Source of the DNA: Chloroflexota bacterium
Lineage (GTDB): Bacteria; Chloroflexota; Anaerolineae; Aggregatilineales; UBA2796
Assembly: GCA_021325095.1 (NCBI GenBank)
Contig: JAJPHV010000124.1
Location: forward strand, 1-64,000
Direction of reading: 5' to 3'
Length of the DNA: 64,000 nucleotides
The position numbers and the translations under genes were made by a program. The notes under the pieces were generated by a model, which did not search any database, was not told the origin of the DNA, and saw only the letters and a program-made list of their open reading frames with translations. Within the stretch, counting starts at the first letter, position 1. Every line of letters starts with the position of its first letter. Positions 1-64,000 of this stretch are shown in pieces.

Positions 1-837
1 CACAGCGTCGAGTACACCTACGGCGACGGGGTGAAGCTGGAATACGACGATTATTATGACCGCTTCGTGCTGCATGTGCAGAAGGTCGGGGCCATCAAGG
101 TCAAGCTGCATCGCCTGGTGCCCCACGATGCGACAATCAAGCATGTGGTCCTCAAGCGCAAGGCGTCGGGTTGGTACGTGGGCTTGCAACTGGAATGTCC
201 TGACCCCTTGCCCGCCCAACCGAACGGCTTGCCCGCTGTCGGGGCTGACATGGGCCTGCTGCGTCTGCTGACCCTGTCGGACGGCACGCAGATCGATAAC
301 CCGCGCTGGCTGAGGCAGTCGCTTGACGAACTGCGTCGGGCGCAGCGCCGCCTGGCCCGCGCCAGGAAGGGCAGCCACCGCCGCCAGGACAGGCGGCAGA
401 TCGTTGCCCGCCTGCACGAGCACGTTGCCAACGTTCGCCGGGACTTCTGGCACAAGCTGACGCACTGGCTGGTGCAGCACTACGGCCTGATTGTCCTGGA
501 AGACTTGAACCTGGCTTTCATGACGCGCCATGAGCACCTGGCCCTGTCCGCGCACGATGCAGCGTTGGGCCGGTTCCGCCAGTTGCTTGACGACAAAGCG
601 GCAGAGGCTGGTAGTCACGTGACGACAGTGAACGCGGCCTACACCTCGCAGGCGTGCAGCGGATGCGGTGTCATGGTGGAGAAAGATTTGAGCGTGCGCG
701 TGCATCGTTGTCCGGAGTGTTCCCTTGAGCTAGACCGGGACTTGAATGCCGCCCGGAACATCCTCAACCTGGCGTTCAGTCCGCCCGGATTAGGCGGTCA
801 GGCGTTAACGTGGCCCGTCGGGGCGTGCGTAGCCTGA
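1..837 (+). CDS. tnpB: IS200/IS605-family RNA-guided nuclease TnpB (OrfB), 5' truncated by window edge
   Basis: The frame is open back to base 1, so the true start lies outside the window; about 278 C-terminal residues are visible. RuvC-like catalytic motifs are intact: GADMG (first Asp), LEDLN (Glu) and DRDLNAARN (last Asp). Between the last two lies a four-cysteine zinc finger (CSGCG then CPEC). Family members are RNA-guided DNA endonucleases that help the transposon persist, using an omega RNA made from the 3' end of the gene and the element's right end. No tnpA is visible here. With all catalytic residues present, the visible part looks functional rather than decayed. Confidence 0.93.
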   Translation, partial: HSVEYTYGDGVKLEYDDYYDRFVLHVQKVGAIKVKLHRLVPHDATIKHVVLKRKASGWYVGLQLECPDPLPAQPNGLPAVGADMGLLRLLTLSDGTQIDNPRWLRQSLDELRRAQRRLARARKGSHRRQDRRQIVARLHEHVANVRRDFWHKLTHWLVQHYGLIVLEDLNLAFMTRHEHLALSAHDAALGRFRQLLDDKAAEAGSHVTTVNAAYTSQACSGCGVMVEKDLSVRVHRCPECSLELDRDLNAARNILNLAFSPPGLGGQALTWPVGACVA

Positions 838-871
838 GAAGCCCCCGGATTGATCCGGGGGAGTGATCACT
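838..871 (+). mobile_element. Right-end hairpin of the IS200/IS605 element, probable omega RNA 3' part
   Basis: Immediately after the tnpB stop is a perfect stem, CCCCCGGAT-TG-ATCCGGGGG, followed by the 10-base palindrome AGTGATCACT at 862-871. Subterminal hairpins close to the cleavage site are typical of IS200/IS605 right ends, and the same RNA region forms the scaffold of the omega RNA. The exact transposon boundary, and so the guide sequence, cannot be fixed from one copy. It is probably within a few bases of 865-872. Confidence 0.65.
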
Positions 872-1091
872 ATGCCACATTCTAGACCCGGCGGATCAGA
901 TTGCTTTACGCTGATGTTGGCAAACCTCGGAGTCAGGCAGCCGTAAAGTGTCCCAAACAGTAACATAATATCTGGGCCGGGTGTAGAACATTTGCACGCA
1001 TTTTTGCCAGATCGCGGCAATTGGTTCGGTAGGCTCTCCAAACCGTAAGATCAATAGGCGGCCCAAGAATTGTTGTCTCGATATTGGTCCT

Positions 1092-2312
1092 TCAGTCGGC
1101 CACAGTTGCCGCCTCCCGGATCGCCGCCACGTCGAACGGGATCGGCGGCATCTGCCCGATAGCGCTGGCTGTTTCTTCCGCCAGATGCGAATCCTTGAAG
1201 CCCGCGCCGCTGATGATACACACGATGCGCTGGTCGGCGCGCACTTCGCCACACGCGATCAATTCCGGCAAGGCGGCGGCAGCGGCAGCCCCGGCAGGCT
1301 CCACCCAGATGCCTTCTTCTGTTGCCACCCGCTGCTGCATCGCCAACACCTCCTCGTCGCGCACGCCAATCACCAGCCCGCCGGATTCGCGGATGGCGGC
1401 CAGCGCATGATCGCCTGTGAACGGCACGTTGATCCCGGAAATCCTGGAGCGTGCATAGGGCAGTGTCGGCACGTGATCCAGCTTGTCCTGGTAGGCTTCC
1501 AGCAGCGGCGGCGCATTGACCGACTGCACAGCGATCATGCGCGGCAGCTTACCGATCACCCCGGCGCGCTGCAATTCGAGGTAGCCGCGCCACTGTGCCG
1601 CAAACATATCGCCGCCCCCCACCGGGCCGATCACCACATCCGGCGAGCCGGGCAAGCGCGCCGCGATCTCATAGGAAATGGTCTTGATCCCTTCCAGGAT
1701 ATAGGGGTTGACCGGCCCCCAGACGAAGCCCGCATAGTAGTTCAGCGTCTCGGCCACCGCAAAGAGCAGATCGGCCAGCGCTTGCGGGCCATGCGCGAAG
1801 ATGCCTTCTACAGGCAGCACTCGCGCCCCCGTCGCCAGTGTTTGCCGGATTTTGGCAGGCGGGTTGCCCGGCTCCATCAGGATCACGCACTTTAACCCGG
1901 CAGCGGCGCAGTAGGCCGAGATCGCAGAACTGGCGTTGCCGGAGGAAGCCGTCAGCACGCCCCACTTACCTGCTTCCAGCGCCAGCGCCACCACCATCGC
2001 CCCGGCCCGATCCTTGAATGCGCCGCTCGGATTCAGTCCTTCGTTTTTGAAATAAAGCTGCGGCAGCTTGAGCGCCGATCCCAACCGCCGGGCGTGGATC
2101 AGCGGCGTGTCGCCTTCGCCCAGGTACGGGATCGGCACGCTGACCGGCAGCACCGCCCGATAGCGATCAAGGCCGCGCCCCGGCTGAATGCTGGCAAGCT
2201 GCGCAACGGTCTGATCGTCGTAGTCGGGGCGCAGGATTCCCCCACAGGAGGGGCAGCGGCCCAGTGTGCCGCGCGGAACCTCCTGCACACAACTTGAACA
2301 AATAACTCGCAC
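1092..2312 (-). CDS. Threonine synthase-like PLP enzyme (cysteate synthase-like candidate)
   Basis: A 406-residue fold-type II PLP enzyme. Residues 5-23 form an N-terminal four-Cys zinc ribbon (C5, C8, C20, C23). The PLP-binding lysine is K100 in NPSGAFKDRAG, and SSGNASSA (123-130) is the phosphate/substrate loop. This matches the threonine synthase family, which catalyses beta- or gamma-replacement on phosphorylated amino acids. The archaeal paralogue cysteate synthase belongs to the same family. It starts with GTG four bases after the stop of the upstream cyclase gene, so it is the last gene of the operon. Two genes upstream lies a ComDE-type decarboxylase, which makes a sulfonate or phosphonate substrate conceivable. 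Plain threonine synthase is the default alternative. Confidence 0.8.
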   Translation of the reverse strand: MRVICSSCVQEVPRGTLGRCPSCGGILRPDYDDQTVAQLASIQPGRGLDRYRAVLPVSVPIPYLGEGDTPLIHARRLGSALKLPQLYFKNEGLNPSGAFKDRAGAMVVALALEAGKWGVLTASSGNASSAISAYCAAAGLKCVILMEPGNPPAKIRQTLATGARVLPVEGIFAHGPQALADLLFAVAETLNYYAGFVWGPVNPYILEGIKTISYEIAARLPGSPDVVIGPVGGGDMFAAQWRGYLELQRAGVIGKLPRMIAVQSVNAPPLLEAYQDKLDHVPTLPYARSRISGINVPFTGDHALAAIRESGGLVIGVRDEEVLAMQQRVATEEGIWVEPAGAAAAAALPELIACGEVRADQRIVCIISGAGFKDSHLAEETASAIGQMPPIPFDVAAIREAATVAD

Positions 2313-2316
2313 GGCG

Positions 2317-3108
2317 TTATTCGGTGGGCACTAACGCCAGGACGCGCAGCGGGCTGCCCGAACCGTTGACGATCTTGAGCGGCGCCGCGATGACCACTGC
2401 GCCCGTCGCTGGCAGTTGATCCAGGTTTTTCAGGCTTGCCAGCCCGAACTTGCCTGCGCCGTGCATAAAGGTATGGCACGGGAACGGCGGGTCGAACGCC
2501 CCGGCCTGTCCGGCGTCCGTGCCCACCGTTTCCACGCCGACGCCCAGCACGTCGCGCTCCTGCGCCAGGAATTGCACACAGTCCTTGTGCAGACCCGGCG
2601 AATGTGGGCCATCGGCTTTAGCATTCAGGAACGCCTCGCGCCCCTGCCGCTTCGACCAGTCGGTGCGCAGCAGGAACCACGAGCCGGGCTGGATTTTGCC
2701 GTGCTCGCCTTCCCAGGCCAGCACGTGTTCGCGGGTCAGCAGAAAGTCCTCGTAGTGGGCCACTTCTTTGCTGACGTCTACCACGCAGGCCGGCCCGACA
2801 AACCGGCTGACCGGAATGGTGTCGGTGGAATTGTTGGCGTAATCCTTGCCCGTGACCCAGTGGATCGGCGCGTCGAAGTGCGTCCCGGTGTGCTCGCCCA
2901 GGTGGATCGTGTTCCAGTACCAGGCTGGCCCCTTGTCGTCGTAGTGCGAGATCGTCTCCATCGAGAAGGGCGGCGAGGGCGCAAACATCGGCGGCAGATC
3001 GATGACAGGCGTATCGGGGCCAAGCGGTTGAGTCAGATCGACGACCTTGACCCGGCCATTCTTCAACTCTTCGACCAGCAAAGACAGCACGGTCACGCGG
3101 GCGGCCAT
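2317..3108 (-). CDS. Cyclase-family (kynurenine formamidase-like) metal hydrolase
   Basis: 263 residues with the signature HTGTHFDAPIHW (H73, H77, D79), the divalent-metal site of the cyclase/arylformamidase family, whose members hydrolyse N-formyl amides, isatin and related cyclic or acyl amides. There is no signal peptide, so it is presumably cytosolic. It sits between the ComE-like gene (192 bases upstream, with a palindromic repeat in the gap) and the threonine-synthase-like gene (4 bases downstream). No kynurenine pathway gene is nearby, so the substrate is unknown and likely belongs to the pathway encoded by this operon. Confidence 0.8.
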   Translation of the reverse strand: MAARVTVLSLLVEELKNGRVKVVDLTQPLGPDTPVIDLPPMFAPSPPFSMETISHYDDKGPAWYWNTIHLGEHTGTHFDAPIHWVTGKDYANNSTDTIPVSRFVGPACVVDVSKEVAHYEDFLLTREHVLAWEGEHGKIQPGSWFLLRTDWSKRQGREAFLNAKADGPHSPGLHKDCVQFLAQERDVLGVGVETVGTDAGQAGAFDPPFPCHTFMHGAGKFGLASLKNLDQLPATGAVVIAAPLKIVNGSGSPLRVLALVPTE

Positions 3109-3140
3109 AGAATGTCTCCTTGTGATGAAAAAAGGGTCTG

Positions 3141-3273
3141 CCTCACCCCCAGCCCCCTCTCCACTTTGGTGGAAGAGGGGGAGTCAGCCTGGTTTGGAAA
3201 GTCCCTCTCCACTTGGTGGAGAGGGATTTAGGGTGAGGCGAGGCGCCTCACGCCGTTGTCCAGGGGTGAGGTC
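3141..3273. repeat. CCTCACCCC-bounded palindromic repeat, copy 1
   Basis: Begins CCTCACCCCC and carries two nested hairpins of the form CCCTCTCCACnnnGTGGAGAGGG. It ends with GGGTGAGG, then has a short second unit ending GGGGTGAGG. It lies between the ComE-like and cyclase genes. Related copies are listed separately. Confidence 0.75.
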
Positions 3274-3300
3274 AATCTCTAACTCAGTTCTCAGTCCGCA

Positions 3301-3885
3301 TTACTCAGTCCTGATCTTACTGTGCTCTTTGATGTAGCGCTCAAAGCGGAAGGCGTTTTCGGGCAGTTTCAAGTCCATGCCATAGTGGTCCGGCCCGACG
3401 GCCTCCACTTTCGCCACGATCACGCTCAGTTCGTTGCGCTCGAAAGCATCCGCTGTCGCCTCGATGAAGTCGAAGGGTGTGCTGACCAACGCCACGTTCT
3501 TGATGCCTGCGCCTCTGGCAATGGCCGCCAGATCGGTGATGCCCGCCGTCGTGTGCGAGGCAAAGCCGCCCGTCGAGAGCAGGCTGCCGTTGTCGAAAAT
3601 GATGTGGGTCAGGTTCGGCGGGTGGTAACGGGCCAGCGTGGTCAGCGTGCCCAGGTTCATCAGCACCGAACCGTCGCCGTCCATAACGACCACCCTTTCG
3701 TGCGGGAGATTGAGCGCCAGCCCCAGGCCAATCGAGGAGGCCAGCCCCATTGCGTGTTCCAGGTAAAAGAAATTCTCGCAGTGGCCCAGGTCGTAAAGTT
3801 CCTGCGCGCAGGCCCCCATGATGGTCACCACCAGCTTATCCTGCAATTCGCTGTAAATCGCTTCGATGCACTTCGCCCGCTTCAT
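3301..3885 (-). CDS. ComE-like TPP-dependent decarboxylase, beta subunit
   Basis: 194 residues forming the C-terminal TPP-binding half of a 2-oxoacid decarboxylase. The cofactor motif GDGSVLMN begins at G70 and ends about 28 residues later at D98-N99. FYLEHAMGLASSIGLGLA (40-58) matches the ComE-type core (usually GSMGLASSIGLGLA). Family relatives are the sulfopyruvate decarboxylase beta subunit and phosphonopyruvate decarboxylase. The partner alpha subunit is encoded 12 bases upstream, as in ComDE systems. By homology it would convert a 3-substituted pyruvate to the corresponding acetaldehyde. The actual substituent (sulfonate, phosphonate or other) cannot be read from sequence. Confidence 0.85.
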   Translation of the reverse strand: MKRAKCIEAIYSELQDKLVVTIMGACAQELYDLGHCENFFYLEHAMGLASSIGLGLALNLPHERVVVMDGDGSVLMNLGTLTTLARYHPPNLTHIIFDNGSLLSTGGFASHTTAGITDLAAIARGAGIKNVALVSTPFDFIEATADAFERNELSVIVAKVEAVGPDHYGMDLKLPENAFRFERYIKEHSKIRTE

Positions 3886-3897
3886 AAGTTTATTCCC

Positions 3898-4407
3898 CTA
3901 ATCCTCCATCAAATCGCGCGACAGGAGCAGCGCCACGGGCGACAGCGAACTGAGCGAGAAGGTGTGCGCCTCCCGAATCTGCTTGCCGACTTTGGCGGGG
4001 TCGCGGGCGTATTCAAAGGGAATGCCCAGACTGCGCAGCACCGGCTCGGTGACAATGCCACCCTGCGTGTGCCAGGGATACGGCTCGCCCCAGTGCCCCC
4101 GGTGCGCGATCAGCATACACAGCGGCACACGGTACAACATGGACAGCGACACCACGCCGTTGATCGCCGCCAGAAAGCCGTGATTCTGCATGAGCAGCAG
4201 GTTAGGCTTCCCAGCGAAATACGCGCCGACGGCGATCCCGATGGCCTCCTCTTCTTTGGCGACTTCGATCAGCGTCATCTCAGGGTCGTCTTCGGCCATC
4301 TGCAATAAGTAGACCAGCCACGTCTCTGGCAGGGCGGTCAGGAAACGGACACCCGCGTCCTTAATACCCTGATAGACGGCCTTCGAGTTCGTCAGGGAAA
4401 CGGTCAT
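3898..4407 (-). CDS. ComD-like TPP-dependent decarboxylase, alpha subunit
   Basis: 169 residues equivalent to the pyrimidine-binding half of TPP decarboxylases. KEEEAIGIAVGAY (51-63) contains the conserved glutamate that activates the TPP aminopyrimidine. LLMQNHGFLAAINGVVSL and MLIAHRGHWGE follow, both typical of the sulfopyruvate decarboxylase alpha subunit family. Together with the next gene it forms a split two-subunit enzyme rather than the single-chain phosphonopyruvate decarboxylase. A promoter candidate lies upstream at 4447-4476, so these downstream genes may be transcribed separately from the transporter genes. Confidence 0.85.
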   Translation of the reverse strand: MTVSLTNSKAVYQGIKDAGVRFLTALPETWLVYLLQMAEDDPEMTLIEVAKEEEAIGIAVGAYFAGKPNLLLMQNHGFLAAINGVVSLSMLYRVPLCMLIAHRGHWGEPYPWHTQGGIVTEPVLRSLGIPFEYARDPAKVGKQIREAHTFSLSSLSPVALLLSRDLMED

Positions 4408-4446
4408 AATTTTCTACTTCATAATTGGACGGCTGTGAATGTGGAT

Positions 4447-4476
4447 AGTGTAAGTCGAATCTGCCCCTGCCGTCAA
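4447..4476 (-). promoter_or_regulatory. Candidate sigma-70-type promoter upstream of the comD-like gene
   Basis: Minus strand: -35 TTGACG (4476-4471), 18-base spacer, -10 TACACT (4452-4447), about 40 bases before the ATG. A GC-rich stem CAGCCGC/GCGGCTG lies just upstream (about 4515-4536) and may terminate the preceding small SH3 gene, though it lacks a clear T-run. Confidence 0.4.
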
Positions 4477-4576
4477 ACCTGAAATCCCCGCATTTGCGTT
4501 TCACCATCAACGAAGACAGCCGCGTCAATGTGCGGCTGCCCCATTTAGTGTTCCGTTGAAAGATCAAATGTTACCT

Positions 4577-4912
4577 TTAGCTGGTGACTGCAATGGCCTT
4601 GATCAGCAGACCGCGCTGCAAACGCACCCAACCCAGCCAAACCCAGCCTGTGACGCCTGCCGTCGTCTGCACCTTAAGCCAGTGCGGGCGAGCGGCATCT
4701 TTGCCGAGGATGGTCAGCGTATCGCCGCGCTTGACAATCGCCAGGGTTTTGGCGTGCACGTTGGGCGCTTCACGCACGCGCAGCCGTGCCGCTACGACAG
4801 TGGAGGTCGGGGCCGTAGCCGCTGCTCCGGCAGCATTGGCGGGCGCAGGCACGGCCACAATGCTCATCAGGATGGCCGCGACAACCAGCACAAAAATCAG
4901 ACTGCGTTTCAT
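4577..4912 (-). CDS. Small secreted SH3b-domain protein
   Basis: 111 residues. The N-terminus is a Sec signal peptide (MKRSLIFVLVVAAILMSIVAV, then PAPANA just before the probable cleavage site). Residues about 42-103 form a bacterial SH3 domain (LRVREAPNVHAKTLAIVKRGDTL and GWVWLGWV). It probably binds peptidoglycan or other cell-surface material. The start is supported by AAGGACA seven bases before the ATG. A perfect GCTGGAC/GTCCAGC hairpin (4943-4960) sits in its leader. It lies inside the transporter/decarboxylase cluster on the same strand but has no evident enzymatic link to it. Confidence 0.75.
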   Translation of the reverse strand: MKRSLIFVLVVAAILMSIVAVPAPANAAGAAATAPTSTVVAARLRVREAPNVHAKTLAIVKRGDTLTILGKDAARPHWLKVQTTAGVTGWVWLGWVRLQRGLLIKAIAVTS

Positions 4913-5081
4913 ATTTCTCTGTCCTTCTTGCAGGGGTGAATTGCTGGACGTGAGTCCAGCTAGTTTGAAGTTAGGCGCAGTCTGTAAACGCCACTCGATT
5001 CAGTTGTAAACAGATTGTAAAAAGATCGCCCTGACGCCATCAGATGACGACGGGAGATTGATGTGAGTTCGTGTGTGTCGC

Positions 5082-6038
5082 TCAACCTCGCCGCCGCAAT
5101 GCGATCAGCGAGATGAACTCGTAGACGAGATTGGCCGCCAACAAGCACGTCACGCCGCCTTCGGAGTCGTAGGGTGGCATCACCTCCACCAGATCGAAGC
5201 CGACAAAATTGACCCCCACCAGGCCCCGGATCAACTGCTGGCACTGCGCGCTGGTGAAGCCGCCCACTTCGGGCGTGCCTGTGCCGGGCGCATAGGCCGG
5301 ATCAACGAAGTCGATGTCAAAGGTCAGGTAGGCCGGGCCGTCGCCCACCCGCTCGCAGATGCGCCGGAATGTTTCCTTCATGCCGATCTCGTGCATTTCC
5401 GGCCCGGTGATCAACTGGAAGCCCAGTTCCTCCGTGATCTGAGCGTCGGCCTCGTCGTACAGCGAGCCGCGCAGCCCGGCCTGCGTCGAGCGCGCTGTGT
5501 CGATCAAGCCTTCTTCACAGGCCCGGCGGAAGGGCGTGCCGTGTGTGTCTTTTCCACCGAAATAGCCGCTCCACAGATCGCTGTGGGAGTCGAAGTGAAC
5601 CAGGGCCACCGGGCCATATCGGGCGGCTGCCGCCCGCAATAGTGGCAGCGACACAGAATGATCGCCACCCAGGAAGATCGGCGTTGCACTGCTGGCAAAG
5701 ACCGTCGCCGCACCCTGCTCGATCTGCTTGTGCGACTCCGGCAGATAGCCGGGCGTCACCGCCAGGTCGCCGTAATCGACGCCGGAACATATATCGAAGA
5801 TCGGCACTTTGAGCGCCGGGTTGTAGGTGCGCAGCAGCATCGACTGGTTGCGGATGCCCTCCGGCCCGAAGCGCGCGCCGACCCGAAAAGTCCCGCCCGT
5901 ATCGAAGGGCACGCCGACGACGGCAAAATCGACGCCTTCCAGATCGGTCACGTGGGGCAGGCGCATGAAGGTGCGGATACCGGAGAAACGCGGGTAAACC
6001 ATCGCATCCAGCGGGCGGTATTGCTTTTTGGCAAGCAT
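5082..6038 (-). CDS. Ureohydrolase (agmatinase/guanidino-acid hydrolase family)
   Basis: 318 residues, the usual length for the arginase/agmatinase family. All binuclear Mn ligands are visible: GGDHS (H127), HFDSHSD (D150, H152, D154) and TFDIDFVDPAYAPGTGTPE (D241, D243). The family hydrolyses a guanidino group to urea plus an amine; relatives act on agmatine, guanidinobutyrate, guanidinopropionate or free guanidine. The second motif has Ser where Ala is commonest (HFDAHxD), so the substrate class is open. It is encoded downstream of the ABC importer genes, separated from the ATPase gene by a palindromic repeat, which suggests that the imported compound or an intermediate carries a guanidino or related group. 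Confidence 0.85.
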   Translation of the reverse strand: MLAKKQYRPLDAMVYPRFSGIRTFMRLPHVTDLEGVDFAVVGVPFDTGGTFRVGARFGPEGIRNQSMLLRTYNPALKVPIFDICSGVDYGDLAVTPGYLPESHKQIEQGAATVFASSATPIFLGGDHSVSLPLLRAAAARYGPVALVHFDSHSDLWSGYFGGKDTHGTPFRRACEEGLIDTARSTQAGLRGSLYDEADAQITEELGFQLITGPEMHEIGMKETFRRICERVGDGPAYLTFDIDFVDPAYAPGTGTPEVGGFTSAQCQQLIRGLVGVNFVGFDLVEVMPPYDSEGGVTCLLAANLVYEFISLIALRRRG

Positions 6039-6058
6039 AGTAACTTTCCTCTATATAA

Positions 6059-6167
6059 CCTCACCCCCTGACCCCCTCTCCGCTTCGCAGAGAGGGGAGC
6101 CAGGACGAGACAAGTTGTCGCCCGCTGCCCCCTCTCCACCGCAGTGGAGAGGGGCCGGGGGTGAGGC
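6059..6167. repeat. CCTCACCCC-bounded palindromic repeat, copy 2
   Basis: 109 bases with terminal inverted repeats CCTCACCCC and GGGGGTGAGG and two internal hairpins (CCCTCTCCGC/GCAGAGAGGG and CCCCTCTCCACC/GTGGAGAGGGG). It lies between the ABC ATPase and ureohydrolase genes, where it could act as a processing or termination hairpin. Confidence 0.8.
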
Positions 6168-6170
6168 GAC

Positions 6171-6968
6171 TCATTCGGTTTCGCTCGTCAACCGGATCGC
6201 CTTCAGACTCTCCTCTTTGATGGCGTCGAGGACGGCGCGTTTGTGCTCGATGAAACGCGGATCGGTGGTCAGTTCCCCTGTGCGCGGGCGCGGCAGATGC
6301 ACATCCAGCACCTGCTTGATGCGGCCAGGGCGCGCCGTCATGATGTAGACCCGATCTCCCAGGAACAGCGCCTCGTCGATGTCGTGCGTCACAAACAGGA
6401 TCGTCTTGGGCGTGCGCTGCCAGATCGTGACCAGCAGCTCTTGCATGATGGAGCGCGTCTGGGCATCCAGCGCGCCGAACGGTTCATCCATGAGCAGCAC
6501 TTCGGGGTCGTTCGCCAGGGCACGGGCGATGGCGACGCGCTGCATCATACCCCCCGACAACTCTTTGGGGTAGCTGCGCTCGAAGCCTTGCAACCCGACC
6601 AATTCGATGTATTCGCGCGCCAGCCGGGCCCGCTCGGCGGCGGGCATGTGCTTGAGCCGGGGGCCAAACTCGACGTTGCCCTGCACCGTCAGCCAGGGGA
6701 ACAGCGTGTAGGACTGGAAGACCATGCCGCGATCTGCCCCGGGGCCGGTGATGTGCCGTCCGTCCAGCAGCACGTCGCCGCGCGCCGGGCGCACCAGCCC
6801 GGCCACCACCCGCAGAAGGGTCGATTTGCCGCAGCCGCTTGGCCCGACAATGGTGATGAATTCCCGCTCCGCCACGTCCAGCGACAGGTTATCGACGGCA
6901 ATGATCTCGCCGCCCCGCCGGGCGCGGAAGGTCATGGTGATGTCGCGCAGTTGGAGTTTAGGTTTCAT
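6171..6968 (-). CDS. ABC transporter ATPase, NitT/TauT (SsuB-like) family
   Basis: About 265 residues. Walker A GPSGCGKST lies near residue 43, the Q-loop is VFQSYTLFPW, the signature LSGGMMQRV precedes Walker B (VLLMDEPFGALD), and the switch histidine is in THDIDEALFL. The pattern is that of SsuB/TauB ATPases that energise uptake of sulfonates, nitrate or related small anions and thiamine precursors. The ATG at 6968 is chosen over an in-frame TTG at 6974. The permease stop is at 6975, so the genes are translationally coupled. Confidence 0.92.
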   Translation of the reverse strand: MKPKLQLRDITMTFRARRGGEIIAVDNLSLDVAEREFITIVGPSGCGKSTLLRVVAGLVRPARGDVLLDGRHITGPGADRGMVFQSYTLFPWLTVQGNVEFGPRLKHMPAAERARLAREYIELVGLQGFERSYPKELSGGMMQRVAIARALANDPEVLLMDEPFGALDAQTRSIMQELLVTIWQRTPKTILFVTHDIDEALFLGDRVYIMTARPGRIKQVLDVHLPRPRTGELTTDPRFIEHKRAVLDAIKEESLKAIRLTSETE

Positions 6969-6974
6969 GGGCAA

Positions 6975-7826
6975 TCAACGGTGTCGTGGCGACCAGGGCA
7001 GCAGGATTCGGTGCAGCCACTTGAATAGAAAATCGCTGACGAAGCCGAGCAGACCAATCGTCACCAGCCCGACGAATATCTTGTCGGTACGCAGGCCGCG
7101 CTCGGATTCCAGGATCATGATGCCCAGGCCGCGTTCGGCTGCCACCAGTTCGGCCACGATCAGGTACGTCCACGCCCAACCCAGCGTGATGCGCAGTGCG
7201 TCCATGACGCCGGGCAGCGTTGCCGGAACCAGCACCGTCGTCAGCACGCGCCAGCGCGACGCGCCGAGGGTGTAGGCGCTGTCCAGCAGATCCTTCGCCA
7301 CGTGGTTGGCTACGTCGGCCACGAGCAAGATCAGTTGAAAGAACGTGCCCAGGAAAATCACCGAGATTTTCTCCGGCTCGTCCAGCCCGATGTACAGGAT
7401 AAGGAGCGGGATCAGGGCGCTGACGGGCAGATAGCGCCAGAAGTCCACGACGGGTTCAAACAGCGCTTCCAGGATTTTGAAGCTGCCCATCAGAATACCT
7501 ACCGGGATCGCCAGCAGCGCGGCGATGGCCCAGCCGATGACGACGCGCAAAACGCTGGCCTCGGCGTTTAGCTGCAACTCGCCGGATTGGAACATGCGGG
7601 CCGCAGCCGCGATGACCTGCGTTGGCGTCGGCAGGAAGTAGGCAGGCTTGATGAAGCCGCCGTAGCTCAGGATCGCCCACGACCCGAAAATGAGCACCAG
7701 GCTGACGATCACCGCGCCCAGATAGTGGCTGCGCGGGATCGGCTCGTGGGGCTTGAACGCATCCCCGATGGGCATGGGGCGGCGCAAGGGCTTGATTTCA
7801 GATTGCGGTTTGCTGGCGGCTTCCAT
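6975..7826 (-). CDS. ABC transporter permease, NitT/TauT (SsuC-like) family
   Basis: 283 residues with six predicted membrane segments. The first is at about 38-58 after a cytosolic N-terminus. The EAA-type loop (LGASRWRVLTTVLVPATLPGVMDALRITLGWAW, about 192-225) couples to the ATPase. It lies between the substrate-binding protein gene and the ATPase gene on the same strand, completing an importer. The C-terminal RGLGIMILESERGLRTDKIFVGLVTIGLLG is typical of SsuC/TauC-type permeases. Confidence 0.92.
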   Translation of the reverse strand: MEAASKPQSEIKPLRRPMPIGDAFKPHEPIPRSHYLGAVIVSLVLIFGSWAILSYGGFIKPAYFLPTPTQVIAAAARMFQSGELQLNAEASVLRVVIGWAIAALLAIPVGILMGSFKILEALFEPVVDFWRYLPVSALIPLLILYIGLDEPEKISVIFLGTFFQLILLVADVANHVAKDLLDSAYTLGASRWRVLTTVLVPATLPGVMDALRITLGWAWTYLIVAELVAAERGLGIMILESERGLRTDKIFVGLVTIGLLGFVSDFLFKWLHRILLPWSPRHR

Positions 7827-7847
7827 AACTTGCGTCTCGATGCTTTA

Positions 7848-7905
7848 CCTCACCCCCAGCTCCTCCTCCCCTCTCTGCTTGCGGAAAGGGGCCGGGGGTG
7901 AGGTC
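7848..7905. repeat. CCTCACCCC-bounded palindromic repeat, copy 3 (short)
   Basis: A 58-base version with terminal CCTCACCCCC and GGGGGTGAGG and one internal hairpin. It lies between the substrate-binding protein and permease genes, so it falls within the transporter operon. Confidence 0.7.
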
Positions 7906-7911
7906 AGATTC

Positions 7912-8946
7912 TTACTTGGCTGACGTCGCCGACATGGTGGCGGCCATTGTCGCCATGCTTTCGGGCGCGACAAAACTGCTGTCGAGCATGTCTTCGGGCT
8001 TGCCGGGCGTGGTGATGATACCCAGTTTGCTGTAGAAATCGATGGCGAACTTCAGCGTGGCGTAGGCTGAACCTTTGTCCGTACCGGTGAAAACCTGCTT
8101 GTTGCGCTCGGCATCAAAGAGCGTTGCGCCAGCCAGGTCGGCTTTGATGTCGTCGGGCGTCTCGTAGAACCCGCCCAGGCCCTTCTGCATGATCGAGTCG
8201 GCGTCGTCCGGGTTGGACTTCCAGTATTCGATGGCCTTGTTCCAGGCGGCAACCAGGCCGGGCGCAGCAGTCGGATTGGCTTTCATCACGTCGTTACGTA
8301 GCAGCATGATGTCCATGATCAGGCCCGGTGTCTCCTTTGAGGAAGCGATCAGCTTCGCGCCATTCTTGACGGACTTGGACAGGTGCGGCTCCCAGGTCAC
8401 GCCTGCGTCAATGCGGTTGGCAGCCAGCGCAGCGGGTACGTCGCCCTGTTTCATCTTGACGAGCTTCACGTCGTCGCCCGACATACCGTTTTGCTCAAGG
8501 ACGTATTCCAGGAAGAACTGCGATACCGAGCCGACGTTGACGCCGATCTGCTTGCCCTTCAAATCCTTCACCGAGTTGATGCTCGGATTGGCGACAATGC
8601 CATCGCCGCCGGACGATTCATCCAGGCCCAGGAAGGCTTTGAAGGGCGATTCGGCCTTCCAGTACTGGGCCATCGTGTCCAGTGTCGTGACCAGGCCGTC
8701 CAACTGGTTGCCCGCCAGCGCCGTAAAGCGATCTTTCGGGTCTTCGACTTTGACCAGTTCAACGTCCAACCCCTGCTCGGTGAAATAGCCCTTGTCGCGC
8801 GCGATGAACAGCGGGCCGTAGCCCACCCAGACCGAGTACCCCAGCTTGAGTTTGACGGGGGACTGTGCCGTGCCTCCCTGCGCGGACAGGAGCAAGAGCA
8901 ACACGAAGCCGAGAACCATCAGCACGCGAACAGACCTAATTTTCAT
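7912..8946 (-). CDS. ABC transporter substrate-binding protein, NMT1/TauA-like
   Basis: 344 residues. The start at 8946 is set by GAAGGAGAC four bases upstream; an in-frame start nine codons earlier has no such site. A Sec signal peptide (MKIRSVRVLMVLGFVLLLLLSAQG) lacks a lipobox cysteine. The mature protein begins VKLKLGYSVWVGYGPLFIARDKGYFTEQGLDVELV, the hallmark of NMT1/THI5-type binding proteins of NitT/TauT importers (taurine, alkanesulfonates, nitrate, thiamine pyrimidines). The C-terminus is an unusual Met/Ala/Thr-rich tail (ESMATMAATMSATSAK). It is the first gene of the putative operon. The divergent region 8947-9077 contains an ATTATAAT palindrome at 8999-9006 but no convincing -35. 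Confidence 0.9.
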   Translation of the reverse strand: MKIRSVRVLMVLGFVLLLLLSAQGGTAQSPVKLKLGYSVWVGYGPLFIARDKGYFTEQGLDVELVKVEDPKDRFTALAGNQLDGLVTTLDTMAQYWKAESPFKAFLGLDESSGGDGIVANPSINSVKDLKGKQIGVNVGSVSQFFLEYVLEQNGMSGDDVKLVKMKQGDVPAALAANRIDAGVTWEPHLSKSVKNGAKLIASSKETPGLIMDIMLLRNDVMKANPTAAPGLVAAWNKAIEYWKSNPDDADSIMQKGLGGFYETPDDIKADLAGATLFDAERNKQVFTGTDKGSAYATLKFAIDFYSKLGIITTPGKPEDMLDSSFVAPESMATMAATMSATSAK

Positions 8947-9077
8947 CTTAGTCTCCTTCAGCAATATCGCCAAAACAGAATGGATGGGCGTAAGGTGGAT
9001 TATAATTGTGATCTTTCGGGCTGCATATGGGTGTTGAGCATAGGATATAAGTGCCGAAAAAGCAAGGAGGACGCAGG

Positions 9078-10259
9078 GTGACAGCCACCGATCTACCCCA
9101 GGGCATGACGCGCGATACCATATCGCTGCTGCTCGGCCACCCCGACCCGGCCACGCTGCTGACCGACGAGTTCCAGGCCGCCATGCAGAACGCCATGAAC
9201 CAGCCTCGCTCCTACGCGGCCCTGCAATACGGGCCGGAGCAGGGCACGCCCCGCCTGATCCAGTTCCTGGTGGGGCGGCTCAACCGGGAACAGCAGCTTA
9301 CCCTGCAACCTGATCAGGTAATGATCGTGGCCGGAGCGACCCACGCCGTCGATATGATCGCGCGCCTGTATGCCCGGCCGGGCGGCGTGGTGCTGGTCGA
9401 GGCCCCCACCTATGCCGACTCGATCCACATCTTCCGCGATCACCAGATTGACCTGCGGGCCGTACCGATGGACGAGCATGGGTTGCTCATCCCGGAACTG
9501 GAAAGGCAGTTAGCAGCCCTCAAAGGCGAAGGTAAATCGCCCGCCTTCCTGTACACGATCCCCAACTTCCACAACCCGACGGGCATTACCACGTCCGAAG
9601 CACGGCGCATCGAGGTGATCCGGCTGGCCCACCAGTACGGATTTCTGATCGTGGAAGACGACGTGTACCGCGAGCTGTCGTTCGAGGGCATCGTGCCGCG
9701 CAGCTATTATGCGCTCGCCAATGGCGAAGGCGTATTGAGCATCGGCAGCTTTTCCAAGACACTGGCTCCGGGTCTGCGCCTGGGCTGGCTGGTCGGCTCC
9801 ACAGGGGCGATCCAGCGTTTCGTCAACTGTGGCACGACGCAGATGGGCGGCGGTGCGAACCCGTTTGCTGCCCACATCGTGGCCGAATATTGCTGCGAAG
9901 GCTATTGGGAGGCGCACATTGCCCGCCTGCGCGCGCTCTACAGGCAGCGCTGTGACGTAGCCCTGAGCGCACTGCGCGAATACATGCCGAAGGGCGTCAC
10001 CTGGACACAGCCAGAGGGCGGCTTCTTCCTGTGGCTGACCCTCCCGCAGAGCGTGCTGGCGCAGCCGGTCAAGCAGGCGGCGCTGCGAAACGGTGTCCTG
10101 GTGGCGGCGGGCAATGGGTTTTTCGTCAAGCCCGACGATGGCGATCACAACCTGCGGCTGGCGTTCAGCTTTGCCGCACCCGCCGACATCGAAGCCGGAA
10201 TCCGCATCCTGGGCCAGGTGATCGGGCAGTTGAGCACCAGCAAAGTGGCCCAGCCCTGA
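9078..10259 (+). CDS. PLP-dependent aminotransferase class I/II (2-aminoadipate aminotransferase-like)
   Basis: 393 residues from GTG 9078, which has AAGGAGG (9064-9070) seven bases upstream; an in-frame GTG at 9051 lacks a site. Motifs: NFHNPTGITTS, EDDVYREL (Asp that holds the PLP pyridine nitrogen), SFSKTLAPGLRLGW (Schiff-base Lys) and LRLAFSF (substrate carboxylate Arg). It resembles LysN-type aminotransferases and the C-terminal domain of MocR regulators, without the HTH. It is divergent from the ABC/ComDE-like operon. An aminotransferase would supply the 2-oxoacid a ComDE-type enzyme decarboxylates, so functional coupling is plausible but unproven. Confidence 0.9.
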   Translation: MTATDLPQGMTRDTISLLLGHPDPATLLTDEFQAAMQNAMNQPRSYAALQYGPEQGTPRLIQFLVGRLNREQQLTLQPDQVMIVAGATHAVDMIARLYARPGGVVLVEAPTYADSIHIFRDHQIDLRAVPMDEHGLLIPELERQLAALKGEGKSPAFLYTIPNFHNPTGITTSEARRIEVIRLAHQYGFLIVEDDVYRELSFEGIVPRSYYALANGEGVLSIGSFSKTLAPGLRLGWLVGSTGAIQRFVNCGTTQMGGGANPFAAHIVAEYCCEGYWEAHIARLRALYRQRCDVALSALREYMPKGVTWTQPEGGFFLWLTLPQSVLAQPVKQAALRNGVLVAAGNGFFVKPDDGDHNLRLAFSFAAPADIEAGIRILGQVIGQLSTSKVAQP

Positions 10260-10308
10260 GAGCGATTCCGAGAATTCGGCGCTGTTCCGCTGTTTGAGCA
10301 ACGGACTG

Positions 10309-10337
10309 TTGACATTGGGCGGGAAATCGATGATAAT
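10309..10337 (+). promoter_or_regulatory. Strong sigma-70-type promoter of the HypE-like gene leader
   Basis: -35 TTGACA (10309-10314), 17-base spacer, -10 GATAAT (10332-10337). The predicted start of transcription, near 10344, gives a leader of about 170 bases before the next long gene. Confidence 0.65.
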
Positions 10338-10399
10338 CCACTTCGTAGTGAGCAATCACCCTCCTGATTTGCCATCAAAGAAAGGAGGAGGTGGTGCAC

Positions 10400-10453
10400 A
10401 TGTCTGATAATGGTAAGCGCAGCGCTGTGGCACCCCTCTCCTCGATGGAATAG
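10400..10453 (+). CDS. 17-residue leader ORF with a very strong ribosome binding site
   Basis: ATG at 10400, TAG at 10451; encodes MSDNGKRSAVAPLSSME. It is preceded by an exceptionally purine-rich Shine-Dalgarno (AGGAGGAGGTG, 10383-10393), much stronger than that of the downstream gene. An upstream CACCCTCCT (10357-10365) is complementary to that site. The reading frame runs through the 5' arm of a 12-bp hairpin and stops at the 3' arm. It is most likely a regulatory leader peptide, but a functional microprotein cannot be excluded. There is no obvious run of regulatory codons. Confidence 0.5.
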   Translation: MSDNGKRSAVAPLSSME

Positions 10454-10464
10454 TGCCACAGCGC
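10422..10464 (+). promoter_or_regulatory. 12-bp leader hairpin overlapping the leader ORF stop
   Basis: Perfect inverted repeat GCGCTGTGGCAC (10422-10433) and GTGCCACAGCGC (10453-10464) with a 19-base pyrimidine-rich loop. The leader ORF stop codon overlaps the first base of the 3' arm, so a terminating ribosome would disrupt the stem. The loop (CCCTCTCCTC) could also pair with the GA-rich Shine-Dalgarno. Confidence 0.6.
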
Positions 10465-10470
10465 AAACAA

Positions 10471-10502
10471 AGGCTCCTGTCGATGGCAGGAGCTTTTGTT
10501 TT
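10471..10502 (+). terminator. Intrinsic terminator in the leader of the HypE-like gene
   Basis: Stem GGCTCCTG / CAGGAGCT followed by TTTTGTTTT, ending 15 bases before the ATG of the next gene. Its position directly upstream of a start codon, behind a promoter, is that of an attenuator rather than an end-of-gene terminator. Confidence 0.75.
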
Positions 10503-10516
10503 AGGGTGAAAACGGA

Positions 10517-11518
10517 ATGACCATTTTACCCTTCGGAAAACTCCCGCCGCACCTTCTGGCCGATCTGATCGGGCGCTTGCCCACCGACCCGCGCGTGGTG
10601 ATCGGGCCACGCCCTGGCGAAGATGCTGCCGTGATCGACATGGGCGATCACTACCTTGTTGCCAAGACCGATCCGATCACCTTTGCGACGGAAGCCGTTG
10701 GCTGGTACGCCGTGCAGGTCAATGCCAACGACATTGCCACGACAGGCGCAGTGCCACGCTGGTTCATGGCGACGCTTCTGCTGCCAGGCGGCCTGGCCGA
10801 CGAAAGCCTGGCCCGCACCATCTTCGGCCAGATCGCGGAGGCGTGCCAGACTCTGAATGTGGCCGTCGTCGGCGGCCACACCGAGATCACCTACGGGCTG
10901 GATCGATCCATCGTGGTCGGCTGCATGTTGGGCGAAGTGCCCAAAGACCGACTGGTGACGACAGGCGGCGCACAGATCGGCGACGCCGTGCTGCTCTCCA
11001 AAGGTGTGCCGGTTGAGGGCATTGCCATCCTGGCCCGCGAACGACGCCAGACGCTGCTGGCGCATTTCGACACAGCCATGCTGGATCGCTGCGCCAATTT
11101 CCTGTACCAGCCGGGGATCAGCGTCGTGCGCGATGCGGCGGTAGCGCTGTCTGTCGGCGGCGTGACCAGTATGCACGACCCGACAGAAGGCGGGCTGGCG
11201 ACGGCACTGTGGGAAGTAGCTGACGCCTCCGGACACGGCATCCAGCTTCTGGCGGACCAGCCCTCGCCGCTCGTGCCAGAAAGTGTGATCTGCGACGCCC
11301 TGGGCCTCGACCCCTGGGGAGTCATTGCATCGGGCGCGCTGCTGCTCACCTGCCGGGCGGATCGCGTTCCGGCCATGCGCGCAGCATTCGATGACACCGG
11401 AATTCGCCTGTTCGCGCTTGGCACAGTGATCGAACGCCCCGGCGTCTACACGCCGGGCGGAAGCGAGCTGCCACGCCCGGCCAGGGACGAGATCGCGCGG
11501 CTATTTGAAAGCGGCTGA
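10517..11518 (+). CDS. AIR synthase (PurM)-superfamily protein, HypE-like
   Basis: 333 residues. The N-terminal ATP-binding part has PGEDAAVID (about 33-42), TDPITFATEAVGWYAVQVNANDIATTGA and VVGGHTEITYGL. The C-terminal domain has MHDPTEGGLATALWEVADASG. This is the PurM/ThiL/SelD/HypE fold, closest in pattern to HypE-like proteins. It lacks the C-terminal cysteine tail by which true HypE makes the hydrogenase cyanide ligand, and no hyp or hydrogenase gene is near. Function is therefore open: an ATP-dependent phosphotransfer or dehydration on an unknown substrate. Expression probably depends on the attenuator-like leader upstream. Confidence 0.75.
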   Translation: MTILPFGKLPPHLLADLIGRLPTDPRVVIGPRPGEDAAVIDMGDHYLVAKTDPITFATEAVGWYAVQVNANDIATTGAVPRWFMATLLLPGGLADESLARTIFGQIAEACQTLNVAVVGGHTEITYGLDRSIVVGCMLGEVPKDRLVTTGGAQIGDAVLLSKGVPVEGIAILARERRQTLLAHFDTAMLDRCANFLYQPGISVVRDAAVALSVGGVTSMHDPTEGGLATALWEVADASGHGIQLLADQPSPLVPESVICDALGLDPWGVIASGALLLTCRADRVPAMRAAFDDTGIRLFALGTVIERPGVYTPGGSELPRPARDEIARLFESG

Positions 11519-11526
11519 AACCCCGA

Positions 11527-12666
11527 CTACGGCTTGCAGGTGACCGTCGTCGGCGTTTTGCCCTGCGCGTACAACCTGGCGAATTCCTGGTTGTAGAGTG
11601 CTGCTACCGCCGGGCTGCGAATAATCAGGATGTTGTCGTCGTTGGACTGATCGGCAGCCTTCGTGAAATTGAACGAGCCGGTGATTACCGTCTGATCGTC
11701 GATGACGATCACCTTGTGATGCATGGTGTACGGGTTGCCATCCACCTTGACGGGCAGTTTGGCACAGAACAGCGGAACCAGCGACCCCTGCGAGGCGCCC
11801 CGGTTCTCGATCACGCCCTGCACCTGCACGCCTGCTCTGGCACGTGCGATCATCGCATCGGCAAGATCGGCGTGCGTAAAGGTGAAGGCCATGAACTTGA
11901 TCGACTTCCGTGCGCCGTTGACTTCCGTGACGATCTTGCTCATCACTTTATCGACAGGCGAGAAATAATTCTCAACCGCCACGCCGTCCAGCGTCAGCCT
12001 GGGCGTCTGCGCGCCGACCTTCGCCTTCGCGCCGAACCTTTGATCGCTGAACAGTTCGTTGAATTTGGCCTGATAGTTGGCGATCAGTTTCTGGCTGGTG
12101 ATTTGCAGCAGATTGTTGTTGTTCCGAAAGGTGTCGTTGTAGGACATATTCCACGACCCTATAAAGAGTGTGGTGCTGTCCACAATGATGATCTTGTCGT
12201 GCATCAGGCCATTGGAGCGCCCGCCGTTGACCACCGGAATACCCACCGCCGTGAGCATGGTCAGGCCATTGACTTCCTTTTTCGTCGGAGACAGGCTCGC
12301 GCCCAGCAAATGCACCCCGTTGTTTTCGTCGAGCACGACCCGCACCGTCACGCCACGTTTCCTGGCGTTGATGAGGGCGTTGATCACGCTCGGCAGGTTG
12401 AAGTCGAACGAGGTCACGTCAATCGACGTTCTGGCGACATCCAGCACTGGCACGACAAAGCGGTCAATGCCGTTCCCCACCTGATCGGGCGGGTTGGGGT
12501 CGGTAAAGTATACCTTTAGCCAGCGGATGTCCGAAGCAGCGGGGGTTGCGGGCAGGGTGGCAGGCTGCGTGGCGAACAGGGCGCTGGTGGGGGCTGCGCC
12601 ACTGGATAGCAGGATACCTGCGCAGACCAGGATAGCGCTCAGTACCAGAAAGAGGCGAATACGCAT
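11527..12666 (-). CDS. Exported phospholipase D-like protein with two HKD motifs
   Basis: 379 residues from ATG 12666 (GAGGA nearby); the longer frame to 12759 has no supporting site. There is a signal peptide (MRIRLFLVLSAILVCAGILL). Two catalytic HKD motifs are intact: HDKIIIVDSTTLFIGSWN (H156, K158) and HHKVIVIDDQTVITGSFNF (H316, K318). PLD-family enzymes cleave phosphodiester bonds of lipids or nucleic acids; two motifs in one chain give a complete active site. The secreted location and the GS.N motifs are compatible with either a nuclease or a lipase. It is convergent with the HypE-like gene (8-base gap). Confidence 0.87.
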   Translation of the reverse strand: MRIRLFLVLSAILVCAGILLSSGAAPTSALFATQPATLPATPAASDIRWLKVYFTDPNPPDQVGNGIDRFVVPVLDVARTSIDVTSFDFNLPSVINALINARKRGVTVRVVLDENNGVHLLGASLSPTKKEVNGLTMLTAVGIPVVNGGRSNGLMHDKIIIVDSTTLFIGSWNMSYNDTFRNNNNLLQITSQKLIANYQAKFNELFSDQRFGAKAKVGAQTPRLTLDGVAVENYFSPVDKVMSKIVTEVNGARKSIKFMAFTFTHADLADAMIARARAGVQVQGVIENRGASQGSLVPLFCAKLPVKVDGNPYTMHHKVIVIDDQTVITGSFNFTKAADQSNDDNILIIRSPAVAALYNQEFARLYAQGKTPTTVTCKP

Positions 12667-12766
12667 CTTAGCATCCTCGGTGTTGATGGCTGGACGCCGT
12701 TCCAGCCCGAATGAATTGTACGGCGCGCAGCCGATCATGGAAAGCGCGCTGGATCGCATTTTAAGA

Positions 12767-12802
12767 TATAATATCAGGTAACTTGATTATCAGGCAACCT
12801 GA
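12767..12802 (+). promoter_or_regulatory. Promoter -10 with tandem palindromic operators upstream of marR-type gene
   Basis: A TATAAT hexamer (12767-12772) is followed by two copies of a 5-3-5 palindrome, TCAGGTAACTTGA (12774-12786, one mismatch) and TCAGGCAACCTGA (12790-12802, perfect), with centres 16 bases apart. MarR dimers bind such sites, and the position between -10 and start codon suits autorepression. No good -35 is visible. Confidence 0.6.
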
Positions 12803-12814
12803 CGAGAAGCGCTC

Positions 12815-13279
12815 ATGAGTGGGTGGACAGCCGAAGAGGCGACCCGTGAATTGCTCGCTGTCCTGCCGCTGCTGAACCGGATTATAGCGGCGGAACTCCG
12901 ATTGGAGGCGGGCGAGGATACAACCATGCCGCAGTTCCGAGTGATGGCCTACCTGTGCGCTGGCCCGCTGACCCTGAGCGAGCTGGCCCGCAAGCGGCGC
13001 GTGAGTCTGCAAGCGGCAGGCGAACTGGTGCAATCGCTGGTCGAACGCGGCTGGGTGACGCGCAGCCCCGATCCGACTGACCGCCGCCAATCGCTGCTGG
13101 CGCTGACCGAAGAAGGGCGCGTCCGCTACGAGCACGCTCAGGAGCGAATGCTGCGGCGTCTGGTTCCTTTGATGGAAAGACTGACGGCCAAAGAGATAGC
13201 TGCTGTGCGGATCGCCCTATCTGCCCTGCGCCGGGTGTTGATGGGTGACGAGGACTCATATGCCGATGACGACCACTAA
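12815..13279 (+). CDS. MarR-family transcriptional regulator
   Basis: 154 residues with a winged helix: LTLSELARKRRVSLQAAGELVQSLVERGWVTRSPDPTDRRQSLLALTEEGR. DPTDRR is the MarR wing signature. It probably binds the tandem palindromes just upstream and represses its own gene and the MFS gene that follows, whose start overlaps its end by 20 bases. Members respond to phenolic or drug-like ligands; the ligand is unknown here. Confidence 0.9.
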   Translation: MSGWTAEEATRELLAVLPLLNRIIAAELRLEAGEDTTMPQFRVMAYLCAGPLTLSELARKRRVSLQAAGELVQSLVERGWVTRSPDPTDRRQSLLALTEEGRVRYEHAQERMLRRLVPLMERLTAKEIAAVRIALSALRRVLMGDEDSYADDDH

Positions 13280-14582
13280 ACCGGAAACACGCATCATTGC
13301 CGCGCGCGGCACTGCCCAGACAACCACTCCCCTTGTCCGGCGGATCGCACTCCCGCCCTGGCTGGCGCGTGGCTTTAGCTCGCTGCGGATACGCAATTAT
13401 CGCCAGTACAGCATCAGCCAGGTCATTTCCATGACGGGAAGCTGGATGCAAACAACCGGGCAGGCCTGGCTCGTGCTGCAATTGACCAATTCGCCGGTTG
13501 CGCTGGGGCTGGTGACGACGCTGCAATTTTTGCCTGTGACGCTGCTGGCGCTGTACGGTGGCGTGATCGCGGATCGCCTTCCCAGGCAGCGAACCGTGAT
13601 CCTGACGCAAAGCGCCGCGCTCATCCAGGCCGCCGTCTTTGGGCTGCTGGTCGCAACCGGTGCGATCCAGCTCTGGCACATCTTTGTCCTGGCATTCATC
13701 CAGGGCACGATCAGCGCCATCGACAACCCGGTACGGCAGGCATTCGTCGTGGAACTGGTGGGCCGCGACGAAGTGGTGAACGCGGTAGCGCTGAATTCCG
13801 TCGTGTTCAACACGGCACGCATTATTGGCCCGGCAGTGGCGGGCCTGCTCATCGCCAGCCTGGGCGTAGCGCCCGCCCTGTTCTTGAATGCAATCAGCTT
13901 CGTGCCCGTCGTGTGGGTGCTGCTCCGACTCGATCAGGCAGCGATGTTTCCAGCCGAGCGTTCAGCCACCGGCTCGGTGCGGAAACAACTGGCCGAGGGC
14001 CTGGCCTATTCCTGGCGCACTCCCAACGTGTTGTTCGTGCTGATCGTGATCGCGTTTTTGGGAACGTTCGGCTACAACTTCAGCATGGTGCTGCCCCTGC
14101 TGGCAAATTACGTCCTGAAGACGGACGCGAATGGCTTTGGAGCGCTGTCGTCATTCTTCGGCATCGGTTCGCTGATCGCGGCAGTGAGCGTGGCTTATGC
14201 GCGGAACGTGACCGCCCGGCGCTTGATCCTGGGTTCTGCGGCGTTCAGCATTTTGCTCGGCGCAGTGGCCCTCACCCCTGTCTTTGCGCTGTCGGCAGTG
14301 CTGCTGATTGCGCTGGGTATTTCCGGCATTATCTTTTCCACCACCTCCAACACGCTCCTGCAACTGACCGTGCCCGATGCGCTGCGAGGCCGCGTGATGA
14401 GTCTGAACGTGTTGCTGTTCATGGGCAGCACGCCCATCGGCGGCTTCCTGATCGGCGTCCTCTCCAATCTGTTGGGTGTTCCTGCCGCCCTGTTTACCTG
14501 CGCTGCGCTGTGCCTATTGGGCGTCATCATCGCGGTGCTTTACCAGCGGGCGACTCTCAAACAATTCGATGCCCGACGCTGA
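13260..14582 (+). CDS. MFS transporter (EntS-like MFS_3 family) exporter
   Basis: 440 residues from ATG 13260, with GAGGA five bases upstream, overlapping the end of the MarR gene. Twelve membrane segments are predicted. YGGVIADRLPRQRTVILTQSAALIQ is the cytoplasmic loop 2-3 signature. SISQVISMTGSWMQTTGQAWLVLQLTNSP and FVVELVGRDEVVNAVALNSVVFNTARIIGPAVAG are typical of the MFS_3 group that includes the enterobactin exporter EntS and macrolide pumps. Coupling to a MarR regulator points to efflux of a toxic compound. Confidence 0.88.
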   Translation: MPMTTTKPETRIIAARGTAQTTTPLVRRIALPPWLARGFSSLRIRNYRQYSISQVISMTGSWMQTTGQAWLVLQLTNSPVALGLVTTLQFLPVTLLALYGGVIADRLPRQRTVILTQSAALIQAAVFGLLVATGAIQLWHIFVLAFIQGTISAIDNPVRQAFVVELVGRDEVVNAVALNSVVFNTARIIGPAVAGLLIASLGVAPALFLNAISFVPVVWVLLRLDQAAMFPAERSATGSVRKQLAEGLAYSWRTPNVLFVLIVIAFLGTFGYNFSMVLPLLANYVLKTDANGFGALSSFFGIGSLIAAVSVAYARNVTARRLILGSAAFSILLGAVALTPVFALSAVLLIALGISGIIFSTTSNTLLQLTVPDALRGRVMSLNVLLFMGSTPIGGFLIGVLSNLLGVPAALFTCAALCLLGVIIAVLYQRATLKQFDARR

Positions 14583-14604
14583 AGCCCAGGGTGTTGATCT
14601 ATTC

Positions 14605-16908
14605 CTACGGCGCAATCGGCGGCGTCGAGGCGTCGATGGAGAGCAGGAACTTCACCAGCTTGCGCCGATCTTCCGGGTCTTGCAGCCCGTCCACGCCGCC
14701 TGTTCCGGCGGAACGGTGTGTGATAAACCTGTCACTGAGCACTGCGTCCAGCGTGTCGGCGGAGCCGTTGTGGAAGTATGGCGGGAAGGCGAAGACGCTG
14801 ATCAACGAGGGCGGGACAAACCCATCCGCGCCCAGCGGCGGCTGGCCGTTGGCGCGCACTTCATTCTTGACTTTAGGGTCAAACGTGCCGACGTTGGTCA
14901 ACTGAGCGATGATCTGGCCGCCCTTCACTTCACCGGGCGTGATAGGAATGGCGGTCAGCGCGCTCTTCGACCATTTCGGCCCGCCGTGACAGGACTGGCA
15001 GTTATTCCGTGTGAAGATGGCGCGTCCTTCCTTGATGTCTGGATCATCGCTCTTGCTCAGGGGCGAGATCGGGGCGCGGATCGTCTTTTCGTAGGCGACA
15101 ATGGCGTCCCAGGCATTGACCAGCCCCCCGCTCGGCGTGCGCACCTTGAGTTGTGGACGCGCCGAGTTCGGGAAGCCCGGTGGGTTGCCAACCGGCAGAC
15201 CGGCGATTTTTGCGTTGTCTTCCAGGGCACTGCCATCCTGCTTGAATAGCAGACCCTTGCCGCCGGAAGTGCCGCGAATGTTGCCCTCGAAGTCCTGTTC
15301 TTCGTCAAAGATGCCCGACCAGTTCAGGGCACGCTGCACGCCGCCTGCGAAGTCCTGGTGCTGCGAGATGGTGCGGCGCGGCCCGGCGCCGAATATCCAC
15401 ACCACGTTGTCGCTCAGGCCGAATGGGTGGCAGGCCGCGCACGCGCCCCAACCATCCGCTGACATGTTGCCCGCGCTGTTCTCGAACTCGCCAACGGAAG
15501 TGTTGTACAGTTCCTTCCCGGTATAGACCAGTTCTTCGGGTGAACCTGGCGCAGGCAGCGGCGCAGAGCGCATCGTGCCGAGCACCTGTTCCGGGAAGCG
15601 CGTCAGGTCGATGACCGTGATGTCGTGCGAGATGGCGTTCATAACGTAGGCCCGTGTGTCGGTGCTGTTGATGACAATGCCGCGCGGGTTGCGCCCGACG
15701 GGGATGTCCATCACGCGCTTGTCGGTGGGGTTATTCTGCACCACCGGCGCGCCCGTCCCCGGATCAACAGCGATCTTCACGACAATGTTGCTGGCCGCGC
15801 TGACCACGTAGCCGACGTTCTCTTTGGTTTTGAAGGCAATGGCCCAGGGGATGGATGGGAACAGCTTGCGCGTCCCCTCCGGCTGCGAGGCGACGGCCTT
15901 GTGCAGATTGATGGTCTGCCCGGCGTCCTGCCCGGTGCTGGTGTTGATGACGCTGACCAGCGCGTGCGTGTTGACATTGAACTTGACGGGGCCGTTCGGC
16001 GAGGCGCCCGTGTTGGGCAGATAGGCGAAATTATTCTTGATGGCAATGGCCTGCATCTGGTTTGGATACGCGCCCGTCACGATGGTGGCTTTGGGCGTTT
16101 TGCCGTCCTTTTCTTTCTCCTTCGACTCCTGCCTGGCGATGGCATCCGCAGTAGCCTTGAAGCCCGTATCGGCCAGGTTCTTGAGCACGATCTGGCCCGA
16201 AACCGTGTCTTCCTGAGTGCTAATCTTGGTGATCAGCCCGGTCTTGGCGTCGTCCTCGCCATCCAGTTTGTTGGTGGCGAACGAATAGAAGTTGGTGACG
16301 TAGACCGTCTCGTCGGTGTCTGAGTCGTTGCCGTTGTTGGTGATGGCGATACCGCGCGGCTCACCGCCCGTCGCCGGGCCGATCCCGGTGATGGTGGTCA
16401 GCACTTTGTTCGTCTGGGTGTCGATGACGCTGACCGAATTGGAGCGGGCGTTGGTCACGTAGATTTTCGTGCCGTTAGGCGTGCTGGCGACGCCATACGG
16501 TTCCGTGCCGACCTGTACAGTGGCGACGACGGACGCAGGCGGGTTGGCGCCGCGATCCACTTTGAGCACTGATACTGTGCCATCAACCGTATTGGCAACG
16601 TAGACCTGCGACCCGTCGGGGGTCATCGCCACGCCGTTTGGCTCCTTGCCCACCGGGATCTCGCCCAGCAGTTGGTTCTTGTCGTTGTTCACGTCGAAAA
16701 GCGACACGCTGTTGTTATCGGGGTTGACCGACGCCAGCAGCGACCCGTCGGCACTGAGGGCGATGGGGCCGGAATTGGTTGGCCCTGGATAGCGCGTCGC
16801 GCCCTGCAACGCGCTGGCTCCGGCCAGCGGCATCAGCAGGCTGACGCCTATGAGCAGCGCCATGATCACCAATCGTCCGCGATCAAAACGCCAGTAGTAA
16901 GACGGCAT
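14605..16908 (-). CDS. Exported YVTN beta-propeller / diheme cytochrome c fusion
   Basis: 767 residues from ATG 16908, preceded by GAAGGAGGTCACTT. The N-terminus is a signal peptide or anchor. Residues about 40-440 hold repeated propeller blades of YVTN type (IPVGKEPNGVAMTPDGSQVYVANTVDGTVSV and similar). The C-terminal third carries two c-type heme sites, CAACH and CQSCH, in a diheme arrangement like the MauG/cytochrome c peroxidase group, with PPSLISVFAFPPYFHNGSADTL near the end. It probably acts outside the membrane in electron transfer or a redox modification. The CRP-type palindrome at 16997-17012 lies about 90 bases upstream. Confidence 0.85.
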   Translation of the reverse strand: MPSYYWRFDRGRLVIMALLIGVSLLMPLAGASALQGATRYPGPTNSGPIALSADGSLLASVNPDNNSVSLFDVNNDKNQLLGEIPVGKEPNGVAMTPDGSQVYVANTVDGTVSVLKVDRGANPPASVVATVQVGTEPYGVASTPNGTKIYVTNARSNSVSVIDTQTNKVLTTITGIGPATGGEPRGIAITNNGNDSDTDETVYVTNFYSFATNKLDGEDDAKTGLITKISTQEDTVSGQIVLKNLADTGFKATADAIARQESKEKEKDGKTPKATIVTGAYPNQMQAIAIKNNFAYLPNTGASPNGPVKFNVNTHALVSVINTSTGQDAGQTINLHKAVASQPEGTRKLFPSIPWAIAFKTKENVGYVVSAASNIVVKIAVDPGTGAPVVQNNPTDKRVMDIPVGRNPRGIVINSTDTRAYVMNAISHDITVIDLTRFPEQVLGTMRSAPLPAPGSPEELVYTGKELYNTSVGEFENSAGNMSADGWGACAACHPFGLSDNVVWIFGAGPRRTISQHQDFAGGVQRALNWSGIFDEEQDFEGNIRGTSGGKGLLFKQDGSALEDNAKIAGLPVGNPPGFPNSARPQLKVRTPSGGLVNAWDAIVAYEKTIRAPISPLSKSDDPDIKEGRAIFTRNNCQSCHGGPKWSKSALTAIPITPGEVKGGQIIAQLTNVGTFDPKVKNEVRANGQPPLGADGFVPPSLISVFAFPPYFHNGSADTLDAVLSDRFITHRSAGTGGVDGLQDPEDRRKLVKFLLSIDASTPPIAP

Positions 16909-16994
16909 AAGTGACCTCCTTCGGCACGAGACAAGGTGCAAGCGCCTGGAATATTCGGCGGCACGCCTCAGTCTAGAGGATTTTTCCCGCCGGG

Positions 16995-17014
16995 AGTGTG
17001 AACCAGTTCACACT
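16995..17014 (-). promoter_or_regulatory. CRP/FNR-type palindromic operator
   Basis: AGTGTGAACTGGTTCACACT on the minus strand is a perfect 8-4-8 inverted repeat containing TGTGA-N6-TCACA, the CRP consensus. It lies 87-106 bases before the cytochrome fusion start and just past the stop of the DUF2723 gene. There is no T-run, so a terminator is unlikely. Confidence 0.5.
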
Positions 17015-17027
17015 TTGGTGCGCGAGG

Positions 17028-19004
17028 TTACGGACAGGCTGGCACGCCTTGCAGCGGCACATTCTGCGTGCCGTAGTTGACGAACTGGCCGGGCGCGGGC
17101 TGCTCGTACATGCCGAATGAAACGGCAGTCGCTTCCGGCAAGCGGGGCAGCAGGTAGTTGTCGTAGACCACCTCGTTCGCCGACCAGCGCGAGGTCGGAT
17201 ACCAACCGTAGACGGGGGCACTGCTGTCGGCCTGCGCGATCATCCTGTCGCCGCCGAGCAGGTGCACAAAGACGCTCAGATCGGCGTCCGGCATCTGGCG
17301 CGCGCCCCAACTGATGGTGAGGTGAATGGCTGTACCGGACAGGCATATCCCGACGTGATGGAGGACGACGCCGTGCGCCACATCAATGGCCGCAGCGGTG
17401 GGTTTTTCGGTCAGCGGCGCGCGGCGAACGGCAACCAGCCCATCGGCAGCCGAGGAGAGATAGGCCCGCCCGATCCGGCTGTCCCACCAACTGAGCGGGA
17501 ACTGGTAGAAGGTGTCTTTCGAGGTGTAAATGACGCTGCCCTGTGCTGCCAGCGCGCCAAAGTCGGCGTTGTGGCTGACGATGGGCAGGTCAGCATTTTC
17601 TCCAGTCACGTACCTGGAAAAGGCGACGGCGTGGAATCGCGGTCCCCAGGGCAGCATAAAGATCGCTTTGCCGCCGTCGCGCGGCGTCTGGCTTGCCAGT
17701 GCGATCATGTTCAGGCCGGTGTCGCGGCGGGTCAGGTGATAGACGTAATCGAAGTGTGTCAGGGCGGGCAACGCGGCCAGAAGCAGACCGATCAGGATGA
17801 CAATAACCTGATTTCGCCTCACCCCCGACCCCTCTCCACTCTGGTGGAGAGGGGAGTCAACGTGCGGCGCAGTCTTTTCGATTTCCCCCTCTCTGCCCAG
17901 CGGAGAGGGGGTAAGGGGGTGAGGTAAACGCATCTCTTCCAGCGCGAAGGCCAGTTCCAGCACCAGGAAGATGACGATTGGCATGGCGACGGCCTGGGGC
18001 TTGACGACCTGATGCAGCGCGAACAGGAACAGCAGATAGCCGGGGATGCACCAGAACACAATCCGGGCTTCCCTGCGGAAGCGAGATAATGTCGTAGCAA
18101 CCGCCAGACCGATGGCGCAGGCCAGGGCCGGGATCGGCGTCAGTTCGGCGATCAGGATGCTAAAGGTGTCGCCGATGTCGTTCAGCCACGCCTGCCCATC
18201 GACAGGCAAATGCGTCAGGTGAGAGGCTTCTTTGCCCGTGAATTGATCCCAGAAGCCGGACAACGTGCCGGGGTCGCCGTAGACCCAATCGCCGTGTGCC
18301 CAGGCCCGCGCCGGCAGATAGAGGTACGGCAGAAAGCCGACCAGCCCGATCAGCAGTGCCACGCCGAGCGTTGTCCACAGGCGCTGCCCCTGACTGCGCA
18401 GCGCGGGCCACACCGCCCACAGCAAACCGGGAGCCATCAGGATCACGGTGCGGTGGTGGAACACGCCGATTCCGCCGACCAGGGCCAGCCACCATACCCG
18501 CCTGCGGACGTTTTGCGCAGTCACACCGGGCGGCCACAGCGCCATCGCCAGCAGCGTTAGCTCGATGGCCGAGTTCATGGCGTACTCCTCGGCAATGACG
18601 TTGTGCACCCACACCGAGCGCGTCAGGCCGAGCAGCAGCGTCGTCACGGCGGCAATCTCGATCCTTCGCGTGAGTCGTAAGACCAGCGCGTAGAAAATGC
18701 CGAGCGCGACCAGGCCCCACAGCAGCGCGTACAGCGACGGCGCGGTCACGGCGGGCACACCAATCGCGCGCAATGCCGCCACGACCACGTTGCCGATCAT
18801 CAGGAACAGCGGGTAGCCGGTGGCGTGTACCGTGCCCCAGACGTTGAGCGCCACCTGAAATTCGCCCACGTCGTTCAGGTACGAATCGCCGTCGCCCGTA
18901 ACTTGCGTGAGAAGCGTGGGGAGGTAGATGAGGATCAGCAGCGCCAGAAGGCCGATAAGGACGAAGGCGGCGCGGCGCTGCCGGACGAATCGGGGAAAAC
19001 TCAA
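17028..19004 (-). CDS. DUF2723 multi-pass membrane protein (glycosyltransferase-like)
   Basis: 658 residues with about ten to twelve membrane segments. The pattern LLTQVTGDGDSYLNDVGEFQVALNVWGTVHATGYPLFLMIGNV near the N-terminus is the DUF2723 signature, a family resembling protein O-mannosyltransferases with the acidic D/E loop. The TTG start overlaps the upstream methyltransferase stop (TTGA), so the genes are coupled. Residues about 360-396 are not part of the family: they are translated from an inserted CCTCACCCC repeat (copy 4) that keeps the frame open, in a loop between membrane segments. A soluble C-terminal domain follows. Confidence 0.82.
   Translation of the reverse strand: MSFPRFVRQRRAAFVLIGLLALLILIYLPTLLTQVTGDGDSYLNDVGEFQVALNVWGTVHATGYPLFLMIGNVVVAALRAIGVPAVTAPSLYALLWGLVALGIFYALVLRLTRRIEIAAVTTLLLGLTRSVWVHNVIAEEYAMNSAIELTLLAMALWPPGVTAQNVRRRVWWLALVGGIGVFHHRTVILMAPGLLWAVWPALRSQGQRLWTTLGVALLIGLVGFLPYLYLPARAWAHGDWVYGDPGTLSGFWDQFTGKEASHLTHLPVDGQAWLNDIGDTFSILIAELTPIPALACAIGLAVATTLSRFRREARIVFWCIPGYLLFLFALHQVVKPQAVAMPIVIFLVLELAFALEEMRLPHPLTPSPLGREGEIEKTAPHVDSPLHQSGEGSGVRRNQVIVILIGLLLAALPALTHFDYVYHLTRRDTGLNMIALASQTPRDGGKAIFMLPWGPRFHAVAFSRYVTGENADLPIVSHNADFGALAAQGSVIYTSKDTFYQFPLSWWDSRIGRAYLSSAADGLVAVRRAPLTEKPTAAAIDVAHGVVLHHVGICLSGTAIHLTISWGARQMPDADLSVFVHLLGGDRMIAQADSSAPVYGWYPTSRWSANEVVYDNYLLPRLPEATAVSFGMYEQPAPGQFVNYGTQNVPLQGVPACP
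17817..17925. repeat. CCTCACCCC-bounded palindromic repeat, copy 4, inside a coding sequence
   Basis: 109 bases with terminal CCTCACCCCC/GGGGGTGAGG and two internal hairpins, the same architecture and length as copy 2. It is translated in frame within the DUF2723 gene (about residues 360-396, including HPLTPSPLGREGE). Confidence 0.85.
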
Positions 19005-19813
19005 CTCACACTGCCATGTACCGCCCAGGCGCGGGCGATGAGCTGAATCGAGCCGTCGGGCCGGATGGGGAGCCTGGCCCGAATGTGATCACGCAAAACT
19101 GCACGGCGCTCCTCGGTCAACGACATCACGTAGCCGGGTGCAGGCCCCTGCGCGCCTAAGAACGGTGTCCAGTAATCGTCGAAATCCCGGAATCTGGTTG
19201 GCACGTCGATGGCGCAAGTTTCGACATTTTTGAGGCCAGTCGAGTGGAATAGTTCCAATAGGGCTTCCGGCTTGCAGATTGGGAAGCGCCGTCCCTCATC
19301 CAGTTCCCCAGACGCCGGATCAAGCGCGGCGGCGGCATCCCAGAAGTGGCGCATCAGTTCCATTCGCCCGGCGTAGTCCCAGACGTAGAGCGCGACCCTG
19401 CCATTTGTCCTGACTGCGCGCTTCATTTCGGCGACCATGCGTTCCGGCTGCGGCACGAAGTTCAGCACCAGCCCGGAAACGGCCACATCGTAGCGCCGAT
19501 CCCCAACGGGCAGCAATTGGGCGTCGCCCACCTCAAAGCTGGCCCGACTGTCCGGCGTCTGCTGTCGGACGTACTCCACAAACCCCTCGGAGCGATCCAC
19601 ACCTTTGACCTCGGCGGGATCGGCTACCTCAAGGATCGTTTGAGTCAATGCGCCCGTGCCGCAGCCCACGTCCAGCCAGCAGCCTTGCGGTTGAATTGCC
19701 AGCCACGCCAGGAATTCACGCGCCACCGGGCGGCTCCAGCGCCCTACGTAGGGTTCGTAGGCCGCGCCAGAGGCCCAGACTTCTGCGCGCTTTTGATCGC
19801 CCTGCACAGCCAT
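19001..19813 (-). CDS. SAM-dependent methyltransferase, class I
   Basis: 270 residues. Motif I LDVGCGTGALTQTIL (about 47-61) binds SAM, followed by VKGVDRSEGF (acidic end of beta 2), VGDAQLLPVGDRRYDVAVSGLVLNFVPQPERMVAEMKRAVR and GRVALYVWDYAG. This is the Methyltransf_11/25 type. Its ATG directly follows the ileS stop codon and its end overlaps the DUF2723 gene, so ileS, this gene and DUF2723 probably form one transcript. The substrate is not recognisable. Confidence 0.88.
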   Translation of the reverse strand: MAVQGDQKRAEVWASGAAYEPYVGRWSRPVAREFLAWLAIQPQGCWLDVGCGTGALTQTILEVADPAEVKGVDRSEGFVEYVRQQTPDSRASFEVGDAQLLPVGDRRYDVAVSGLVLNFVPQPERMVAEMKRAVRTNGRVALYVWDYAGRMELMRHFWDAAAALDPASGELDEGRRFPICKPEALLELFHSTGLKNVETCAIDVPTRFRDFDDYWTPFLGAQGPAPGYVMSLTEERRAVLRDHIRARLPIRPDGSIQLIARAWAVHGSVS

Positions 19814-22800
19814 TTAGATCCGCTTGATGCCGAAGGTCACGCGCTCGCCGTCGAACTCGAAGGTGTCGACGCGATCCCCTTGCGGTGCGTCCGAAGCAGT
19901 CAGCGCGTCGGCCAGCGTTTCGGCGCGCACGTAATCGCCGTTGGCTTCCAGCGCCTTTGCCAGCCGCTCGCTGGCCTGGTACGTCACGGCGATGTGATCG
20001 TTCAGGGCGTAGTCGGCGTCACGGCGCATCAACTGGATACGGCGCACGGCCTCGCGGGCCAGCCCTTCCATGAGCAGCGACTCGGTCAGCGCGGTGCGCA
20101 GCGCCGCCACATAGCCGTTCTCCTCGGAGACGGCGTAGCCTTCCGAGGCATTGCGCCGTACTTCGACCTCTTCCGGTGTGAGTTCGATGGTCTGGCCGTT
20201 GATGCCAAGCTGCACGTTTTGCCCATCGAGCAGCAGCCGCGCCCAGTTGGTGACTTCGGCCTCCGAGCCTTCGCGCAGCATCTTCTGGACTTTCGGGAAG
20301 TTCGCGCCGAGCCGCTTGCCGAGCTTCTGCGGGAGCGGGTTCAGGCTATAGCGGATCATGTCACCCGCCGATTCCATCACGCTTACGGTCTTGACGTTCA
20401 ACTCCTCGGCAACGGTATAGGCCAGCGCCCGCAGGGCCTTCGCCTCGGCGGGCGTGCGCACGGCAAAGGTCGCCTCGGCCAGCGGCTGGCGCACCTTGAT
20501 GTTGACGCTGTTGCGCGCCGCGTGTCCCAGGCTGACCAGCCGCTTGACCAGCCCCATCTCGTCCATCAGGCGCTGGTCGATCAGGGCCGGGTTGGCCTGC
20601 GGCCACTGCGCCAGGTGCACGCTGTCCGGCGCGGCGCTGTCGAAGGTCGTCACCAGGTTGCGGTACATCGCCTCGGACAGGAAGGGCATGGCCGGGGCCA
20701 GCAGCTTCGAGACCGTAACCAGGCATTCGTAGAGTGTCTGGTAGGCCGCCAGCTTGTCCCGGTCACTGACCGTCTTCCAGAAGCGACGGCGCGAGCGGCG
20801 CAGATACCAATTGCTCAGGTCTTCGACAAAGGCCTGGACAGGCCGCGTGGCTTGCGTCACGTCGTAATGCTCGTAAGCCTGGGTCACGACCTGCACCAGA
20901 TGATGCAGTTCGGCCAGAATCCAGCGATCCAGTTCGTCGCGCTCGGCGACGGGCACGGCGGGCTGCGTCGGCTCGAAGCCGTCGAGGTTGGCGTAGGTCA
21001 CGAAGAAGCTGTAGGTATTCCACAGCGTCAGGTAGAAGCCGCTGATCACCTCGCTGACCAGATCCTTCGAGAAGCGGCGGCTGTCGCCGGGCGGGCTGGC
21101 CGTGTACATGTACCAGCGGGTTGCATCCGCGCCGTAGGCATCCATGATCTCCCAGGGATCGACGATGTTCTTCAGGCTCTTGGACATCTTCTTGCCGTTG
21201 CCGTCCAGGATATGGCCCAGGCAGATCACGTTTTTGTAGCTGACCGACTCAAAGAGCAGTGTCGAGATGGCGTGCAGGCTGTAGAACCAGCCGCGCGTCT
21301 GGTCAATCGCCTCGCAGATGTAGTCCGCCGGGAACTGATCTTTGAACAACTCCTGGTTCTTGAAGGGGTAGCCCCACTGCGCAACAGGCATGGCCCCGCT
21401 GTCGAACCACACATCGATCAGTTCCGGAACGCGGCGCATCGTACCCTTGCCACAGGCCGGGCACGGCCAGGTCACTTCGTCCACGTAGGGCCGGTGCAGG
21501 TCCAGATTGCTCTGATCCTTGCCACTGGCCCGGCTCAATTCTTCGATGCTGCCGATGCAGTCCTTGTGGCGGCAGTCGTGGTTGTCACAGACCCAGACGG
21601 GCAGCGGCGTGCCCCAGTAGCGTTCGCGTCCAAGCGCCCAATCCCTGTTGTTCGCCAGCCACGAGCCAAAACGCCCGGTCTTGATGTGTTCGGGAACCCA
21701 GTTGATCGTGTCGTTCAGCTTCATCAGCAGATCGCGGTACTGAGTCGTGCGGATGTACCACGTCTCGCGGGCGTAGTACAGCAGCGGCGTCTTGCAGCGC
21801 CAGCAGTGCGGGTAGCTGTGCCGGTACGTCCCGGAGCGGTACAGCAGGTGTCGCTCCTGCAAGTGCCGGGTGATCTGCGGATCGGCTTTCTTGACGTAAA
21901 CGCCCGCCCAATCTTTGACCGCATCCACAAATGTACCGTCCGGCTTGACGGTCATCAGCGTCGGCAGGTTGTAGGCGCGCCCGACTTCCATATCGTCCGC
22001 GCCGAAGGCCGGGGCCATGTGGACGATGCCCGTGCCATCCTCGGTGCTTACAAAACTGCTGCCATCGACCACGTAACAGTAATCCTGCTCGACGGGCATG
22101 AACTTGAAGAGTGGTTCGTAGTGCTGCCCGAACAGTTCCGATCCCTTCATCCTGCGGACGACGGTGTACTGCTCCGGGTTTTTGAGCGCCTTGCCGACCA
22201 GCGCTTCGGCCAGGATCAGACGTTCCGTCGCGCCTTCCGGCCCGTACTGGGCTGGCCCCTCGACCATCACGTAGTCCACGTCTTTGCCGACGGCCAGCGC
22301 CACGTTGCCGGGCAGCGTCCAGGGGGTCGTCGTCCACACCAGGAAAGCAGTCTTCGGCTCATCTTTGAGCCTGAAGCGCACGTAGATGCTTGGATCGTCC
22401 ACGTCGCGGTAGGCGTCCAGGTCGAGTTCGTGGCTGCTCAGGGGCGTGCCGCAGCGCGTGCAGTACGGTACAATCTTGTAGTCCTGGTAGAGCAGGCCCT
22501 TATCCCAGAACTGGGACAGAATCCACCAGACGCTCTGGATGTACTCGTTCCTGAAGGTGATGTAGGCGTTTTCCAGGTTCACCCAGAAGCCCATCCGCTC
22601 CGTGAGCCGTTCCCAATCGCCGACGTAGCGCAGCACGCTCTCGCGGCATTTTTCGTTGTATCTGGCGATGCCGTAAGCCTCTACGTCGCGCTTCTGCTTG
22701 AGGCCGAGTTCCTTTTCGACCTCGATCTCGACGGGCAGACCGTGCGTATCCCAGCCGCCATTGCGCAGCACGTAGAAGCCGTTCATCACCTTGTAGCGCG

Positions 22801-23008
22801 GAAACAGGTCTTTGAAGGCACGCGCCAGGACGTGATGAATGCCGGGCCGCCCATTGGCCGTGGGCGGGCCTTCGTAAAACACATAGCGCGGACGGTCTTC
22901 ACGCCCTTCCAGGGTACGCTCGAAGACCTTGTTCTCGCGCCAGAAGGCAAGCTGTTCTTCTTCCAGTTTGGGGATGTCCACACGGGACGACACTGCGCGA
23001 AATTTCAT
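19814..23008 (-). CDS. ileS: Isoleucyl-tRNA synthetase
   Basis: 1064 residues, the length of the eukaryote-like (type 2) bacterial IleRS. The class I HIGH motif appears as GRPGIHHVLARAFKD near residue 55, and KMSKS is intact (GKKMSKSLKN) in the second half. The editing domain shows FLVWTTTPWTLPGN. The enzyme charges tRNA-Ile in the cytosol. The leader is short and shows no T-box. The opposite strand has a long open frame that is a coding shadow. Confidence 0.97.
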   Translation of the reverse strand: MKFRAVSSRVDIPKLEEEQLAFWRENKVFERTLEGREDRPRYVFYEGPPTANGRPGIHHVLARAFKDLFPRYKVMNGFYVLRNGGWDTHGLPVEIEVEKELGLKQKRDVEAYGIARYNEKCRESVLRYVGDWERLTERMGFWVNLENAYITFRNEYIQSVWWILSQFWDKGLLYQDYKIVPYCTRCGTPLSSHELDLDAYRDVDDPSIYVRFRLKDEPKTAFLVWTTTPWTLPGNVALAVGKDVDYVMVEGPAQYGPEGATERLILAEALVGKALKNPEQYTVVRRMKGSELFGQHYEPLFKFMPVEQDYCYVVDGSSFVSTEDGTGIVHMAPAFGADDMEVGRAYNLPTLMTVKPDGTFVDAVKDWAGVYVKKADPQITRHLQERHLLYRSGTYRHSYPHCWRCKTPLLYYARETWYIRTTQYRDLLMKLNDTINWVPEHIKTGRFGSWLANNRDWALGRERYWGTPLPVWVCDNHDCRHKDCIGSIEELSRASGKDQSNLDLHRPYVDEVTWPCPACGKGTMRRVPELIDVWFDSGAMPVAQWGYPFKNQELFKDQFPADYICEAIDQTRGWFYSLHAISTLLFESVSYKNVICLGHILDGNGKKMSKSLKNIVDPWEIMDAYGADATRWYMYTASPPGDSRRFSKDLVSEVISGFYLTLWNTYSFFVTYANLDGFEPTQPAVPVAERDELDRWILAELHHLVQVVTQAYEHYDVTQATRPVQAFVEDLSNWYLRRSRRRFWKTVSDRDKLAAYQTLYECLVTVSKLLAPAMPFLSEAMYRNLVTTFDSAAPDSVHLAQWPQANPALIDQRLMDEMGLVKRLVSLGHAARNSVNIKVRQPLAEATFAVRTPAEAKALRALAYTVAEELNVKTVSVMESAGDMIRYSLNPLPQKLGKRLGANFPKVQKMLREGSEAEVTNWARLLLDGQNVQLGINGQTIELTPEEVEVRRNASEGYAVSEENGYVAALRTALTESLLMEGLAREAVRRIQLMRRDADYALNDHIAVTYQASERLAKALEANGDYVRAETLADALTASDAPQGDRVDTFEFDGERVTFGIKRI

Positions 23009-23060
23009 GAGCCTCTGTGCTTCCTGGTACTACATCGACAGAAGGAATTGGGATATTTTA

Positions 23061-23200
23061 CCTCACCCCCGCCTCGCTGTGAACGGTGTCTTGACCTCAC
23101 CCCCGACCCCTCTCCAGTTGGAGAGGGGAGTCAGGAAGGGATTGCGGGTATGATCAAATCCCCCTCTCTGCGAAGCGGAGAGGGGGCAAGGGGGCGAGGT
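23061..23200. repeat. CCTCACCCC-bounded palindromic repeat, copy 5
   Basis: 140 bases between the 23224-23724 gene and ileS. It begins CCTCACCCCC, contains a second CCTCACCCCC start at about 23094, has hairpins CCCTCTCCAG/TTGGAGAGGGG and CCCTCTCTGCG/CGGAGAGGGG, and ends GGGGGCGAGGT. It looks like two nested or adjacent copies. Confidence 0.75.
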
Positions 23201-23223
23201 AAATTGTCCGAACTCCGGGCGAC

Positions 23224-23724
23224 TTAACTTGCGACTTCGCGGATGACGCGGAAGTGTGTCTGTCCTCCCTCGCTGTAGCCTGTCGAGACATAGACAGTCC
23301 ACAGCACTTTATAGGCTCCAAAGGTATCCGTGCCTGAACACTGCACCACCAGTTGGCCGGTTGTCAGGATGGGCTGCGTACCAGCAGGCGAGGCGCAGTT
23401 TGAGTCCGGGTCGTAGGTGCAGTCGCTCAAGCGCTGTTCGTAAAAGCGGGCCACGTCGCAGCCTTTTTGATCAGAGCCGTACAGCCATTCGTCCAGGCCG
23501 GTTCCCTTTTGTTCATGCTTGAGGAGCGTGATCGTTCCGGTGGCAGGGACGGGCGCGCTGGGCGGCAGAACCACCCCGGACAGGGTTGGACAAACGCGAA
23601 TGCCGACGAAGACCGCGAACGCAAAGGCAATGACCAGCCCGGCCAGCGGCATCCAGAGGGGTAGCCCTTCGCCCTGCTGGGAGCTTTCAGACTGCTCGTT
23701 CTCAGGCAGATCCGTATCAGCCAA
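23224..23724 (-). CDS. Membrane-anchored protein of unknown function (paralogue of next gene)
   Basis: 166 residues with one N-terminal membrane segment after a short cytosolic tail (LPLWMPLAGLVIAFAFAVFVGIRV, about 21-44). An extracytosolic domain of about 120 residues has four cysteines (QKGC, SDC, SNC, VQC). TTG at 23724 is the start because GGGGAGG lies seven bases upstream; the upstream gene's stop falls in between. It resembles its neighbour in layout and in the recurring Lys-Gly-Cys, Tyr-Tyr/Phe-Tyr-x-x-x-Leu-Ser and ITTGQLVV/LDAGQLLA stretches. No known family recognised. Confidence 0.6.
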   Translation of the reverse strand: MADTDLPENEQSESSQQGEGLPLWMPLAGLVIAFAFAVFVGIRVCPTLSGVVLPPSAPVPATGTITLLKHEQKGTGLDEWLYGSDQKGCDVARFYEQRLSDCTYDPDSNCASPAGTQPILTTGQLVVQCSGTDTFGAYKVLWTVYVSTGYSEGGQTHFRVIREVAS

Positions 23725-23727
23725 TGT

Positions 23728-24201
23728 TTAGCCTCCCCATGAGCGATCAATCTGGATGATGGTCTTGCCGGATTTGCCGTCAGTATCCCGCACGTAGTCG
23801 ATCTTGATTGCCAGTAGTTGCCCGGCGTCCAGCAGCGAGTTGCTGACGACACAGCGCCCTGCGTACTGCCCCAGTTCTTCGGATGCCTGCTTGCCCAGGT
23901 AAATCTTCTGGCAGCCATTCCCATCGTCTTTGCTCAGGTGATCGGAATAGTAGTTCAAGACCTGCTGCGGGGAGTCGGTGGTCGAGTAGGTCTGCGAATC
24001 CGACTGCGGGCCGGCGCTTTTGGTGACGAGCGTGGCATTGGGATAAACCGTGAAGTCGATGGGCTGGTTGCGCTGCGCCTTCATGACCCGGATGGCGATG
24101 TTGGAAATGACGAAAAGCAAGACGACGGCCACCAGCGCCAACACAACCAGGCGCAGAATCGGACTGCGAAATATCCTTCCCGACGTTCGGTTTTCGGTCA
24201 C
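23728..24201 (-). CDS. Membrane-anchored protein of unknown function
   Basis: 157 residues. One membrane segment at about 14-34 (LRLVVLALVAVVLLFVISNIAI) is followed by an exported domain with VYPNATLVTK, DSPQQVLNYYSDHLSKD, two cysteines (GNGCQKI, AGRCVV) and LLDAGQLLAIKIDYVRD. The GTG start has CAGGAGG five bases upstream. It is followed at once by its probable paralogue, suggesting tandem duplication. No known family recognised. Confidence 0.6.
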   Translation of the reverse strand: MTENRTSGRIFRSPILRLVVLALVAVVLLFVISNIAIRVMKAQRNQPIDFTVYPNATLVTKSAGPQSDSQTYSTTDSPQQVLNYYSDHLSKDDGNGCQKIYLGKQASEELGQYAGRCVVSNSLLDAGQLLAIKIDYVRDTDGKSGKTIIQIDRSWGG

Positions 24202-24287
24202 GTCAACCTCCTGATAATTCGGGATAAATGGCTCTGTTCCGACGGCAAGACGCCGCGCTTTGCACCTGCGGACGGCCCGACCTTTTG

Positions 24288-25175
24288 TCAGGGCGCAGCG
24301 TGCGCTGCGCCCAGCTCCTTGATCGCTCGGGTAATGCCCTGCACCTCGCGGATCAGGCGCTGGCCGTAGCCTGTTCCCTTGACTGCATTCAGTTCATATT
24401 CCCAGGCTGCCAGTCCATCCATCGCGCTGATCATCTTGGCCGCGGCACTCTCGGCTCTGGCCGCATCGCCCGCCTGCCTGTACAGGCGCATCAGGTGGTA
24501 ATAGACCCGAACGGCGTGCGGCGCGGGCAGCGGCTCCTGGCTGGCTTTTTCCAGAATGGGCAGCGCCTCCTGCGTTTGCCCGGCCATGACCATCAGCAGC
24601 CCCAGATCGGCCCAGTTGATCGGCGATGGATCGAGCGCGACCCCGGCCTGCAAGGCGCTGATGGCCTGCTCGTCGTTGCTCTCCAACTGGAAGATCAGGC
24701 CCAGCGTCAGATATGGCGTGCCGTTATTGGGGTACAACTCGATTGCTCGCTCAATGGCCCGGTGCGCCTTCGAATATTTCCCGGTGTAGGCATAACCCCG
24801 CGCCAGGAGGGTCAGCACTTCAACCGACTCCTTGCCCCTGGCGATAGAGTGTTCCAGGAGCGGGATGGCCTCTCCGAACTGGTAAGCGTCCATCAACTCA
24901 TAGGCCTGTCCATAGTCCGCACCATGCCGGCGAGTCTGCCGTGCCAGCATATAGCCAACCCCGGCGAACCAACCGACCAGGGTGAGCGAAGCGATACACA
25001 GGCCGCCCAGCGCTATCGGGATGAACGGCGAAGCGTCCGAACCGTCCAGGGTCATTACGACCTTGCGGTTGAACAGATATTGCAGGGCGATGCCCAGGCC
25101 AAAGACCAGCAGCCCCAGCAGCAGTGCCAGCGCGGGCAAGCGCCCGATGACGGCCAGCAAGCGGTTGCGGGTCAC
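24288..25175 (-). CDS. TPR-repeat membrane protein
   Basis: 295 residues. Two N-terminal membrane segments (about 8-31 and 48-72) are followed by a cytosolic TPR array (AYELMDAYQFGEAIPLLEHSI, ARGYAYTGKYSKAHRAIERAIELYPNN, LGLIFQLESNDEQAISALQAGVALDPS). It overlaps the upstream TPR gene by four bases. The last codons form a GC hairpin (GGGCGCAGC/GCTGCGCCC) ending at the stop. It is likely a scaffold; no partner can be named. Confidence 0.75.
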   Translation of the reverse strand: MTRNRLLAVIGRLPALALLLGLLVFGLGIALQYLFNRKVVMTLDGSDASPFIPIALGGLCIASLTLVGWFAGVGYMLARQTRRHGADYGQAYELMDAYQFGEAIPLLEHSIARGKESVEVLTLLARGYAYTGKYSKAHRAIERAIELYPNNGTPYLTLGLIFQLESNDEQAISALQAGVALDPSPINWADLGLLMVMAGQTQEALPILEKASQEPLPAPHAVRVYYHLMRLYRQAGDAARAESAAAKMISAMDGLAAWEYELNAVKGTGYGQRLIREVQGITRAIKELGAAHAAP

Positions 25176-26182
25176 GGCTCGGCCACCTTTGCCAACGCAT
25201 CCAGCGACGTTTCGCCCTCGGCCAGCTTTTCGGCCAGCAGCACGTCGGCCAGCAGCACATCGCGCAATACGGCAGCTTCTTCGCTTTCAAAGATCGTTTT
25301 CCATTCCTGCAAACCGCCCTGCTCGCGCTTCAACTTGCGGATTTCGGCCTCGGCCTCGGCGGTCTGGCCCAGCCGGTAATACGAACGCGCCAGCCACAGA
25401 TGGATCAGCAAGCGGTGGCGGCTATCCGGCACGCCCACCTGGAGCGCCCGCTGCAAGTGTTCAATGGCCTCCGGCCACAGGTCAAGCCGATCCTCGATCA
25501 TGCCCAGGTTGTATGGGGCGACCCACTGATCCGGCTCCAGTACCAGCGCCTGTTTGGCGTAACCCAACGCGGACTGGAATTCGCCGTCCTGCAAGTACAC
25601 CTCGGCCAGCCCGTTGTAGCCCACCCCAGAATCCGGCGTTAGCTCGATGACCTTTTCGTAATCGGCCCGCGCCTTCCGGATCTTCCCGGACAGGCGGTAC
25701 AGCTCGGCACGGAAGCGGCGATGTTCAGGGTTTTCTGGCTCCTCCTTGATCAGATCGGACATGACCTTGATAGCTTCGTTGTACTGCCCGTTGCGCATGT
25801 GTTTGATCGCGGCCTGATACTCACGGCGGACACGCCCGCGCATCGAGATCAAGGCGATCAACAGCCAGCCGATGCCCACCGGCGCGAAAAAGAGTAGCAG
25901 CGAGGGGAACATCAGGCCGAGCGACACGGCGACCAGCGCAGGGATGACGGCCAACCCAACCTGCCGCCGTTCGTCGGCGGAGTACCGCGTCAGCACGGTG
26001 ACTGCCGTGCCAAACAGGAAGGCGACCAGCAAACCGGACTGTACGGGCGCAACCCAGGGCACATTCGTGCCGACGGCATTCAACATCAGGCTGCCCAGGC
26101 CCGTCACAGCCAGCAGCACAAAGATGATGCGCGCCCTCGCCGGGCCGAGCCAGTTGGTAATGCGCCGGATTGCCTTCGTCAC
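25172..26182 (-). CDS. TPR-repeat membrane protein
   Basis: 336 residues. Membrane segments span about 18-38, 46-65 and 78-112, followed by at least four TPR units (IKHMRNGQYNEAIKVMSDLIKEEPENPEHRR, YRLSGKIRKARADYEKVIELTPDS, YLQDGEFQSALGYAKQALVLEPDQ, LWPEAIEHLQRAL). GTG start at 26182. It forms a translationally coupled pair with the next TPR gene, so the two products probably work in one complex. Confidence 0.75.
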   Translation of the reverse strand: MTKAIRRITNWLGPARARIIFVLLAVTGLGSLMLNAVGTNVPWVAPVQSGLLVAFLFGTAVTVLTRYSADERRQVGLAVIPALVAVSLGLMFPSLLLFFAPVGIGWLLIALISMRGRVRREYQAAIKHMRNGQYNEAIKVMSDLIKEEPENPEHRRFRAELYRLSGKIRKARADYEKVIELTPDSGVGYNGLAEVYLQDGEFQSALGYAKQALVLEPDQWVAPYNLGMIEDRLDLWPEAIEHLQRALQVGVPDSRHRLLIHLWLARSYYRLGQTAEAEAEIRKLKREQGGLQEWKTIFESEEAAVLRDVLLADVLLAEKLAEGETSLDALAKVAEP

Positions 26183-26293
26183 CGTGCCAGCACTCCGCTT
26201 TCAGCCTTCAGTTTAATCCTAAACCCGCGATCCGCTTGTCAGAAAATGTACACATTTGTTATAGCTTGTTTTATAGTGCCTCTGGCACTTCAG

Positions 26294-26791
26294 CTATTCC
26301 AATTTGAGCCACAGGTGTTCGTACCATTCAGTTGCGCCGAGCGCGCGCCAGAATGCCTGAGCGACGGCATGGCGATGCGGCACGCGCGCCTCGACGTGGG
26401 TCACTCCCCGATCTCGGAACCAGCCTTTGAGCGCCTCGAACAAGTTCCGCCCGATCCCGCCGGCTTTACCATGCGCATCCACCGCCAGATCGCTGACGTA
26501 GCCGTGCTTCTCGGGCAGCAGCGTTGGCAGATTCTCGACCACCGAGCCGACGATGTAGCCGAGCAAGTGACCCTCTTTGATCATGCTTTCCGCCACAAAG
26601 ACAGCTACGTCTGGCCGTTCCAACCATTCGCGCAGCAGAGATTGCCGACGTGTCACGGCATCGGGCGCGAACCGGTAGCGTTTGTCGGCGTTGGCGAGCA
26701 TATCCGCCGCCTCCTGCCAGAGTGCGAGAATCTTTTCCGTATCGGCGGGCGTAGCAGCCCGTACCAGGTAGGTCACCGGCTTGGTGGTCAT
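26294..26791 (-). CDS. GNAT-family N-acetyltransferase
   Basis: 165 residues from ATG 26791. The frame stays open 31 codons further upstream, but that stretch holds an intrinsic terminator and follows a promoter, so it is read as leader. GNAT features: VRAATPADTEKILALWQEA at the N-terminus, LLGYIVGSVVENLP, and the acetyl-CoA loop DLAVDAHGKAGGIGRNLFEALKGWF (Gly-x-Gly with GIGRNL). C-terminal HVEARVPHRHAVAQAFWRALGATEWYEHLWLKL. The substrate is unknown. Expression is probably set by the attenuator leader at 26807-26929. Confidence 0.85.
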   Translation of the reverse strand: MTTKPVTYLVRAATPADTEKILALWQEAADMLANADKRYRFAPDAVTRRQSLLREWLERPDVAVFVAESMIKEGHLLGYIVGSVVENLPTLLPEKHGYVSDLAVDAHGKAGGIGRNLFEALKGWFRDRGVTHVEARVPHRHAVAQAFWRALGATEWYEHLWLKLE

Positions 26792-26806
26792 GCAGGGTTC
26801 GTCTCC

Positions 26807-26850
26807 AAAACAAAATGCTCCCGCCCATACGGGACGGAAGCATCCTTCCG
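26807..26850 (-). terminator. Attenuator: terminator with overlapping antiterminator before the GNAT gene
   Basis: Minus strand: stem ATGCTTCCGTCC / GGGCGGGAGCAT (two G-U pairs) followed by TTTTGTTTT (26843 down to 26807), ending about 16 bases before the ATG. A competing perfect hairpin CGGAAG-GATG-CTTCCG (26850-26835) uses the 5' arm of the terminator, so the two are mutually exclusive. This is the layout of a riboswitch or leader-controlled expression platform. Confidence 0.65.
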
Positions 26851-26886
26851 CGCTGCGACTATTGTCACTTCCCAAGATGCTCATCT

Positions 26887-26929
26887 GGCTGCCGGATCAG
26901 GGCGGTGCTTCCGAGTTTATGGCGCAGCC
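26887..26929 (-). promoter_or_regulatory. Leader stem upstream of the attenuator (possible sensing domain)
   Basis: On the minus strand GGCTGC (26929-26924) pairs with GCAGCC (26892-26887), closing a 43-base domain rich in conserved-looking CGGAAGCACCG. I do not recognise a known riboswitch class. Together with the promoter and attenuator it suggests a cis-acting RNA. Confidence 0.35.
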
Positions 26930-26941
26930 TACAGGTGCAAC

Positions 26942-26970
26942 AGAATACCACAGCGGCAGTGCTGGGTCAA
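26942..26970 (-). promoter_or_regulatory. Sigma-70-type promoter of the GNAT gene
   Basis: Minus strand -35 TTGACC (26970-26965), 17-base spacer, -10 TATTCT (26947-26942). The predicted transcript start near 26936 gives a leader of about 145 bases. Confidence 0.6.
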
Positions 26971-26999
26971 GCACGTTGCGATTGCCACAGGATGTATGG

Positions 27000-27096
27000 C
27001 CCCACCCCGAATCCCCCGCCCCATGTGGGCGAGGGGCTTTCCCAATCGGCTGTTCACCGCTCCCCCGCGCTCCCGGAGAGGGCAGGCCGTGAGGTC
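27000..27096. repeat. CCTCACCCC-bounded palindromic repeat, copy 6 (diverged)
   Basis: A degenerate copy: starts GCCCCACCCCG, has hairpin-like CCCCGCCCCATGTGGGCGAGGGG, and ends CCGTGAGGTCA next to the stop of the secreted SH3 gene. Confidence 0.5.
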
Positions 27097-27100
27097 AACC

Positions 27101-28060
27101 TTACTGCACGATGGGCAGGGCACGGCTGCTAATGTCGATCAACCGGACAAAGGGAGCCGAGACCCACCCGACGAGGCCGTTGAAGGACACCTTATACCAC
27201 GTTCGGAAGGCGTTCCGCCCATAGACGGTTATTGTCGAGCCAAACGGAATGCGCGTCAGGGTGGGGAAGCGGATCGAAGGCCCTGCACGCAGGCGCACCG
27301 TGTAGAGCGCTCGCGCCGTCCCAACCGGGTTGCCTGTCGGGATGATCGCGCCCGTCACCTGCTGGCTGGGATCGATTCGCGTGGGCTGGATAGGCAGGCC
27401 AAACAAAGCCACGTCGATGGCGCCAGCCGGAACCCAGATCATATCGTGCGGACTGATCAGCGCCCCGATCCACTGGTCGTCGTTGCTGCGATAGACAATG
27501 CTGAGTTTATCGCCCTTAAAGGCCCGCGCACCTGTTGGATACTGGTAGCCGGGTGCATAGTAGAGCGTGGTGTTTTCCAGGAGCTTGCCTTCAGTCCTGA
27601 CCAGGGACAGGAAATTGTCGGGCGCATTCGCGCTGTCCGATACCGACAGGCAAGCTGCATTGTACGTCGCCTCGCGCAGCACAGCGCCGGGCCGCGCATT
27701 GCCGTCCAGATCAATGACCTTGAAGGTGATCGGGTTCTGAACAGGACGTGCACCGATGTTTTCATCATAGGCCAGGTCGAGGATCGCCGAGCGATCCGAA
27801 ATACCGGTCTGGCGGGCCGAATCTTCGGCATAGAGCGTGTTGCCATCGCCATCGACTACCATATAGCGGAATTTATCAAAGCCCCCGCCATCATTGGTGA
27901 TCCCCTGCATCGTCACATCCACCGAAAAACGCTCGCAGTCGGCGAAGAAGCCGTTGATGGTAGAGGCGCTGGCGTGGGACGGTGCAGTTGTGCCCAGCAA
28001 ACCGACGAGAGTGATGACAAGGACGACCAGAACGGATAGATGCTTACCTCTAGATAACAT
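27101..28060 (-). CDS. Secreted protein with C-terminal SH3b domain
   Basis: 319 residues. The signal peptide covers about residues 1-31 (LSVLVVLVITLVGLLGTTAPSHA). The middle section (about 35-130) looks like a beta-sandwich with MVVDGDGNTLY. Residues about 245-305 form a bacterial SH3 domain (YTVRLRAGPSIRFPTLTRIPFGSTITVYGRN, then WYKVSFNGLVGWVSAPFVRL). It is probably extracellular and wall- or surface-binding. It has its own leader upstream (28061-28140) with TGAGGT before the ATG. Confidence 0.78.
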   Translation of the reverse strand: MLSRGKHLSVLVVLVITLVGLLGTTAPSHASASTINGFFADCERFSVDVTMQGITNDGGGFDKFRYMVVDGDGNTLYAEDSARQTGISDRSAILDLAYDENIGARPVQNPITFKVIDLDGNARPGAVLREATYNAACLSVSDSANAPDNFLSLVRTEGKLLENTTLYYAPGYQYPTGARAFKGDKLSIVYRSNDDQWIGALISPHDMIWVPAGAIDVALFGLPIQPTRIDPSQQVTGAIIPTGNPVGTARALYTVRLRAGPSIRFPTLTRIPFGSTITVYGRNAFRTWYKVSFNGLVGWVSAPFVRLIDISSRALPIVQ

Positions 28061-28463
28061 GACACACCTCAGACCACTTGAACGGACGATGAAAATTGAC
28101 CCCGGTATCGAGTCCGATTCAATCTTTATCTTAGCACAATACCAAAACGGGCGATCTGAGAAGTGGATAAAACGCGGGCCGATCTCCCGGCACCGTCGCC
28201 ACAGGGCCGGCGAGGTCCCAAACCCGCCAGGTATGTCAGGCGGTTCCCCTCTGCCAGCAGACTCCGCCCCCTGACATTGACCTTACCTCGTTCCCTGACC
28301 CCTCTCCGCCGGCAGCCAGGGGGAACCAAGAGGCGAAGACGCCCCTCTCCACCAGCGTGGAGAGGGGTTGGGGGTGAGGCAAAACAATGCCCAAACTCGA
28401 AAGGGTCAGCGCGCGAACCGCTGGCGGAGAGGGGACGGGGTGAGGTAATCGTAAGGCTCGGTG
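28061..28463. other. Intergenic region with no gene
   Basis: About 400 bases between metK and the secreted SH3 gene. It holds the leader of the SH3 gene (AT-rich part, 28061-28140) and repeat copy 7 (28285-28447). I see no further ORF with a ribosome binding site and no clear promoter hexamers. Confidence 0.5.
28285..28447. repeat. CCTCACCCC-bounded palindromic repeat, copy 7
   Basis: A composite copy just downstream of metK, with hairpins CCCCTCTCCACC/GTGGAGAGGGG, an internal GGGGGTGAGG end at about 28370, and a further unit ending GGGGTGAGGT. It probably lies in the 3' untranslated region of metK. Confidence 0.7.
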
Positions 28464-29678
28464 TTACAGCCCCGCTTCTTCGCGCAAGATAGCAGCCTTG
28501 TCGGTTTGCTCCCAGCGGACGTTGAGATCGTCGCGCCCGAAATGGCCGTACTTTGCCACCTGCTTGAAGATGGGCTTGCGCAGGTCGAGGTCGCGGATGA
28601 TGGCCGCCGGACGCATGTCAAAATGCTTGCGGATCAACTTTTCGATCACGGCATCGTCCACGCGGCCCGTGCCAAAGGTTTCCACCGCCAGCGAGAGCGG
28701 GTGCGCCACACCAATGGCGTAGGATACCTGTAACTCAAAGCGATCCGCCAGCCCCGCCGCGACAACATTCTTGGCAATGTAACGGGCCATGTATGCCGCC
28801 GAGCGATCTACCTTCGTGGCGTCCTTGCCGGAGAACGCGCCGCCGCCGTGACGGGCAATGCCACCATAGGTATCGACGATGATCTTGCGCCCCGTCAATC
28901 CGGCGTCGCCCAGCGGGCCACCCGTCACGAAGCGCCCGGTTGGGTTGACGTAAATCTTCGTGTTGCGATCAAGCAACTCACTCGGAATCACGGGCCGGAT
29001 CACACACTCGATCACCGCCTCGCGGATCTGTTCCTGCGTGATTTCCGGCGCGTGCTGCGTGGAAACAAGCACCGTGTCCACGCGCTTGGGGCGGCCATAC
29101 TCGTATTCAACCGTGACCTGGCTCTTGCCGTCGGGCCGCAGCCAGGGCAGTGTGCCATTCTTGCGCACGGCGGCCAGGTTGCGGACGAGTTTGTGCGCCA
29201 GCGAGATGGTCAGTGGCATATATTCGGGCGTTTCGTTGCAGGCAAAGCCAATCATCATGCCCTGGTCGCCCGCGCCGATAGCGTCGATTTCGTCATCGGA
29301 GAGTTCGCGCGCTTCGAGCGCCCTGTTCACACCCTGCGCAATGTCGGCAGACTGTTCCTTGATCGACACGATCACGCCGCACGTATCGGCATCAAAGCCG
29401 AATTTGCCGCGTGTGTAACCGATTTCGCGGGCCACATCCCGTGCAATGTTTCCGATGTCTACATAGGCTTCGGTGGTGATCTCGCCGATCACCACAATCA
29501 GGCCGGTGGTGGTCGCCGTCTCACAGGCTACGCGCGACATCGGGTCTTTGGCGAGCAGAGCGTCCAGCACCGCATCGGAAATCTGGTCGCACATTTTGTC
29601 GGGGTGGCCTTCCGTCACCGACTCTGACGTGTAGAAAAACCGGGGCGAACGCATGAAAGTGATATTGCTATTGCTCAC
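28464..29678 (-). CDS. metK: S-adenosylmethionine synthetase
   Basis: 404 residues. Motifs: [24 protein letters not shown] (substrate/ATP site), [13 protein letters not shown] (variant of the family GAGDQGxMFGYA) and [23 protein letters not shown] (P-loop-like). It makes SAM from methionine and ATP. The start is read as GTG 29678 with AGAGGAG ten bases upstream; ATG eight codons later is the alternative. It is the second gene of a transcript controlled by the SAM-I riboswitch at 30438-30542, 77 bases after an unknown gene. Confidence 0.96.
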
Positions 29679-29755
29679 GAGTCAGATGCTCCTCTTGCGA
29701 CAGGGGTCGCTTTCCACGAACGAACCGATCTGGCTGGCAAGGTGCCAGTTCTTCC

Positions 29756-30334
29756 TTAGCTTGCTTGTTTGCCGCGCTCCACTTCGCGCTGAATGGAGCG
29801 ATAGCACTGGCGCAGATAGTCCTCGAGCTTTGCCCAGTCCGCTTCTGGGTCAGCGGAAGTCTTGCTGGTGATCAGATCGACGGTATTGTTGGCGAGAACG
29901 CGCAGTTCGGCGGATGGTCTGGCCTGCACGGGCGAGATGCCAAAAATGGCGCTGTGCAGTTGGGTCATGGTTTCGATGAACTCGGCTTTGTCCGGCTTGC
30001 CCGACAACCGGCGGTGAACGTCGTTGTATTGCAGTTCCAGCGCCGCGACCCGTGCCGGGTCAAATTGCAGCCCGGAATAGCGCCGCGCCAGCCGGTAGAA
30101 CTTCTCGTAATACTGCCGAACCACGCGCTCGTCGTGGTCAAGCGGAACCCACGCCATCGAGGCCCGCGTCACGTAATAGGCAGCCAGTAGCGACACCGGA
30201 AAAGGGATGTGGAATTGTTCCTGACACAGCGCCACGACCAGGCGCAGCAGCCTGAGCCACTGCTGGTCATAGTAGGCACGCCAGCCTGCCGCCTCGAAAT
30301 GGGCCACACGCTCCGGGTTCTGTTGGAATGCCAC
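29756..30334 (-). CDS. Unknown protein encoded between a SAM-I riboswitch and metK
   Basis: 192 residues from GTG 30334, preceded by GAAGGGGAC. Mostly alpha-helical by composition, with no membrane segment or signal peptide. Conserved-looking stretches are WRAYYDQQWLRLLRLVVALCQEQFHIPF, RQYYEKFYRLARRYSGLQFDPARVAALELQYNDVHR and KAEFIETMTQLHSAIFGIS. I recognise no family. It is the first gene behind the SAM-I riboswitch and co-oriented with metK, so a role in SAM or methionine metabolism is a reasonable inference from position. Confidence 0.75.
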   Translation of the reverse strand: MAFQQNPERVAHFEAAGWRAYYDQQWLRLLRLVVALCQEQFHIPFPVSLLAAYYVTRASMAWVPLDHDERVVRQYYEKFYRLARRYSGLQFDPARVAALELQYNDVHRRLSGKPDKAEFIETMTQLHSAIFGISPVQARPSAELRVLANNTVDLITSKTSADPEADWAKLEDYLRQCYRSIQREVERGKQAS

Positions 30335-30356
30335 GCTGTCCCCTTCACCACACACG

Positions 30357-30390
30357 AAAAAACCTTCGCCTCTTGTATCCAGCGAAGGTT
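30357..30390 (-). terminator. Expression-platform terminator of the SAM-I riboswitch
   Basis: Minus strand stem AACCTTCG / CGAAGGTT (30390-30383 with 30368-30361) followed by TTTT, located between the riboswitch aptamer and the ribosome binding site of the next gene. It should form when SAM is bound. Confidence 0.8.
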
Positions 30391-30437
30391 CTATTCACTG
30401 CAAAGTGACAGGGGAAGGACGGTGCGCATCGACGCTG

Positions 30438-30542
30438 CTCTCATCTTCCAGGGTCTGCCTCTGCCGGAATTAGCACCTTCCCGACGCTTCGGGGGTTGCC
30501 GCGGTATCATAGGGCCGGTCCCTCAACCGCTCTGGATAAGAG
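30438..30542 (-). promoter_or_regulatory. SAM-I (S-box) riboswitch aptamer
   Basis: The minus strand shows the S-box core in order: P1 strand CTCTTATC, AGAGCGGTTGAGGGACC, GGCCCTATGATACC, GCGGCAACC, AAGGTGCTAATTCC, GCAGA, and closing P1 strand GATGAGAG. P1 pairs CTCTTATC with GATGAGAG. These match the SAM-I consensus (GAGGGA, GGCCC, GGCAACC, GGTGC-AATTCC). Upstream is a promoter, downstream a terminator, then a two-gene unit ending in metK, the classical S-box target. Confidence 0.95.
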
Positions 30543-30568
30543 TGTCAGGTTATGCAATTATGAACGGC

Positions 30569-30597
30569 ATGATACCATGTCCATCCGGCCATGTCAA
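30569..30597 (-). promoter_or_regulatory. Sigma-70-type promoter of the SAM-riboswitch transcript
   Basis: Minus strand -35 TTGACA (30597-30592), 17-base spacer, -10 TATCAT (30574-30569), about 27 bases upstream of the aptamer. Confidence 0.75.
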
Positions 30598-30635
30598 CTA
30601 CGACGTTGGGGCGTTTGGGCAGGCAGCGGTCCCGC

Positions 30636-31106
30636 CTAACTGACCCCTGCCGAACTGCGCTGGCGCACGTAGTCGGCGATGTTCTTCATTTCTTGCTGGT
30701 AGAGGCGGCGGGTAAACGGCGGTTGCATCAGCCTTTCCACGAAGCCCGATACCCCCGGCCTGGCCGGAAAATCTGTAGCGATGGTCATGCGTGTTTGTCT
30801 GCCACCGTTCAGTGGATCAAGCGTGAACGTCGTATACAACCCAACCTCCGTGTCTGCCTCGGCGATGACCCGGCCCGGTTCCGGCTCCGAGACAACCAGG
30901 TGATAGATGAACTTCCTGCCGAACACCGACATATACACACGCGCCACTGTACCGGCTCCCTGCCCGCCCTCTTCGACAATCAGATCGGTGAAGTACGGCT
31001 TGGGCAGGACAGCGGGATGACCAACGCGATAGTCTGAGATCACAGCATAGATGTCCTCCGGGCGTGCATCGATCACACTGGAGGCTTCAACGTGGAACGT
31101 CTTCAT
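30636..31106 (-). CDS. SRPBCC-superfamily (polyketide cyclase-like) protein
   Basis: 156 residues from ATG 31106 (AAAAGGG upstream); the extra 17 codons in the longer frame are unsupported. The SRPBCC/START-like fold is suggested by VEASSVIDARPEDIYAVISDYRVGH at the start, FIYHLVVSEPEPGRVIAEADTE in the middle and a long C-terminal helix. It binds a hydrophobic ligand in a helix-grip cavity; the ligand is unknown. It is a stand-alone gene, divergent from phzF-like. Confidence 0.75.
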   Translation of the reverse strand: MKTFHVEASSVIDARPEDIYAVISDYRVGHPAVLPKPYFTDLIVEEGGQGAGTVARVYMSVFGRKFIYHLVVSEPEPGRVIAEADTEVGLYTTFTLDPLNGGRQTRMTIATDFPARPGVSGFVERLMQPPFTRRLYQQEMKNIADYVRQRSSAGVS

Positions 31107-31286
31107 GACCCTTTTCCCTTCTCTCCACAGGCAGCGACTTAATTGAGATCGGCTCAAACATCCAGGTCTGTCAAGGTGTTCCGTGCGAGGCAGTGTCTGT
31201 CAGTTTATCACACCACACCCTGCACAAGCAGCGGTCTGTTAATATTTCTGGGGAACCCTACCATCACTCAGGAGCCGTACCCAATC

Positions 31287-32234
31287 ATGCCCCGATACGA
31301 CTTTTACCAGGTGGACGTGTTTACCGATCAGCCCTTTGGCGGCAATCCACTGGCCGTCTTCCCCGACGCCGCCGGGCTGGATGCGCCGACCATGCAGCGC
31401 ATTGCCCGCGAGATGAACCTGTCCGAAACCACCTTCGTTTTCCCGCCCACTGTTGGCGAGGCCAATTTCAGAGTGCGCATCTTTACGCCAGAGAATGAAC
31501 TGCCCTTTGCCGGGCATCCCGTTGTGGGCACGCATTGGACGCTGGCCCGGCTCGGCAAAATCCCCTTGCAGGAACCTGTCACCGTTGCCCGCCTCGAGTT
31601 AGGGGTCGGTGTCCGGGCCGCCGCGCTGCACGTGCAGGGAGGCAAAGTCACGAAGGTGGTCATGGATCAACAGAAGCCAGAATTTGTTTCCACGGCCAGC
31701 GCCGAGCAGGTGGCGCGACTGGAAAGGGTGTTGGGGTTGAGCGATCAGGCTATCCGGGCCACGAACTGGCCCGTGCAGGTCATTTCAACGGGCATTCGCC
31801 AGCTCTTTGTCCCTGTCCGTTCCCTGGCCGACGTTCAGGGGTTGAATCCAGCGAAACAGGACACGCCTGGGCTGATGCAGCTTTGCACGGAACTTGACCC
31901 GGAAACCCAGGCGACACACGGCTGCGTGATGGTTTTCACACGGGAAACGCAGACTCCAGCCGCCCAGGTGCATACGCGGGTGTTTGTTCCGGCGATGGGC
32001 GTTCCCGAAGACCCGGCGACGGGCAGCGCCAGCGGCGGGCTGGGCGCCTATCTGGTCGAGAATCGCATCCTCGCGGCTACCTCACCGACGACCCGCATCA
32101 GCGCCGAACAGGGCATCGAAATGGGCCGGCCCAGCCGCATCGAGATCGAGGTGGACGGCACGCCCGGCAACATCAGCATGATCCGTGTCGGCGGCGAAGT
32201 TGTTCCGGTGATCGAAGGCACACTCTCATGGTAA
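31287..32234 (+). CDS. PhzF-family isomerase
   Basis: 315 residues from ATG 31287 with CAGGAG upstream; the 48-codon extension in the open frame is not supported. Family motifs: YQVDVFTDQPFGGNPLAVFPDA, catalytic-type Glu E47 in MNLSETTFVFPP, FAGHPVVGTHWTLA, and EDPATGSASGGLGAYL. PhzF relatives isomerise small dihydro-aromatic or amino-acid-like compounds; outside phenazine clusters the substrate is generally unknown. No phenazine genes are near. Confidence 0.9.
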   Translation: MPRYDFYQVDVFTDQPFGGNPLAVFPDAAGLDAPTMQRIAREMNLSETTFVFPPTVGEANFRVRIFTPENELPFAGHPVVGTHWTLARLGKIPLQEPVTVARLELGVGVRAAALHVQGGKVTKVVMDQQKPEFVSTASAEQVARLERVLGLSDQAIRATNWPVQVISTGIRQLFVPVRSLADVQGLNPAKQDTPGLMQLCTELDPETQATHGCVMVFTRETQTPAAQVHTRVFVPAMGVPEDPATGSASGGLGAYLVENRILAATSPTTRISAEQGIEMGRPSRIEIEVDGTPGNISMIRVGGEVVPVIEGTLSW

Positions 32235-32304
32235 GATAAGGCCAGATGCCAAAAAGCTCAAACCGTTTCCGACTCTTTTGTCCTGTACACTAAGGAGAGG
32301 CAGC

Positions 32305-32709
32305 GTGTCCGATATTGACAAGACGATCAAGATCGACGCCCCGATAGGCCGGGTGTGGGCTGCGCTCACCAATGCTGAGGTAATGAGCGATTGGATGAAC
32401 GACGACACAGTGAAGATTGATCTGCGGATAGGGGGCCGCTACACCATTTTCAGCGGGGAGACCAGCGGCACGTTCACGGTCATCGAGAAGCCGGGCTTCC
32501 TGGAATACACCTGGCGGCAGCGCGAATGGCGCGCGACCTGGGCGGATTCGATTGTGCGCTGGGAACTGTATCCGAGCGGCAAGGGCACACAGGTGCACCT
32601 GACTCATTCGCGCTTCCCCAACGACGAGGAGCGTGTCAGCCACGACGAAGGGTGGGATATGTACTGGCTGGAACCGATGAAAGACTGGCTCGAATCCGAG
32701 GATGTCTGA
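32305..32709 (+). CDS. AHSA1/SRPBCC-domain protein
   Basis: 134 residues from GTG 32305, with TAAGGAG eight bases upstream. It starts with DIDKTIKIDAPIGRVWAALTNAEVMSDWM, then RIGGRYTIFSG and GFLEYTWRQREWRATWADSIVRWELYPSGKGTQVHLTHSRF, the AHSA1 pattern. The ligand or partner is unknown. Its stop overlaps the upstream extension of the tadA frame, but tadA itself starts 91 bases later. Confidence 0.8.
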   Translation: MSDIDKTIKIDAPIGRVWAALTNAEVMSDWMNDDTVKIDLRIGGRYTIFSGETSGTFTVIEKPGFLEYTWRQREWRATWADSIVRWELYPSGKGTQVHLTHSRFPNDEERVSHDEGWDMYWLEPMKDWLESEDV

Positions 32710-32762
32710 GGCGGTAGCAGCAGCGGAGGCGCGCAACCGCTGGCTTCGCTCGAAATTTCCTA

Positions 32763-32791
32763 TTCACACCCGGCCTTCGACATGCTATACT
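32763..32791 (+). promoter_or_regulatory. Promoter giving a probably leaderless tadA transcript
   Basis: -35 TTCACA (32763-32768), 17-base spacer, -10 TATACT (32786-32791). Transcription would start about 32798-32801, at or next to the tadA ATG (32801). No Shine-Dalgarno precedes that ATG. Confidence 0.55.
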
Positions 32792-32800
32792 AAGCCCATT

Positions 32801-33262
32801 ATGGACGACGCCTGGATGCGCCTGGCCCTGGAAGAAGCCGCGCGCGCTGCCGAACATGACGATGTGCCGGTTGGCGCGGTCGCAGTTCTGGATGGTCAGG
32901 TGATCGGGCGCGGCCATAACCGCCGCGAGGTCGATCATGATCCCTCGGCACACGCCGAGATGATCGCGCTGCGAGAAGCCTCACACGCGATCCGGCACTG
33001 GCGGCTGGATGGGGTCACGCTCTACTCAACGCTCGAACCGTGTGCCATGTGCGCCGGGGCGATGGTGCTGGCACGGCTGCCCCGGCTGGTCTATGCAACA
33101 GCCGATCCCAAAGCCGGGGCCGCAGGCAGCGTGTTGGATGTGCTCAACCATCCGATGCTGAACCATCACGTCGTGGTTGAGCGGGGCCTGATGGCCGATG
33201 AAGCGGCGGCACTGCTGGTCAGTTTTTTTGCCCGGCTGCGCGCCGAAGGCCAGCGACACTGA
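32801..33262 (+). CDS. tadA: tRNA-specific adenosine-34 deaminase
   Basis: 153 residues, the family's usual length. Zinc/catalytic site: H51-A-E53 in SAHAEMIALREA and PCAMC (C81, C84). It converts A34 to inosine in tRNA-Arg(ACG), allowing C/U/A decoding. ATG 32801 is chosen because the open frame's 33 upstream codons do not resemble the family and a promoter overlaps them. The tRNA-Ser gene follows 10 bases after the stop and may be co-transcribed. Confidence 0.92.
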   Translation: MDDAWMRLALEEAARAAEHDDVPVGAVAVLDGQVIGRGHNRREVDHDPSAHAEMIALREASHAIRHWRLDGVTLYSTLEPCAMCAGAMVLARLPRLVYATADPKAGAAGSVLDVLNHPMLNHHVVVERGLMADEAAALLVSFFARLRAEGQRH

Positions 33263-33272
33263 ATATTCTATT

Positions 33273-33363
33273 GGAGGGGTGCCAGAGTGGTTGATCGGGG
33301 CGCTCTCGAAAAGCGTTGTGCAGTAACCCTGCACCGTGGGTTCGAATCCCACCCCCTCCGCCA
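33273..33363 (+). tRNA. tRNA-Ser(CGA)
   Basis: The acceptor stem GGAGGGG pairs with CCCCTCC. The anticodon stem GCGCT/AGCGT encloses loop CTCGAAA with anticodon CGA (codon UCG). There is a long variable arm typical of tRNA-Ser, a T-arm with GTTCGAATC, discriminator G, and an encoded 3' CCA. It is intact. Confidence 0.96.
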
Positions 33364-33495
33364 AATTGTTCGATCTGAGATCACAAGTGCAGGGTAGCAG
33401 CAGATTTATTCAGCACGGGTACACCCTGGTTCAGTCTGCCATCTGATGACTCCATAAGGGGGACGATGGCTTTTCCCGGCCAGGCCGCCAGGTAT

Positions 33496-34599
33496 TCACC
33501 GCGCCGAGTACAACCCCCGGATCGTCTCGCCTTCAGTCGGCGGCACGTCGGCCAGCGCCAGATTCTCGCGGACATGATCGGCGTCCTTCATGCCAACGAG
33601 CGCTGTCGTCACGCCCGGGCTGGATCGGGCGAACTGGATGGCGCGCTGCGCGTCGGTGTCCAGTCCGGTCAGTACTTCGGCCAACTGCGGCATGAGTGGG
33701 TTTGCCAGCCGCCCCTGCATCAGCGGCGCGCTGACCATCACCGTCAGGCCCAATTCGCCCGCTGCGTCGATGGCGCTCAGAAACGCCTCGCCCACCTGCT
33801 GGTTTTCGAGCGCGAACGCTTCCGTCATGAACAGGTTGTAGGGCAGTTGCACGTACCGGAGGTGATGATCCGGCCCCGCCACTTCCATCGCCAGCCCCAC
33901 AATTTCGGTCATGGACACGTAATCGGGCGTGTCGGGCACGCAGCGATAGGCTGTCCAGGTGGCCGTGCCGTAGCTGGCGATGTAGCCTTTCTCGACGGCT
34001 TCCTCAAGTGTCTCAAAAGCGTCCAGCATTCGCGCCCGGAAGGTGTCGTGACTCAGGGAGATACGCTGCGTCTCTGGGTTGTGCAGGTAGTAGATGTCGA
34101 TAGTCTCCACACCCAGGTTGCGGCGACTCCACGCGATCATCTGGTCGAGGTAAGCGGGCGCGATACAGTGCTGGTAATTGGCGCAGAATTCATTGGGATG
34201 GGCCAGCCCGGTAGCGATCATGTTCTGGTACGTCCACTTGCGGGGGTCGGGCGGCTGCACGCCGTCGAACGGCACAAAACCGCCTTTGGTGGCAAGCACC
34301 ACCTCGTCACGCCGGACGCTGCCCTCCGCCAGCGCTTGCTTCAACCATGCGCCGACAGCCCGTTCGCTGCGCTGGAAGCGGTAGTTGATGGCGCAGTCGA
34401 TGATGTTGCAGCCCATCGCTACCGCGCACGAGATGGCTGATTGGTAGGCGGCGTCCGTAGCGTCGTCGGGCTGGCCCAGATACGTCCCCAGCCCCACCGA
34501 GGACACCCACAACCCATCGACAGTCTGGCGGTAGTTGGTGCGCCGCGATTCCGGCTGAGTCTGGGCGTAGCGAAGCGTTCCTTCCGGAGTGGCGCGCAT
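33496..34599 (-). CDS. Aldo/keto reductase family oxidoreductase
   Basis: 367 residues from ATG 34599 with GAGAGGAAA upstream. The catalytic tetrad is visible: D68 and Y73 (NIIDCAINYRF), K105 (VVLATKGGF) and the His in IDIYYLHNPE. VQLPYNLFM and the NADPH-binding end SSPGVTTALVGMKDADHVRENLALA follow. It reduces an aldehyde or ketone with NAD(P)H; the substrate is unknown. It stands 69 bases downstream of rho on the same strand. Confidence 0.88.
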   Translation of the reverse strand: MRATPEGTLRYAQTQPESRRTNYRQTVDGLWVSSVGLGTYLGQPDDATDAAYQSAISCAVAMGCNIIDCAINYRFQRSERAVGAWLKQALAEGSVRRDEVVLATKGGFVPFDGVQPPDPRKWTYQNMIATGLAHPNEFCANYQHCIAPAYLDQMIAWSRRNLGVETIDIYYLHNPETQRISLSHDTFRARMLDAFETLEEAVEKGYIASYGTATWTAYRCVPDTPDYVSMTEIVGLAMEVAGPDHHLRYVQLPYNLFMTEAFALENQQVGEAFLSAIDAAGELGLTVMVSAPLMQGRLANPLMPQLAEVLTGLDTDAQRAIQFARSSPGVTTALVGMKDADHVRENLALADVPPTEGETIRGLYSAR

Positions 34600-34668
34600 T
34601 GGGTTTCCTCTCGGCAAGTGTGAAACAGAAATATCCTGCTTTGGCAGAGGGCCGCACAGTCGAAGGCC

Positions 34669-35940
34669 CTACTTTTCGAGTGTTTCCAGGAATTCCTCGT
34701 TGGTGTCGGTCTGGCGCAGCCGGTTGATCAGGGCTTCCGTTGCGCCGATCAGGCCCATGCCCGCACCGTTGGGCGGGTCGGCCATCATCTGGCTGAGCAT
34801 ACGGCGCATCGTCCAGACCCGTTGCAGCACGTCCGGGCCAAGCAGCAATTCCTCACGCCGCGTCGAAGACTTCTCAATGTCGAAGGCCGGGAAGATGCGG
34901 CGCTCTTGCAGGCGGCGGCTCAGATGGAGTTCCATGTTGCCTGTGCCCTTGAACTCCTCGTAGATCACGTCGTCCATGCGGCTGCCAGTATCGACCAGAC
35001 AGGTCGCCACAATGGTCAGCGAGCCGCCCTCTTCAACGTTACGGGCCGCGCCGAAGAAATGCTTGGGCGGATAGAGCGCCGAGGGGTCAAGGCCGCCGGT
35101 GAGCGTCCGGCCCGACGGCGGCACCGTCAGGTTGTAGGCGCGTGTCAGGCGAGTGATGCTGTCCAGAAGGATGACGACGTGCCGTTTGCTTTCGACGAGC
35201 CGCTTGGCGCGCTCCAGGGCCATTTCGGCCACACGCACATGGTTGGTCACCGGGTCGTCGAAGGTCGAGCTGATGACCTCGGCCTCCACCGAGCGATCAA
35301 TGTCGGTCACTTCTTCGGGACGCTCTCCGATCAGCACGATCATCAGGTGTACGTCCTGGTAGTTGCGGCTGATAGCGTTGGCGACCTCCTTCAAAACTGT
35401 CGTCTTACCTGCTTTGGGCGGAGAGACGATCAGGCCGCGTTGTCCCTTGCCAATCGGGGCGATCAGGTTGATCAGGCGGGTGGAGAGGATGCGCGGGTTG
35501 GTTTCGAGATTGAAGCGGACTTCGGGGAAAATGGGCGTCAACTGCTCAAACATGGGGCGGTGCTTGGCGGTTTCGGGGTCAAGCGTATTCACCGCCTCGA
35601 CCCGGAGCAGCCCGTAGTATTTTTCCGAGTCTTTGGGCGGGCGCACCTGCCCAATCACCATGTCGCCCGTTCGCAGGTTGAAGCGCCTGATCTGCGTCTG
35701 GCTCACGTAAATGTCGTCGGGGCCGGGCAGGTAGTGATCGGAGCGCAGGAAGCCAATACCTTCGTCGATGATTTCCAGTACACCGCCGCGCAGTTCATGA
35801 CCCTGCTTTTCGGCTTTGTCGCGCAGCAGACGGATCACAAGGTCTTGCTTCTTGAGGCGACTGAAGCCTGCGATATTGGCGTCGCGGGCCATAGTACGCA
35901 GGGTGTCTAGGGTCTGTTGTTCCAGTTCGGCTATATCCAT
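34669..35940 (-). CDS. rho: Transcription termination factor Rho
   Basis: 423 residues from ATG 35940. N-terminal [65 protein letters not shown] is the RNA-binding cold-shock-like domain. Walker A is [17 protein letters not shown], followed by [17 protein letters not shown] and [16 protein letters not shown] (Walker B), [11 protein letters not shown] (Q-loop region) and the R-loop. A hexameric RNA helicase that ends transcription. A TTG three codons upstream is the alternative start, with GGAGA nearby. Confidence 0.96.
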
Positions 35941-36169
35941 GTCTGACAAAATCTCCGGGGAAAGTGGCGCAACGGCGCAACGTTGCCAATATATGGTTGT
36001 TGAGGTCCTAGCTATGGAAATTGAATTCTACAGTGGAATTAAAGGCTGCTAATCAGCCCCAAACCTTTCGGTTGATGAAAAACTTCCTGAGACGGTTCCC
36101 AGATGCGGAGTTATAAAAGTATGATAACACAAGACGATTCACAGGTCAACCTGTCTGTCGGTGTTTTTG

Positions 36170-36727
36170 TTAATTTGAAGGGGGCCAGGAGAAATAAAAG
36201 CGGGCGGTGAAGAGGGAACCACTGTAGACGACATCCGTTACGGTCAGCCCGATGGGCAGCAGGCTGCGCACATAGCTCAACAGGGCAATTTGCAAGCTGA
36301 TGGGTTGTGCTGTGACCACGACTGCTGCACACCCAACTCCAGACCACTGGAATCACCCGCTGACGACAGGCGTCACCGACCAGCACCAGGCGTGGTGAGT
36401 GCTGACCTTCGGGCCATCGATGACCAGCACGATTTCTCCGGCCACACTGCCCGCTTGAAGCAACCAGCCTGCCACTGGCTCGTACCACCGGCGCACGCGC
36501 ACTGTGCCATTGTTCAAAAATCGTTCCATACGCGGGGTACTGGGCTTCTTGATATGCAGCCGAATATAGGCGTCTAGCCGTCCTGTCTGCACACTGCGCG
36601 CCCCCATCAAGGCCAGATTCCTCAAGCGACTATCCCGCTCCTTCGGCTGCGGTTGCACCAGCGCCTCATACACACTCTTATCTAGGACCGAGGAGACCCG
36701 GCCTTCTCTCACCATGTCACGCCTCAT
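36170..36727 (-). pseudogene. Degenerate IS4-type transposase, frameshifted and 3' truncated
   Basis: The first frame (36727 to about 36353) reads RRDMVREGRVSSVLDKS, GARSVQTGRLDAYIRLHI, PRMERFLNNGTVRVRRWYEP and GEIVLVIDGPKV, typical of an IS4-type transposase N-terminus with the first DDE Asp in VIDG. Around 36400 the match shifts to a second frame (RVIPVVWSWVCSSRGHST), and near 36290 to a third (QIALLSYVRSLLPIGLTV). The remaining C-terminal half, with the other catalytic acids, is missing. It is inactive and marks one edge of the nitrate assimilation block. Confidence 0.75.
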
Positions 36728-37046
36728 GCTGCGCCGTTTGACGCAACCAAATACTTAGCTCGTACATTTCTTTACCTACTTTAAGACTTCACGTCGGTTC
36801 AGCGATTCCCACGAAAACTCCGCAAAACATACTAGGTAAAATATACGATGCTATTGAGATGACCAAAGATTATGATTTACCGCAAAGTTAGTTGGCGATT
36901 ACTGATATGTTGCAAAGAGGAAAGGCGGTGTCCTCAAGCCTTGTTGTCATCATAGGTGGCCTTCGTCCTCGTGATTTAGTGCGTTCTCAAGAGATATCGA
37001 ACATTGCTGTTCAAGAAATTGTAGATGTATCAGGTTGAGGGACGAA
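36728..37046. other. AT-rich intergenic region without a gene
   Basis: About 320 bases, clearly richer in A+T than the flanks. No ORF with a ribosome binding site and no hairpin with T-run seen. It probably includes the promoter of the two-component genes, but I cannot pick hexamers with confidence. Confidence 0.4.
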
Positions 37047-38327
37047 ATGGCAATCACCAACACATATGCTGTTCTACACCGTCCAGGTCAAATGCAGAGA
37101 ACAGTGTTCAACAATGGCATCATTCACAAAAGCGAACGCCTAAACAGTCGCCGGCGAGAGTTAGAACGGCAAACTGATCACTACGAGCGCTATCAGGCCC
37201 TGCAGCACGCTATCACTCAGGTAATTGCTTGTTCCACTGAACTCAATGTCGCTATTCCGCGCATTCTTCAGACGATTTGCGAAACCATTAGCTGGGATTT
37301 TGGTGAAGTCTGGCACGTTGACCGTGATGCCAGCCAGTTGTATTGTGAGACAAACTGGCACAACCCCACCCTGAGATTCCCCGCCTTTGTCAAGAGCGGG
37401 CCGGAAATAACATTTAGGCCGGGCTGGGGCTTGCCAGGGCGTGTATGGGCGGACGAGAAGCCAGCCTGGATTAATGATGTAGTAGTGGATAGAAATTTCT
37501 TGCGCGCTTCGCTTGCCGAAAGTGAGGGGTTGCACGCAGCTTTCGGCATCCCGATCCAGGCTGAAGGCCAAATCGTCGGCGTAATGGCCTTTTTCAGCCG
37601 CCGGATTCTGACGCCGGATCGGGATTTGATGCGTACTCTGGAGACAATTGGTAGCCAGATTGGACTGTTCATCAAATACAAACGGATGGCATATGAAGAG
37701 CAGCAGCAGGCAAAGAAAGTCGCGGCCCTGGAAGAACGTCAACGGCTTGCCCGCGACCTGCACGATTCGGTTACACAGACGCTATTTTCGGCGAATGTCA
37801 TGGCGGAATTGCTGCCGCAGATTTGGAATCGTGACCCAGACCAGGTACGGTCCAGCCTCGACGAATTACACGCTCTGACCTACGCGGCGTTGACAGAAAT
37901 GCGGGCATTACTGACTGAACTTCGCCAGCCAGTAGGCCAGATCACAGTCTCCGCCGACTTAAGCCAGCGGCTCAAAGACTTGATCGAGTCGGTGAAATGT
38001 CATTCGTGCCTTCAAATAACATCGGATATTCAGGACACGGGTTCTCTGAGTTGCGCAGAGCAAATGGCGCTGTACCGTATCGTGCAAGAGGCGCTCAATA
38101 ATGTGGTCAAACACGCCAGGGCGACTCATAGCTGGGTTTGGTTACAGGTTGGTGATGCACACTTTACCCTAAAGATTCAGGATAATGGGTGTGGATTTGA
38201 CATCAACCACAACCTTGAAGGACATCTGGGCCTGAGCATCATGCAGGAACGCGCCAAAGAGATCGGCGCAGCTTTCGACCTGATCAGTGCCCCTCAGCAC
38301 GGTACAACAATCACTGTTTCACGCTGA
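37047..38327 (+). CDS. GAF-domain sensor histidine kinase, NarX/LiaS-type (HisKA_3)
   Basis: 426 residues from ATG 37047 (TTGAGGG upstream). There is no membrane segment. A GAF domain spans about 55-210 (EVWHVDRDASQLYCETNW, GLPGRVWADEKPAWINDV, AAFGIPIQAEGQIVGVMAFFS). The HisKA_3 box ERQRLARDLHDSVTQTLFS carries the phospho-acceptor H239. The C-terminal ATPase has IVQEALNNVVKHARAT (N-box), IQDNGCGFD (G1) and HLGLSIMQERAKEIGA (G2). The cognate response regulator gene follows after 24 bases. Position upstream of nir/nas genes suggests control by nitrogen or redox state. Confidence 0.9.
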   Translation: MAITNTYAVLHRPGQMQRTVFNNGIIHKSERLNSRRRELERQTDHYERYQALQHAITQVIACSTELNVAIPRILQTICETISWDFGEVWHVDRDASQLYCETNWHNPTLRFPAFVKSGPEITFRPGWGLPGRVWADEKPAWINDVVVDRNFLRASLAESEGLHAAFGIPIQAEGQIVGVMAFFSRRILTPDRDLMRTLETIGSQIGLFIKYKRMAYEEQQQAKKVAALEERQRLARDLHDSVTQTLFSANVMAELLPQIWNRDPDQVRSSLDELHALTYAALTEMRALLTELRQPVGQITVSADLSQRLKDLIESVKCHSCLQITSDIQDTGSLSCAEQMALYRIVQEALNNVVKHARATHSWVWLQVGDAHFTLKIQDNGCGFDINHNLEGHLGLSIMQERAKEIGAAFDLISAPQHGTTITVSR

Positions 38328-38351
38328 GTCTCGATAAGAAAGACACCAAAC

Positions 38352-38990
38352 ATGATTTCTGTCTTGATCGCCGACGATCATGCTGTAGTCCGGCGCGGTT
38401 TAGCTATGTTTCTCACCGAGTTTGATGACCTGAAACTGGTTGGCGAGGCCGTCAACGGTGCTGAAGCCATCCGGCTTTGCAATGAACTTCACCCTCATGT
38501 CCTCTTGTTAGATATGGCACTGCCCGATCTGAATGGTATCGTCGTAACGCAAACTGTCCGGGCGCAAAACCCAACTACTGAGGTTGTCGTGCTGACGGGA
38601 ACGTATGATGACAACCTGGTCCTGGATGCATTGCAAGCAGGGGCAATCGGCTATATACACAAAGACGCTTCAGTTTCCGAAATGGTAAACGCCATCCGAT
38701 CCGCTCACGCCGGAAAACCTGCCCTCTCTAGCGCGGCCACACAATCGCTGATCAATCTGGCCGCACCGTGCAAACCTGCACCCCATTACAATCTGACCGA
38801 GCGCGAGCGCGCCATTCTGAGGGCGATGGTCGAAGGGCTGAACAACCAGGAGATCGCGGATCGGCTGTTTGTCAGCCGGGCGACGGTCAAAGCCAGCGTC
38901 AGCACGATCCTTTCCAAGCTCGGCGTTGAAAGCCGCATCGATGCAGTACGGCTGGCGCTGCAAGAGTCCCTCGTGAACCAGAGCAAATAG
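38352..38990 (+). CDS. NarL/LuxR-family response regulator
   Basis: 212 residues. The receiver domain has acidic pair D8-D9, phospho-acceptor D54 in VLLLDMALPDLNG, Thr in VVVLTGTYDD and Lys in YIHKDAS. The C-terminal LuxR HTH is LTERERAILRAMVEGLNNQEIADRLFVSRATVKASVSTILSKLGVESRIDAVRLAL. Partner of the kinase just upstream; it probably controls the nirB operon 122 bases downstream, whose promoter region lacks a good -35. Confidence 0.92.
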   Translation: MISVLIADDHAVVRRGLAMFLTEFDDLKLVGEAVNGAEAIRLCNELHPHVLLLDMALPDLNGIVVTQTVRAQNPTTEVVVLTGTYDDNLVLDALQAGAIGYIHKDASVSEMVNAIRSAHAGKPALSSAATQSLINLAAPCKPAPHYNLTERERAILRAMVEGLNNQEIADRLFVSRATVKASVSTILSKLGVESRIDAVRLALQESLVNQSK

Positions 38991-39112
38991 CCAGGTGGCT
39001 AGCCATCTGGCCTGAAATTTTCGCCCCGAGTCTATCCCCCTGCCCGCTGTAAGCCATCCCAAAATTCTCTACACTGCTGACATAAGCTGTTTGGCTTGAG
39101 GAGGCAGGCGAG

Positions 39113-41647
39113 ATGCAGCACCATTCACAGGAAAAAACGATCATCGTCGTGGGTAACGGCATGGTCGGCCACCGACTTCTGGATTTGCTGATTCGACGTG
39201 GCGCGGCCCGCACTTATCGGCTGGTGACCTTCTGCGAAGAGCCTCAACTCGCCTATGATCGTGTGGCCCTGAGCAGCTATTTTTCCGGCAAAACGGCTGA
39301 TGAACTTTCGCTTGTCCCTCTTGGACTGTACGAGGAAAACGCTGTTCAGGTTTATGTCGGAGATCGCGTTGTGGCGATTGATCGGAGGCGACAGTGCGTG
39401 ATCTCCGCGAACGGTGTTTGTGTTGAATACGATAAGTTAGTGCTCGCAACGGGTTCTTACCCCTTTGTTCCGCCGATCAAGGGCAAAGAAACGCAGGGCA
39501 CATTCGTCTATCGTACACTCCAGGACGCGGATGCGATACGCGCCTATGCTGACAAGGCCCGGATCGGCGCCGTGGTTGGCGGCGGCCTGCTAGGGCTGGA
39601 ATGCGCCAACGCCCTCAAAAATCTGGGCCTTGAAACGCACGTTATTGAGTTCTCGCCCAGGCTGATGGCTGTCCAGGTGGATGATCTGGGCGGCGCACTG
39701 CTGCGACAAAAAATCGAAGCGCTTGGTATCCACGTTCATACCAGCAAATCAACCACTGAGATCGTCTCTCACGATAATCGTGTCGTCAGAATGCGTTTTG
39801 ACGATGGCTCAGAACTAGAAACCGACCTGATTGTTTTTTCCGCCGGGGTTCGCCCACGCGATGAACTGGCGCGCGCTTGCGGACTGGCGCTTGGCGAACG
39901 CGGCGGTATCCAGATCGATGAGCAGTGCCGTACTTCCGATCCGCACATTTTTGCGATTGGCGAATGCGCCGCTTATCAGAACCGGACATTTGGCCTGGTT
40001 GCGCCAGGTTACACAATGGCAGGGATTGTTGCCGACGTCTTGATGGAGCCGGGCACGGCCACCCGATTCACCGGTGCAGATATGTCCACCAAGCTCAAGC
40101 TGATGGGGGTCGAGGTTGCCAGTTTTGGCGATGCCTTCGGGTCGACTCCCGGCGCAAAGACTTTCTCCATGCTCGATGCGCTGGCGGGCACTTATAAGAA
40201 GTTGACGTTGAGCGAGGATGGTAAACGAATCCTGGGCGGCATTCTGGTGGGCGATGCCTCCGCCTATGGCCTGCTGCATCAGATGATGCAAAGCGGCATG
40301 GCTTTGCCACCTCATGCTGAAGACCTGTTGTTACCCCCTCGCGCTGAAGGCACGGGTAAGAAGCCGCTGGGCATTGATGCATTTCCCGATTCAGCTCGTA
40401 TTTGCACCTGCGAAAATGTAGACAAAGGCGCGATCTGCGGCGCAATCCGCCAGCAGAACCTGACCACTGTCACCGACGTGAAACGCTGCACAAAAGCAGG
40501 GACAGGCTGCGGCGGCTGCGTTCCCATGCTGAATGATATTCTCCAGAGCGAGCTAAAGCGCGCCGGAAAAAAGATCGTCAATCACCTGTGCGAACATTTC
40601 TCCTATTCGCGCCAGGAGCTTTATCATCTGGCCCGCATCCATGAGATCAAATCCTTTGACGACCTGCTGCAACGGCATGGTCGCGGGCTGGGCTGCGAAA
40701 TCTGTAAGCCAGCCGTTGCTTCGATTCTGGCCTCACTCTGGAATGAACACATCCTGGAACCCGAGCGGGCTGCGCTGCAAGACACGAACGATTACTTCAT
40801 GGCAAATATGCAGCGTGATGGATCGTACTCGGTGGTGCCGCGCATTCCCGGCGGCGAGATCACGCCGGAAAAGTTGATCGTCATCGGTCAGGTGGCGCAG
40901 GAATTCAATCTATATGTGAAGATCACGGGCGGCCAGCGTATTGACATGTTCGGCGCACGGGTCGATCAATTGCCACACATCTGGAAGCGCCTGATCGATG
41001 CCGGGTTCGAATCCGGGCACGCCTACGGCAAAGCACTGCGCACCGTCAAATCCTGCGTAGGGACGACTTGGTGTCGTTACGGTCAGCAGGATTCAGTAGG
41101 GCTGGCGATCAAGCTTGAAAACCGCTACAAAGGGCTGCGCGCTCCGCACAAAGTCAAAGCTGCTGTGTCTGGTTGCACCCGCGAATGCGCCGAAGCGCAA
41201 AGCAAGGATTTCGGCGTGATCGCTACCGAAAAAGGCTACAACCTGTATCTGGGCGGCAACGGCGGAATGAAGCCCCAGCACGCGCTCCTCTTCGCGCAGG
41301 ATTTATCTGAAGAACAGGTCATCCAATACGTTGATCGATACCTCATGTTCTACATCCGCACGGCGGATCGGCTGCAACGCACGGCAACATGGCTGAACAA
41401 CCTGGAAGGAGGGATCGACTATCTGCGGGAAGTGATCATCGAAGATTCGCTGGGCATTGCTGCCGAACTCGAGGCAGATATGGCTCGCACCCTCGACGCT
41501 TACCAGTGCGAATGGAAGGCCACGCTGGATGATCCGGAAAAGCTCCGTCGTTTCCGTCATTTCGTCAACACCGACCAGCCCGATCCAAATCTCGTTTATG
41601 TCGAAGAGCGCGGGCAAAAACGCCCGGCCTTTGCCCACGAAAAGTAA
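39113..41647 (+). CDS. nirB: Assimilatory nitrite reductase [NAD(P)H], large subunit
   Basis: 844 residues, family length. Order: FAD/NAD-binding oxidoreductase (IIVVGNGMVGHRLLDLL, GAVVGGGLLGLECANAL), BFD-type [2Fe-2S] Cys cluster (ICTCENV... KRCTKAGTGCGGCVPM), then siroheme/[4Fe-4S] half with KSCVGTTWCR and SGCTRECAEA (four cluster Cys). It reduces nitrite to ammonium in the cytosol. ATG 39113 has GAGGAGG upstream. First gene of nirB-nirD-narK-nasA. Confidence 0.95.
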   Translation: MQHHSQEKTIIVVGNGMVGHRLLDLLIRRGAARTYRLVTFCEEPQLAYDRVALSSYFSGKTADELSLVPLGLYEENAVQVYVGDRVVAIDRRRQCVISANGVCVEYDKLVLATGSYPFVPPIKGKETQGTFVYRTLQDADAIRAYADKARIGAVVGGGLLGLECANALKNLGLETHVIEFSPRLMAVQVDDLGGALLRQKIEALGIHVHTSKSTTEIVSHDNRVVRMRFDDGSELETDLIVFSAGVRPRDELARACGLALGERGGIQIDEQCRTSDPHIFAIGECAAYQNRTFGLVAPGYTMAGIVADVLMEPGTATRFTGADMSTKLKLMGVEVASFGDAFGSTPGAKTFSMLDALAGTYKKLTLSEDGKRILGGILVGDASAYGLLHQMMQSGMALPPHAEDLLLPPRAEGTGKKPLGIDAFPDSARICTCENVDKGAICGAIRQQNLTTVTDVKRCTKAGTGCGGCVPMLNDILQSELKRAGKKIVNHLCEHFSYSRQELYHLARIHEIKSFDDLLQRHGRGLGCEICKPAVASILASLWNEHILEPERAALQDTNDYFMANMQRDGSYSVVPRIPGGEITPEKLIVIGQVAQEFNLYVKITGGQRIDMFGARVDQLPHIWKRLIDAGFESGHAYGKALRTVKSCVGTTWCRYGQQDSVGLAIKLENRYKGLRAPHKVKAAVSGCTRECAEAQSKDFGVIATEKGYNLYLGGNGGMKPQHALLFAQDLSEEQVIQYVDRYLMFYIRTADRLQRTATWLNNLEGGIDYLREVIIEDSLGIAAELEADMARTLDAYQCEWKATLDDPEKLRRFRHFVNTDQPDPNLVYVEERGQKRPAFAHEK

Positions 41648-41670
41648 GTTTGATCAAAAAGGGGGAAGCC

Positions 41671-42063
41671 ATGTTTGCACCGCAAACCATTGCCGAAGCT
41701 ACAAATCAGGTTGCTCACCGATGGCACCCTGTCTGCGCAGTAAAAGATATTGTGCCGTTCACAGGTGTTGCCGCGTTCATCGATGGAGAACAGATCGCTA
41801 TTTTCCACCTGCCTACGCCGACAGGCGAGGCGCAGTGCTACGCCATCAGCAACTATGATCCGTTCAGCAAGGTCAACGTCATTGCGCGTGGATTGGTTGG
41901 AGATAAAAACGGCATCCCCAAAGTCGCTTCGCCTATCTACAAAAACACCTTCAATCTGTTGACTGGACAGTGTTTTGAAGATGAAACCGTCAGGCTGCGC
42001 ACCTGGCCGATCTGCATTGTTGATGGAATCGTCCACATTGCTGTCAGTGATTCTGGTGAATAG
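41671..42063 (+). CDS. nirD: Nitrite reductase small subunit (NirD, Rieske-like)
   Basis: 130 residues from ATG 41671 (AGGGGGAAG upstream). A Rieske-fold domain starting HPVCAVKDIVPFTGVAAFIDGEQIAIFHLP, with CYAISNYDPFSKVNVIARGLVGDKNGIPKVASPIYKNTFNLLTGQCFED. As in other NirD proteins the Rieske Cys/His ligands are absent, so it carries no cluster and is a structural partner of NirB, encoded 23 bases upstream. Confidence 0.93.
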   Translation: MFAPQTIAEATNQVAHRWHPVCAVKDIVPFTGVAAFIDGEQIAIFHLPTPTGEAQCYAISNYDPFSKVNVIARGLVGDKNGIPKVASPIYKNTFNLLTGQCFEDETVRLRTWPICIVDGIVHIAVSDSGE

Positions 42064-42087
42064 CCACCACATACGGAGTGTAATCCC

Positions 42088-43350
42088 ATGCATCTCAAAG
42101 ATTTCGCCAAAAGCGGCAACCCCAAAACACTGTTCAGCGCCTTTCTGTACTTCGACATCAGCTTCATGATCTGGGTGATGCTGGGACCGCTTGGTAATTC
42201 GATTGGCGATCAGTTTCACCTGACCGCCTCGCAAAAAGGCTTGATGACCGGGCTGCCTGTGCTGAGTGGCTCATTGCTGCGGCTGGTGCTTGGCCCGCTG
42301 GCGGATCGCATCGGCGGGCGCAACACAGCACTGCTCGGCCTGTCGCTGACTTTTGTTCCGCTGCTGCTGGGCGGGCTGGCGGCCAATTCCTATGAAGTGG
42401 TGCTGCTGATCGGGCTGCTGCTGGGCATCGCAGGAGCCAGCTTTGCAGTTGCCCTGCCGCTGGCAAGCGGTTGGTATCCACCGGAGCAACAGGGGCTTGT
42501 TTTGGGCATCGCCGGGGCCGGGAACAGCGGCACAGTGCTAGCCTCGTTGTTTGCCCCCCGTCTGGCGGAGCGCTTCGGCAGTTGGCAGCCGGTTTTATTG
42601 CTCGCCATGATCCCTGTCGCCGCTGCCTGGCTGGTCGTGGCGCTGCTGGCGAAAGACGCACCCGGCAAGCCTGCCGCCAAAACGCTCAAGGAATATGCTG
42701 CTATCTTCCGGCAAGCCGATACGCTGTGGTTCAGCCTGTTCTACAGCGTAACCTTCGGCGGCTTTGTGGGGCTTTCGACCTTCCTGCCAATTTTCTTCCA
42801 CGATCAATATGGCCTGGATAAAGTCGCTGCCGGAAATTTTGCTGCGCTGTGCGTCTTTGCAGGCAGTTTTGTCAGGCCAATTGGCGGCTACCTCGCAGAT
42901 CGCTTCGGCGGGATACGCATTCTGGTCGTACTGTATGCTGCCATCGGATTGCTGGCGCTGTTGATTGGCAGCCTGCCTGCGCTTGGTATCGAAACAGTGC
43001 TGCTGTTCCTCATGATGACTCTGCTCGGCAGCGGCAACGGCTCGGTATTCCAGATCGTCCCCCAACGCTTCCCAAAAGAGATCGGTCTGGTGACGGGTAT
43101 TGTCGGCGCTGTTGGCGGGATCGGTGGGTTTCTGCTCCCCAATCTGCTGGGAAGCCTCAAAGATATGACCGGATCGTATGGCAGCGGCTTTCTGGTCTAT
43201 ACGGTTGCCGCGTTGGCCTGCGTCGGCCTGATCCTGGCGGTGCGTGGCGCATGGCGGCGTGCGTGGGCGGGCGATGGCGGGCGCGCCCGGAATAGTGCAT
43301 CGGCTGCTGTGCCAGCCCCTGCGGCATTCTCGAATACGGTTACTGACTGA
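42088..43350 (+). CDS. Nitrate/nitrite MFS transporter, NarK/NasA type
   Basis: 420 residues, twelve membrane segments. The NNP-family signatures are present: GNSIGDQFHLTASQKGLMTGLPVLSGSLLRLVLGPLADRIGGRN, and the Gly-rich motifs GIAGAGNSGTVLASLFAPRLAERFG and GIVGAVGGIGGFLLPNLLGSLKDMTGSYGSGF. Arg in the LLRLVLGPLADR segment corresponds to the substrate-binding Arg. It imports nitrate for the nitrate reductase encoded next, probably with nitrite exchange or proton symport. Confidence 0.93.
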   Translation: MHLKDFAKSGNPKTLFSAFLYFDISFMIWVMLGPLGNSIGDQFHLTASQKGLMTGLPVLSGSLLRLVLGPLADRIGGRNTALLGLSLTFVPLLLGGLAANSYEVVLLIGLLLGIAGASFAVALPLASGWYPPEQQGLVLGIAGAGNSGTVLASLFAPRLAERFGSWQPVLLLAMIPVAAAWLVVALLAKDAPGKPAAKTLKEYAAIFRQADTLWFSLFYSVTFGGFVGLSTFLPIFFHDQYGLDKVAAGNFAALCVFAGSFVRPIGGYLADRFGGIRILVVLYAAIGLLALLIGSLPALGIETVLLFLMMTLLGSGNGSVFQIVPQRFPKEIGLVTGIVGAVGGIGGFLLPNLLGSLKDMTGSYGSGFLVYTVAALACVGLILAVRGAWRRAWAGDGGRARNSASAAVPAPAAFSNTVTD

Positions 43351-43395
43351 CCTTCTCTCCATGATCTGATTGAGTGCCTGCAAAGAGGGGGCGTC

Positions 43396-45516
43396 ATGCA
43401 CCAGATCGAACGTGATAGCACTGGCAAACGTACAGGCAAGGTCATTTGCCCGTACTGCGGAGTCGGCTGCCTGATGGATGTTGCGACACAGACCAATCGC
43501 ATTCTTGAAGTGCATGGCACCGCTGAGTCGCCCGTGAATCAAGGACGGTTATGCCCGAAGGGTGCATTGTCGAGCCACATCCTCGATCTTCCAGGCCGCT
43601 TGCTGACTCCCCAATTCAGAAATGATCGTGCTGATGAGTGGATGGATCTGGATTGGCCGACGGCGCTGGCGCAAGTGAGCGCCCGGTTGCACGACATTAT
43701 CGAGCGCTACGGCCCGGATTCGGTGGCGCTCTATGGCTCCGGTCAGCTCGATACCGAGGCATGGTATCTTGGCAATAAACTGTTCAAAGGCTATATCGGC
43801 TCCAATCATGTCGATAGTAACAGCCGCTTATGTATGGCAAGCGCCGTCGCTGCTTACCAATCAACACTGGGCAGCGACGGCCCGCCAACCTGCTACGACG
43901 ACATCGTCCACAGCGACTGCTATCTGATCGCAGGCAGCAACATGGCCGATACGCATCCCGTGACTTTTCAACGCTTGAAAGCGCATCGTCATCGCAACCC
44001 GAACGTCAAAATGATTGTGCTCGATCCGCGTTATACCCATACTGCGCAGGTCGCCGATATTCACGTTCCGTTGTTGCCCGGCAGCGACATTGCCTTCTTC
44101 AATGCCATTGCCCGGATTGCGCTGGATCGTGGGCGTGAGGATTGCCGGTTCATCGAAGATCACACCACAGGCTTTGAAGCCTACGCCGCGCTGCTCTGTT
44201 CGCTCGACCTGCACGAGCTTGCTGCGATCTGCGGTGTGCCGCTCAACCTGATCAATCATGCAGCCGACGTGATCCTTCAGTCGCGGGCGTTACTGTCATT
44301 CTACTGCATGGGGCTTGGGCAAAGCAGCAGTGGAACCGCCAAAAATCAGTCGCTGATCGACTTGCACCTGCTCTTAGGTCAAATTGGCAGGCCAGGAGCA
44401 GGGCCATTCTCGCTGACCGGACAACCGAATGCGATGGGCGGACGCGAACTAGGCGGGCTGGCTCATCTGCTGCCGGGCTACAGGCTGATCGAGAACACAG
44501 ATCACCGCCGCGAGGTAGAACAAGCCTGGCACATCCCCGAAGGCAGCATTGCTGCTCAACCGGGCCTGACCGCAGTGGAGATGTTCAAAGCGCTTGATTC
44601 TGGGCGGCTGAAAGCGATCTGGATCGTGTGTAACAATCCGCTGGTCAGCCTGCCGAATCTGGCACTGGCAAAACAGGCACTTCAAAAGGCGGAACTGGTC
44701 ATCGTGCAAGATTGCTTCGAGACGGAAACGACTCGCGTGGCCGATTTTGTTCTGCCTGCCGCGCAGTGGATAGAAAAATCGGGCACGATGACCAACAGCG
44801 AACGGCGTGTTACTCGCTCTATCCAACTGGCTGAACCGCCCGGTGAAGCGAAGCCAGATTGGTGGATTTTCAGTCGGGTGGCCCAGGCAATGGGTTACAC
44901 CGGATTCGGTTATGATGGCATCGACTCGATCTGGGATGAATACCGCCTCCTCACACGAAATCGTCCCTGCGATCAGGTCGGCATTACCAATAAGCGCTTA
45001 AAGACCCAGCAGATTCAATGGCCTTGCCCTTCCGAAGATCATCCCGGTACAGCCCGTCGCTACATCGACTATCAGTTTGCGACTCCCGATAAACGGGCTC
45101 GATTTATTGCCTGCCGATACGAAGAACCCAAAGAACTGCCAACGCTGGCCTTCCCGTTAATGCTCACCACCGGGCGTATCGCATCCCAGTGGCACACGAT
45201 GACGCGCACAGGCAAAATAGCCCGTCTGGCAAAGCAATCAGCCGATCCATATATTGAAATCCACCCTTCTGACGCACACCTATATTCCCTCAACAATGGC
45301 GATGCCGTCAGGGTCGAGAGTATGCGCGGCTGTGTGACCGTCCGGGCCAAGCTCAACGATCTTCTGCGTCCAGGCGTTGTGTTTATGCCATTCCACTGGG
45401 GCGATCTGTTCCGCTCGGGGGTTGCTGCCAATGAGTTGACAAGCGATGCGGTTGACCCGATCTCGAAAGAGCCAGAATACAAAGTCTGTGCTGTACGAAT
45501 AATGAAAGCCAGCTAA
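43396..45516 (+). CDS. Assimilatory nitrate reductase, molybdopterin catalytic subunit
   Basis: 706 residues, NarB/NasA-type length. The N-terminal [4Fe-4S] ligands are C18, C21, C25 (CPYCGVGC) and C53 (GRLCPKG). Mo-coordinating C146 is in SNSRLCMASA. Also present: TFQRLKAHRHRNPNVKMIVLDPRYT, GQPNAMGGRELGG, NNPLVSLPN, and the C-terminal GRIASQWHTMTRTGK and FHWGDLF. It needs bis-MGD cofactor and most likely ferredoxin, as no NAD(P)H-oxidising partner is encoded. Last gene of the operon, ATG with GAGGGGG upstream. The IS110 fragment begins directly behind it. Confidence 0.94.
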   Translation: MHQIERDSTGKRTGKVICPYCGVGCLMDVATQTNRILEVHGTAESPVNQGRLCPKGALSSHILDLPGRLLTPQFRNDRADEWMDLDWPTALAQVSARLHDIIERYGPDSVALYGSGQLDTEAWYLGNKLFKGYIGSNHVDSNSRLCMASAVAAYQSTLGSDGPPTCYDDIVHSDCYLIAGSNMADTHPVTFQRLKAHRHRNPNVKMIVLDPRYTHTAQVADIHVPLLPGSDIAFFNAIARIALDRGREDCRFIEDHTTGFEAYAALLCSLDLHELAAICGVPLNLINHAADVILQSRALLSFYCMGLGQSSSGTAKNQSLIDLHLLLGQIGRPGAGPFSLTGQPNAMGGRELGGLAHLLPGYRLIENTDHRREVEQAWHIPEGSIAAQPGLTAVEMFKALDSGRLKAIWIVCNNPLVSLPNLALAKQALQKAELVIVQDCFETETTRVADFVLPAAQWIEKSGTMTNSERRVTRSIQLAEPPGEAKPDWWIFSRVAQAMGYTGFGYDGIDSIWDEYRLLTRNRPCDQVGITNKRLKTQQIQWPCPSEDHPGTARRYIDYQFATPDKRARFIACRYEEPKELPTLAFPLMLTTGRIASQWHTMTRTGKIARLAKQSADPYIEIHPSDAHLYSLNNGDAVRVESMRGCVTVRAKLNDLLRPGVVFMPFHWGDLFRSGVAANELTSDAVDPISKEPEYKVCAVRIMKAS

Positions 45517-46094
45517 ACGGAAGCCAGGTGGTGGGCGCTGGGAAAGCGGTGCATATCCCAGCCAATCTCCGCCAGAATATCCTCAGCCAGACGACGACCA
45601 ATATCTGGGATGGTGCAAAGGCGTTCAATCAGGTCTGCCTGGTCATGGCCTGCAAATTCGGGCACTACACTGCGCACTTGCGCGGTCTAAGCTGGACTTT
45701 GCACATCTTCATAGTTTGAATGTGCCGATGGCATGGGCACAGCCCCAAATGGCTTCTGACTTTTTCAATGTGTTGCGGTCAAGCCCGTATTTGAAAAGTC
45801 CGATAGCCTTGGATAGCTGCCTGCACACTCAGGCCATTTGGCGAGAATTGTCATGTGCAAAGCCCAGCTTATCCCGTAGCATTCTCCTAACCCTGTGTGG
45901 ACAATGGTTGTTTGCTACTTCCATCGTATCCACTTCAGGGCTTCTTTTGCACCGTACACGAGCTAAGATTGGGTCTTCCACGACCCACAGGTTACTCCTA
46001 CGCGCACGCTTTCCCAACATGAGCCATACCGTTTCACTTTACCGGACATCTGTGCGACAATCAAGCGACTACGTATGAGTAGGGTTGATGCGAG
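45517..46094. other. Non-coding region with transposase debris
   Basis: About 580 bases between the nitrate reductase and the site-2 protease genes. 45524-45680 is an IS110 transposase fragment (separate entry). The rest has short open frames on both strands without ribosome binding sites or recognisable domains, and looks like decayed DNA. GCGCACTTGCGC (about 45673-45684) is a perfect 12-base palindrome. Confidence 0.5.
45524..45680 (-). pseudogene. IS110-family transposase fragment (C-terminal domain)
   Basis: On the minus strand a continuous frame reads VVPEFAGHDQADLIERL, CTIPDIGRRLAEDILAEIGW and DMHRFPSAHHLAS, the start of the Transposase_20 domain of IS110/IS116 enzymes (LxxIPGIGxxTAxxLLAEIG, RFxSxxxLAxW). 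It is cut off exactly where the WAG should follow, next to the nitrate reductase stop codon. No catalytic DEDD domain remains. It marks the second edge of the nitrate block. Confidence 0.7.
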
Positions 46095-47222
46095 ATGTCC
46101 AGCACTATTCGTCTGGGACGGCTGCACGGGATCGTCGTCAACGTTCACGTCACCTTCTTGCCGGTGCTGATCGGGGCGGCGTGGTTGGGCTGGGCGCGCT
46201 ATGGTGGCTTCCAGGGCGCTGCTTTCGGCGCGCTGGCCGTACTGTTACTGTTTGCCTGCGTGCTGCTGCACGAGATGGCGCACAGTTTCCAGGCCAGAGT
46301 GCGGGGCATCGGCGTTCAGGAGATCGTATTGTTGCCCTTCGGTGGGTTGACCAATCTGGACCTCCTTGCTATCGAACCGGAGGACGAAATCGGAATTGCG
46401 CTGGCGGGGCCGCTGGCGAATCTGGGCCTGGGGCTGCTGTTTGGTCTGATCGCCTCCGGTGCGGCCATCGCCGACGGACAGAACATCAGAATGCTGACCT
46501 GGCAATCGCTTCAACAGCCCACCGTGCTGGGCCTGACGATCTACCTGGCAATCGCTAACCTGGTTCTGGCCCTTTTTAATCTGCTGCCTGCGCTTCCGTT
46601 GGATGGTGGGCGCGTGCTGCGCGCCCTGTTGAGTTCGCGGATGTCTGTGGTGGCCGCTACCCATCGCGCCGCCATAGCCGGGCGTTCCTTCGGCGCAGGT
46701 ATAGCCGCCGTCGGGTTCATGATCCTGGCACTCGGCGTTGTTCCATATGGGCTGGCGCTGATTATGGTGGCGGCGGCGCTGTATGGCGGCGCCACCTACG
46801 AAGACCGCGTGACGCGACGACAGGTCTTGCTCGAGGCCTGGACGGTTGGGCAGGTTTTCAAGCCAGCCGCGCAGACCGTTTCGCCCCACGATCCGCTGCA
46901 CGCGGCGCTGGATGGCGTATCGAAAGGCTTGGTCGTGCCGGTGGTGGTGATGATCGGCGAACACGCACGGTTGATCGGGTTGGTGACAGCCCACGAACTG
47001 CGGAATATGACCCGTGCCGATCACTTGAGCGTTGCCCATGTCATGCGTACACAGTTTCCTAGCGTTCGCCCGTCCGATCCCTTGTGGCTGGCCTATGAGA
47101 AATTGCAGCAGTCGCATCTGTTTGCCGTGCCCGTCGTGAGCCAGGATGATCTGTGCGGACTGATCTCGCTGGCCGACATCCGGCACGCGCTGCGCACCCA
47201 TCGCCAGTTGCCCCCTCACTAG
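46095..47222 (+). CDS. Site-2 protease-like membrane metalloprotease with CBS domains
   Basis: 375 residues. The zinc site HEMAH is in LLFACVLLHEMAHSFQAR (about 49-66), with the second motif NLLPALPLDGGRVLRALL near 160-177 supplying the Asp ligand. About six membrane segments are followed by a C-terminal CBS pair (ELRNMTRADHLSVAHVMRTQFPSVRPSDPLWLAYEKLQQSHLFAVPVV). M50B family, cleaving transmembrane substrates such as anti-sigma factors; CBS domains usually sense adenosine nucleotides. The target is not evident in the neighbourhood. Confidence 0.9.
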   Translation: MSSTIRLGRLHGIVVNVHVTFLPVLIGAAWLGWARYGGFQGAAFGALAVLLLFACVLLHEMAHSFQARVRGIGVQEIVLLPFGGLTNLDLLAIEPEDEIGIALAGPLANLGLGLLFGLIASGAAIADGQNIRMLTWQSLQQPTVLGLTIYLAIANLVLALFNLLPALPLDGGRVLRALLSSRMSVVAATHRAAIAGRSFGAGIAAVGFMILALGVVPYGLALIMVAAALYGGATYEDRVTRRQVLLEAWTVGQVFKPAAQTVSPHDPLHAALDGVSKGLVVPVVVMIGEHARLIGLVTAHELRNMTRADHLSVAHVMRTQFPSVRPSDPLWLAYEKLQQSHLFAVPVVSQDDLCGLISLADIRHALRTHRQLPPH

Positions 47223-47234
47223 AATGGCGACATC

Positions 47235-47429
47235 ATGTGGAAACTGCCCGTGCTCATCGCAATTGTCTCGCTGGTCAGCGCCGTCGCTGCTGTACTGATT
47301 GTCCAGTTTATCCTGCTAAACCTGAACGTCTCGGAGGCGGTCACTAACCCGGTCGCCTTGATCGCCGGGCTGGGCGCAATTGCAGTGGCCGAGTGGCGCG
47401 TGCGGCGCTGGTGGGCAAAGCGCCATTAG
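47235..47429 (+). CDS. Small membrane protein
   Basis: 64 residues, 12 bases downstream of the site-2 protease gene. Two hydrophobic segments (PVLIAIVSLVSAVAAVLIVQFILL and VALIAGLGAIAVAEW) and a positively charged C-terminus (RVRRWWAKRH). The ribosome binding site is weak, but co-orientation and composition support a real gene. Function unknown; it could be an accessory of the protease. Confidence 0.5.
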   Translation: MWKLPVLIAIVSLVSAVAAVLIVQFILLNLNVSEAVTNPVALIAGLGAIAVAEWRVRRWWAKRH

Positions 47430-48121
47430 CCCATCGTAAATTCGGTCAGAGGAATTTTGGGGTTAGCGACGGCCCTGACAATGGTCAGGATTCGAGATCG
47501 CTGGTTCCCCCACTCGTAAATAACCTGCCTGGGCAGTGTAAAGCCATCCAGCGTTTGCAGGCCGCCCGCCGGTCTGATCGTCAGTGGGAGCACCTGCCTC
47601 AGTTCAGCGTAGTAAGCCTCGGTACGCACGGAATCGACGGTATCGTCCGCGTTGAAGCGGATTTCAGCCACATCGTCCGGTTGGTTTTCGGGCGATGCTT
47701 GCAACGATTTCTCGCCGAGCGACTTGAGCACGACGCCGGGCATCGTTAGCGGCGTGAGCAGCGCGCAGGCTTCTCCCCACAGACGGCGGCGTGCCCCCTG
47801 AATGGCGACAGGATCGCTGGCCTGTTCCACCTGGTTGCCGACCCGATAATAAACAGCCCCACTATCAAAACTGGTGGAGAAGTAATGCAGCGGCAAGCCA
47901 AATAATTTCCATGTCTCGTCCCAACGCCAATGGCTGTCCGTGACAATGCGCGACACGACATGGACTCTGACGGGCAGGCCCAGCCAACCCCGGCGCTGCC
48001 CGACCATCTCCAACTCTACACTTTCTAATGGAAGAGGGCGCAGGCCATAGCGGGCGCGAACAGCCCTTTGCAAAAGATCACGCGCCGCCGGATCGCCTTT
48101 GGCAAGTGAGAGGAAAGACAT
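47426..48121 (-). CDS. Conserved-looking protein of unknown function
   Basis: 231 residues from ATG 48121, with CAGGAGA upstream; the open frame continues 75 codons further without support. It starts FLSLAKGDPAARDLLQRAVRARYGLRPLPLESVELEM, then GLPVRVHVVSRIVTDSHWRWDETWKLFGLPLHYFSTSFDSGAVYYR, all of soluble character. No motif I recognise. Its end overlaps the end of the small membrane protein gene on the other strand by four bases. Confidence 0.65.
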   Translation of the reverse strand: MSFLSLAKGDPAARDLLQRAVRARYGLRPLPLESVELEMVGQRRGWLGLPVRVHVVSRIVTDSHWRWDETWKLFGLPLHYFSTSFDSGAVYYRVGNQVEQASDPVAIQGARRRLWGEACALLTPLTMPGVVLKSLGEKSLQASPENQPDDVAEIRFNADDTVDSVRTEAYYAELRQVLPLTIRPAGGLQTLDGFTLPRQVIYEWGNQRSRILTIVRAVANPKIPLTEFTMG

Positions 48122-48288
48122 CGTTGTAGTCTCCTGGTGAATCCCCATGCTGCGATGATAAATGTTGCCAGAGAACAACCAGACGGACACGGCAATGCCT
48201 GGCACTTGCCGGTAATTGTAAAACGAACTGCCTGACGCTTCAAGCGGCCTCACTTTAACTATAATATGCACAGGAGGGCCGGCCAGGC

Positions 48289-48771
48289 ATGGATTCTGTC
48301 CAACTGCTCTTGATCGTGTGTTTTCTCGGTGGGCTGATCGGCGCACTGATCACGCCCCTTGTCTTTTGGAGCAAGGGGCGGAAGCCCGCCAGCGGCTTCT
48401 TCGCTGGCGTCCTGGTCGGCACGCTCGGCAACCTGCTCCTGCTCGTTCCGCTCTGGCTCCTGGTCAAGCCCAGACAGGTCTATCGCCTGACGGACGGCTT
48501 CGACATATCGGTTGCCTATAACCTGGGTGTGGCGGCGCTCCTCGGCGGGCGGCACGAGGAAGCCCGGTACTATTTTGTACAGGTGACGCAGGCCGATACG
48601 CAAAATACCGCTGCCTGGCTGTATCTGGCGAACCTGGCGACCACGCCGCTCGAAGCGTGGAGCTACATTCAGCAGGCCCGCGCCATCGACGCAGCCGATC
48701 CCGCCGTACAGCAGGCAGTGGCTCATACCTGGCCCCAGGTGCAGCATTTGTATGGAGAAGGCAATCGATAG
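48289..48771 (+). CDS. Membrane protein with TPR-like C-terminus
   Basis: 160 residues. Two membrane segments (about 5-27 and 37-60) are followed by a TPR-like stretch (SVAYNLGVAALLGGRHEEARYYFVQVTQADTQNTAAWLYLANLATTPLEAWSYIQQARAIDAADP). ATG 48289 follows GGAGGG. Function unknown; similar in layout to the TPR pair at 24288-26182. Confidence 0.65.
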   Translation: MDSVQLLLIVCFLGGLIGALITPLVFWSKGRKPASGFFAGVLVGTLGNLLLLVPLWLLVKPRQVYRLTDGFDISVAYNLGVAALLGGRHEEARYYFVQVTQADTQNTAAWLYLANLATTPLEAWSYIQQARAIDAADPAVQQAVAHTWPQVQHLYGEGNR

Positions 48772-48829
48772 TTTGAAGTGCGGACAGGGTATAATGGCGC
48801 GCGTTCGGCCCCCAACTTCCGGAGTCAAT

Positions 48830-49150
48830 ATGGTACGTGAGATAACACCAAAGGAATTGAAGGTCCGCCTGGATGCGGGTGAAGCCATTGACATCATCGA
48901 TATACGTGAAGCGTGGGAACTGCACCAGAGTCGCCTCGCTGGGGCGATGCACATCCCTATGAACGATATTCCGGCGTCGCTGGATCGGATTCCCAGGGAC
49001 AAGCCCATCGTCCTTATGTGTCATATGGGCAGTCGGAGCGCAATGGTCGCCAACTGGATGCAAAAGCAGGGCTATGACAACGTGTACAGCCTGGCGGGTG
49101 GCATTGATCGCTGGGCGGAGGAAGTTGATCCGTCGATCCCGGTCTATTGA
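48830..49150 (+). CDS. Single-domain rhodanese
   Basis: 106 residues from ATG 48830 (CCGGAGT upstream; the frame extends 26 codons further into the previous gene without support). Rhodanese fold: IDIIDIREAWELHQSRLAGAMHIPMNDIPASL, active-site Cys C64 in MCHMGSRS, and VYSLAGGIDRWAEEVDPS. It transfers sulfane sulfur to cyanide, thiols or proteins. A TATAAT lies at 48790-48795 without a matching -35. Confidence 0.85.
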   Translation: MVREITPKELKVRLDAGEAIDIIDIREAWELHQSRLAGAMHIPMNDIPASLDRIPRDKPIVLMCHMGSRSAMVANWMQKQGYDNVYSLAGGIDRWAEEVDPSIPVY

Positions 49151-49277
49151 CTGGTTGATCGGCGCGGCCCTTTGAGTCGATCCGTGCAAGTTACATCCTC
49201 AACCCGACTCCCAGGCGATACGCGATACAATACACATCATAAACGCAGGAGTCAACGCAACGAGGCGAAGATTTCGG

Positions 49278-50639
49278 ATGCAGATACGGCGGGCGCTCAA
49301 TGTGCAGCGTGGCGACATCGTGGCATTCACGGGCGCAGGTGGCAAGACCTCGGCGCTCTTCCGGTTGGGCCACGAACTCGCCGAGCAAGGCTGGCGTGTG
49401 ATCGGCACGACCACCACGCGCATTGCCGCCAGCGAGTTGTCGCTTGCGCCCGGCGAACTGCAAATCGATGCACCCGGTGCTGGCTATCGCCCCGCCATGA
49501 TCTCAAAGGCGCTCAACCAGCACGGCTTTGTGTTTGTGTACGGGCACGTGCGGCGCGATAAGGCCATCGGCGTCGGGCCGGAGGTGATCGAGGCGCTGAC
49601 GGACGCAGTGGACTCGGATGCGATACTGGTTGAGGCCGACGGTTCCCGCCGCCTGCCGTTCAAAGCACCATTCTCGCATGAGCCAGTCATTCCGGCGGGG
49701 ACAACGCTGGTCGTGCCGATGGCCGGGTTTGACGTGGTCGGCCAACCCCTTGATGCTGAACATGTTTACAACCCGGAAGGTATGATCGAGCGCTACGGCT
49801 TTCCACCGGGTGGGCGCGTGAAAGGCCCCTGGGTGGCCTCGGTGCTGCGGGACACGACACTCGGTTTGAAGTACGTCCCGGCGACGGCGCGTGTCGTAGC
49901 GCTCATCAACAAAGTGCCGGCGGCGGGCTTTCAGAAGGGCCGCGCCCGCATGATCGCCCGCCTGATCCTGCGCGAGCCGCGCATCCATGCGGTGGCGCTT
50001 GGCGCGGTGCAATCCGAACAGCCGATTGACGAGGTACAGCGCCGTGTAGCCGCGATTGTGCTGGCGGCTGGCCTGTCGAGCCGTATGGGGCAGTCGAAGG
50101 TGCTGTTACCCTGGGATGGTCGCCCGGTCATCCGCGTGATCGTGGATAAGCTGAAACGGATGCGCCTGGATGACATTGTGATTGTGACGGGCCACCTGTC
50201 TCGCCAGGTTCAGGCGGCGTTGAACCAGGAGCCGGTTCGCTTTGTGCACAATCGCCAGTACCGCGAGGGCGAAATGTTATCCTCGCTGCAAGCGGGCATC
50301 CAGGCTCTGGGGCCGGAGATCGGCGCGTGCCTGGTCGTCCTGGGCGATCAGCCGCAAATCGATAACCGGATCGTGAACGAGGTTCTGAATGCCTATGCTG
50401 AGGGACGTGGCTCCCTCGTCGCGCCGAGCTATCAGCGGCGGCGCGGTCATCCGATCCTGATTGACCGGGCCTACTGGCCGGAATTGTTGAGCCTGCCGCC
50501 GGGCAGTGCCCCGCGCGACGTGATCAATGCGCACCCTGACGACACCTACTACATCAACGTGAACAATGACAGCGTGCTGCGCGACATGGATACGCCCGAA
50601 GAATACCAGCAGGAACGCCGCCGGGCCGGACTGGACTGA
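49278..50639 (+). CDS. YqeC-MocA fusion: molybdenum hydroxylase accessory / molybdopterin cytidylyltransferase
   Basis: 453 residues, two domains. Residues about 1-245 are YqeC-like, with P-loop-type GAGGKTSALFRLGHELAEQGWRVIGTTTTR, VEADGSRRLPFKAPFSHEPVIP and VVALINKV. Residues about 255-450 are a MobA-like nucleotidyltransferase (AAIVLAAGLSSRMGQSKVLLPW, VRFVHNRQYREGEMLSSLQAGI, VVLGDQPQ). MocA makes molybdopterin cytosine dinucleotide for xanthine-dehydrogenase-family enzymes; YqeC is associated with selenium-dependent molybdenum hydroxylases. The nitrate reductase 4 kb upstream would instead need the guanine form, so the client enzyme is elsewhere. Confidence 0.88.
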   Translation: MQIRRALNVQRGDIVAFTGAGGKTSALFRLGHELAEQGWRVIGTTTTRIAASELSLAPGELQIDAPGAGYRPAMISKALNQHGFVFVYGHVRRDKAIGVGPEVIEALTDAVDSDAILVEADGSRRLPFKAPFSHEPVIPAGTTLVVPMAGFDVVGQPLDAEHVYNPEGMIERYGFPPGGRVKGPWVASVLRDTTLGLKYVPATARVVALINKVPAAGFQKGRARMIARLILREPRIHAVALGAVQSEQPIDEVQRRVAAIVLAAGLSSRMGQSKVLLPWDGRPVIRVIVDKLKRMRLDDIVIVTGHLSRQVQAALNQEPVRFVHNRQYREGEMLSSLQAGIQALGPEIGACLVVLGDQPQIDNRIVNEVLNAYAEGRGSLVAPSYQRRRGHPILIDRAYWPELLSLPPGSAPRDVINAHPDDTYYINVNNDSVLRDMDTPEEYQQERRRAGLD

Positions 50640-50680
50640 TAATTGTGAACGATGCTGGAAGGCTGGAAAAACTGACCCCC

Positions 50681-51664
50681 ATGCACATTGGCGCGATCCG
50701 AATCGACCCGCCGCTGACGCTGGCCCCGATGGCCGGGCAGACCAGCCACGCCTTCCGCGTGCTGTGCCGGGAGAGGGGTGACTGCGGGCTGGTCTGTACC
50801 GAGCTTCTGAGCAGCGTTGCCATGCATTACAAGAACCAGAAGACCTTTGCCATGTTCGACTGGACGCCTGCCGAATCGCCCTGTGCGGTACAGCTTTACG
50901 GCAGCGACCCGGCGACGATGGCCGAGGCGGCACGGATCGTGGTCGATCACGGCGCGGACATCGTGGACATCAATATGGGCTGTTGGGTTCCCAAAGTCGC
51001 CAAAACGGGTGCGGGCGCGGCACTGCTCCGGGATGTATGCACGGCGGCGACGGTGGTCGAGGCGGTGGTTAAGGCGGTAAACGTCCCGGTCACGGCCAAG
51101 ATTCGCAGTGGCTGGGATGCCGATCACCTGACCGCTGTCGAGTTTGCACGCGCTGCCGAAGGGGTTGGCGTGAAAGCCATTGCCGTCCATGCACGCACGG
51201 CCCAGCAGGGCTTCACGGGCAGCGCAGACTGGTCCATGATCCGCCGCGTCAAAGAGGCGGTACACATTCCGGTCATCGGCAACGGCGATGTTTTCGGCCC
51301 AGAAGACGCGGCGCGGATGTTTGCGGAAACCGGCTGCGATGCAGTGATGATCGGGCGGGCGGCGCTGGGCAACCCCTGGATTTTCCGGCAGATCGCCCAC
51401 TACTTGCGGACAGGTGAAAAGCTGCCGAAACCGGGCGCAGCAGAGCAGGCGGCACTGGCACTGCGCCATGCCCGGCTAACGCTTGCGACGACCCATCTCC
51501 CGGAGCGGCAGGCCATCCTGGAACTGCGCGGCCAACTGACCAAGTATCATCTGGGCACGCACCACGCTGCTGCTATGCGCACACAGCTTGTCCGCGCCGA
51601 AAGCCTGGCCGATGTGGAAGCGATCCTCGCACCATTGGCAGCGCAGGCTGCGGCTGTGGCTTGA
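50681..51664 (+). CDS. tRNA-dihydrouridine synthase (DusB-like)
   Basis: 327 residues from ATG 50681; GTG 50645 is an alternative, and neither has a good ribosome binding site. FMN-dependent TIM barrel: LTLAPMAGQTSHAFR, TELLSS, VQLYGSDPATMAEAARIV, catalytic Cys region DINMGCWVPKVAKTGAGAALLRD, VTAKIRSGWD, HARTAQQGFTG, VIGNGDVFGPEDA and IGRAALGNPWIF. It reduces uridine in the tRNA D-loop. The usual GCP after the barrel strand is GCW here, a small oddity next to the catalytic cysteine. Confidence 0.93.
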   Translation: MHIGAIRIDPPLTLAPMAGQTSHAFRVLCRERGDCGLVCTELLSSVAMHYKNQKTFAMFDWTPAESPCAVQLYGSDPATMAEAARIVVDHGADIVDINMGCWVPKVAKTGAGAALLRDVCTAATVVEAVVKAVNVPVTAKIRSGWDADHLTAVEFARAAEGVGVKAIAVHARTAQQGFTGSADWSMIRRVKEAVHIPVIGNGDVFGPEDAARMFAETGCDAVMIGRAALGNPWIFRQIAHYLRTGEKLPKPGAAEQAALALRHARLTLATTHLPERQAILELRGQLTKYHLGTHHAAAMRTQLVRAESLADVEAILAPLAAQAAAVA

Positions 51665-51676
51665 TACCACGCCGGC

Positions 51677-52060
51677 CTACCACTCATGCTTTTTTCGTAT
51701 ATAGCGCCGCAGGTAGCTTCTGGCTTCTTCGGGGCTGTCAAAGAAGCTGATCGGATCGTTGCTGGCGGCGCGAAGTATCGGCTCCGTCAGCATTTGCATC
51801 AGACGAGAGACGCCAACGATGGCAATTTGCCCGGCATTGGGCAACGGTTCGCCGCCAATGACCTGCTGCGAAGCCATGAGCAGCGACATGTTGACGGTAG
51901 CCCGCCGTAAATCGACCAGCGCGTGTACCGTGTGCGGCGCTTGCTTGAAAATGCGGCGCGTCTTTTCCTTCGCGGGCAGTATCTCCTCAGACCGCCAGAC
52001 GCCCTCAATTTGAAACCAGAGGATGTGGCCGTCTTCGATAAGTTCCAGGTTGATTGGCAT
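51677..52060 (-). CDS. Protein of unknown function (SpoIIAA/STAS-like size and pattern)
   Basis: 127 residues with GGCGGAAAG before the ATG. The pattern of alternating strands and helices (LELIEDGHILWFQIEGVWRSEEI, VHALVDLRRATVNM, AIVGVSRLMQMLTEPILR, FFDSPEEARSYLRRYI) resembles the SpoIIAA-like group, which bind lipids or act in signalling. The assignment is weak. It stands alone between convergent and divergent neighbours. Confidence 0.6.
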   Translation of the reverse strand: MPINLELIEDGHILWFQIEGVWRSEEILPAKEKTRRIFKQAPHTVHALVDLRRATVNMSLLMASQQVIGGEPLPNAGQIAIVGVSRLMQMLTEPILRAASNDPISFFDSPEEARSYLRRYIRKKHEW

Positions 52061-52170
52061 GTCTTTCCGCCTTGCACTACAGATATAACCATTACGAGTT
52101 AAGTTTCATCCAGGTTGCGGCCACCAGCCTGATCGAGTCAACGGGTTTGCTGAATTGTTCAAGGGATTGC

Positions 52171-52217
52171 TTGCCAGAAATTGCTTGCGCAGTTATTATT
52201 CAAGGAGTCAATTGAAT
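52171..52217 (+). promoter_or_regulatory. Promoter with overlapping palindromic operator of the arsR-rhodanese operon
   Basis: -35 TTGCCA (52171-52176), 17-base spacer, -10 TATTAT (52194-52199). The inverted repeat ATTCAA-N8-TTGAAT (52198-52217) overlaps the -10 end and the expected start of transcription, the usual placement for an ArsR-type repressor. Confidence 0.55.
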
Positions 52218-52231
52218 ACTTGAGAATAGAT

Positions 52232-52894
52232 ATGGATCACCGAACATTCAAATCTGAACTGAACGAGCAGTTTGCCCGCATTGCCAAAGCTCTCGCCAAT
52301 GCCCATCGCCTGGAAATTGTGGACGTCCTGGCCCAGGGAGAGCGGAGTGTTGAGGAACTGGCGAAAGAAACAGCCCTGTCCGTTGCCAACGCTTCACAGC
52401 ATCTCCAGGCACTGCGGGAGGTGCACCTTGTTACCTCGCGTCGAGAAGGGCAGCACATTTACTATCGGCTGGCCGATCCGGGTGTTTTTCGGCTGGTGCA
52501 AGTTATTCGAGAGATCGCGGCACGTCAACTCGCTGAGATCGAGCGACTCGTCAATATGTTTTTGACGGACCGGAAATCGCTCGAACCGCTGACGCTCAAC
52601 GAACTATACGCACGCTTACACGAGCCAGAGTTGGTCATCCTGGATGTTCGCCCCGCGCTGGAATATACGCAAGGGCATATTCCCGGCGCAAAATCGATCC
52701 CTGTTGACGAACTCAAAGCGCGCCTGAGCGAACTCTCGCCGACACAGGAAATTGTCGCTTATTGCCGGGGGCCATACTGTGTGTTCGCAGACGAAGCGGT
52801 TGAAATCCTGATCGAAAATGGCTATCAGGCGCGGCGACTGCGCGAAGGTTATCCCGATTGGCAACTTGCCAACTTACCGATAGAAACAGAATGA
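52232..52894 (+). CDS. ArsR-family regulator fused to a rhodanese domain
   Basis: 220 residues from ATG 52232. Residues 1-110 are an ArsR winged helix (RIAKALANAHRLEIVDVLAQGERSVEELAKETALSVANASQHLQALREVHLVTSRREGQHIYYRL) without any cysteine. Residues about 118-215 are a rhodanese (VILDVRPALEYTQGHIPGAKSIP, active site C178-RGPY-C183). Sensing is therefore likely through the rhodanese cysteines, by persulfidation. The next two genes encode a persulfide-dioxygenase-like enzyme and an MFS protein. It probably represses its own operon through the palindrome over the promoter. Confidence 0.88.
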   Translation: MDHRTFKSELNEQFARIAKALANAHRLEIVDVLAQGERSVEELAKETALSVANASQHLQALREVHLVTSRREGQHIYYRLADPGVFRLVQVIREIAARQLAEIERLVNMFLTDRKSLEPLTLNELYARLHEPELVILDVRPALEYTQGHIPGAKSIPVDELKARLSELSPTQEIVAYCRGPYCVFADEAVEILIENGYQARRLREGYPDWQLANLPIETE

Positions 52895-52907
52895 GAGGGA
52901 CTGCGCA

Positions 52908-53663
52908 ATGATTTTCCGCCAGATTCTCCATCTCCAGACGGGCTGCGCCTCCTACATCTTCGGCTGCACCAGCAAAGCCCAATTGGCCGTCGTCGATCCG
53001 CATATCGAACACATTGAGGATTATCTCGCTGTATCGCGTCAGGCGAACTCGCCTATTGTCGCCATTTTTGAAACCCATGTCCAGGCGGATCATCTCTCTG
53101 GCGCACAGCAGCTTGCCGCAGCAAGCCGGGCGTCAATTTACCTTCACGAATCAGCAGAGGCCAAATTCCCTTTCGTGCCCGTGCATGATGGCGACCTGAT
53201 TCAGCTTGGGAATGACTACGTGCGCGTCTTGCACACACCAGGCCATTCCCCGGACAGCGTCAGCCTGGTTGTCGGAGATCGCGCGCGCGCAAACGCCGAT
53301 TGGCTGGTGTTCACCGGAGACACCTTATTTGTGGGCGATGTCGGGCGACCTGACCTGCATGGCGAGGCTCATACAGTTTCATTCGCTGGACAGCTCTATG
53401 ACAGCCTGTTCAACAAACTCCTGAAGCTCGACGATACGGTTGAAGTGTATCCAGGTCACTTCGCGGGTTCGGCCTGTGGACGGGCGATGAGCGGCAAGCC
53501 CAGTTCGACGATTGGCTTTGAGCGCCGTTTTAACCCCGCCCTACAGCAAACAGATCGGGATGCCTTCATTGCGCAGGTACAGCAAAATCAAACGCCAGCT
53601 CCGGCTGAATTTGCTGCCATCCGCAGGGCAAATCTTGAGGCCCGGGTCGGCGTGTCACCATGA
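52908..53663 (+). CDS. MBL-fold hydrolase, persulfide dioxygenase-like (ETHE1/GloB family)
   Basis: 251 residues. Metal site: ETHVQADHLSG (H57, D61, H62), HTPGHSPDSV (H113) and FTGDTLFVGDVGRPDL (D138). GDVGRPDL is characteristic of persulfide dioxygenases rather than classical glyoxalase II. It probably oxidises glutathione or other low-molecular persulfides to sulfite. It lies 13 bases after the ArsR-rhodanese gene, and its stop overlaps the MFS start (ATGA). Confidence 0.87.
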   Translation: MIFRQILHLQTGCASYIFGCTSKAQLAVVDPHIEHIEDYLAVSRQANSPIVAIFETHVQADHLSGAQQLAAASRASIYLHESAEAKFPFVPVHDGDLIQLGNDYVRVLHTPGHSPDSVSLVVGDRARANADWLVFTGDTLFVGDVGRPDLHGEAHTVSFAGQLYDSLFNKLLKLDDTVEVYPGHFAGSACGRAMSGKPSSTIGFERRFNPALQQTDRDAFIAQVQQNQTPAPAEFAAIRRANLEARVGVSP

Positions 53664-54967
53664 ATTCCAGGCGCCCCTTACGCCTTGGACTGGCCGCCAA
53701 CTGGCGGCAGTTCACCCTGCTCGTCACCATCAATGCTTTTGTGGGGGCGATGCTCGGCCTGGAACGGACGATTGTGCCGCTCATCGCCGCTAAAGACTTT
53801 GGCCTAACCTCCGTCAGCGTGACGCTTTCGTTCATCGTCAGCTTTGGGATCGTCAAGGCCCTGGCAAATTTGTTCGCCGGGCGCAGCGCAGACTGCTTCG
53901 GGCGCAAGCCGCTGCTGATCGCTGGCTGGCTGATCGGCTTGCCCGTGCCGCTGCTTGTCATCGTTGCGCCGCGTTGGGAATGGATCGTTTTTGCCAACAT
54001 CCTGCTCGGCATCAATCAGGGTCTATGCTGGTCGGCTGCGGTCATTATGAAGATAGACCTGGTAGGTCCGGCACAGCGCGGGCTGGCTACAGGGCTAAAC
54101 GAGTTCGGGGGATACCTGGCAATGGCCTTCTCGACAGTAGCCAGCGGCTGGATCGCCGCGCAGACCGCCTTACGTCCTTACCCTTTCTACCTGGGGATAG
54201 GCTTTGCTGCGTCAGGACTGGCTTTGTCGGTCTTATTCGTCCGCGAAACACAGGACTATGCACGTCAGGAAGCGGCGCAACAGCCAGGCGCCACCTCAGA
54301 AGGGAGGCCTTCGTTCTGGACGATTTTCCGCCGGGTGAGTTGGCAGGACAAGCGCTTCTTCAGTCTTGCTCAGGGTGGCCTCGTCAACAATCTAAATGAC
54401 GTGGTGATATGGGGGCTGCTTCCTCTGCTGGCGCTGAAAGCAGGGGTCTCTGTGGCTGAAGCTGCAACGCTCGGCGGCGTTTATCTTGGGGTGTGGGGAA
54501 CCAGCCAGGCGATCACCGGGCCATTGAGTGATCGTATCGGGCGCAAGATACTTACTGTGGGCGGTTTGTGGGTGCAAGCCGTTGGAATCGCGCTCTTCGT
54601 GTTGAGCAGCGATCAACGACTCTGGCTGCTGGCAACCGGTGTGATGGGACTTGGCACAGGCATGGTTTATCCGACGCTGTTAGCAGCGATTAGCGACCTG
54701 GCGCACCCGTCGTGGCGCGCCTCGGCCCTGGGCACTTACCGCCTGTGGCGGGACAGCGGCTATGCCTGTGGTGCGCTGCTCGGCGGTGTCTTGTCAGATG
54801 CTTTCGGTATTCATCTGGCGATTGCGGCTATCGCGCTGCTAACTGCGCTTTCGGGAATCGGCGCCTTTCGTTTGCTGCCAGAAACGGCTGGTCGCAAAGA
54901 TACGCTGCCTCTGCAGCGCGTTGAAACACGCCCTGCCACACCGGAATCGACCCTGTCTGAGCCTTAA
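53660..54967 (+). CDS. MFS transporter in the sulfur-stress operon
   Basis: 435 residues with about twelve membrane segments. LFAGRSADCFGRKPLLIAGWLIGLPVPLL is the loop 2-3 motif, and WGTSQAITGPLSDRIGRKILTVGGLW its second-half counterpart. It is coupled to the MBL gene by an ATGA overlap. The substrate may be sulfite, thiosulfate or another oxidised sulfur product, inferred only from its neighbours. Confidence 0.85.
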   Translation: MNSRRPLRLGLAANWRQFTLLVTINAFVGAMLGLERTIVPLIAAKDFGLTSVSVTLSFIVSFGIVKALANLFAGRSADCFGRKPLLIAGWLIGLPVPLLVIVAPRWEWIVFANILLGINQGLCWSAAVIMKIDLVGPAQRGLATGLNEFGGYLAMAFSTVASGWIAAQTALRPYPFYLGIGFAASGLALSVLFVRETQDYARQEAAQQPGATSEGRPSFWTIFRRVSWQDKRFFSLAQGGLVNNLNDVVIWGLLPLLALKAGVSVAEAATLGGVYLGVWGTSQAITGPLSDRIGRKILTVGGLWVQAVGIALFVLSSDQRLWLLATGVMGLGTGMVYPTLLAAISDLAHPSWRASALGTYRLWRDSGYACGALLGGVLSDAFGIHLAIAAIALLTALSGIGAFRLLPETAGRKDTLPLQRVETRPATPESTLSEP

Positions 54968-55133
54968 TGAACCTTAAAAGAAAGGGAAGTGGCGCTGCGT
55001 TGAGCCGGGTCGGGCCGCAAGGCATGGCGGAAATGAGGCGGTCAGGAGGCGCTCAGGTGATTGCCTCGCTCATGCGCTGCGTCTCAGGGAGACTGTCGCA
55101 AAGCCAGAATGCCCGGGTTGGGGAGTTTCCGGC

Positions 55134-55703
55134 TTACGCCTGGCTGGGGGGAGGAGTTTGCGCCTTCTCGCGCTCCTCACGGCGCTGCTGTTCCTGGATG
55201 GCAAGGTAGGCCAGACCCGCAAAAAAGTCGTTGACCCGTTCGCCTGTGGCGGCGCTGGTCAGCAAGAAAGGCATATTCAGGCTCCTGGCCCAGCCCCGCG
55301 CCTCGTCGGGCGGAACCACACTGAACAGGTCAACCTTGTTGCCGATCACCACCATCGGCACGAGCGGCACGACGCTTTGAATTTCGTCGCGCCAGTGCGT
55401 CAGATTGAAGAATGTGGCCGGGGACGTCACGTCGTAAACCAGAGCCGCCGCGTGCGCCCCACGATAAAAGGTATCCCGGAAGCTGACAAATCGATCCTGG
55501 CCTGCTACGTCCCAGATGGAGAGTTTGATGGTCTTCTCGCCAATCTTCACGACTTTGGTCTGGAAATCCACGCCGAGGGTGGTGATGCGCGACTGCTCAA
55601 ACTTGCCCTCACAGTAACGCCGCACCAGGCTGGTTTTCCCGACATTGCCATCGCCCGCCACCACGACTTTGTAGATGGGAAGGGCTGAGGGATCATTCGT
55701 CAC
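55134..55703 (-). CDS. Rab/Ras-like small GTPase
   Basis: 189 residues, full small-GTPase fold: P-loop GDGNVGKTS (17-25), switch I with TTLGVDFQTK (41-50), G3 DVAGQD (65-70, Ala-Gly as in Ras-type), G4 NKVD (122-125) and G5 TSA (149-151). YKVVVAGDGNVGKTSLVRRYCEGKFEQ and the TLGVDF switch are strikingly Rab-like. There is no C-terminal prenylation cysteine (ends TPPPSQA). Bacterial members occur in Chloroflexota and others; function and effector are unknown. It stands alone, about 170 bases past the MFS gene. Confidence 0.9.
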   Translation of the reverse strand: MTNDPSALPIYKVVVAGDGNVGKTSLVRRYCEGKFEQSRITTLGVDFQTKVVKIGEKTIKLSIWDVAGQDRFVSFRDTFYRGAHAAALVYDVTSPATFFNLTHWRDEIQSVVPLVPMVVIGNKVDLFSVVPPDEARGWARSLNMPFLLTSAATGERVNDFFAGLAYLAIQEQQRREEREKAQTPPPSQA

Positions 55704-55839
55704 GCCAGGCTCCTACCAACTGAAGCAGTTGTAAAAAAGTATATCACAGCCATCCAGTATTATCCTCGATGGCTTGCGGGCGCGCCACCACCTGGCGTTT
55801 TATGAGATTTTTACAAGTCGGTTATGAATTTTCTATACG

Positions 55840-57561
55840 ATGTGCTATAGTGAACAGTGGGGAGAGGCAGCGCTGCCCCAATTTTCAAGAATGTTGGTTT
55901 TACATTTTATGCCAGAAGCAGCCAAATCCAGAAGTCGAAAAACAATCTTGCGCAAGCGCGACCTCGCCGCGGAACTCAAGCGCCAGACCGGGCAGCTTGC
56001 CGCGATCAATTCGGTTACGGCTGCGGTCAGCCAGTCCCTTGATCTCAACGTCACCCTGCAAACCGCGCTTGACGCTGTTTTATCGGTGATCCCTGTCGAG
56101 GCCAGCGGCATCAGCCTGATCGACGAGCAGGCCGGGGAACTGGTGCTGCGCGCGCAGCGCGGCTGGCGCAAAGATTTCGTAACCACCTTTCCCATGCGCA
56201 TCAAGCTAGGGCAGGGCATGTCCGGGCTGGTCATCGCCAACGACGAAGTGCTCATCACTGGCGATGTCACCAACGATCCGCGCCTGGTCTTTCCCGCGTT
56301 CACCGAGGAAAAAGTACAGGCGATGGTGCTGGCTCCCATGCACGCGCGCGGCAGGGTGATCGGCATCCTGAGCGTACTGAGCCACAAGCCCTACGAATTC
56401 GATGTGGACGAGATCAAGATTCTTCAGGCCATCGCCGATCAGGTCGGCCTGGCGCTGGACAATGCCCGGCTGTACGAATCTGTGCGCGAGCAGCAAAGCC
56501 GTTTGCAGGCCATTATCCAATCGACGGCTGACGCTATCATTGCTACCGATAATCGGGGGCATATCAACCTGATCAACCAGGCAGCGCAGGCGCTGTTCGA
56601 GCTGGATATGCAGGCGACACTCGGCCAGACCCTCCGCGAGGCTCCACTGCCGCCGCTCGTTGTGGAAAAACTGCGAGAGGCAATGGATCGAGAAATGAGT
56701 ACAGCCGGACAGCCTTTTGAGATTCCCCTGCATAACGGGCGCTTTCTGGCCGGGATCGTCTCGCCTGTCTATTCACACACGCGCATGGATGAGCAGAAGG
56801 CGGAAGGTTGGGTTGTCGTTTTCCAGGACGTCACCCATCTGAAAGAAGCCGAGCGCGCCCGGCTGCAATTCGTCCAGACGGCGGCCCACGATCTGCGCAA
56901 CCCGCTGGGGGTAACATTGAGCGCGCTGACCATGCTCAACCGGAACTGGAAAGACCCGACCCCCACCGAGCGCGAAGTCTTCGACATCGCCTTGCAGGGC
57001 ATCAACCGGATGCAGGATTTGATCGACGATCTGCTCAACCTGGAACGTATCGAGAGCGGTGTGGATTTGCGCTCCGAGCCGGTAGACATTCCTGATCTGA
57101 TCGAGCGCTGCACCATTGACATGCGGCCCATGCTTCACGGCAAGCAGCAAAAGCTGGAATTGAGTGTCGAGCACGGACTGCGCCCGATCCTCGGGGACGC
57201 AAGCTGGCTGTACCGGGCGCTGGCGAATTTGATCAGCAATGCCCACAAATACACCCCGGAAGGCAGCACAGTGACCATTCGGGCCGGGGCGCAGGGTTCA
57301 ACCCTGGTGTTGCAGGTCGAGGACAATGGGCCGGGCATTCCCAAAGAGGCGCAGACACGCCTGTTTGAGCGCTTCTATCGCGTTCGCCAGACCCAGGAGC
57401 AAGTATCGGGAACCGGACTCGGGCTGGCGATGGTCAAATCGGTGGCCGAAAAGCATGGCGGGCGCGCTTATGTGTACAGCGAGCCGGGACACGGCAGTAT
57501 CTTTGGGATGGCTCTGCCGTATTATCCTGTCGAGGTGGAGGAATCCGCCCCGGCTGGCTGA
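55840..57561 (+). CDS. GAF/PAS sensor histidine kinase
   Basis: Up to 573 residues. A GAF domain (about 55-215: AINSVTAAVSQSLDLNVTLQTALDAVL, LVLRAQRGWRKDF, GMSGLVIANDEVLITGDV, AIADQVGLALDNARLYE) is followed by a PAS domain (about 225-345: IIQSTADAIIATDNRGHINLINQAAQALF), HisKA (FVQTAAHDLRNPLGVTLSALTML, phospho-His in AAHDLRNP) and HATPase (NLISNAHKYTPEG, VEDNGPGIP, GTGLGLAMVKSVAEKHGG). No membrane segment. ATGs at 55891 and 55909 are alternative starts; a TATAGT at 55846-55851 makes the first ATG doubtful. Confidence 0.88.
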   Translation: MCYSEQWGEAALPQFSRMLVLHFMPEAAKSRSRKTILRKRDLAAELKRQTGQLAAINSVTAAVSQSLDLNVTLQTALDAVLSVIPVEASGISLIDEQAGELVLRAQRGWRKDFVTTFPMRIKLGQGMSGLVIANDEVLITGDVTNDPRLVFPAFTEEKVQAMVLAPMHARGRVIGILSVLSHKPYEFDVDEIKILQAIADQVGLALDNARLYESVREQQSRLQAIIQSTADAIIATDNRGHINLINQAAQALFELDMQATLGQTLREAPLPPLVVEKLREAMDREMSTAGQPFEIPLHNGRFLAGIVSPVYSHTRMDEQKAEGWVVVFQDVTHLKEAERARLQFVQTAAHDLRNPLGVTLSALTMLNRNWKDPTPTEREVFDIALQGINRMQDLIDDLLNLERIESGVDLRSEPVDIPDLIERCTIDMRPMLHGKQQKLELSVEHGLRPILGDASWLYRALANLISNAHKYTPEGSTVTIRAGAQGSTLVLQVEDNGPGIPKEAQTRLFERFYRVRQTQEQVSGTGLGLAMVKSVAEKHGGRAYVYSEPGHGSIFGMALPYYPVEVEESAPAG

Positions 57562-57669
57562 TCCATGTGACTGCCCAACCCTGCTTCTCGCCATCCGGCT
57601 GCTGTGCACAGCCTGATCGCGCCTTTTGCCTCCCGAATGCTATTGAGTCGCTGCCCCTCGTGAGGGTTG

Positions 57670-57678
57670 TGCTATAAT
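57670..57678 (+). promoter_or_regulatory. Extended -10 promoter of the SpoIIE gene
   Basis: TGCTATAAT (TGn plus TATAAT) about 32 bases before the GTG start at 57710. No -35 at normal distance, as is usual for extended -10 promoters. Confidence 0.5.
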
Positions 57679-57709
57679 CCGAACAAGCGCACACCGGAGA
57701 GGCAACGTC

Positions 57710-59950
57710 GTGACCGCTCGATCTCAACCCGCCAACCAATCCCAACCAGAACAGCCCTTTGACCGCACCACCGCTATCGGTATTGGCGCACTTGTGATCG
57801 CCGTGATGATTTTGATCGCGCTGATCGGCCTGATCACACTGCTGCCTGCGCAGACGATCACGCAGGCCATTTCGGCCCAGGCCAGCGAAGATCAGCAGGT
57901 GCGCGCCGAATCGCTGGCGCGCAAAATGGAAAGTCTCTTCTTCAACAGTATCGCTTACGATTTGCGCGCGCTGGCGGATCGCCCCGAAGTCAAATCCACC
58001 ACCAGAGCCTCGCGCCCGGCAGCCCTGGCCGCGATGGCCGAGATGAACCGGCGGCACGTCGGCCTGATCAGGTCGATAGTACGGCTGGCAGAGGACGGCA
58101 CGCCCGTCTATGCCTGGCCGGAATCGCTCAACGATCAGATTGCGGCGGGCAAACCGTTGTTGTGGCAGGTCGATGCCGCCTGGGTACAAAACGTCATCCA
58201 GCAGCAAACCGTGCAGTTCTTCCAGCAGCCGCTCACCGCGGGCGGTGTCACTTACCTGATGGTCACGCCAATTACCGAGGGCACAAACATCAATGAAGCG
58301 CTGGCTGTCGAGATGGACCTGGAAAACTACTTTGAAACCAATTTCCGCTCGCTGATTTTCCGCAGCACGACCCAATTATGGGTTTTTGACCAGTCCGGCA
58401 AAGAACTCTTCCACTATCACGACCAGCCTTTTACGGGGGACATCAACGCGGTGCGCAACCAGGCCGAAACGGTTCGGCTGACCGGGTTCCCATCGCCCGG
58501 CCAAGAGACGGTGATCGCGCCGGTCAACGTAGCCTTTCAACAGAATCACCGCCTGTCTGTGGTACTGACCCGCGAGATCAGCGAAGGGCAGCAGGCCGTC
58601 TACAGCACGCTGCAATCGCTGTTCCTGTTCGGGCTGGCGATCATCGGTTTCATTGTCATTGTCGGCATATTCGTGGGGCGGTTTCTGCTGAACGAAACGC
58701 GCCGTCGCCGCAAAGAGGAACAGCGCCGATCCACTGCCCGTACCCTGCTGGAAATGTCGCGCGCGCTCAATTCGAGCCTCGAACTGGAAGTTGTGTTACA
58801 GCGCATCCTGGGCGAACTGAGCAAGATTTTGCCGCACGATAACGCCTCCGTCATGTTACTCAATGAGGAAGAGCATAGCGTTACGGTGGCTGCCGAAACG
58901 GGCACAGTCAATCCGACCCCCGTGCAGATGCCGCTCACCGAACTGCGCGGCGCGCGCGAGGTGGTCATGACGGGCAAGCCCACCCTGATCAACGATTGCC
59001 TGCACGACCCACGCTGGAATGCTATGCCCGGCAGCACCACGCAGTCGTGGCTGGGCGTCCCGCTGCGCGTCCGCAACCAGTCGGTGGGTGTGCTGAACAT
59101 CAACAGCAACCAGCCCAATCGCTTCCAGCCCGACGACATCGACCTGGCCGAAGCCTTCGCCGATCAGGCCGGGATCGCCATCGAAAACGCACGAGCGCAC
59201 GAACTTCAGATCAGGGCCTACGAGATGGAGCTGGAAACGGCGCGTGCCATCCAGACCAGTTTGCTTCCCCAGGAACAACCGCCCCTTGCGCAGCTACAGT
59301 TGGCGGCGCGCGCCATTCCGGCGCGGCAAGTCAGCGGTGACTATCACCAGTATTTCCCGCTGCCAGATGGCAAACTGGGCATCGCTGTCGGTGACGTGAG
59401 CGGCAAAGGCATTCCGGCGGCGCTGCTCATGGCCGTGATCACGACGGCGCTGCGTGACGAAATTCTGCGCAACCCGTCACCTTCGGCCCTGCTCAACGAA
59501 CTGAATAACCGTTTGCTGCCGCGTATGCAGCAAAACAACATGACCAGTGCGCTGCTCATGTCTATCTTCGATCCGCTGACCCGCCACGTGGAAATCGCCA
59601 ACGGGGGTATGGTGCAGCCTTACGTGCGGAACGGCCAGGGCTGGTCGTTTGTGCCTGTCGGCGGCTACCCGTTGGGGGCCAGCTCCCGCATGTCTTACTC
59701 GTCCAAGACTGTGACGCTGGCTCCCGGCTCGATGCTCCTGCTCTTCAGCGACGGCGTGATCGAGTCGCAGAACTTGCAACACGAATTTTTCGGCTTTGAA
59801 CGGCTTGAGGAACTGCTGAACTCGCTGCCCGCAACGGCGACTGCTGACCAGGTATTGGAGGCGATCCTTGAGGCTGTCTACGCGCACCTGGAAGGCCAGG
59901 AACCACAGGATGATATTACGATAGTTGTCATGAACTCAGTGGAAGTTTAG
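57710..59950 (+). CDS. Membrane-bound SpoIIE/RsbU-type protein phosphatase with GAF domain
   Basis: 746 residues from GTG 57710 (GGAGAGG upstream). A membrane segment at about 24-47 is followed by an extracytosolic sensor region (about 50-300), a second membrane segment (about 302-325), a GAF domain (about 345-500: LLEMSRALNSSLELEVVLQRIL, SWLGVPLRVRNQSVGVLNINSN) and a PP2C/SpoIIE phosphatase (about 510-745: LETARAIQTSLLPQEQPP, VSGDYHQYFPLPDGKLGIAVGDVSGKGIPAALLMA, LLLFSDGVIES). It dephosphorylates an anti-anti-sigma protein in partner switching. The RsbW-like kinase gene follows after 34 bases. Confidence 0.92.
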   Translation: MTARSQPANQSQPEQPFDRTTAIGIGALVIAVMILIALIGLITLLPAQTITQAISAQASEDQQVRAESLARKMESLFFNSIAYDLRALADRPEVKSTTRASRPAALAAMAEMNRRHVGLIRSIVRLAEDGTPVYAWPESLNDQIAAGKPLLWQVDAAWVQNVIQQQTVQFFQQPLTAGGVTYLMVTPITEGTNINEALAVEMDLENYFETNFRSLIFRSTTQLWVFDQSGKELFHYHDQPFTGDINAVRNQAETVRLTGFPSPGQETVIAPVNVAFQQNHRLSVVLTREISEGQQAVYSTLQSLFLFGLAIIGFIVIVGIFVGRFLLNETRRRRKEEQRRSTARTLLEMSRALNSSLELEVVLQRILGELSKILPHDNASVMLLNEEEHSVTVAAETGTVNPTPVQMPLTELRGAREVVMTGKPTLINDCLHDPRWNAMPGSTTQSWLGVPLRVRNQSVGVLNINSNQPNRFQPDDIDLAEAFADQAGIAIENARAHELQIRAYEMELETARAIQTSLLPQEQPPLAQLQLAARAIPARQVSGDYHQYFPLPDGKLGIAVGDVSGKGIPAALLMAVITTALRDEILRNPSPSALLNELNNRLLPRMQQNNMTSALLMSIFDPLTRHVEIANGGMVQPYVRNGQGWSFVPVGGYPLGASSRMSYSSKTVTLAPGSMLLLFSDGVIESQNLQHEFFGFERLEELLNSLPATATADQVLEAILEAVYAHLEGQEPQDDITIVVMNSVEV

Positions 59951-59984
59951 CTGAGTCGGTGAGGGAGAATCATAAGGAGCATTT

Positions 59985-60455
59985 ATGCCAGCCAAATCTT
60001 CAAGCAATCGAACGGCCCAGCCCGCTCCGGAGCGGGTCGAGATTTTCCTGCCCAGCACGCTAGGTTACGAGAAAGTGGCGCGCAGCGCAGCGGAAGCCGT
60101 CGCCGAGGAGATGGGTTTCAGCCCGGATCGCATCGAAGACCTGAAAACTGCCGTTGCAGAAGCGTGCATGAACGCGATTGAGCACGGCAATCAGGAGGAC
60201 AAAACCACCTCGGTCACGGTCTTGTTGACGGCTGCGCCCAGGCAGCTTGAGATCAAGGTGGCCGACGAAGGGCTGACGCCGATCCCCGACAAGTTCCCCA
60301 CGCCGGGCCGCCCCGATACGGACAACCGGGGCTGGGGCATGTTTTTCATCGAGCAGTTGGTGGATGAGGTGGAGATCACGCGGCTGCCCGAAGGCGGCAA
60401 CCAGGTGCGCATGGTCATTTATCTGACGCCGGAGAACAAGCCGAAGGGCAAGTAG
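59985..60455 (+). CDS. RsbW-like anti-sigma factor / serine kinase
   Basis: 156 residues. HATPase_c of GHKL type: LKTAVAEACMNAIEHGNQ (N-box with AVAEACMNAIEHG), IKVADEGLTP (G1-like), GWGMFFIEQLVDEVEI (G2). AAGGAG five bases before the ATG. It follows a SpoIIE phosphatase gene, so the two should work on one STAS-domain antagonist; none is encoded adjacent. The opposing sigma factor is also not in the window. Confidence 0.9.
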   Translation: MPAKSSSNRTAQPAPERVEIFLPSTLGYEKVARSAAEAVAEEMGFSPDRIEDLKTAVAEACMNAIEHGNQEDKTTSVTVLLTAAPRQLEIKVADEGLTPIPDKFPTPGRPDTDNRGWGMFFIEQLVDEVEITRLPEGGNQVRMVIYLTPENKPKGK

Positions 60456-60458
60456 ATC

Positions 60459-60571
60459 ACCTCACCCCTTAACCCCTCTCCACAGGGTGGAGAGGGGCGT
60501 CCTGGACCACTGCTGCCCTCTCGCCAGTTGGCGAGGGGCTGAGGTCAATCAAATGGGCCAGGGGGTGAGGT
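60459..60571. repeat. CCTCACCCC-bounded palindromic repeat, copy 8
   Basis: Lies between the convergent ends of the RsbW-like and dienelactone hydrolase genes. Two hairpins (CCCCTCTCCAC/GTGGAGAGGGG and GCCCTCTCGCCAG/TTGGCGAGGGGC), ending GGGGGTGAGG. It could serve as a bidirectional terminator. Confidence 0.75.
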
Positions 60572-60575
60572 TCAC

Positions 60576-61541
60576 TCAACCGCCCCGGGTTGCCATCATG
60601 GTCGGGGCCAGCGTGGCCGCGGCAGACGATTCGGTCAGGTATTTGCCGAACCAGTCCAGCGTGCGCTTCCAGGCATCCTGGGCCGCTTCCTTGTTGTACG
60701 AGGAACGTGTGTCGTTGAAGAAGGCGTGCTGCGCGCCCTTGTACACGATGATATCGCTGATCTTGCCATACTCCTTCAACTTCGGTTCCCAGGCAGAGAC
60801 TTTGTCGATGGGGTTGCTCTGATCCTGGTCGCCGTAGATGCGGAGCATAGGTGCGGAAACGTTCTTAAGATCGTCGTCGGAGGGGTTCGCGCCGCTGCCA
60901 TAGAAGGCCACCACCGCGCCGACGTTCTTGCCCTGGTACGACATCAGGATCGCCAGCCGGCCACCCGCGCAGAAGCCGATGACGCCGGGCTTCTTGGGCG
61001 AGACGTAGCTCTGCTGTGCCAGGTAATCCACCGCGCCCTGAACATCTTTGAGCGCCTGATCCATTTGCATCAGCATGACCAGTTGTTGCGCGTCGTTTGG
61101 CTCTTTGGCGACTTTGCCACGATATAGATCGGGCGCAAGCGCCGCGTAGCCCTGACCGGCAAAGCGCTCGACAACACTCTTGATGTGGTCATCGACGCCC
61201 CACCATTCCTGGATGACGACCACCGCCGGGAAGGGGCCATCGCCTTTGGGGCGAGCCAGATAGCCGGGGGCCTGGCTTGTGCCAGCGGCAAACTGCACGA
61301 CAGCGGTTTCGATGTCGGCGGCCTGTCCGGTGGCGGCCATCGTCGCCGGCAGTGAGGCCTCGGGCGTAAGCTGCCCCGAGGCGCGTGCGACCTCCGGGAT
61401 CGATGCGCCATTGGCGGCCAGGAGCAGCGCGTTGGCTGCGGCTGCCCCGCCCAGGAGCAGCGTTGCCCGCCTTAGAAATTGCCGACGCGAGAGGCTACCA
61501 CTTTTATACTCACTGACTAACTCATGGACCTTCTCTTCCAT
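60576..61541 (-). CDS. Dienelactone hydrolase-family protein with Tat signal
   Basis: 321 residues. The twin-arginine signal SLSRRQFLRRATLLLGGAAAANALLL (16-41) directs folded export. Dienelactone hydrolase fold: nucleophile C191 in GFCAGGR, acid in IYGDQDQ (about D238-D240) and H272 in KGAQHAFFND. PAVVVIQEWWGVDDHIKSVVERFAGQGY is the oxyanion region. It hydrolyses an ester or lactone outside the membrane; the natural substrate is unknown. AGGGGAGA precedes the ATG. The ends are Ala/Thr/Met-rich (PATMAATG, TLAPTMMATRGG). Confidence 0.88.
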   Translation of the reverse strand: MEEKVHELVSEYKSGSLSRRQFLRRATLLLGGAAAANALLLAANGASIPEVARASGQLTPEASLPATMAATGQAADIETAVVQFAAGTSQAPGYLARPKGDGPFPAVVVIQEWWGVDDHIKSVVERFAGQGYAALAPDLYRGKVAKEPNDAQQLVMLMQMDQALKDVQGAVDYLAQQSYVSPKKPGVIGFCAGGRLAILMSYQGKNVGAVVAFYGSGANPSDDDLKNVSAPMLRIYGDQDQSNPIDKVSAWEPKLKEYGKISDIIVYKGAQHAFFNDTRSSYNKEAAQDAWKRTLDWFGKYLTESSAAATLAPTMMATRGG

Positions 61542-61644
61542 CTGGCTCTATCTCCCCTAAAAACTGAAAAAACGGACAGTACAAGGTTAAAGGTTTTCGG
61601 GCGATAACGATATTAATAATTGATGAGTGTGGGATCGCAACAAA

Positions 61645-61673
61645 ACAGGCGATCCGCAGAGATCGCCTGTCTG
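61645..61673 (-). terminator. Intrinsic terminator downstream of clpC
   Basis: Minus strand stem CAGGCGATC-TCTGCG-GATCGCCTG followed by TTTTGTT, about 50 bases past the clpC stop. A nine-base-pair perfect stem. Confidence 0.8.
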
Positions 61674-61679
61674 AGTTCG

Positions 61680-61716
61680 CCCCAACCCCTCTCCGGTTGG
61701 AGAGGGGGTAGTTCGG
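61680..61716. repeat. CCTCACCCC-type repeat, copy 9 (partial)
   Basis: Only the central hairpin (ACCCCTCTCC-GGTT-GGAGAGGGGG) with degenerate ends remains, between clpC and its terminator. Confidence 0.5.
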
Positions 61717-61723
61717 GTGCGGT

Positions 61724-64000
61724 TTAGTTGCTGGACTCGGTGGAAGGCGCGGCCTCGCTGACGGCCACCTGAGGATCACCCTCGACAGCTTCCATCACCA
61801 GTTCGCCGTCTTTGGCATCGATGTGGATGGTGCTGCCCAGTTTGAACGTCCCGGCCAGAATGCCATCGGAGAGCCGGTCCTCAACCATGTTAGTGATGAT
61901 GCGGCGCAGCGGGCGAGCGCCAAATTCGGGGTCGTAACCCTTCTCGCCAAGCAGCGTCCTGGCGGCATCGGTCACGTCCAGGATGAGCGCGTGTTCAGAC
62001 AGCCGTTCGCGCACCTTGTTCAGTTCCAGATCAACGATCTGCTTGATTTCGTCGCGGGTCAGGGAACGGAACACAATCGTGGCGCTGACGCGGTTCAGGA
62101 ATTCGGGCCGGAAGGCGCGGCGCAACTGATCCATCACCTTTTTGCGCATTTCTTCGTAATCTTGCTGCTGCGTCTGCGCGTCGTCGCGCGGGACCTCAAA
62201 GCCCAGCGTCGCGCCGCGCTTGATCGTATCCGCGCCGACATTGCTGGTCATGACGATGATCGCGTTGCGGAAGTCTACCTTGCGCCCGCGTGCATCGGAG
62301 AGATGCCCTTCCTCCATGATTTGCAGGAGCATATTGAAGGCTTCGGGGTGCGCCTTTTCGATCTCGTCGAAGACGACAATCGAGTACGGGCGGCGGCGCA
62401 GCGCTTCGGTCAACTGCCCGGCGTCCTCGTAGCCGACGTACCCGGGCGGCGCGCCGACCAGCCGGGCCACCGTGTGTCGCTCCATGAACTCGCTCATGTC
62501 CAACTGGACGAGCGCGTCCTCACTGCCAAACATGAATTCAGCCAGCGCTTTGGTCAGTTCCGTCTTGCCGACGCCCGTCGGGCCGAGGAAGATGAAGGAA
62601 CCAATGGGGCGCTTGGGGTCTTTCAACCCGGCGCGCGCCCGGCGCACCGCCTTCGAGATGGCTTCAATCGCCTCGTGCTGGCCCACAATGCGGCTGTGGA
62701 GGTGCTCTTCCATCTTCAGTAGCCGCTCGGATTCGTCGCCGCTGATGCTGGTGACGGGGATGCCCGTCCACATCGAGACGACTTCGGCAATGTCTTCAGC
62801 GGTCAACTGCGGCTTGTTCGTCTCCGGGTTCCAACCCGCCTTGAGCGCGGACAGTTGCAGCGCCAGTTCGTTTTCGCGGTTCTTGAGTTCCATGCGCTGA
62901 TCTTCGGTCATGTCGCCGCTGAGTTCTTCCAGTTCCTCGCTGATGTCGGCCAGTTCAGCTTCGGCCCGGCGCACGCGAATTGCCTCTGGACTCTTGTACA
63001 TACGGACGCGGCTGGCGCCCTCGTCGATCAGGTCGATGGCTTTATCCGGCAGGAACCGATCGGGCACATAGCGCGCCGAGAGGTGGGCGGCAGCTTCAAT
63101 CGCCTCCTCGGTGATTTCCAGGTTGTGATGCTCTTCGTAGGGCTGCTTGATGCCCCGCAGGATTTCAATCGTTTCTTCGATGGTCGGCTCATCGACGTAA
63201 ATCGGCTGGAAGCGCCGGGCGAGCGCTGCATCGCTCTCGATGTGCTTGCGATATTCGTCGAAGGTGGTCGCGCCAATGCACTGTAGCTCGCCCCGTGCCA
63301 GGGCAGGCTTGAGGATATTGGCAGCGTCCACGCTGCTGCCTGCCGAACCTGCACCGACCAGCATATGCACTTCGTCGATAAAAAGAATGCTGTCCGAGGA
63401 TTTAAGTTCCTCGATCACGCGCTTGAGCCGCTCCTCGAACTGCCCGCGATACATCGTCCCGGCAACCAGGCTGCCCACGTCAAGCTGCAACACACGCTTG
63501 TCCAGCAGCGTTTCGGGCGTCTCGCGGTTCACGATGCGTTGGGCCAGCCCCTCGATAATGGCCGTCTTGCCGACACCTGGCTCCCCGATCAGGGCCGGGT
63601 TATTCTTGGTGCGGCGGCTCAAAATCTGGATGACGCGCTCGATCTCCATCTCGCGGCCCACCACCGGGTCGAGTTTACCTTCCTCGGCGGCAGCGGTCAG
63701 GTCAGTTGCCAGTTGATCAACCAGCGGCGTTTTCACCCCCGTCTTGCGCGACTGGCGCTCCGGCGGGTTGCTGCTTGCGCCAGGGCCGCTGCTTGACGTT
63801 GAGCGACCCTGCACCGGGCTTTCCTGCAGCACGCGACGTGTCTGGCGGCGCACCTCTTCGGGGCTGACGTTCAGCCGCTTCAGCACGTCAATCGCAATCC
63901 CTTCACTCTGCCGCACCAACCCAAGCAGCAGATGTTCGGTTCCAATATAGTGATGTCCCATCCGGCGCGCTTCATCCACCGCCAGTTCCAGCACTTTCTT
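61724..64000 (-). CDS. clpC: ATP-dependent Clp protease ATPase ClpC, N-terminus cut by window edge
   Basis: At least 758 residues; the frame is open to base 64000 and the visible sequence begins inside the Clp_N domain ([31 protein letters not shown]). Two AAA domains: Walker [12 protein letters not shown] and [11 protein letters not shown], sensor/arginine-finger regions intact. Between them is a UVR-like coiled insert ([25 protein letters not shown]) that distinguishes ClpC from ClpB/ClpA. C-terminal [23 protein letters not shown]. It unfolds substrates for ClpP. Terminated by the hairpin at 61645-61673. Confidence 0.95.

Follow-up and report, generated by a model that had tools for sequence, protein, structure and literature searches.

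The apparent leader of a HypE-like gene in a Chloroflexota bacterium is, judging by comparison with its homologues, one copy of a short gene predicted to be transcribed separately. Present neither in Rfam 15 nor in the literature searched, the element is an uncatalogued RNA family. We consider it probable that this conserved small gene has two competing folds and yields a bistable RNA gated by the ribosome, a judgement that applies to the gene and its two folds and not to the output. The window, i.e., the whole stretch of DNA analyzed, is 64,000 nucleotides (nt) long.

Organization of the element in the window

The unit, composed of promoter, 17-codon ORF, hairpin, and terminator, lies on the plus strand at positions 10309 to 10502. 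Its promoter (10309 to 10337) consists of TTGACA at 10309 to 10314 and GATAAT at 10332 to 10337, separated by 17 nt, with 11/12 matches. It was the only promoter-like site found when 10240 to 10600 was scanned, and transcription would start at about 10344. Upstream of the Shine-Dalgarno sequence (SD) lie CACCCTCCT (10357 to 10365), a second possible anti-SD sequence, and segment D (TGCCATC, 10370 to 10376; family consensus GCYATCCYA), a block that is near invariant in alignments A1 and A2 and in most members. Segment A, the extended SD AAAGGAGGAGGTGGTGC at about 10381 to 10397, is complementary to the tail of 16S rRNA and precedes the ORF (10400 to 10453), which codes for MSDNGKRSAVAPLSSME. 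Within the ORF are arm B5' of a perfect 12-bp stem (10422 to 10433) and segment B (10430 to 10443), an anti-SD sequence, GCACCCCTCTCCTC, that can pair with segment A. The 3' arm of the stem, arm C (10453 to 10464), begins at the G of the TAG stop codon. An intrinsic terminator hairpin with its T-tract (10466 to 10502) would mark the transcript end, 15 nt before the ATG at 10517 of the HypE-like (AIR synthase related) gene (10517 to 11518, plus strand), which is a neighbor rather than a defining part of the element. The 176-nt leader had a predicted folding energy of -73.9 kcal/mol, compared with -51.5 +/- 4.5 for dinucleotide shuffles (z -4.9, 0/200). Conservation among homologues, described below, carries more weight than this stability. 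An earlier note on this DNA had described the consensus promoter, the strong SD with its 17-codon ORF, the perfect stem with a 3' arm at the ORF stop, and the terminator, all of which are present.

A gene for a MocR/MppQ-type aminotransferase (9051 to 10259) lies just 5' of the element on the same strand. Farther upstream, on the minus strand (5082 to 8973), an agmatinase-like ureohydrolase is encoded beside an SsuA-like binding protein, a permease, and an ATPase, a cluster that looks like guanidine- or urea-type uptake and hydrolysis. The window also holds a SAM riboswitch (30438 to 30542, minus strand, 92.9 bits) and a tRNA gene (33273 to 33360, plus strand). A weak match to the element at 43836 to 43940 (17.6 bits with model R1) was gone with model R3 and was dismissed as noise.

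Two mutually exclusive pairings covary

Segment B has two mutually exclusive partners, the SD in segment A or, extending from the stop codon, arm C. For B5':C, 95% of cells were paired over 100 distinct sequences, with two-sided changes in 12 of the 13 pairs, and the two-sided cells numbered 208, as opposed to 53 after shuffling and no more than 23 when the structure was slid. In an earlier alignment of 18 sequences, two-sided changes were found in 8/13 stem pairs. For A:B, we counted 64 two-sided cells versus 27 after shuffling; 85% of cells were paired, some rows being misaligned. An uninterrupted helix of 10 bp or longer between A and the ORF could form in 59% of members versus 2% of shuffled ORFs. 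The earlier note had proposed aligning related leaders to look for covarying stems, and the outcome bears out both the sequestered ribosome site and the second, competing hairpin.

The median folding energies were -28.1 kcal/mol for A:B alone and -28.6 kcal/mol for B:C alone, with a median difference of 0.6 kcal/mol (10 to 90% range, -4.3 to +4.9). In minimum-energy folds, the SD core was paired in 132/141 members without arm C and in 34/141 with it, which suggests that arm C frees the SD. The window copy belongs to the less perfect examples: interruptions leave its A:B duplex with a longest run of 7 bp (-24.5 versus -26.6 kcal/mol), and part of the SD core stays paired when C is present.

In many families segment B contains AUCACCUCC, i.e., the letters of the 3' tail of 16S rRNA. 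The tail GGATCACCTCCTT, complementary to segment A, is present in seven of eight relatives, where it was confirmed as TGGATCACCTCCTT, and two loci of the window's own family (L281 and L282) have the SD GAAAGGAGGTGATCC, the full complement of this tail. The complementary sequence that the earlier note had placed upstream of the SD, CACCCTCCT, does occur in the window copy; as a constant part of the element it was rejected, CTCCT/CCTCC being in place in only 31 members. A pairing between the GCCATC block and the loop after B (CCATC:GATGG in the window, TATCCTA:TAGGATA in locus L035) looked attractive for a few members but was likewise dropped, as by inspection it is absent in most.

The ORF, its stop codon, and its peptide

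The ORF is mostly 14 to 20 codons long, and in 133/141 members the end of the stop codon falls between -10 and +8 nt relative to arm C. TAG is used by 84, TAA by 54, and TGA by 3 of the 141, whereas 208 of 421 long ORFs of the same loci (49%) end in TGA. The preference for TAG is partly explained by its G, which opens arm C; that for TAA over TGA is not explained in this way. Given the rarity of UGA against this background, nearly all of these ORFs would be terminated by RF1. The distance from SD to start is 10, 13, or 16 nt in 125/141 members, spacings at which an AUG or GUG within the SD shares the reading frame of the ORF. We regard translation of the predicted ORF as supported by these sequence features.

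Many families have similar peptides (M-D-x-S-S...S-A-V-A-S-P). In agreement with the earlier note, which had seen no run of one amino acid, the 141 ORFs contain no regulatory codon run longer than brief stretches of two or three Ser codons. Inspection shows polar peptides rich in Ser and Arg, none with the long hydrophobic segment that would characterize a type I toxin. The earlier note had also suggested looking for a conserved peptide. The usual SAVASP is gone in f18 (MDEKRRTDLREAGRRITSGEDR) and f32 (MDGSMRSLAPRRHLLSG; such labels denote working groups), where a different reading frame runs through the anti-SD sequence with start and stop still in place. These frame changes argue for selection on RNA pairing and translation and for weaker selection on the peptide. 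In codons 4 and 5, the GU letters stay constant while Ser, Cys, Gly, and Arg exchange, which hints at an unrecognized RNA motif after the start codon. Our best reading is that selection would act chiefly on the RNA and on its being translated, rather than on the peptide.

Comparison points to a stand-alone gene with variable neighbors

A sigma-70-type promoter scoring at least 10/12 was found in the same place in 120/140 members versus 2/271 control windows, with a spacing of 17 in 111 members, and a terminator-like hairpin lies 3' of the element in 104/140 members versus 15/406 controls. Of 141 members read in context, 79 are followed by a gene on their own strand and 58 by a convergent one; for 4, the available stretch contains no next gene. 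Downstream neighbors differ from family to family, a HypE-like gene being the commonest (28/141 members, 11 families). In the class sample, 119 genomes had both element and HypE-like gene, 115 the element only, and 55 the HypE-like gene only, a weak co-occurrence (odds ratio 2.0) in counts that may miss some diverged elements. A search of 93 sequences, made up of the window plus 92 loci surrounding HypE-like genes, returned the element in just four. A covariance search over the order also returned members without a HypE-like gene behind them. In genomes of family f4 lacking this gene, the next gene is hppA (membrane pyrophosphatase), 209 to 338 nt away behind a promoter-like site; in other f4 genomes the order is element, HypE-like gene, hppA. 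In L035, a gene with its own promoter-like site separates the element from the HypE-like gene. Comparison thus shows the small gene as a stand-alone unit, with a predicted promoter of its own, an RNA of about 160 nt, and its own terminator.

The protein encoded downstream in the window has the Pfam domains AIRS and AIRS_C and is nearest HypE, yet it scores below the NCBIfam HypE cut-off (97.6 of 251.6 bits). Where a HypE-like gene lies directly 3' of the element, the gap has a median of 66 nt and no good promoter inside, which argues for expression by read-through of the terminator; this is probably how HypE-like genes directly behind the element, including that of this genome, are expressed. 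A purely independent small gene leaves unexplained that 11 families link it to a HypE-like gene without an intervening promoter. The 5' arm of the terminator pairs with upstream sequence no better than expected (mean of 5.87 bp versus 6.00 bp shuffled, 104 members), arguing against an antiterminator, and control of the terminator by conserved pairing was rejected as the members gave no signal of it. The earlier note had interpreted the parts as translation-coupled attenuation of the HypE-like gene. As a general function, a classical attenuator was discarded because the neighbors vary, either of element and HypE-like gene occurs without the other, and no antiterminator is found; nor is a regulated gene regularly placed directly 3' on the same strand, given the convergent neighbors. 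Taken as a whole, the earlier reading is partly supported, the observation itself being confirmed.

Distribution across Chloroflexota

Of the 396 genomes sampled from the window's class, covariance model searches recovered the element in 234, and of 400 from the phylum in 61 (model R2) to 78 (model R3); outside the class it has a diverged form. In both searches there was almost always one match per genome, a count that may miss diverged copies. Within the window's order, eight loci of family f4 have an obvious homologue 5' of the orthologues of the HypE-like gene, and two diverged homologues (L009/L128 and L039) keep the design with different letters. No convincing match was found in the order-mate families f2, f3, f6, f7, and f8, in which the element may be missing or present in a diverged form. 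Locus L129 (G128, 24 bits) was not accepted as a convincing member.

Some copies are altered. The ORF of L252 (G182) is broken, probably by a sequencing error in a single-contig assembly with ambiguous bases. L130 (G032:C264:123-236, minus strand) is a decayed second copy that has lost arm C and has a stop inside the ORF; its genome also carries an intact copy. In L281 and L282 (G003 and G006), the element is strongly diverged even though they belong to the window's own family, and the window copy resembles the element of another family instead. This suggests that the element and the HypE-like gene were acquired together.

Proposed mechanism and alternative explanations

We infer a mechanism in which co-transcriptional order, gating by the 30S subunit, and reopening by the terminating ribosome set the fold. 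During RNA synthesis, the SD would be covered by segment B, which in many families reproduces the 3' tail of 16S rRNA. Once arm C emerges, B:C would form and the SD would be freed. A ribosome on segment A would favor B:C, and a ribosome at the stop codon would reopen it. The state of the RNA would then report initiation capacity, i.e., free 30S subunits or a factor acting there. As to output, we tentatively put forward action in trans via an exposed anti-SD loop or translation-controlled RNA stability, either of them a candidate held with low confidence. Somewhat more speculative is a phylum-wide RNA sensor of translation-initiation capacity, in which a tiny gene combines an almost full-length SD with a copy of the 16S anti-SD, so that 30S binding would flip the balanced switch and the exposed anti-SD loop would act in trans on other messages; were this so, its role would be much like that of 6S RNA for RNA polymerase. 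The estimates for this output and for the alternatives below overlap, as the output could combine more than one reading.

Alternatively, the peptide of 15 to 20 residues might be the product, with the RNA folds merely autoregulating its translation. The conserved ORF, the strong SD, and the avoidance of UGA would agree with this, as would the use of both GAC and GAT for D at codon 2 and a peptide pattern common to most families. However, the stem and the anti-SD sequence impose S-A-V-A-S-P, the motif disappears in f18 and f32, whose altered frames leave RNA pairing and the ORF limits intact, codons 4 and 5 preserve GU rather than amino acids, and members at the phylum level have little peptide sequence in common. 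We therefore find a peptide gene rather doubtful, though less so than the two proposals that follow.

That the element is a cis-acting leader exerting translation-coupled attenuation on the HypE-like gene appears improbable: the frequency of this neighbor, the short promoter-less gaps, and the weak co-occurrence speak for it, but they are confronted with the 115 genomes that have the element without the gene, the convergent neighbors, the lack of antiterminator pairing, and the f4 relatives in which hppA lies behind its own promoter-like site. We give equally little credence to a ligand riboswitch or protein-binding leader of the short ORF, whose sensor would be the 5' hairpin with the GCYATCCYA block. 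This block does precede the SD in nearly all close members, and yfr6/Downstream-peptide is a known case in which a conserved RNA precedes a short stand-alone ORF (PMC2864571); yet the 5' hairpin is variable in sequence and length by inspection, a conserved block of only 9 nt is small for an aptamer, and Rfam returned no match.

A ribosome-gated bistable RNA thus remains the reading we prefer. One would expect so short a gene, retained as a single copy across a major phylum, to be important to the cell, and its design, with SD, 16S-tail copy, and arm at the stop, leads to a sharp, testable prediction on how fold and ribosome loading are coupled. The case also cautions that leaders should not be named from whichever gene follows.

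Relation to known systems

The earlier note knew of no leader class that matched, and this holds: none of 4227 Rfam 15 families reached its gathering threshold in this copy or in 25 diverged loci, where tRNAs outside the element were the only matches, and assignment to a known class was rejected as this copy gave only weak sub-threshold matches, such as suhB and Atu_C8. The literature search returned no description of this element.

In the trp, his, and erm leaders, an ORF overlaps mutually exclusive stems and is followed by a terminator. The element shares this layout but differs from these attenuators in that it lacks a codon run, an antiterminator pairing with the terminator, and a constant downstream gene. 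Dual-function small RNAs such as RNAIII/hld, SR1/SR1P, and SgrS/SgrT are stand-alone transcripts with their own promoter and terminator, a short ORF, and an anti-SD sequence that may sit in a loop. By its sequence, the element has the promoter, terminator, and short ORF of a translated small RNA, and it resembles these RNAs in being a predicted short transcript with an anti-SD sequence. It shows no homology to them, however; its anti-SD sequence lies inside the ORF and pairs with its own SD, the stop of the ORF marks the competing arm, and it is single copy and phylum-wide.

Chloroflexi-1 RNA (RF01698), a candidate RNA listed for Chloroflexus aggregans only (PMC2864571), comes from the same phylum, and cmscan matched it to no member tested. 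The yfr6/Downstream-peptide RNA of cyanobacteria resembles the element in that a conserved RNA structure accompanies a short stand-alone ORF (PMC2864571); in contrast to that RNA, whose Rfam model does not match it, the element has two competing stems that are built partly from the ORF and take in its SD.
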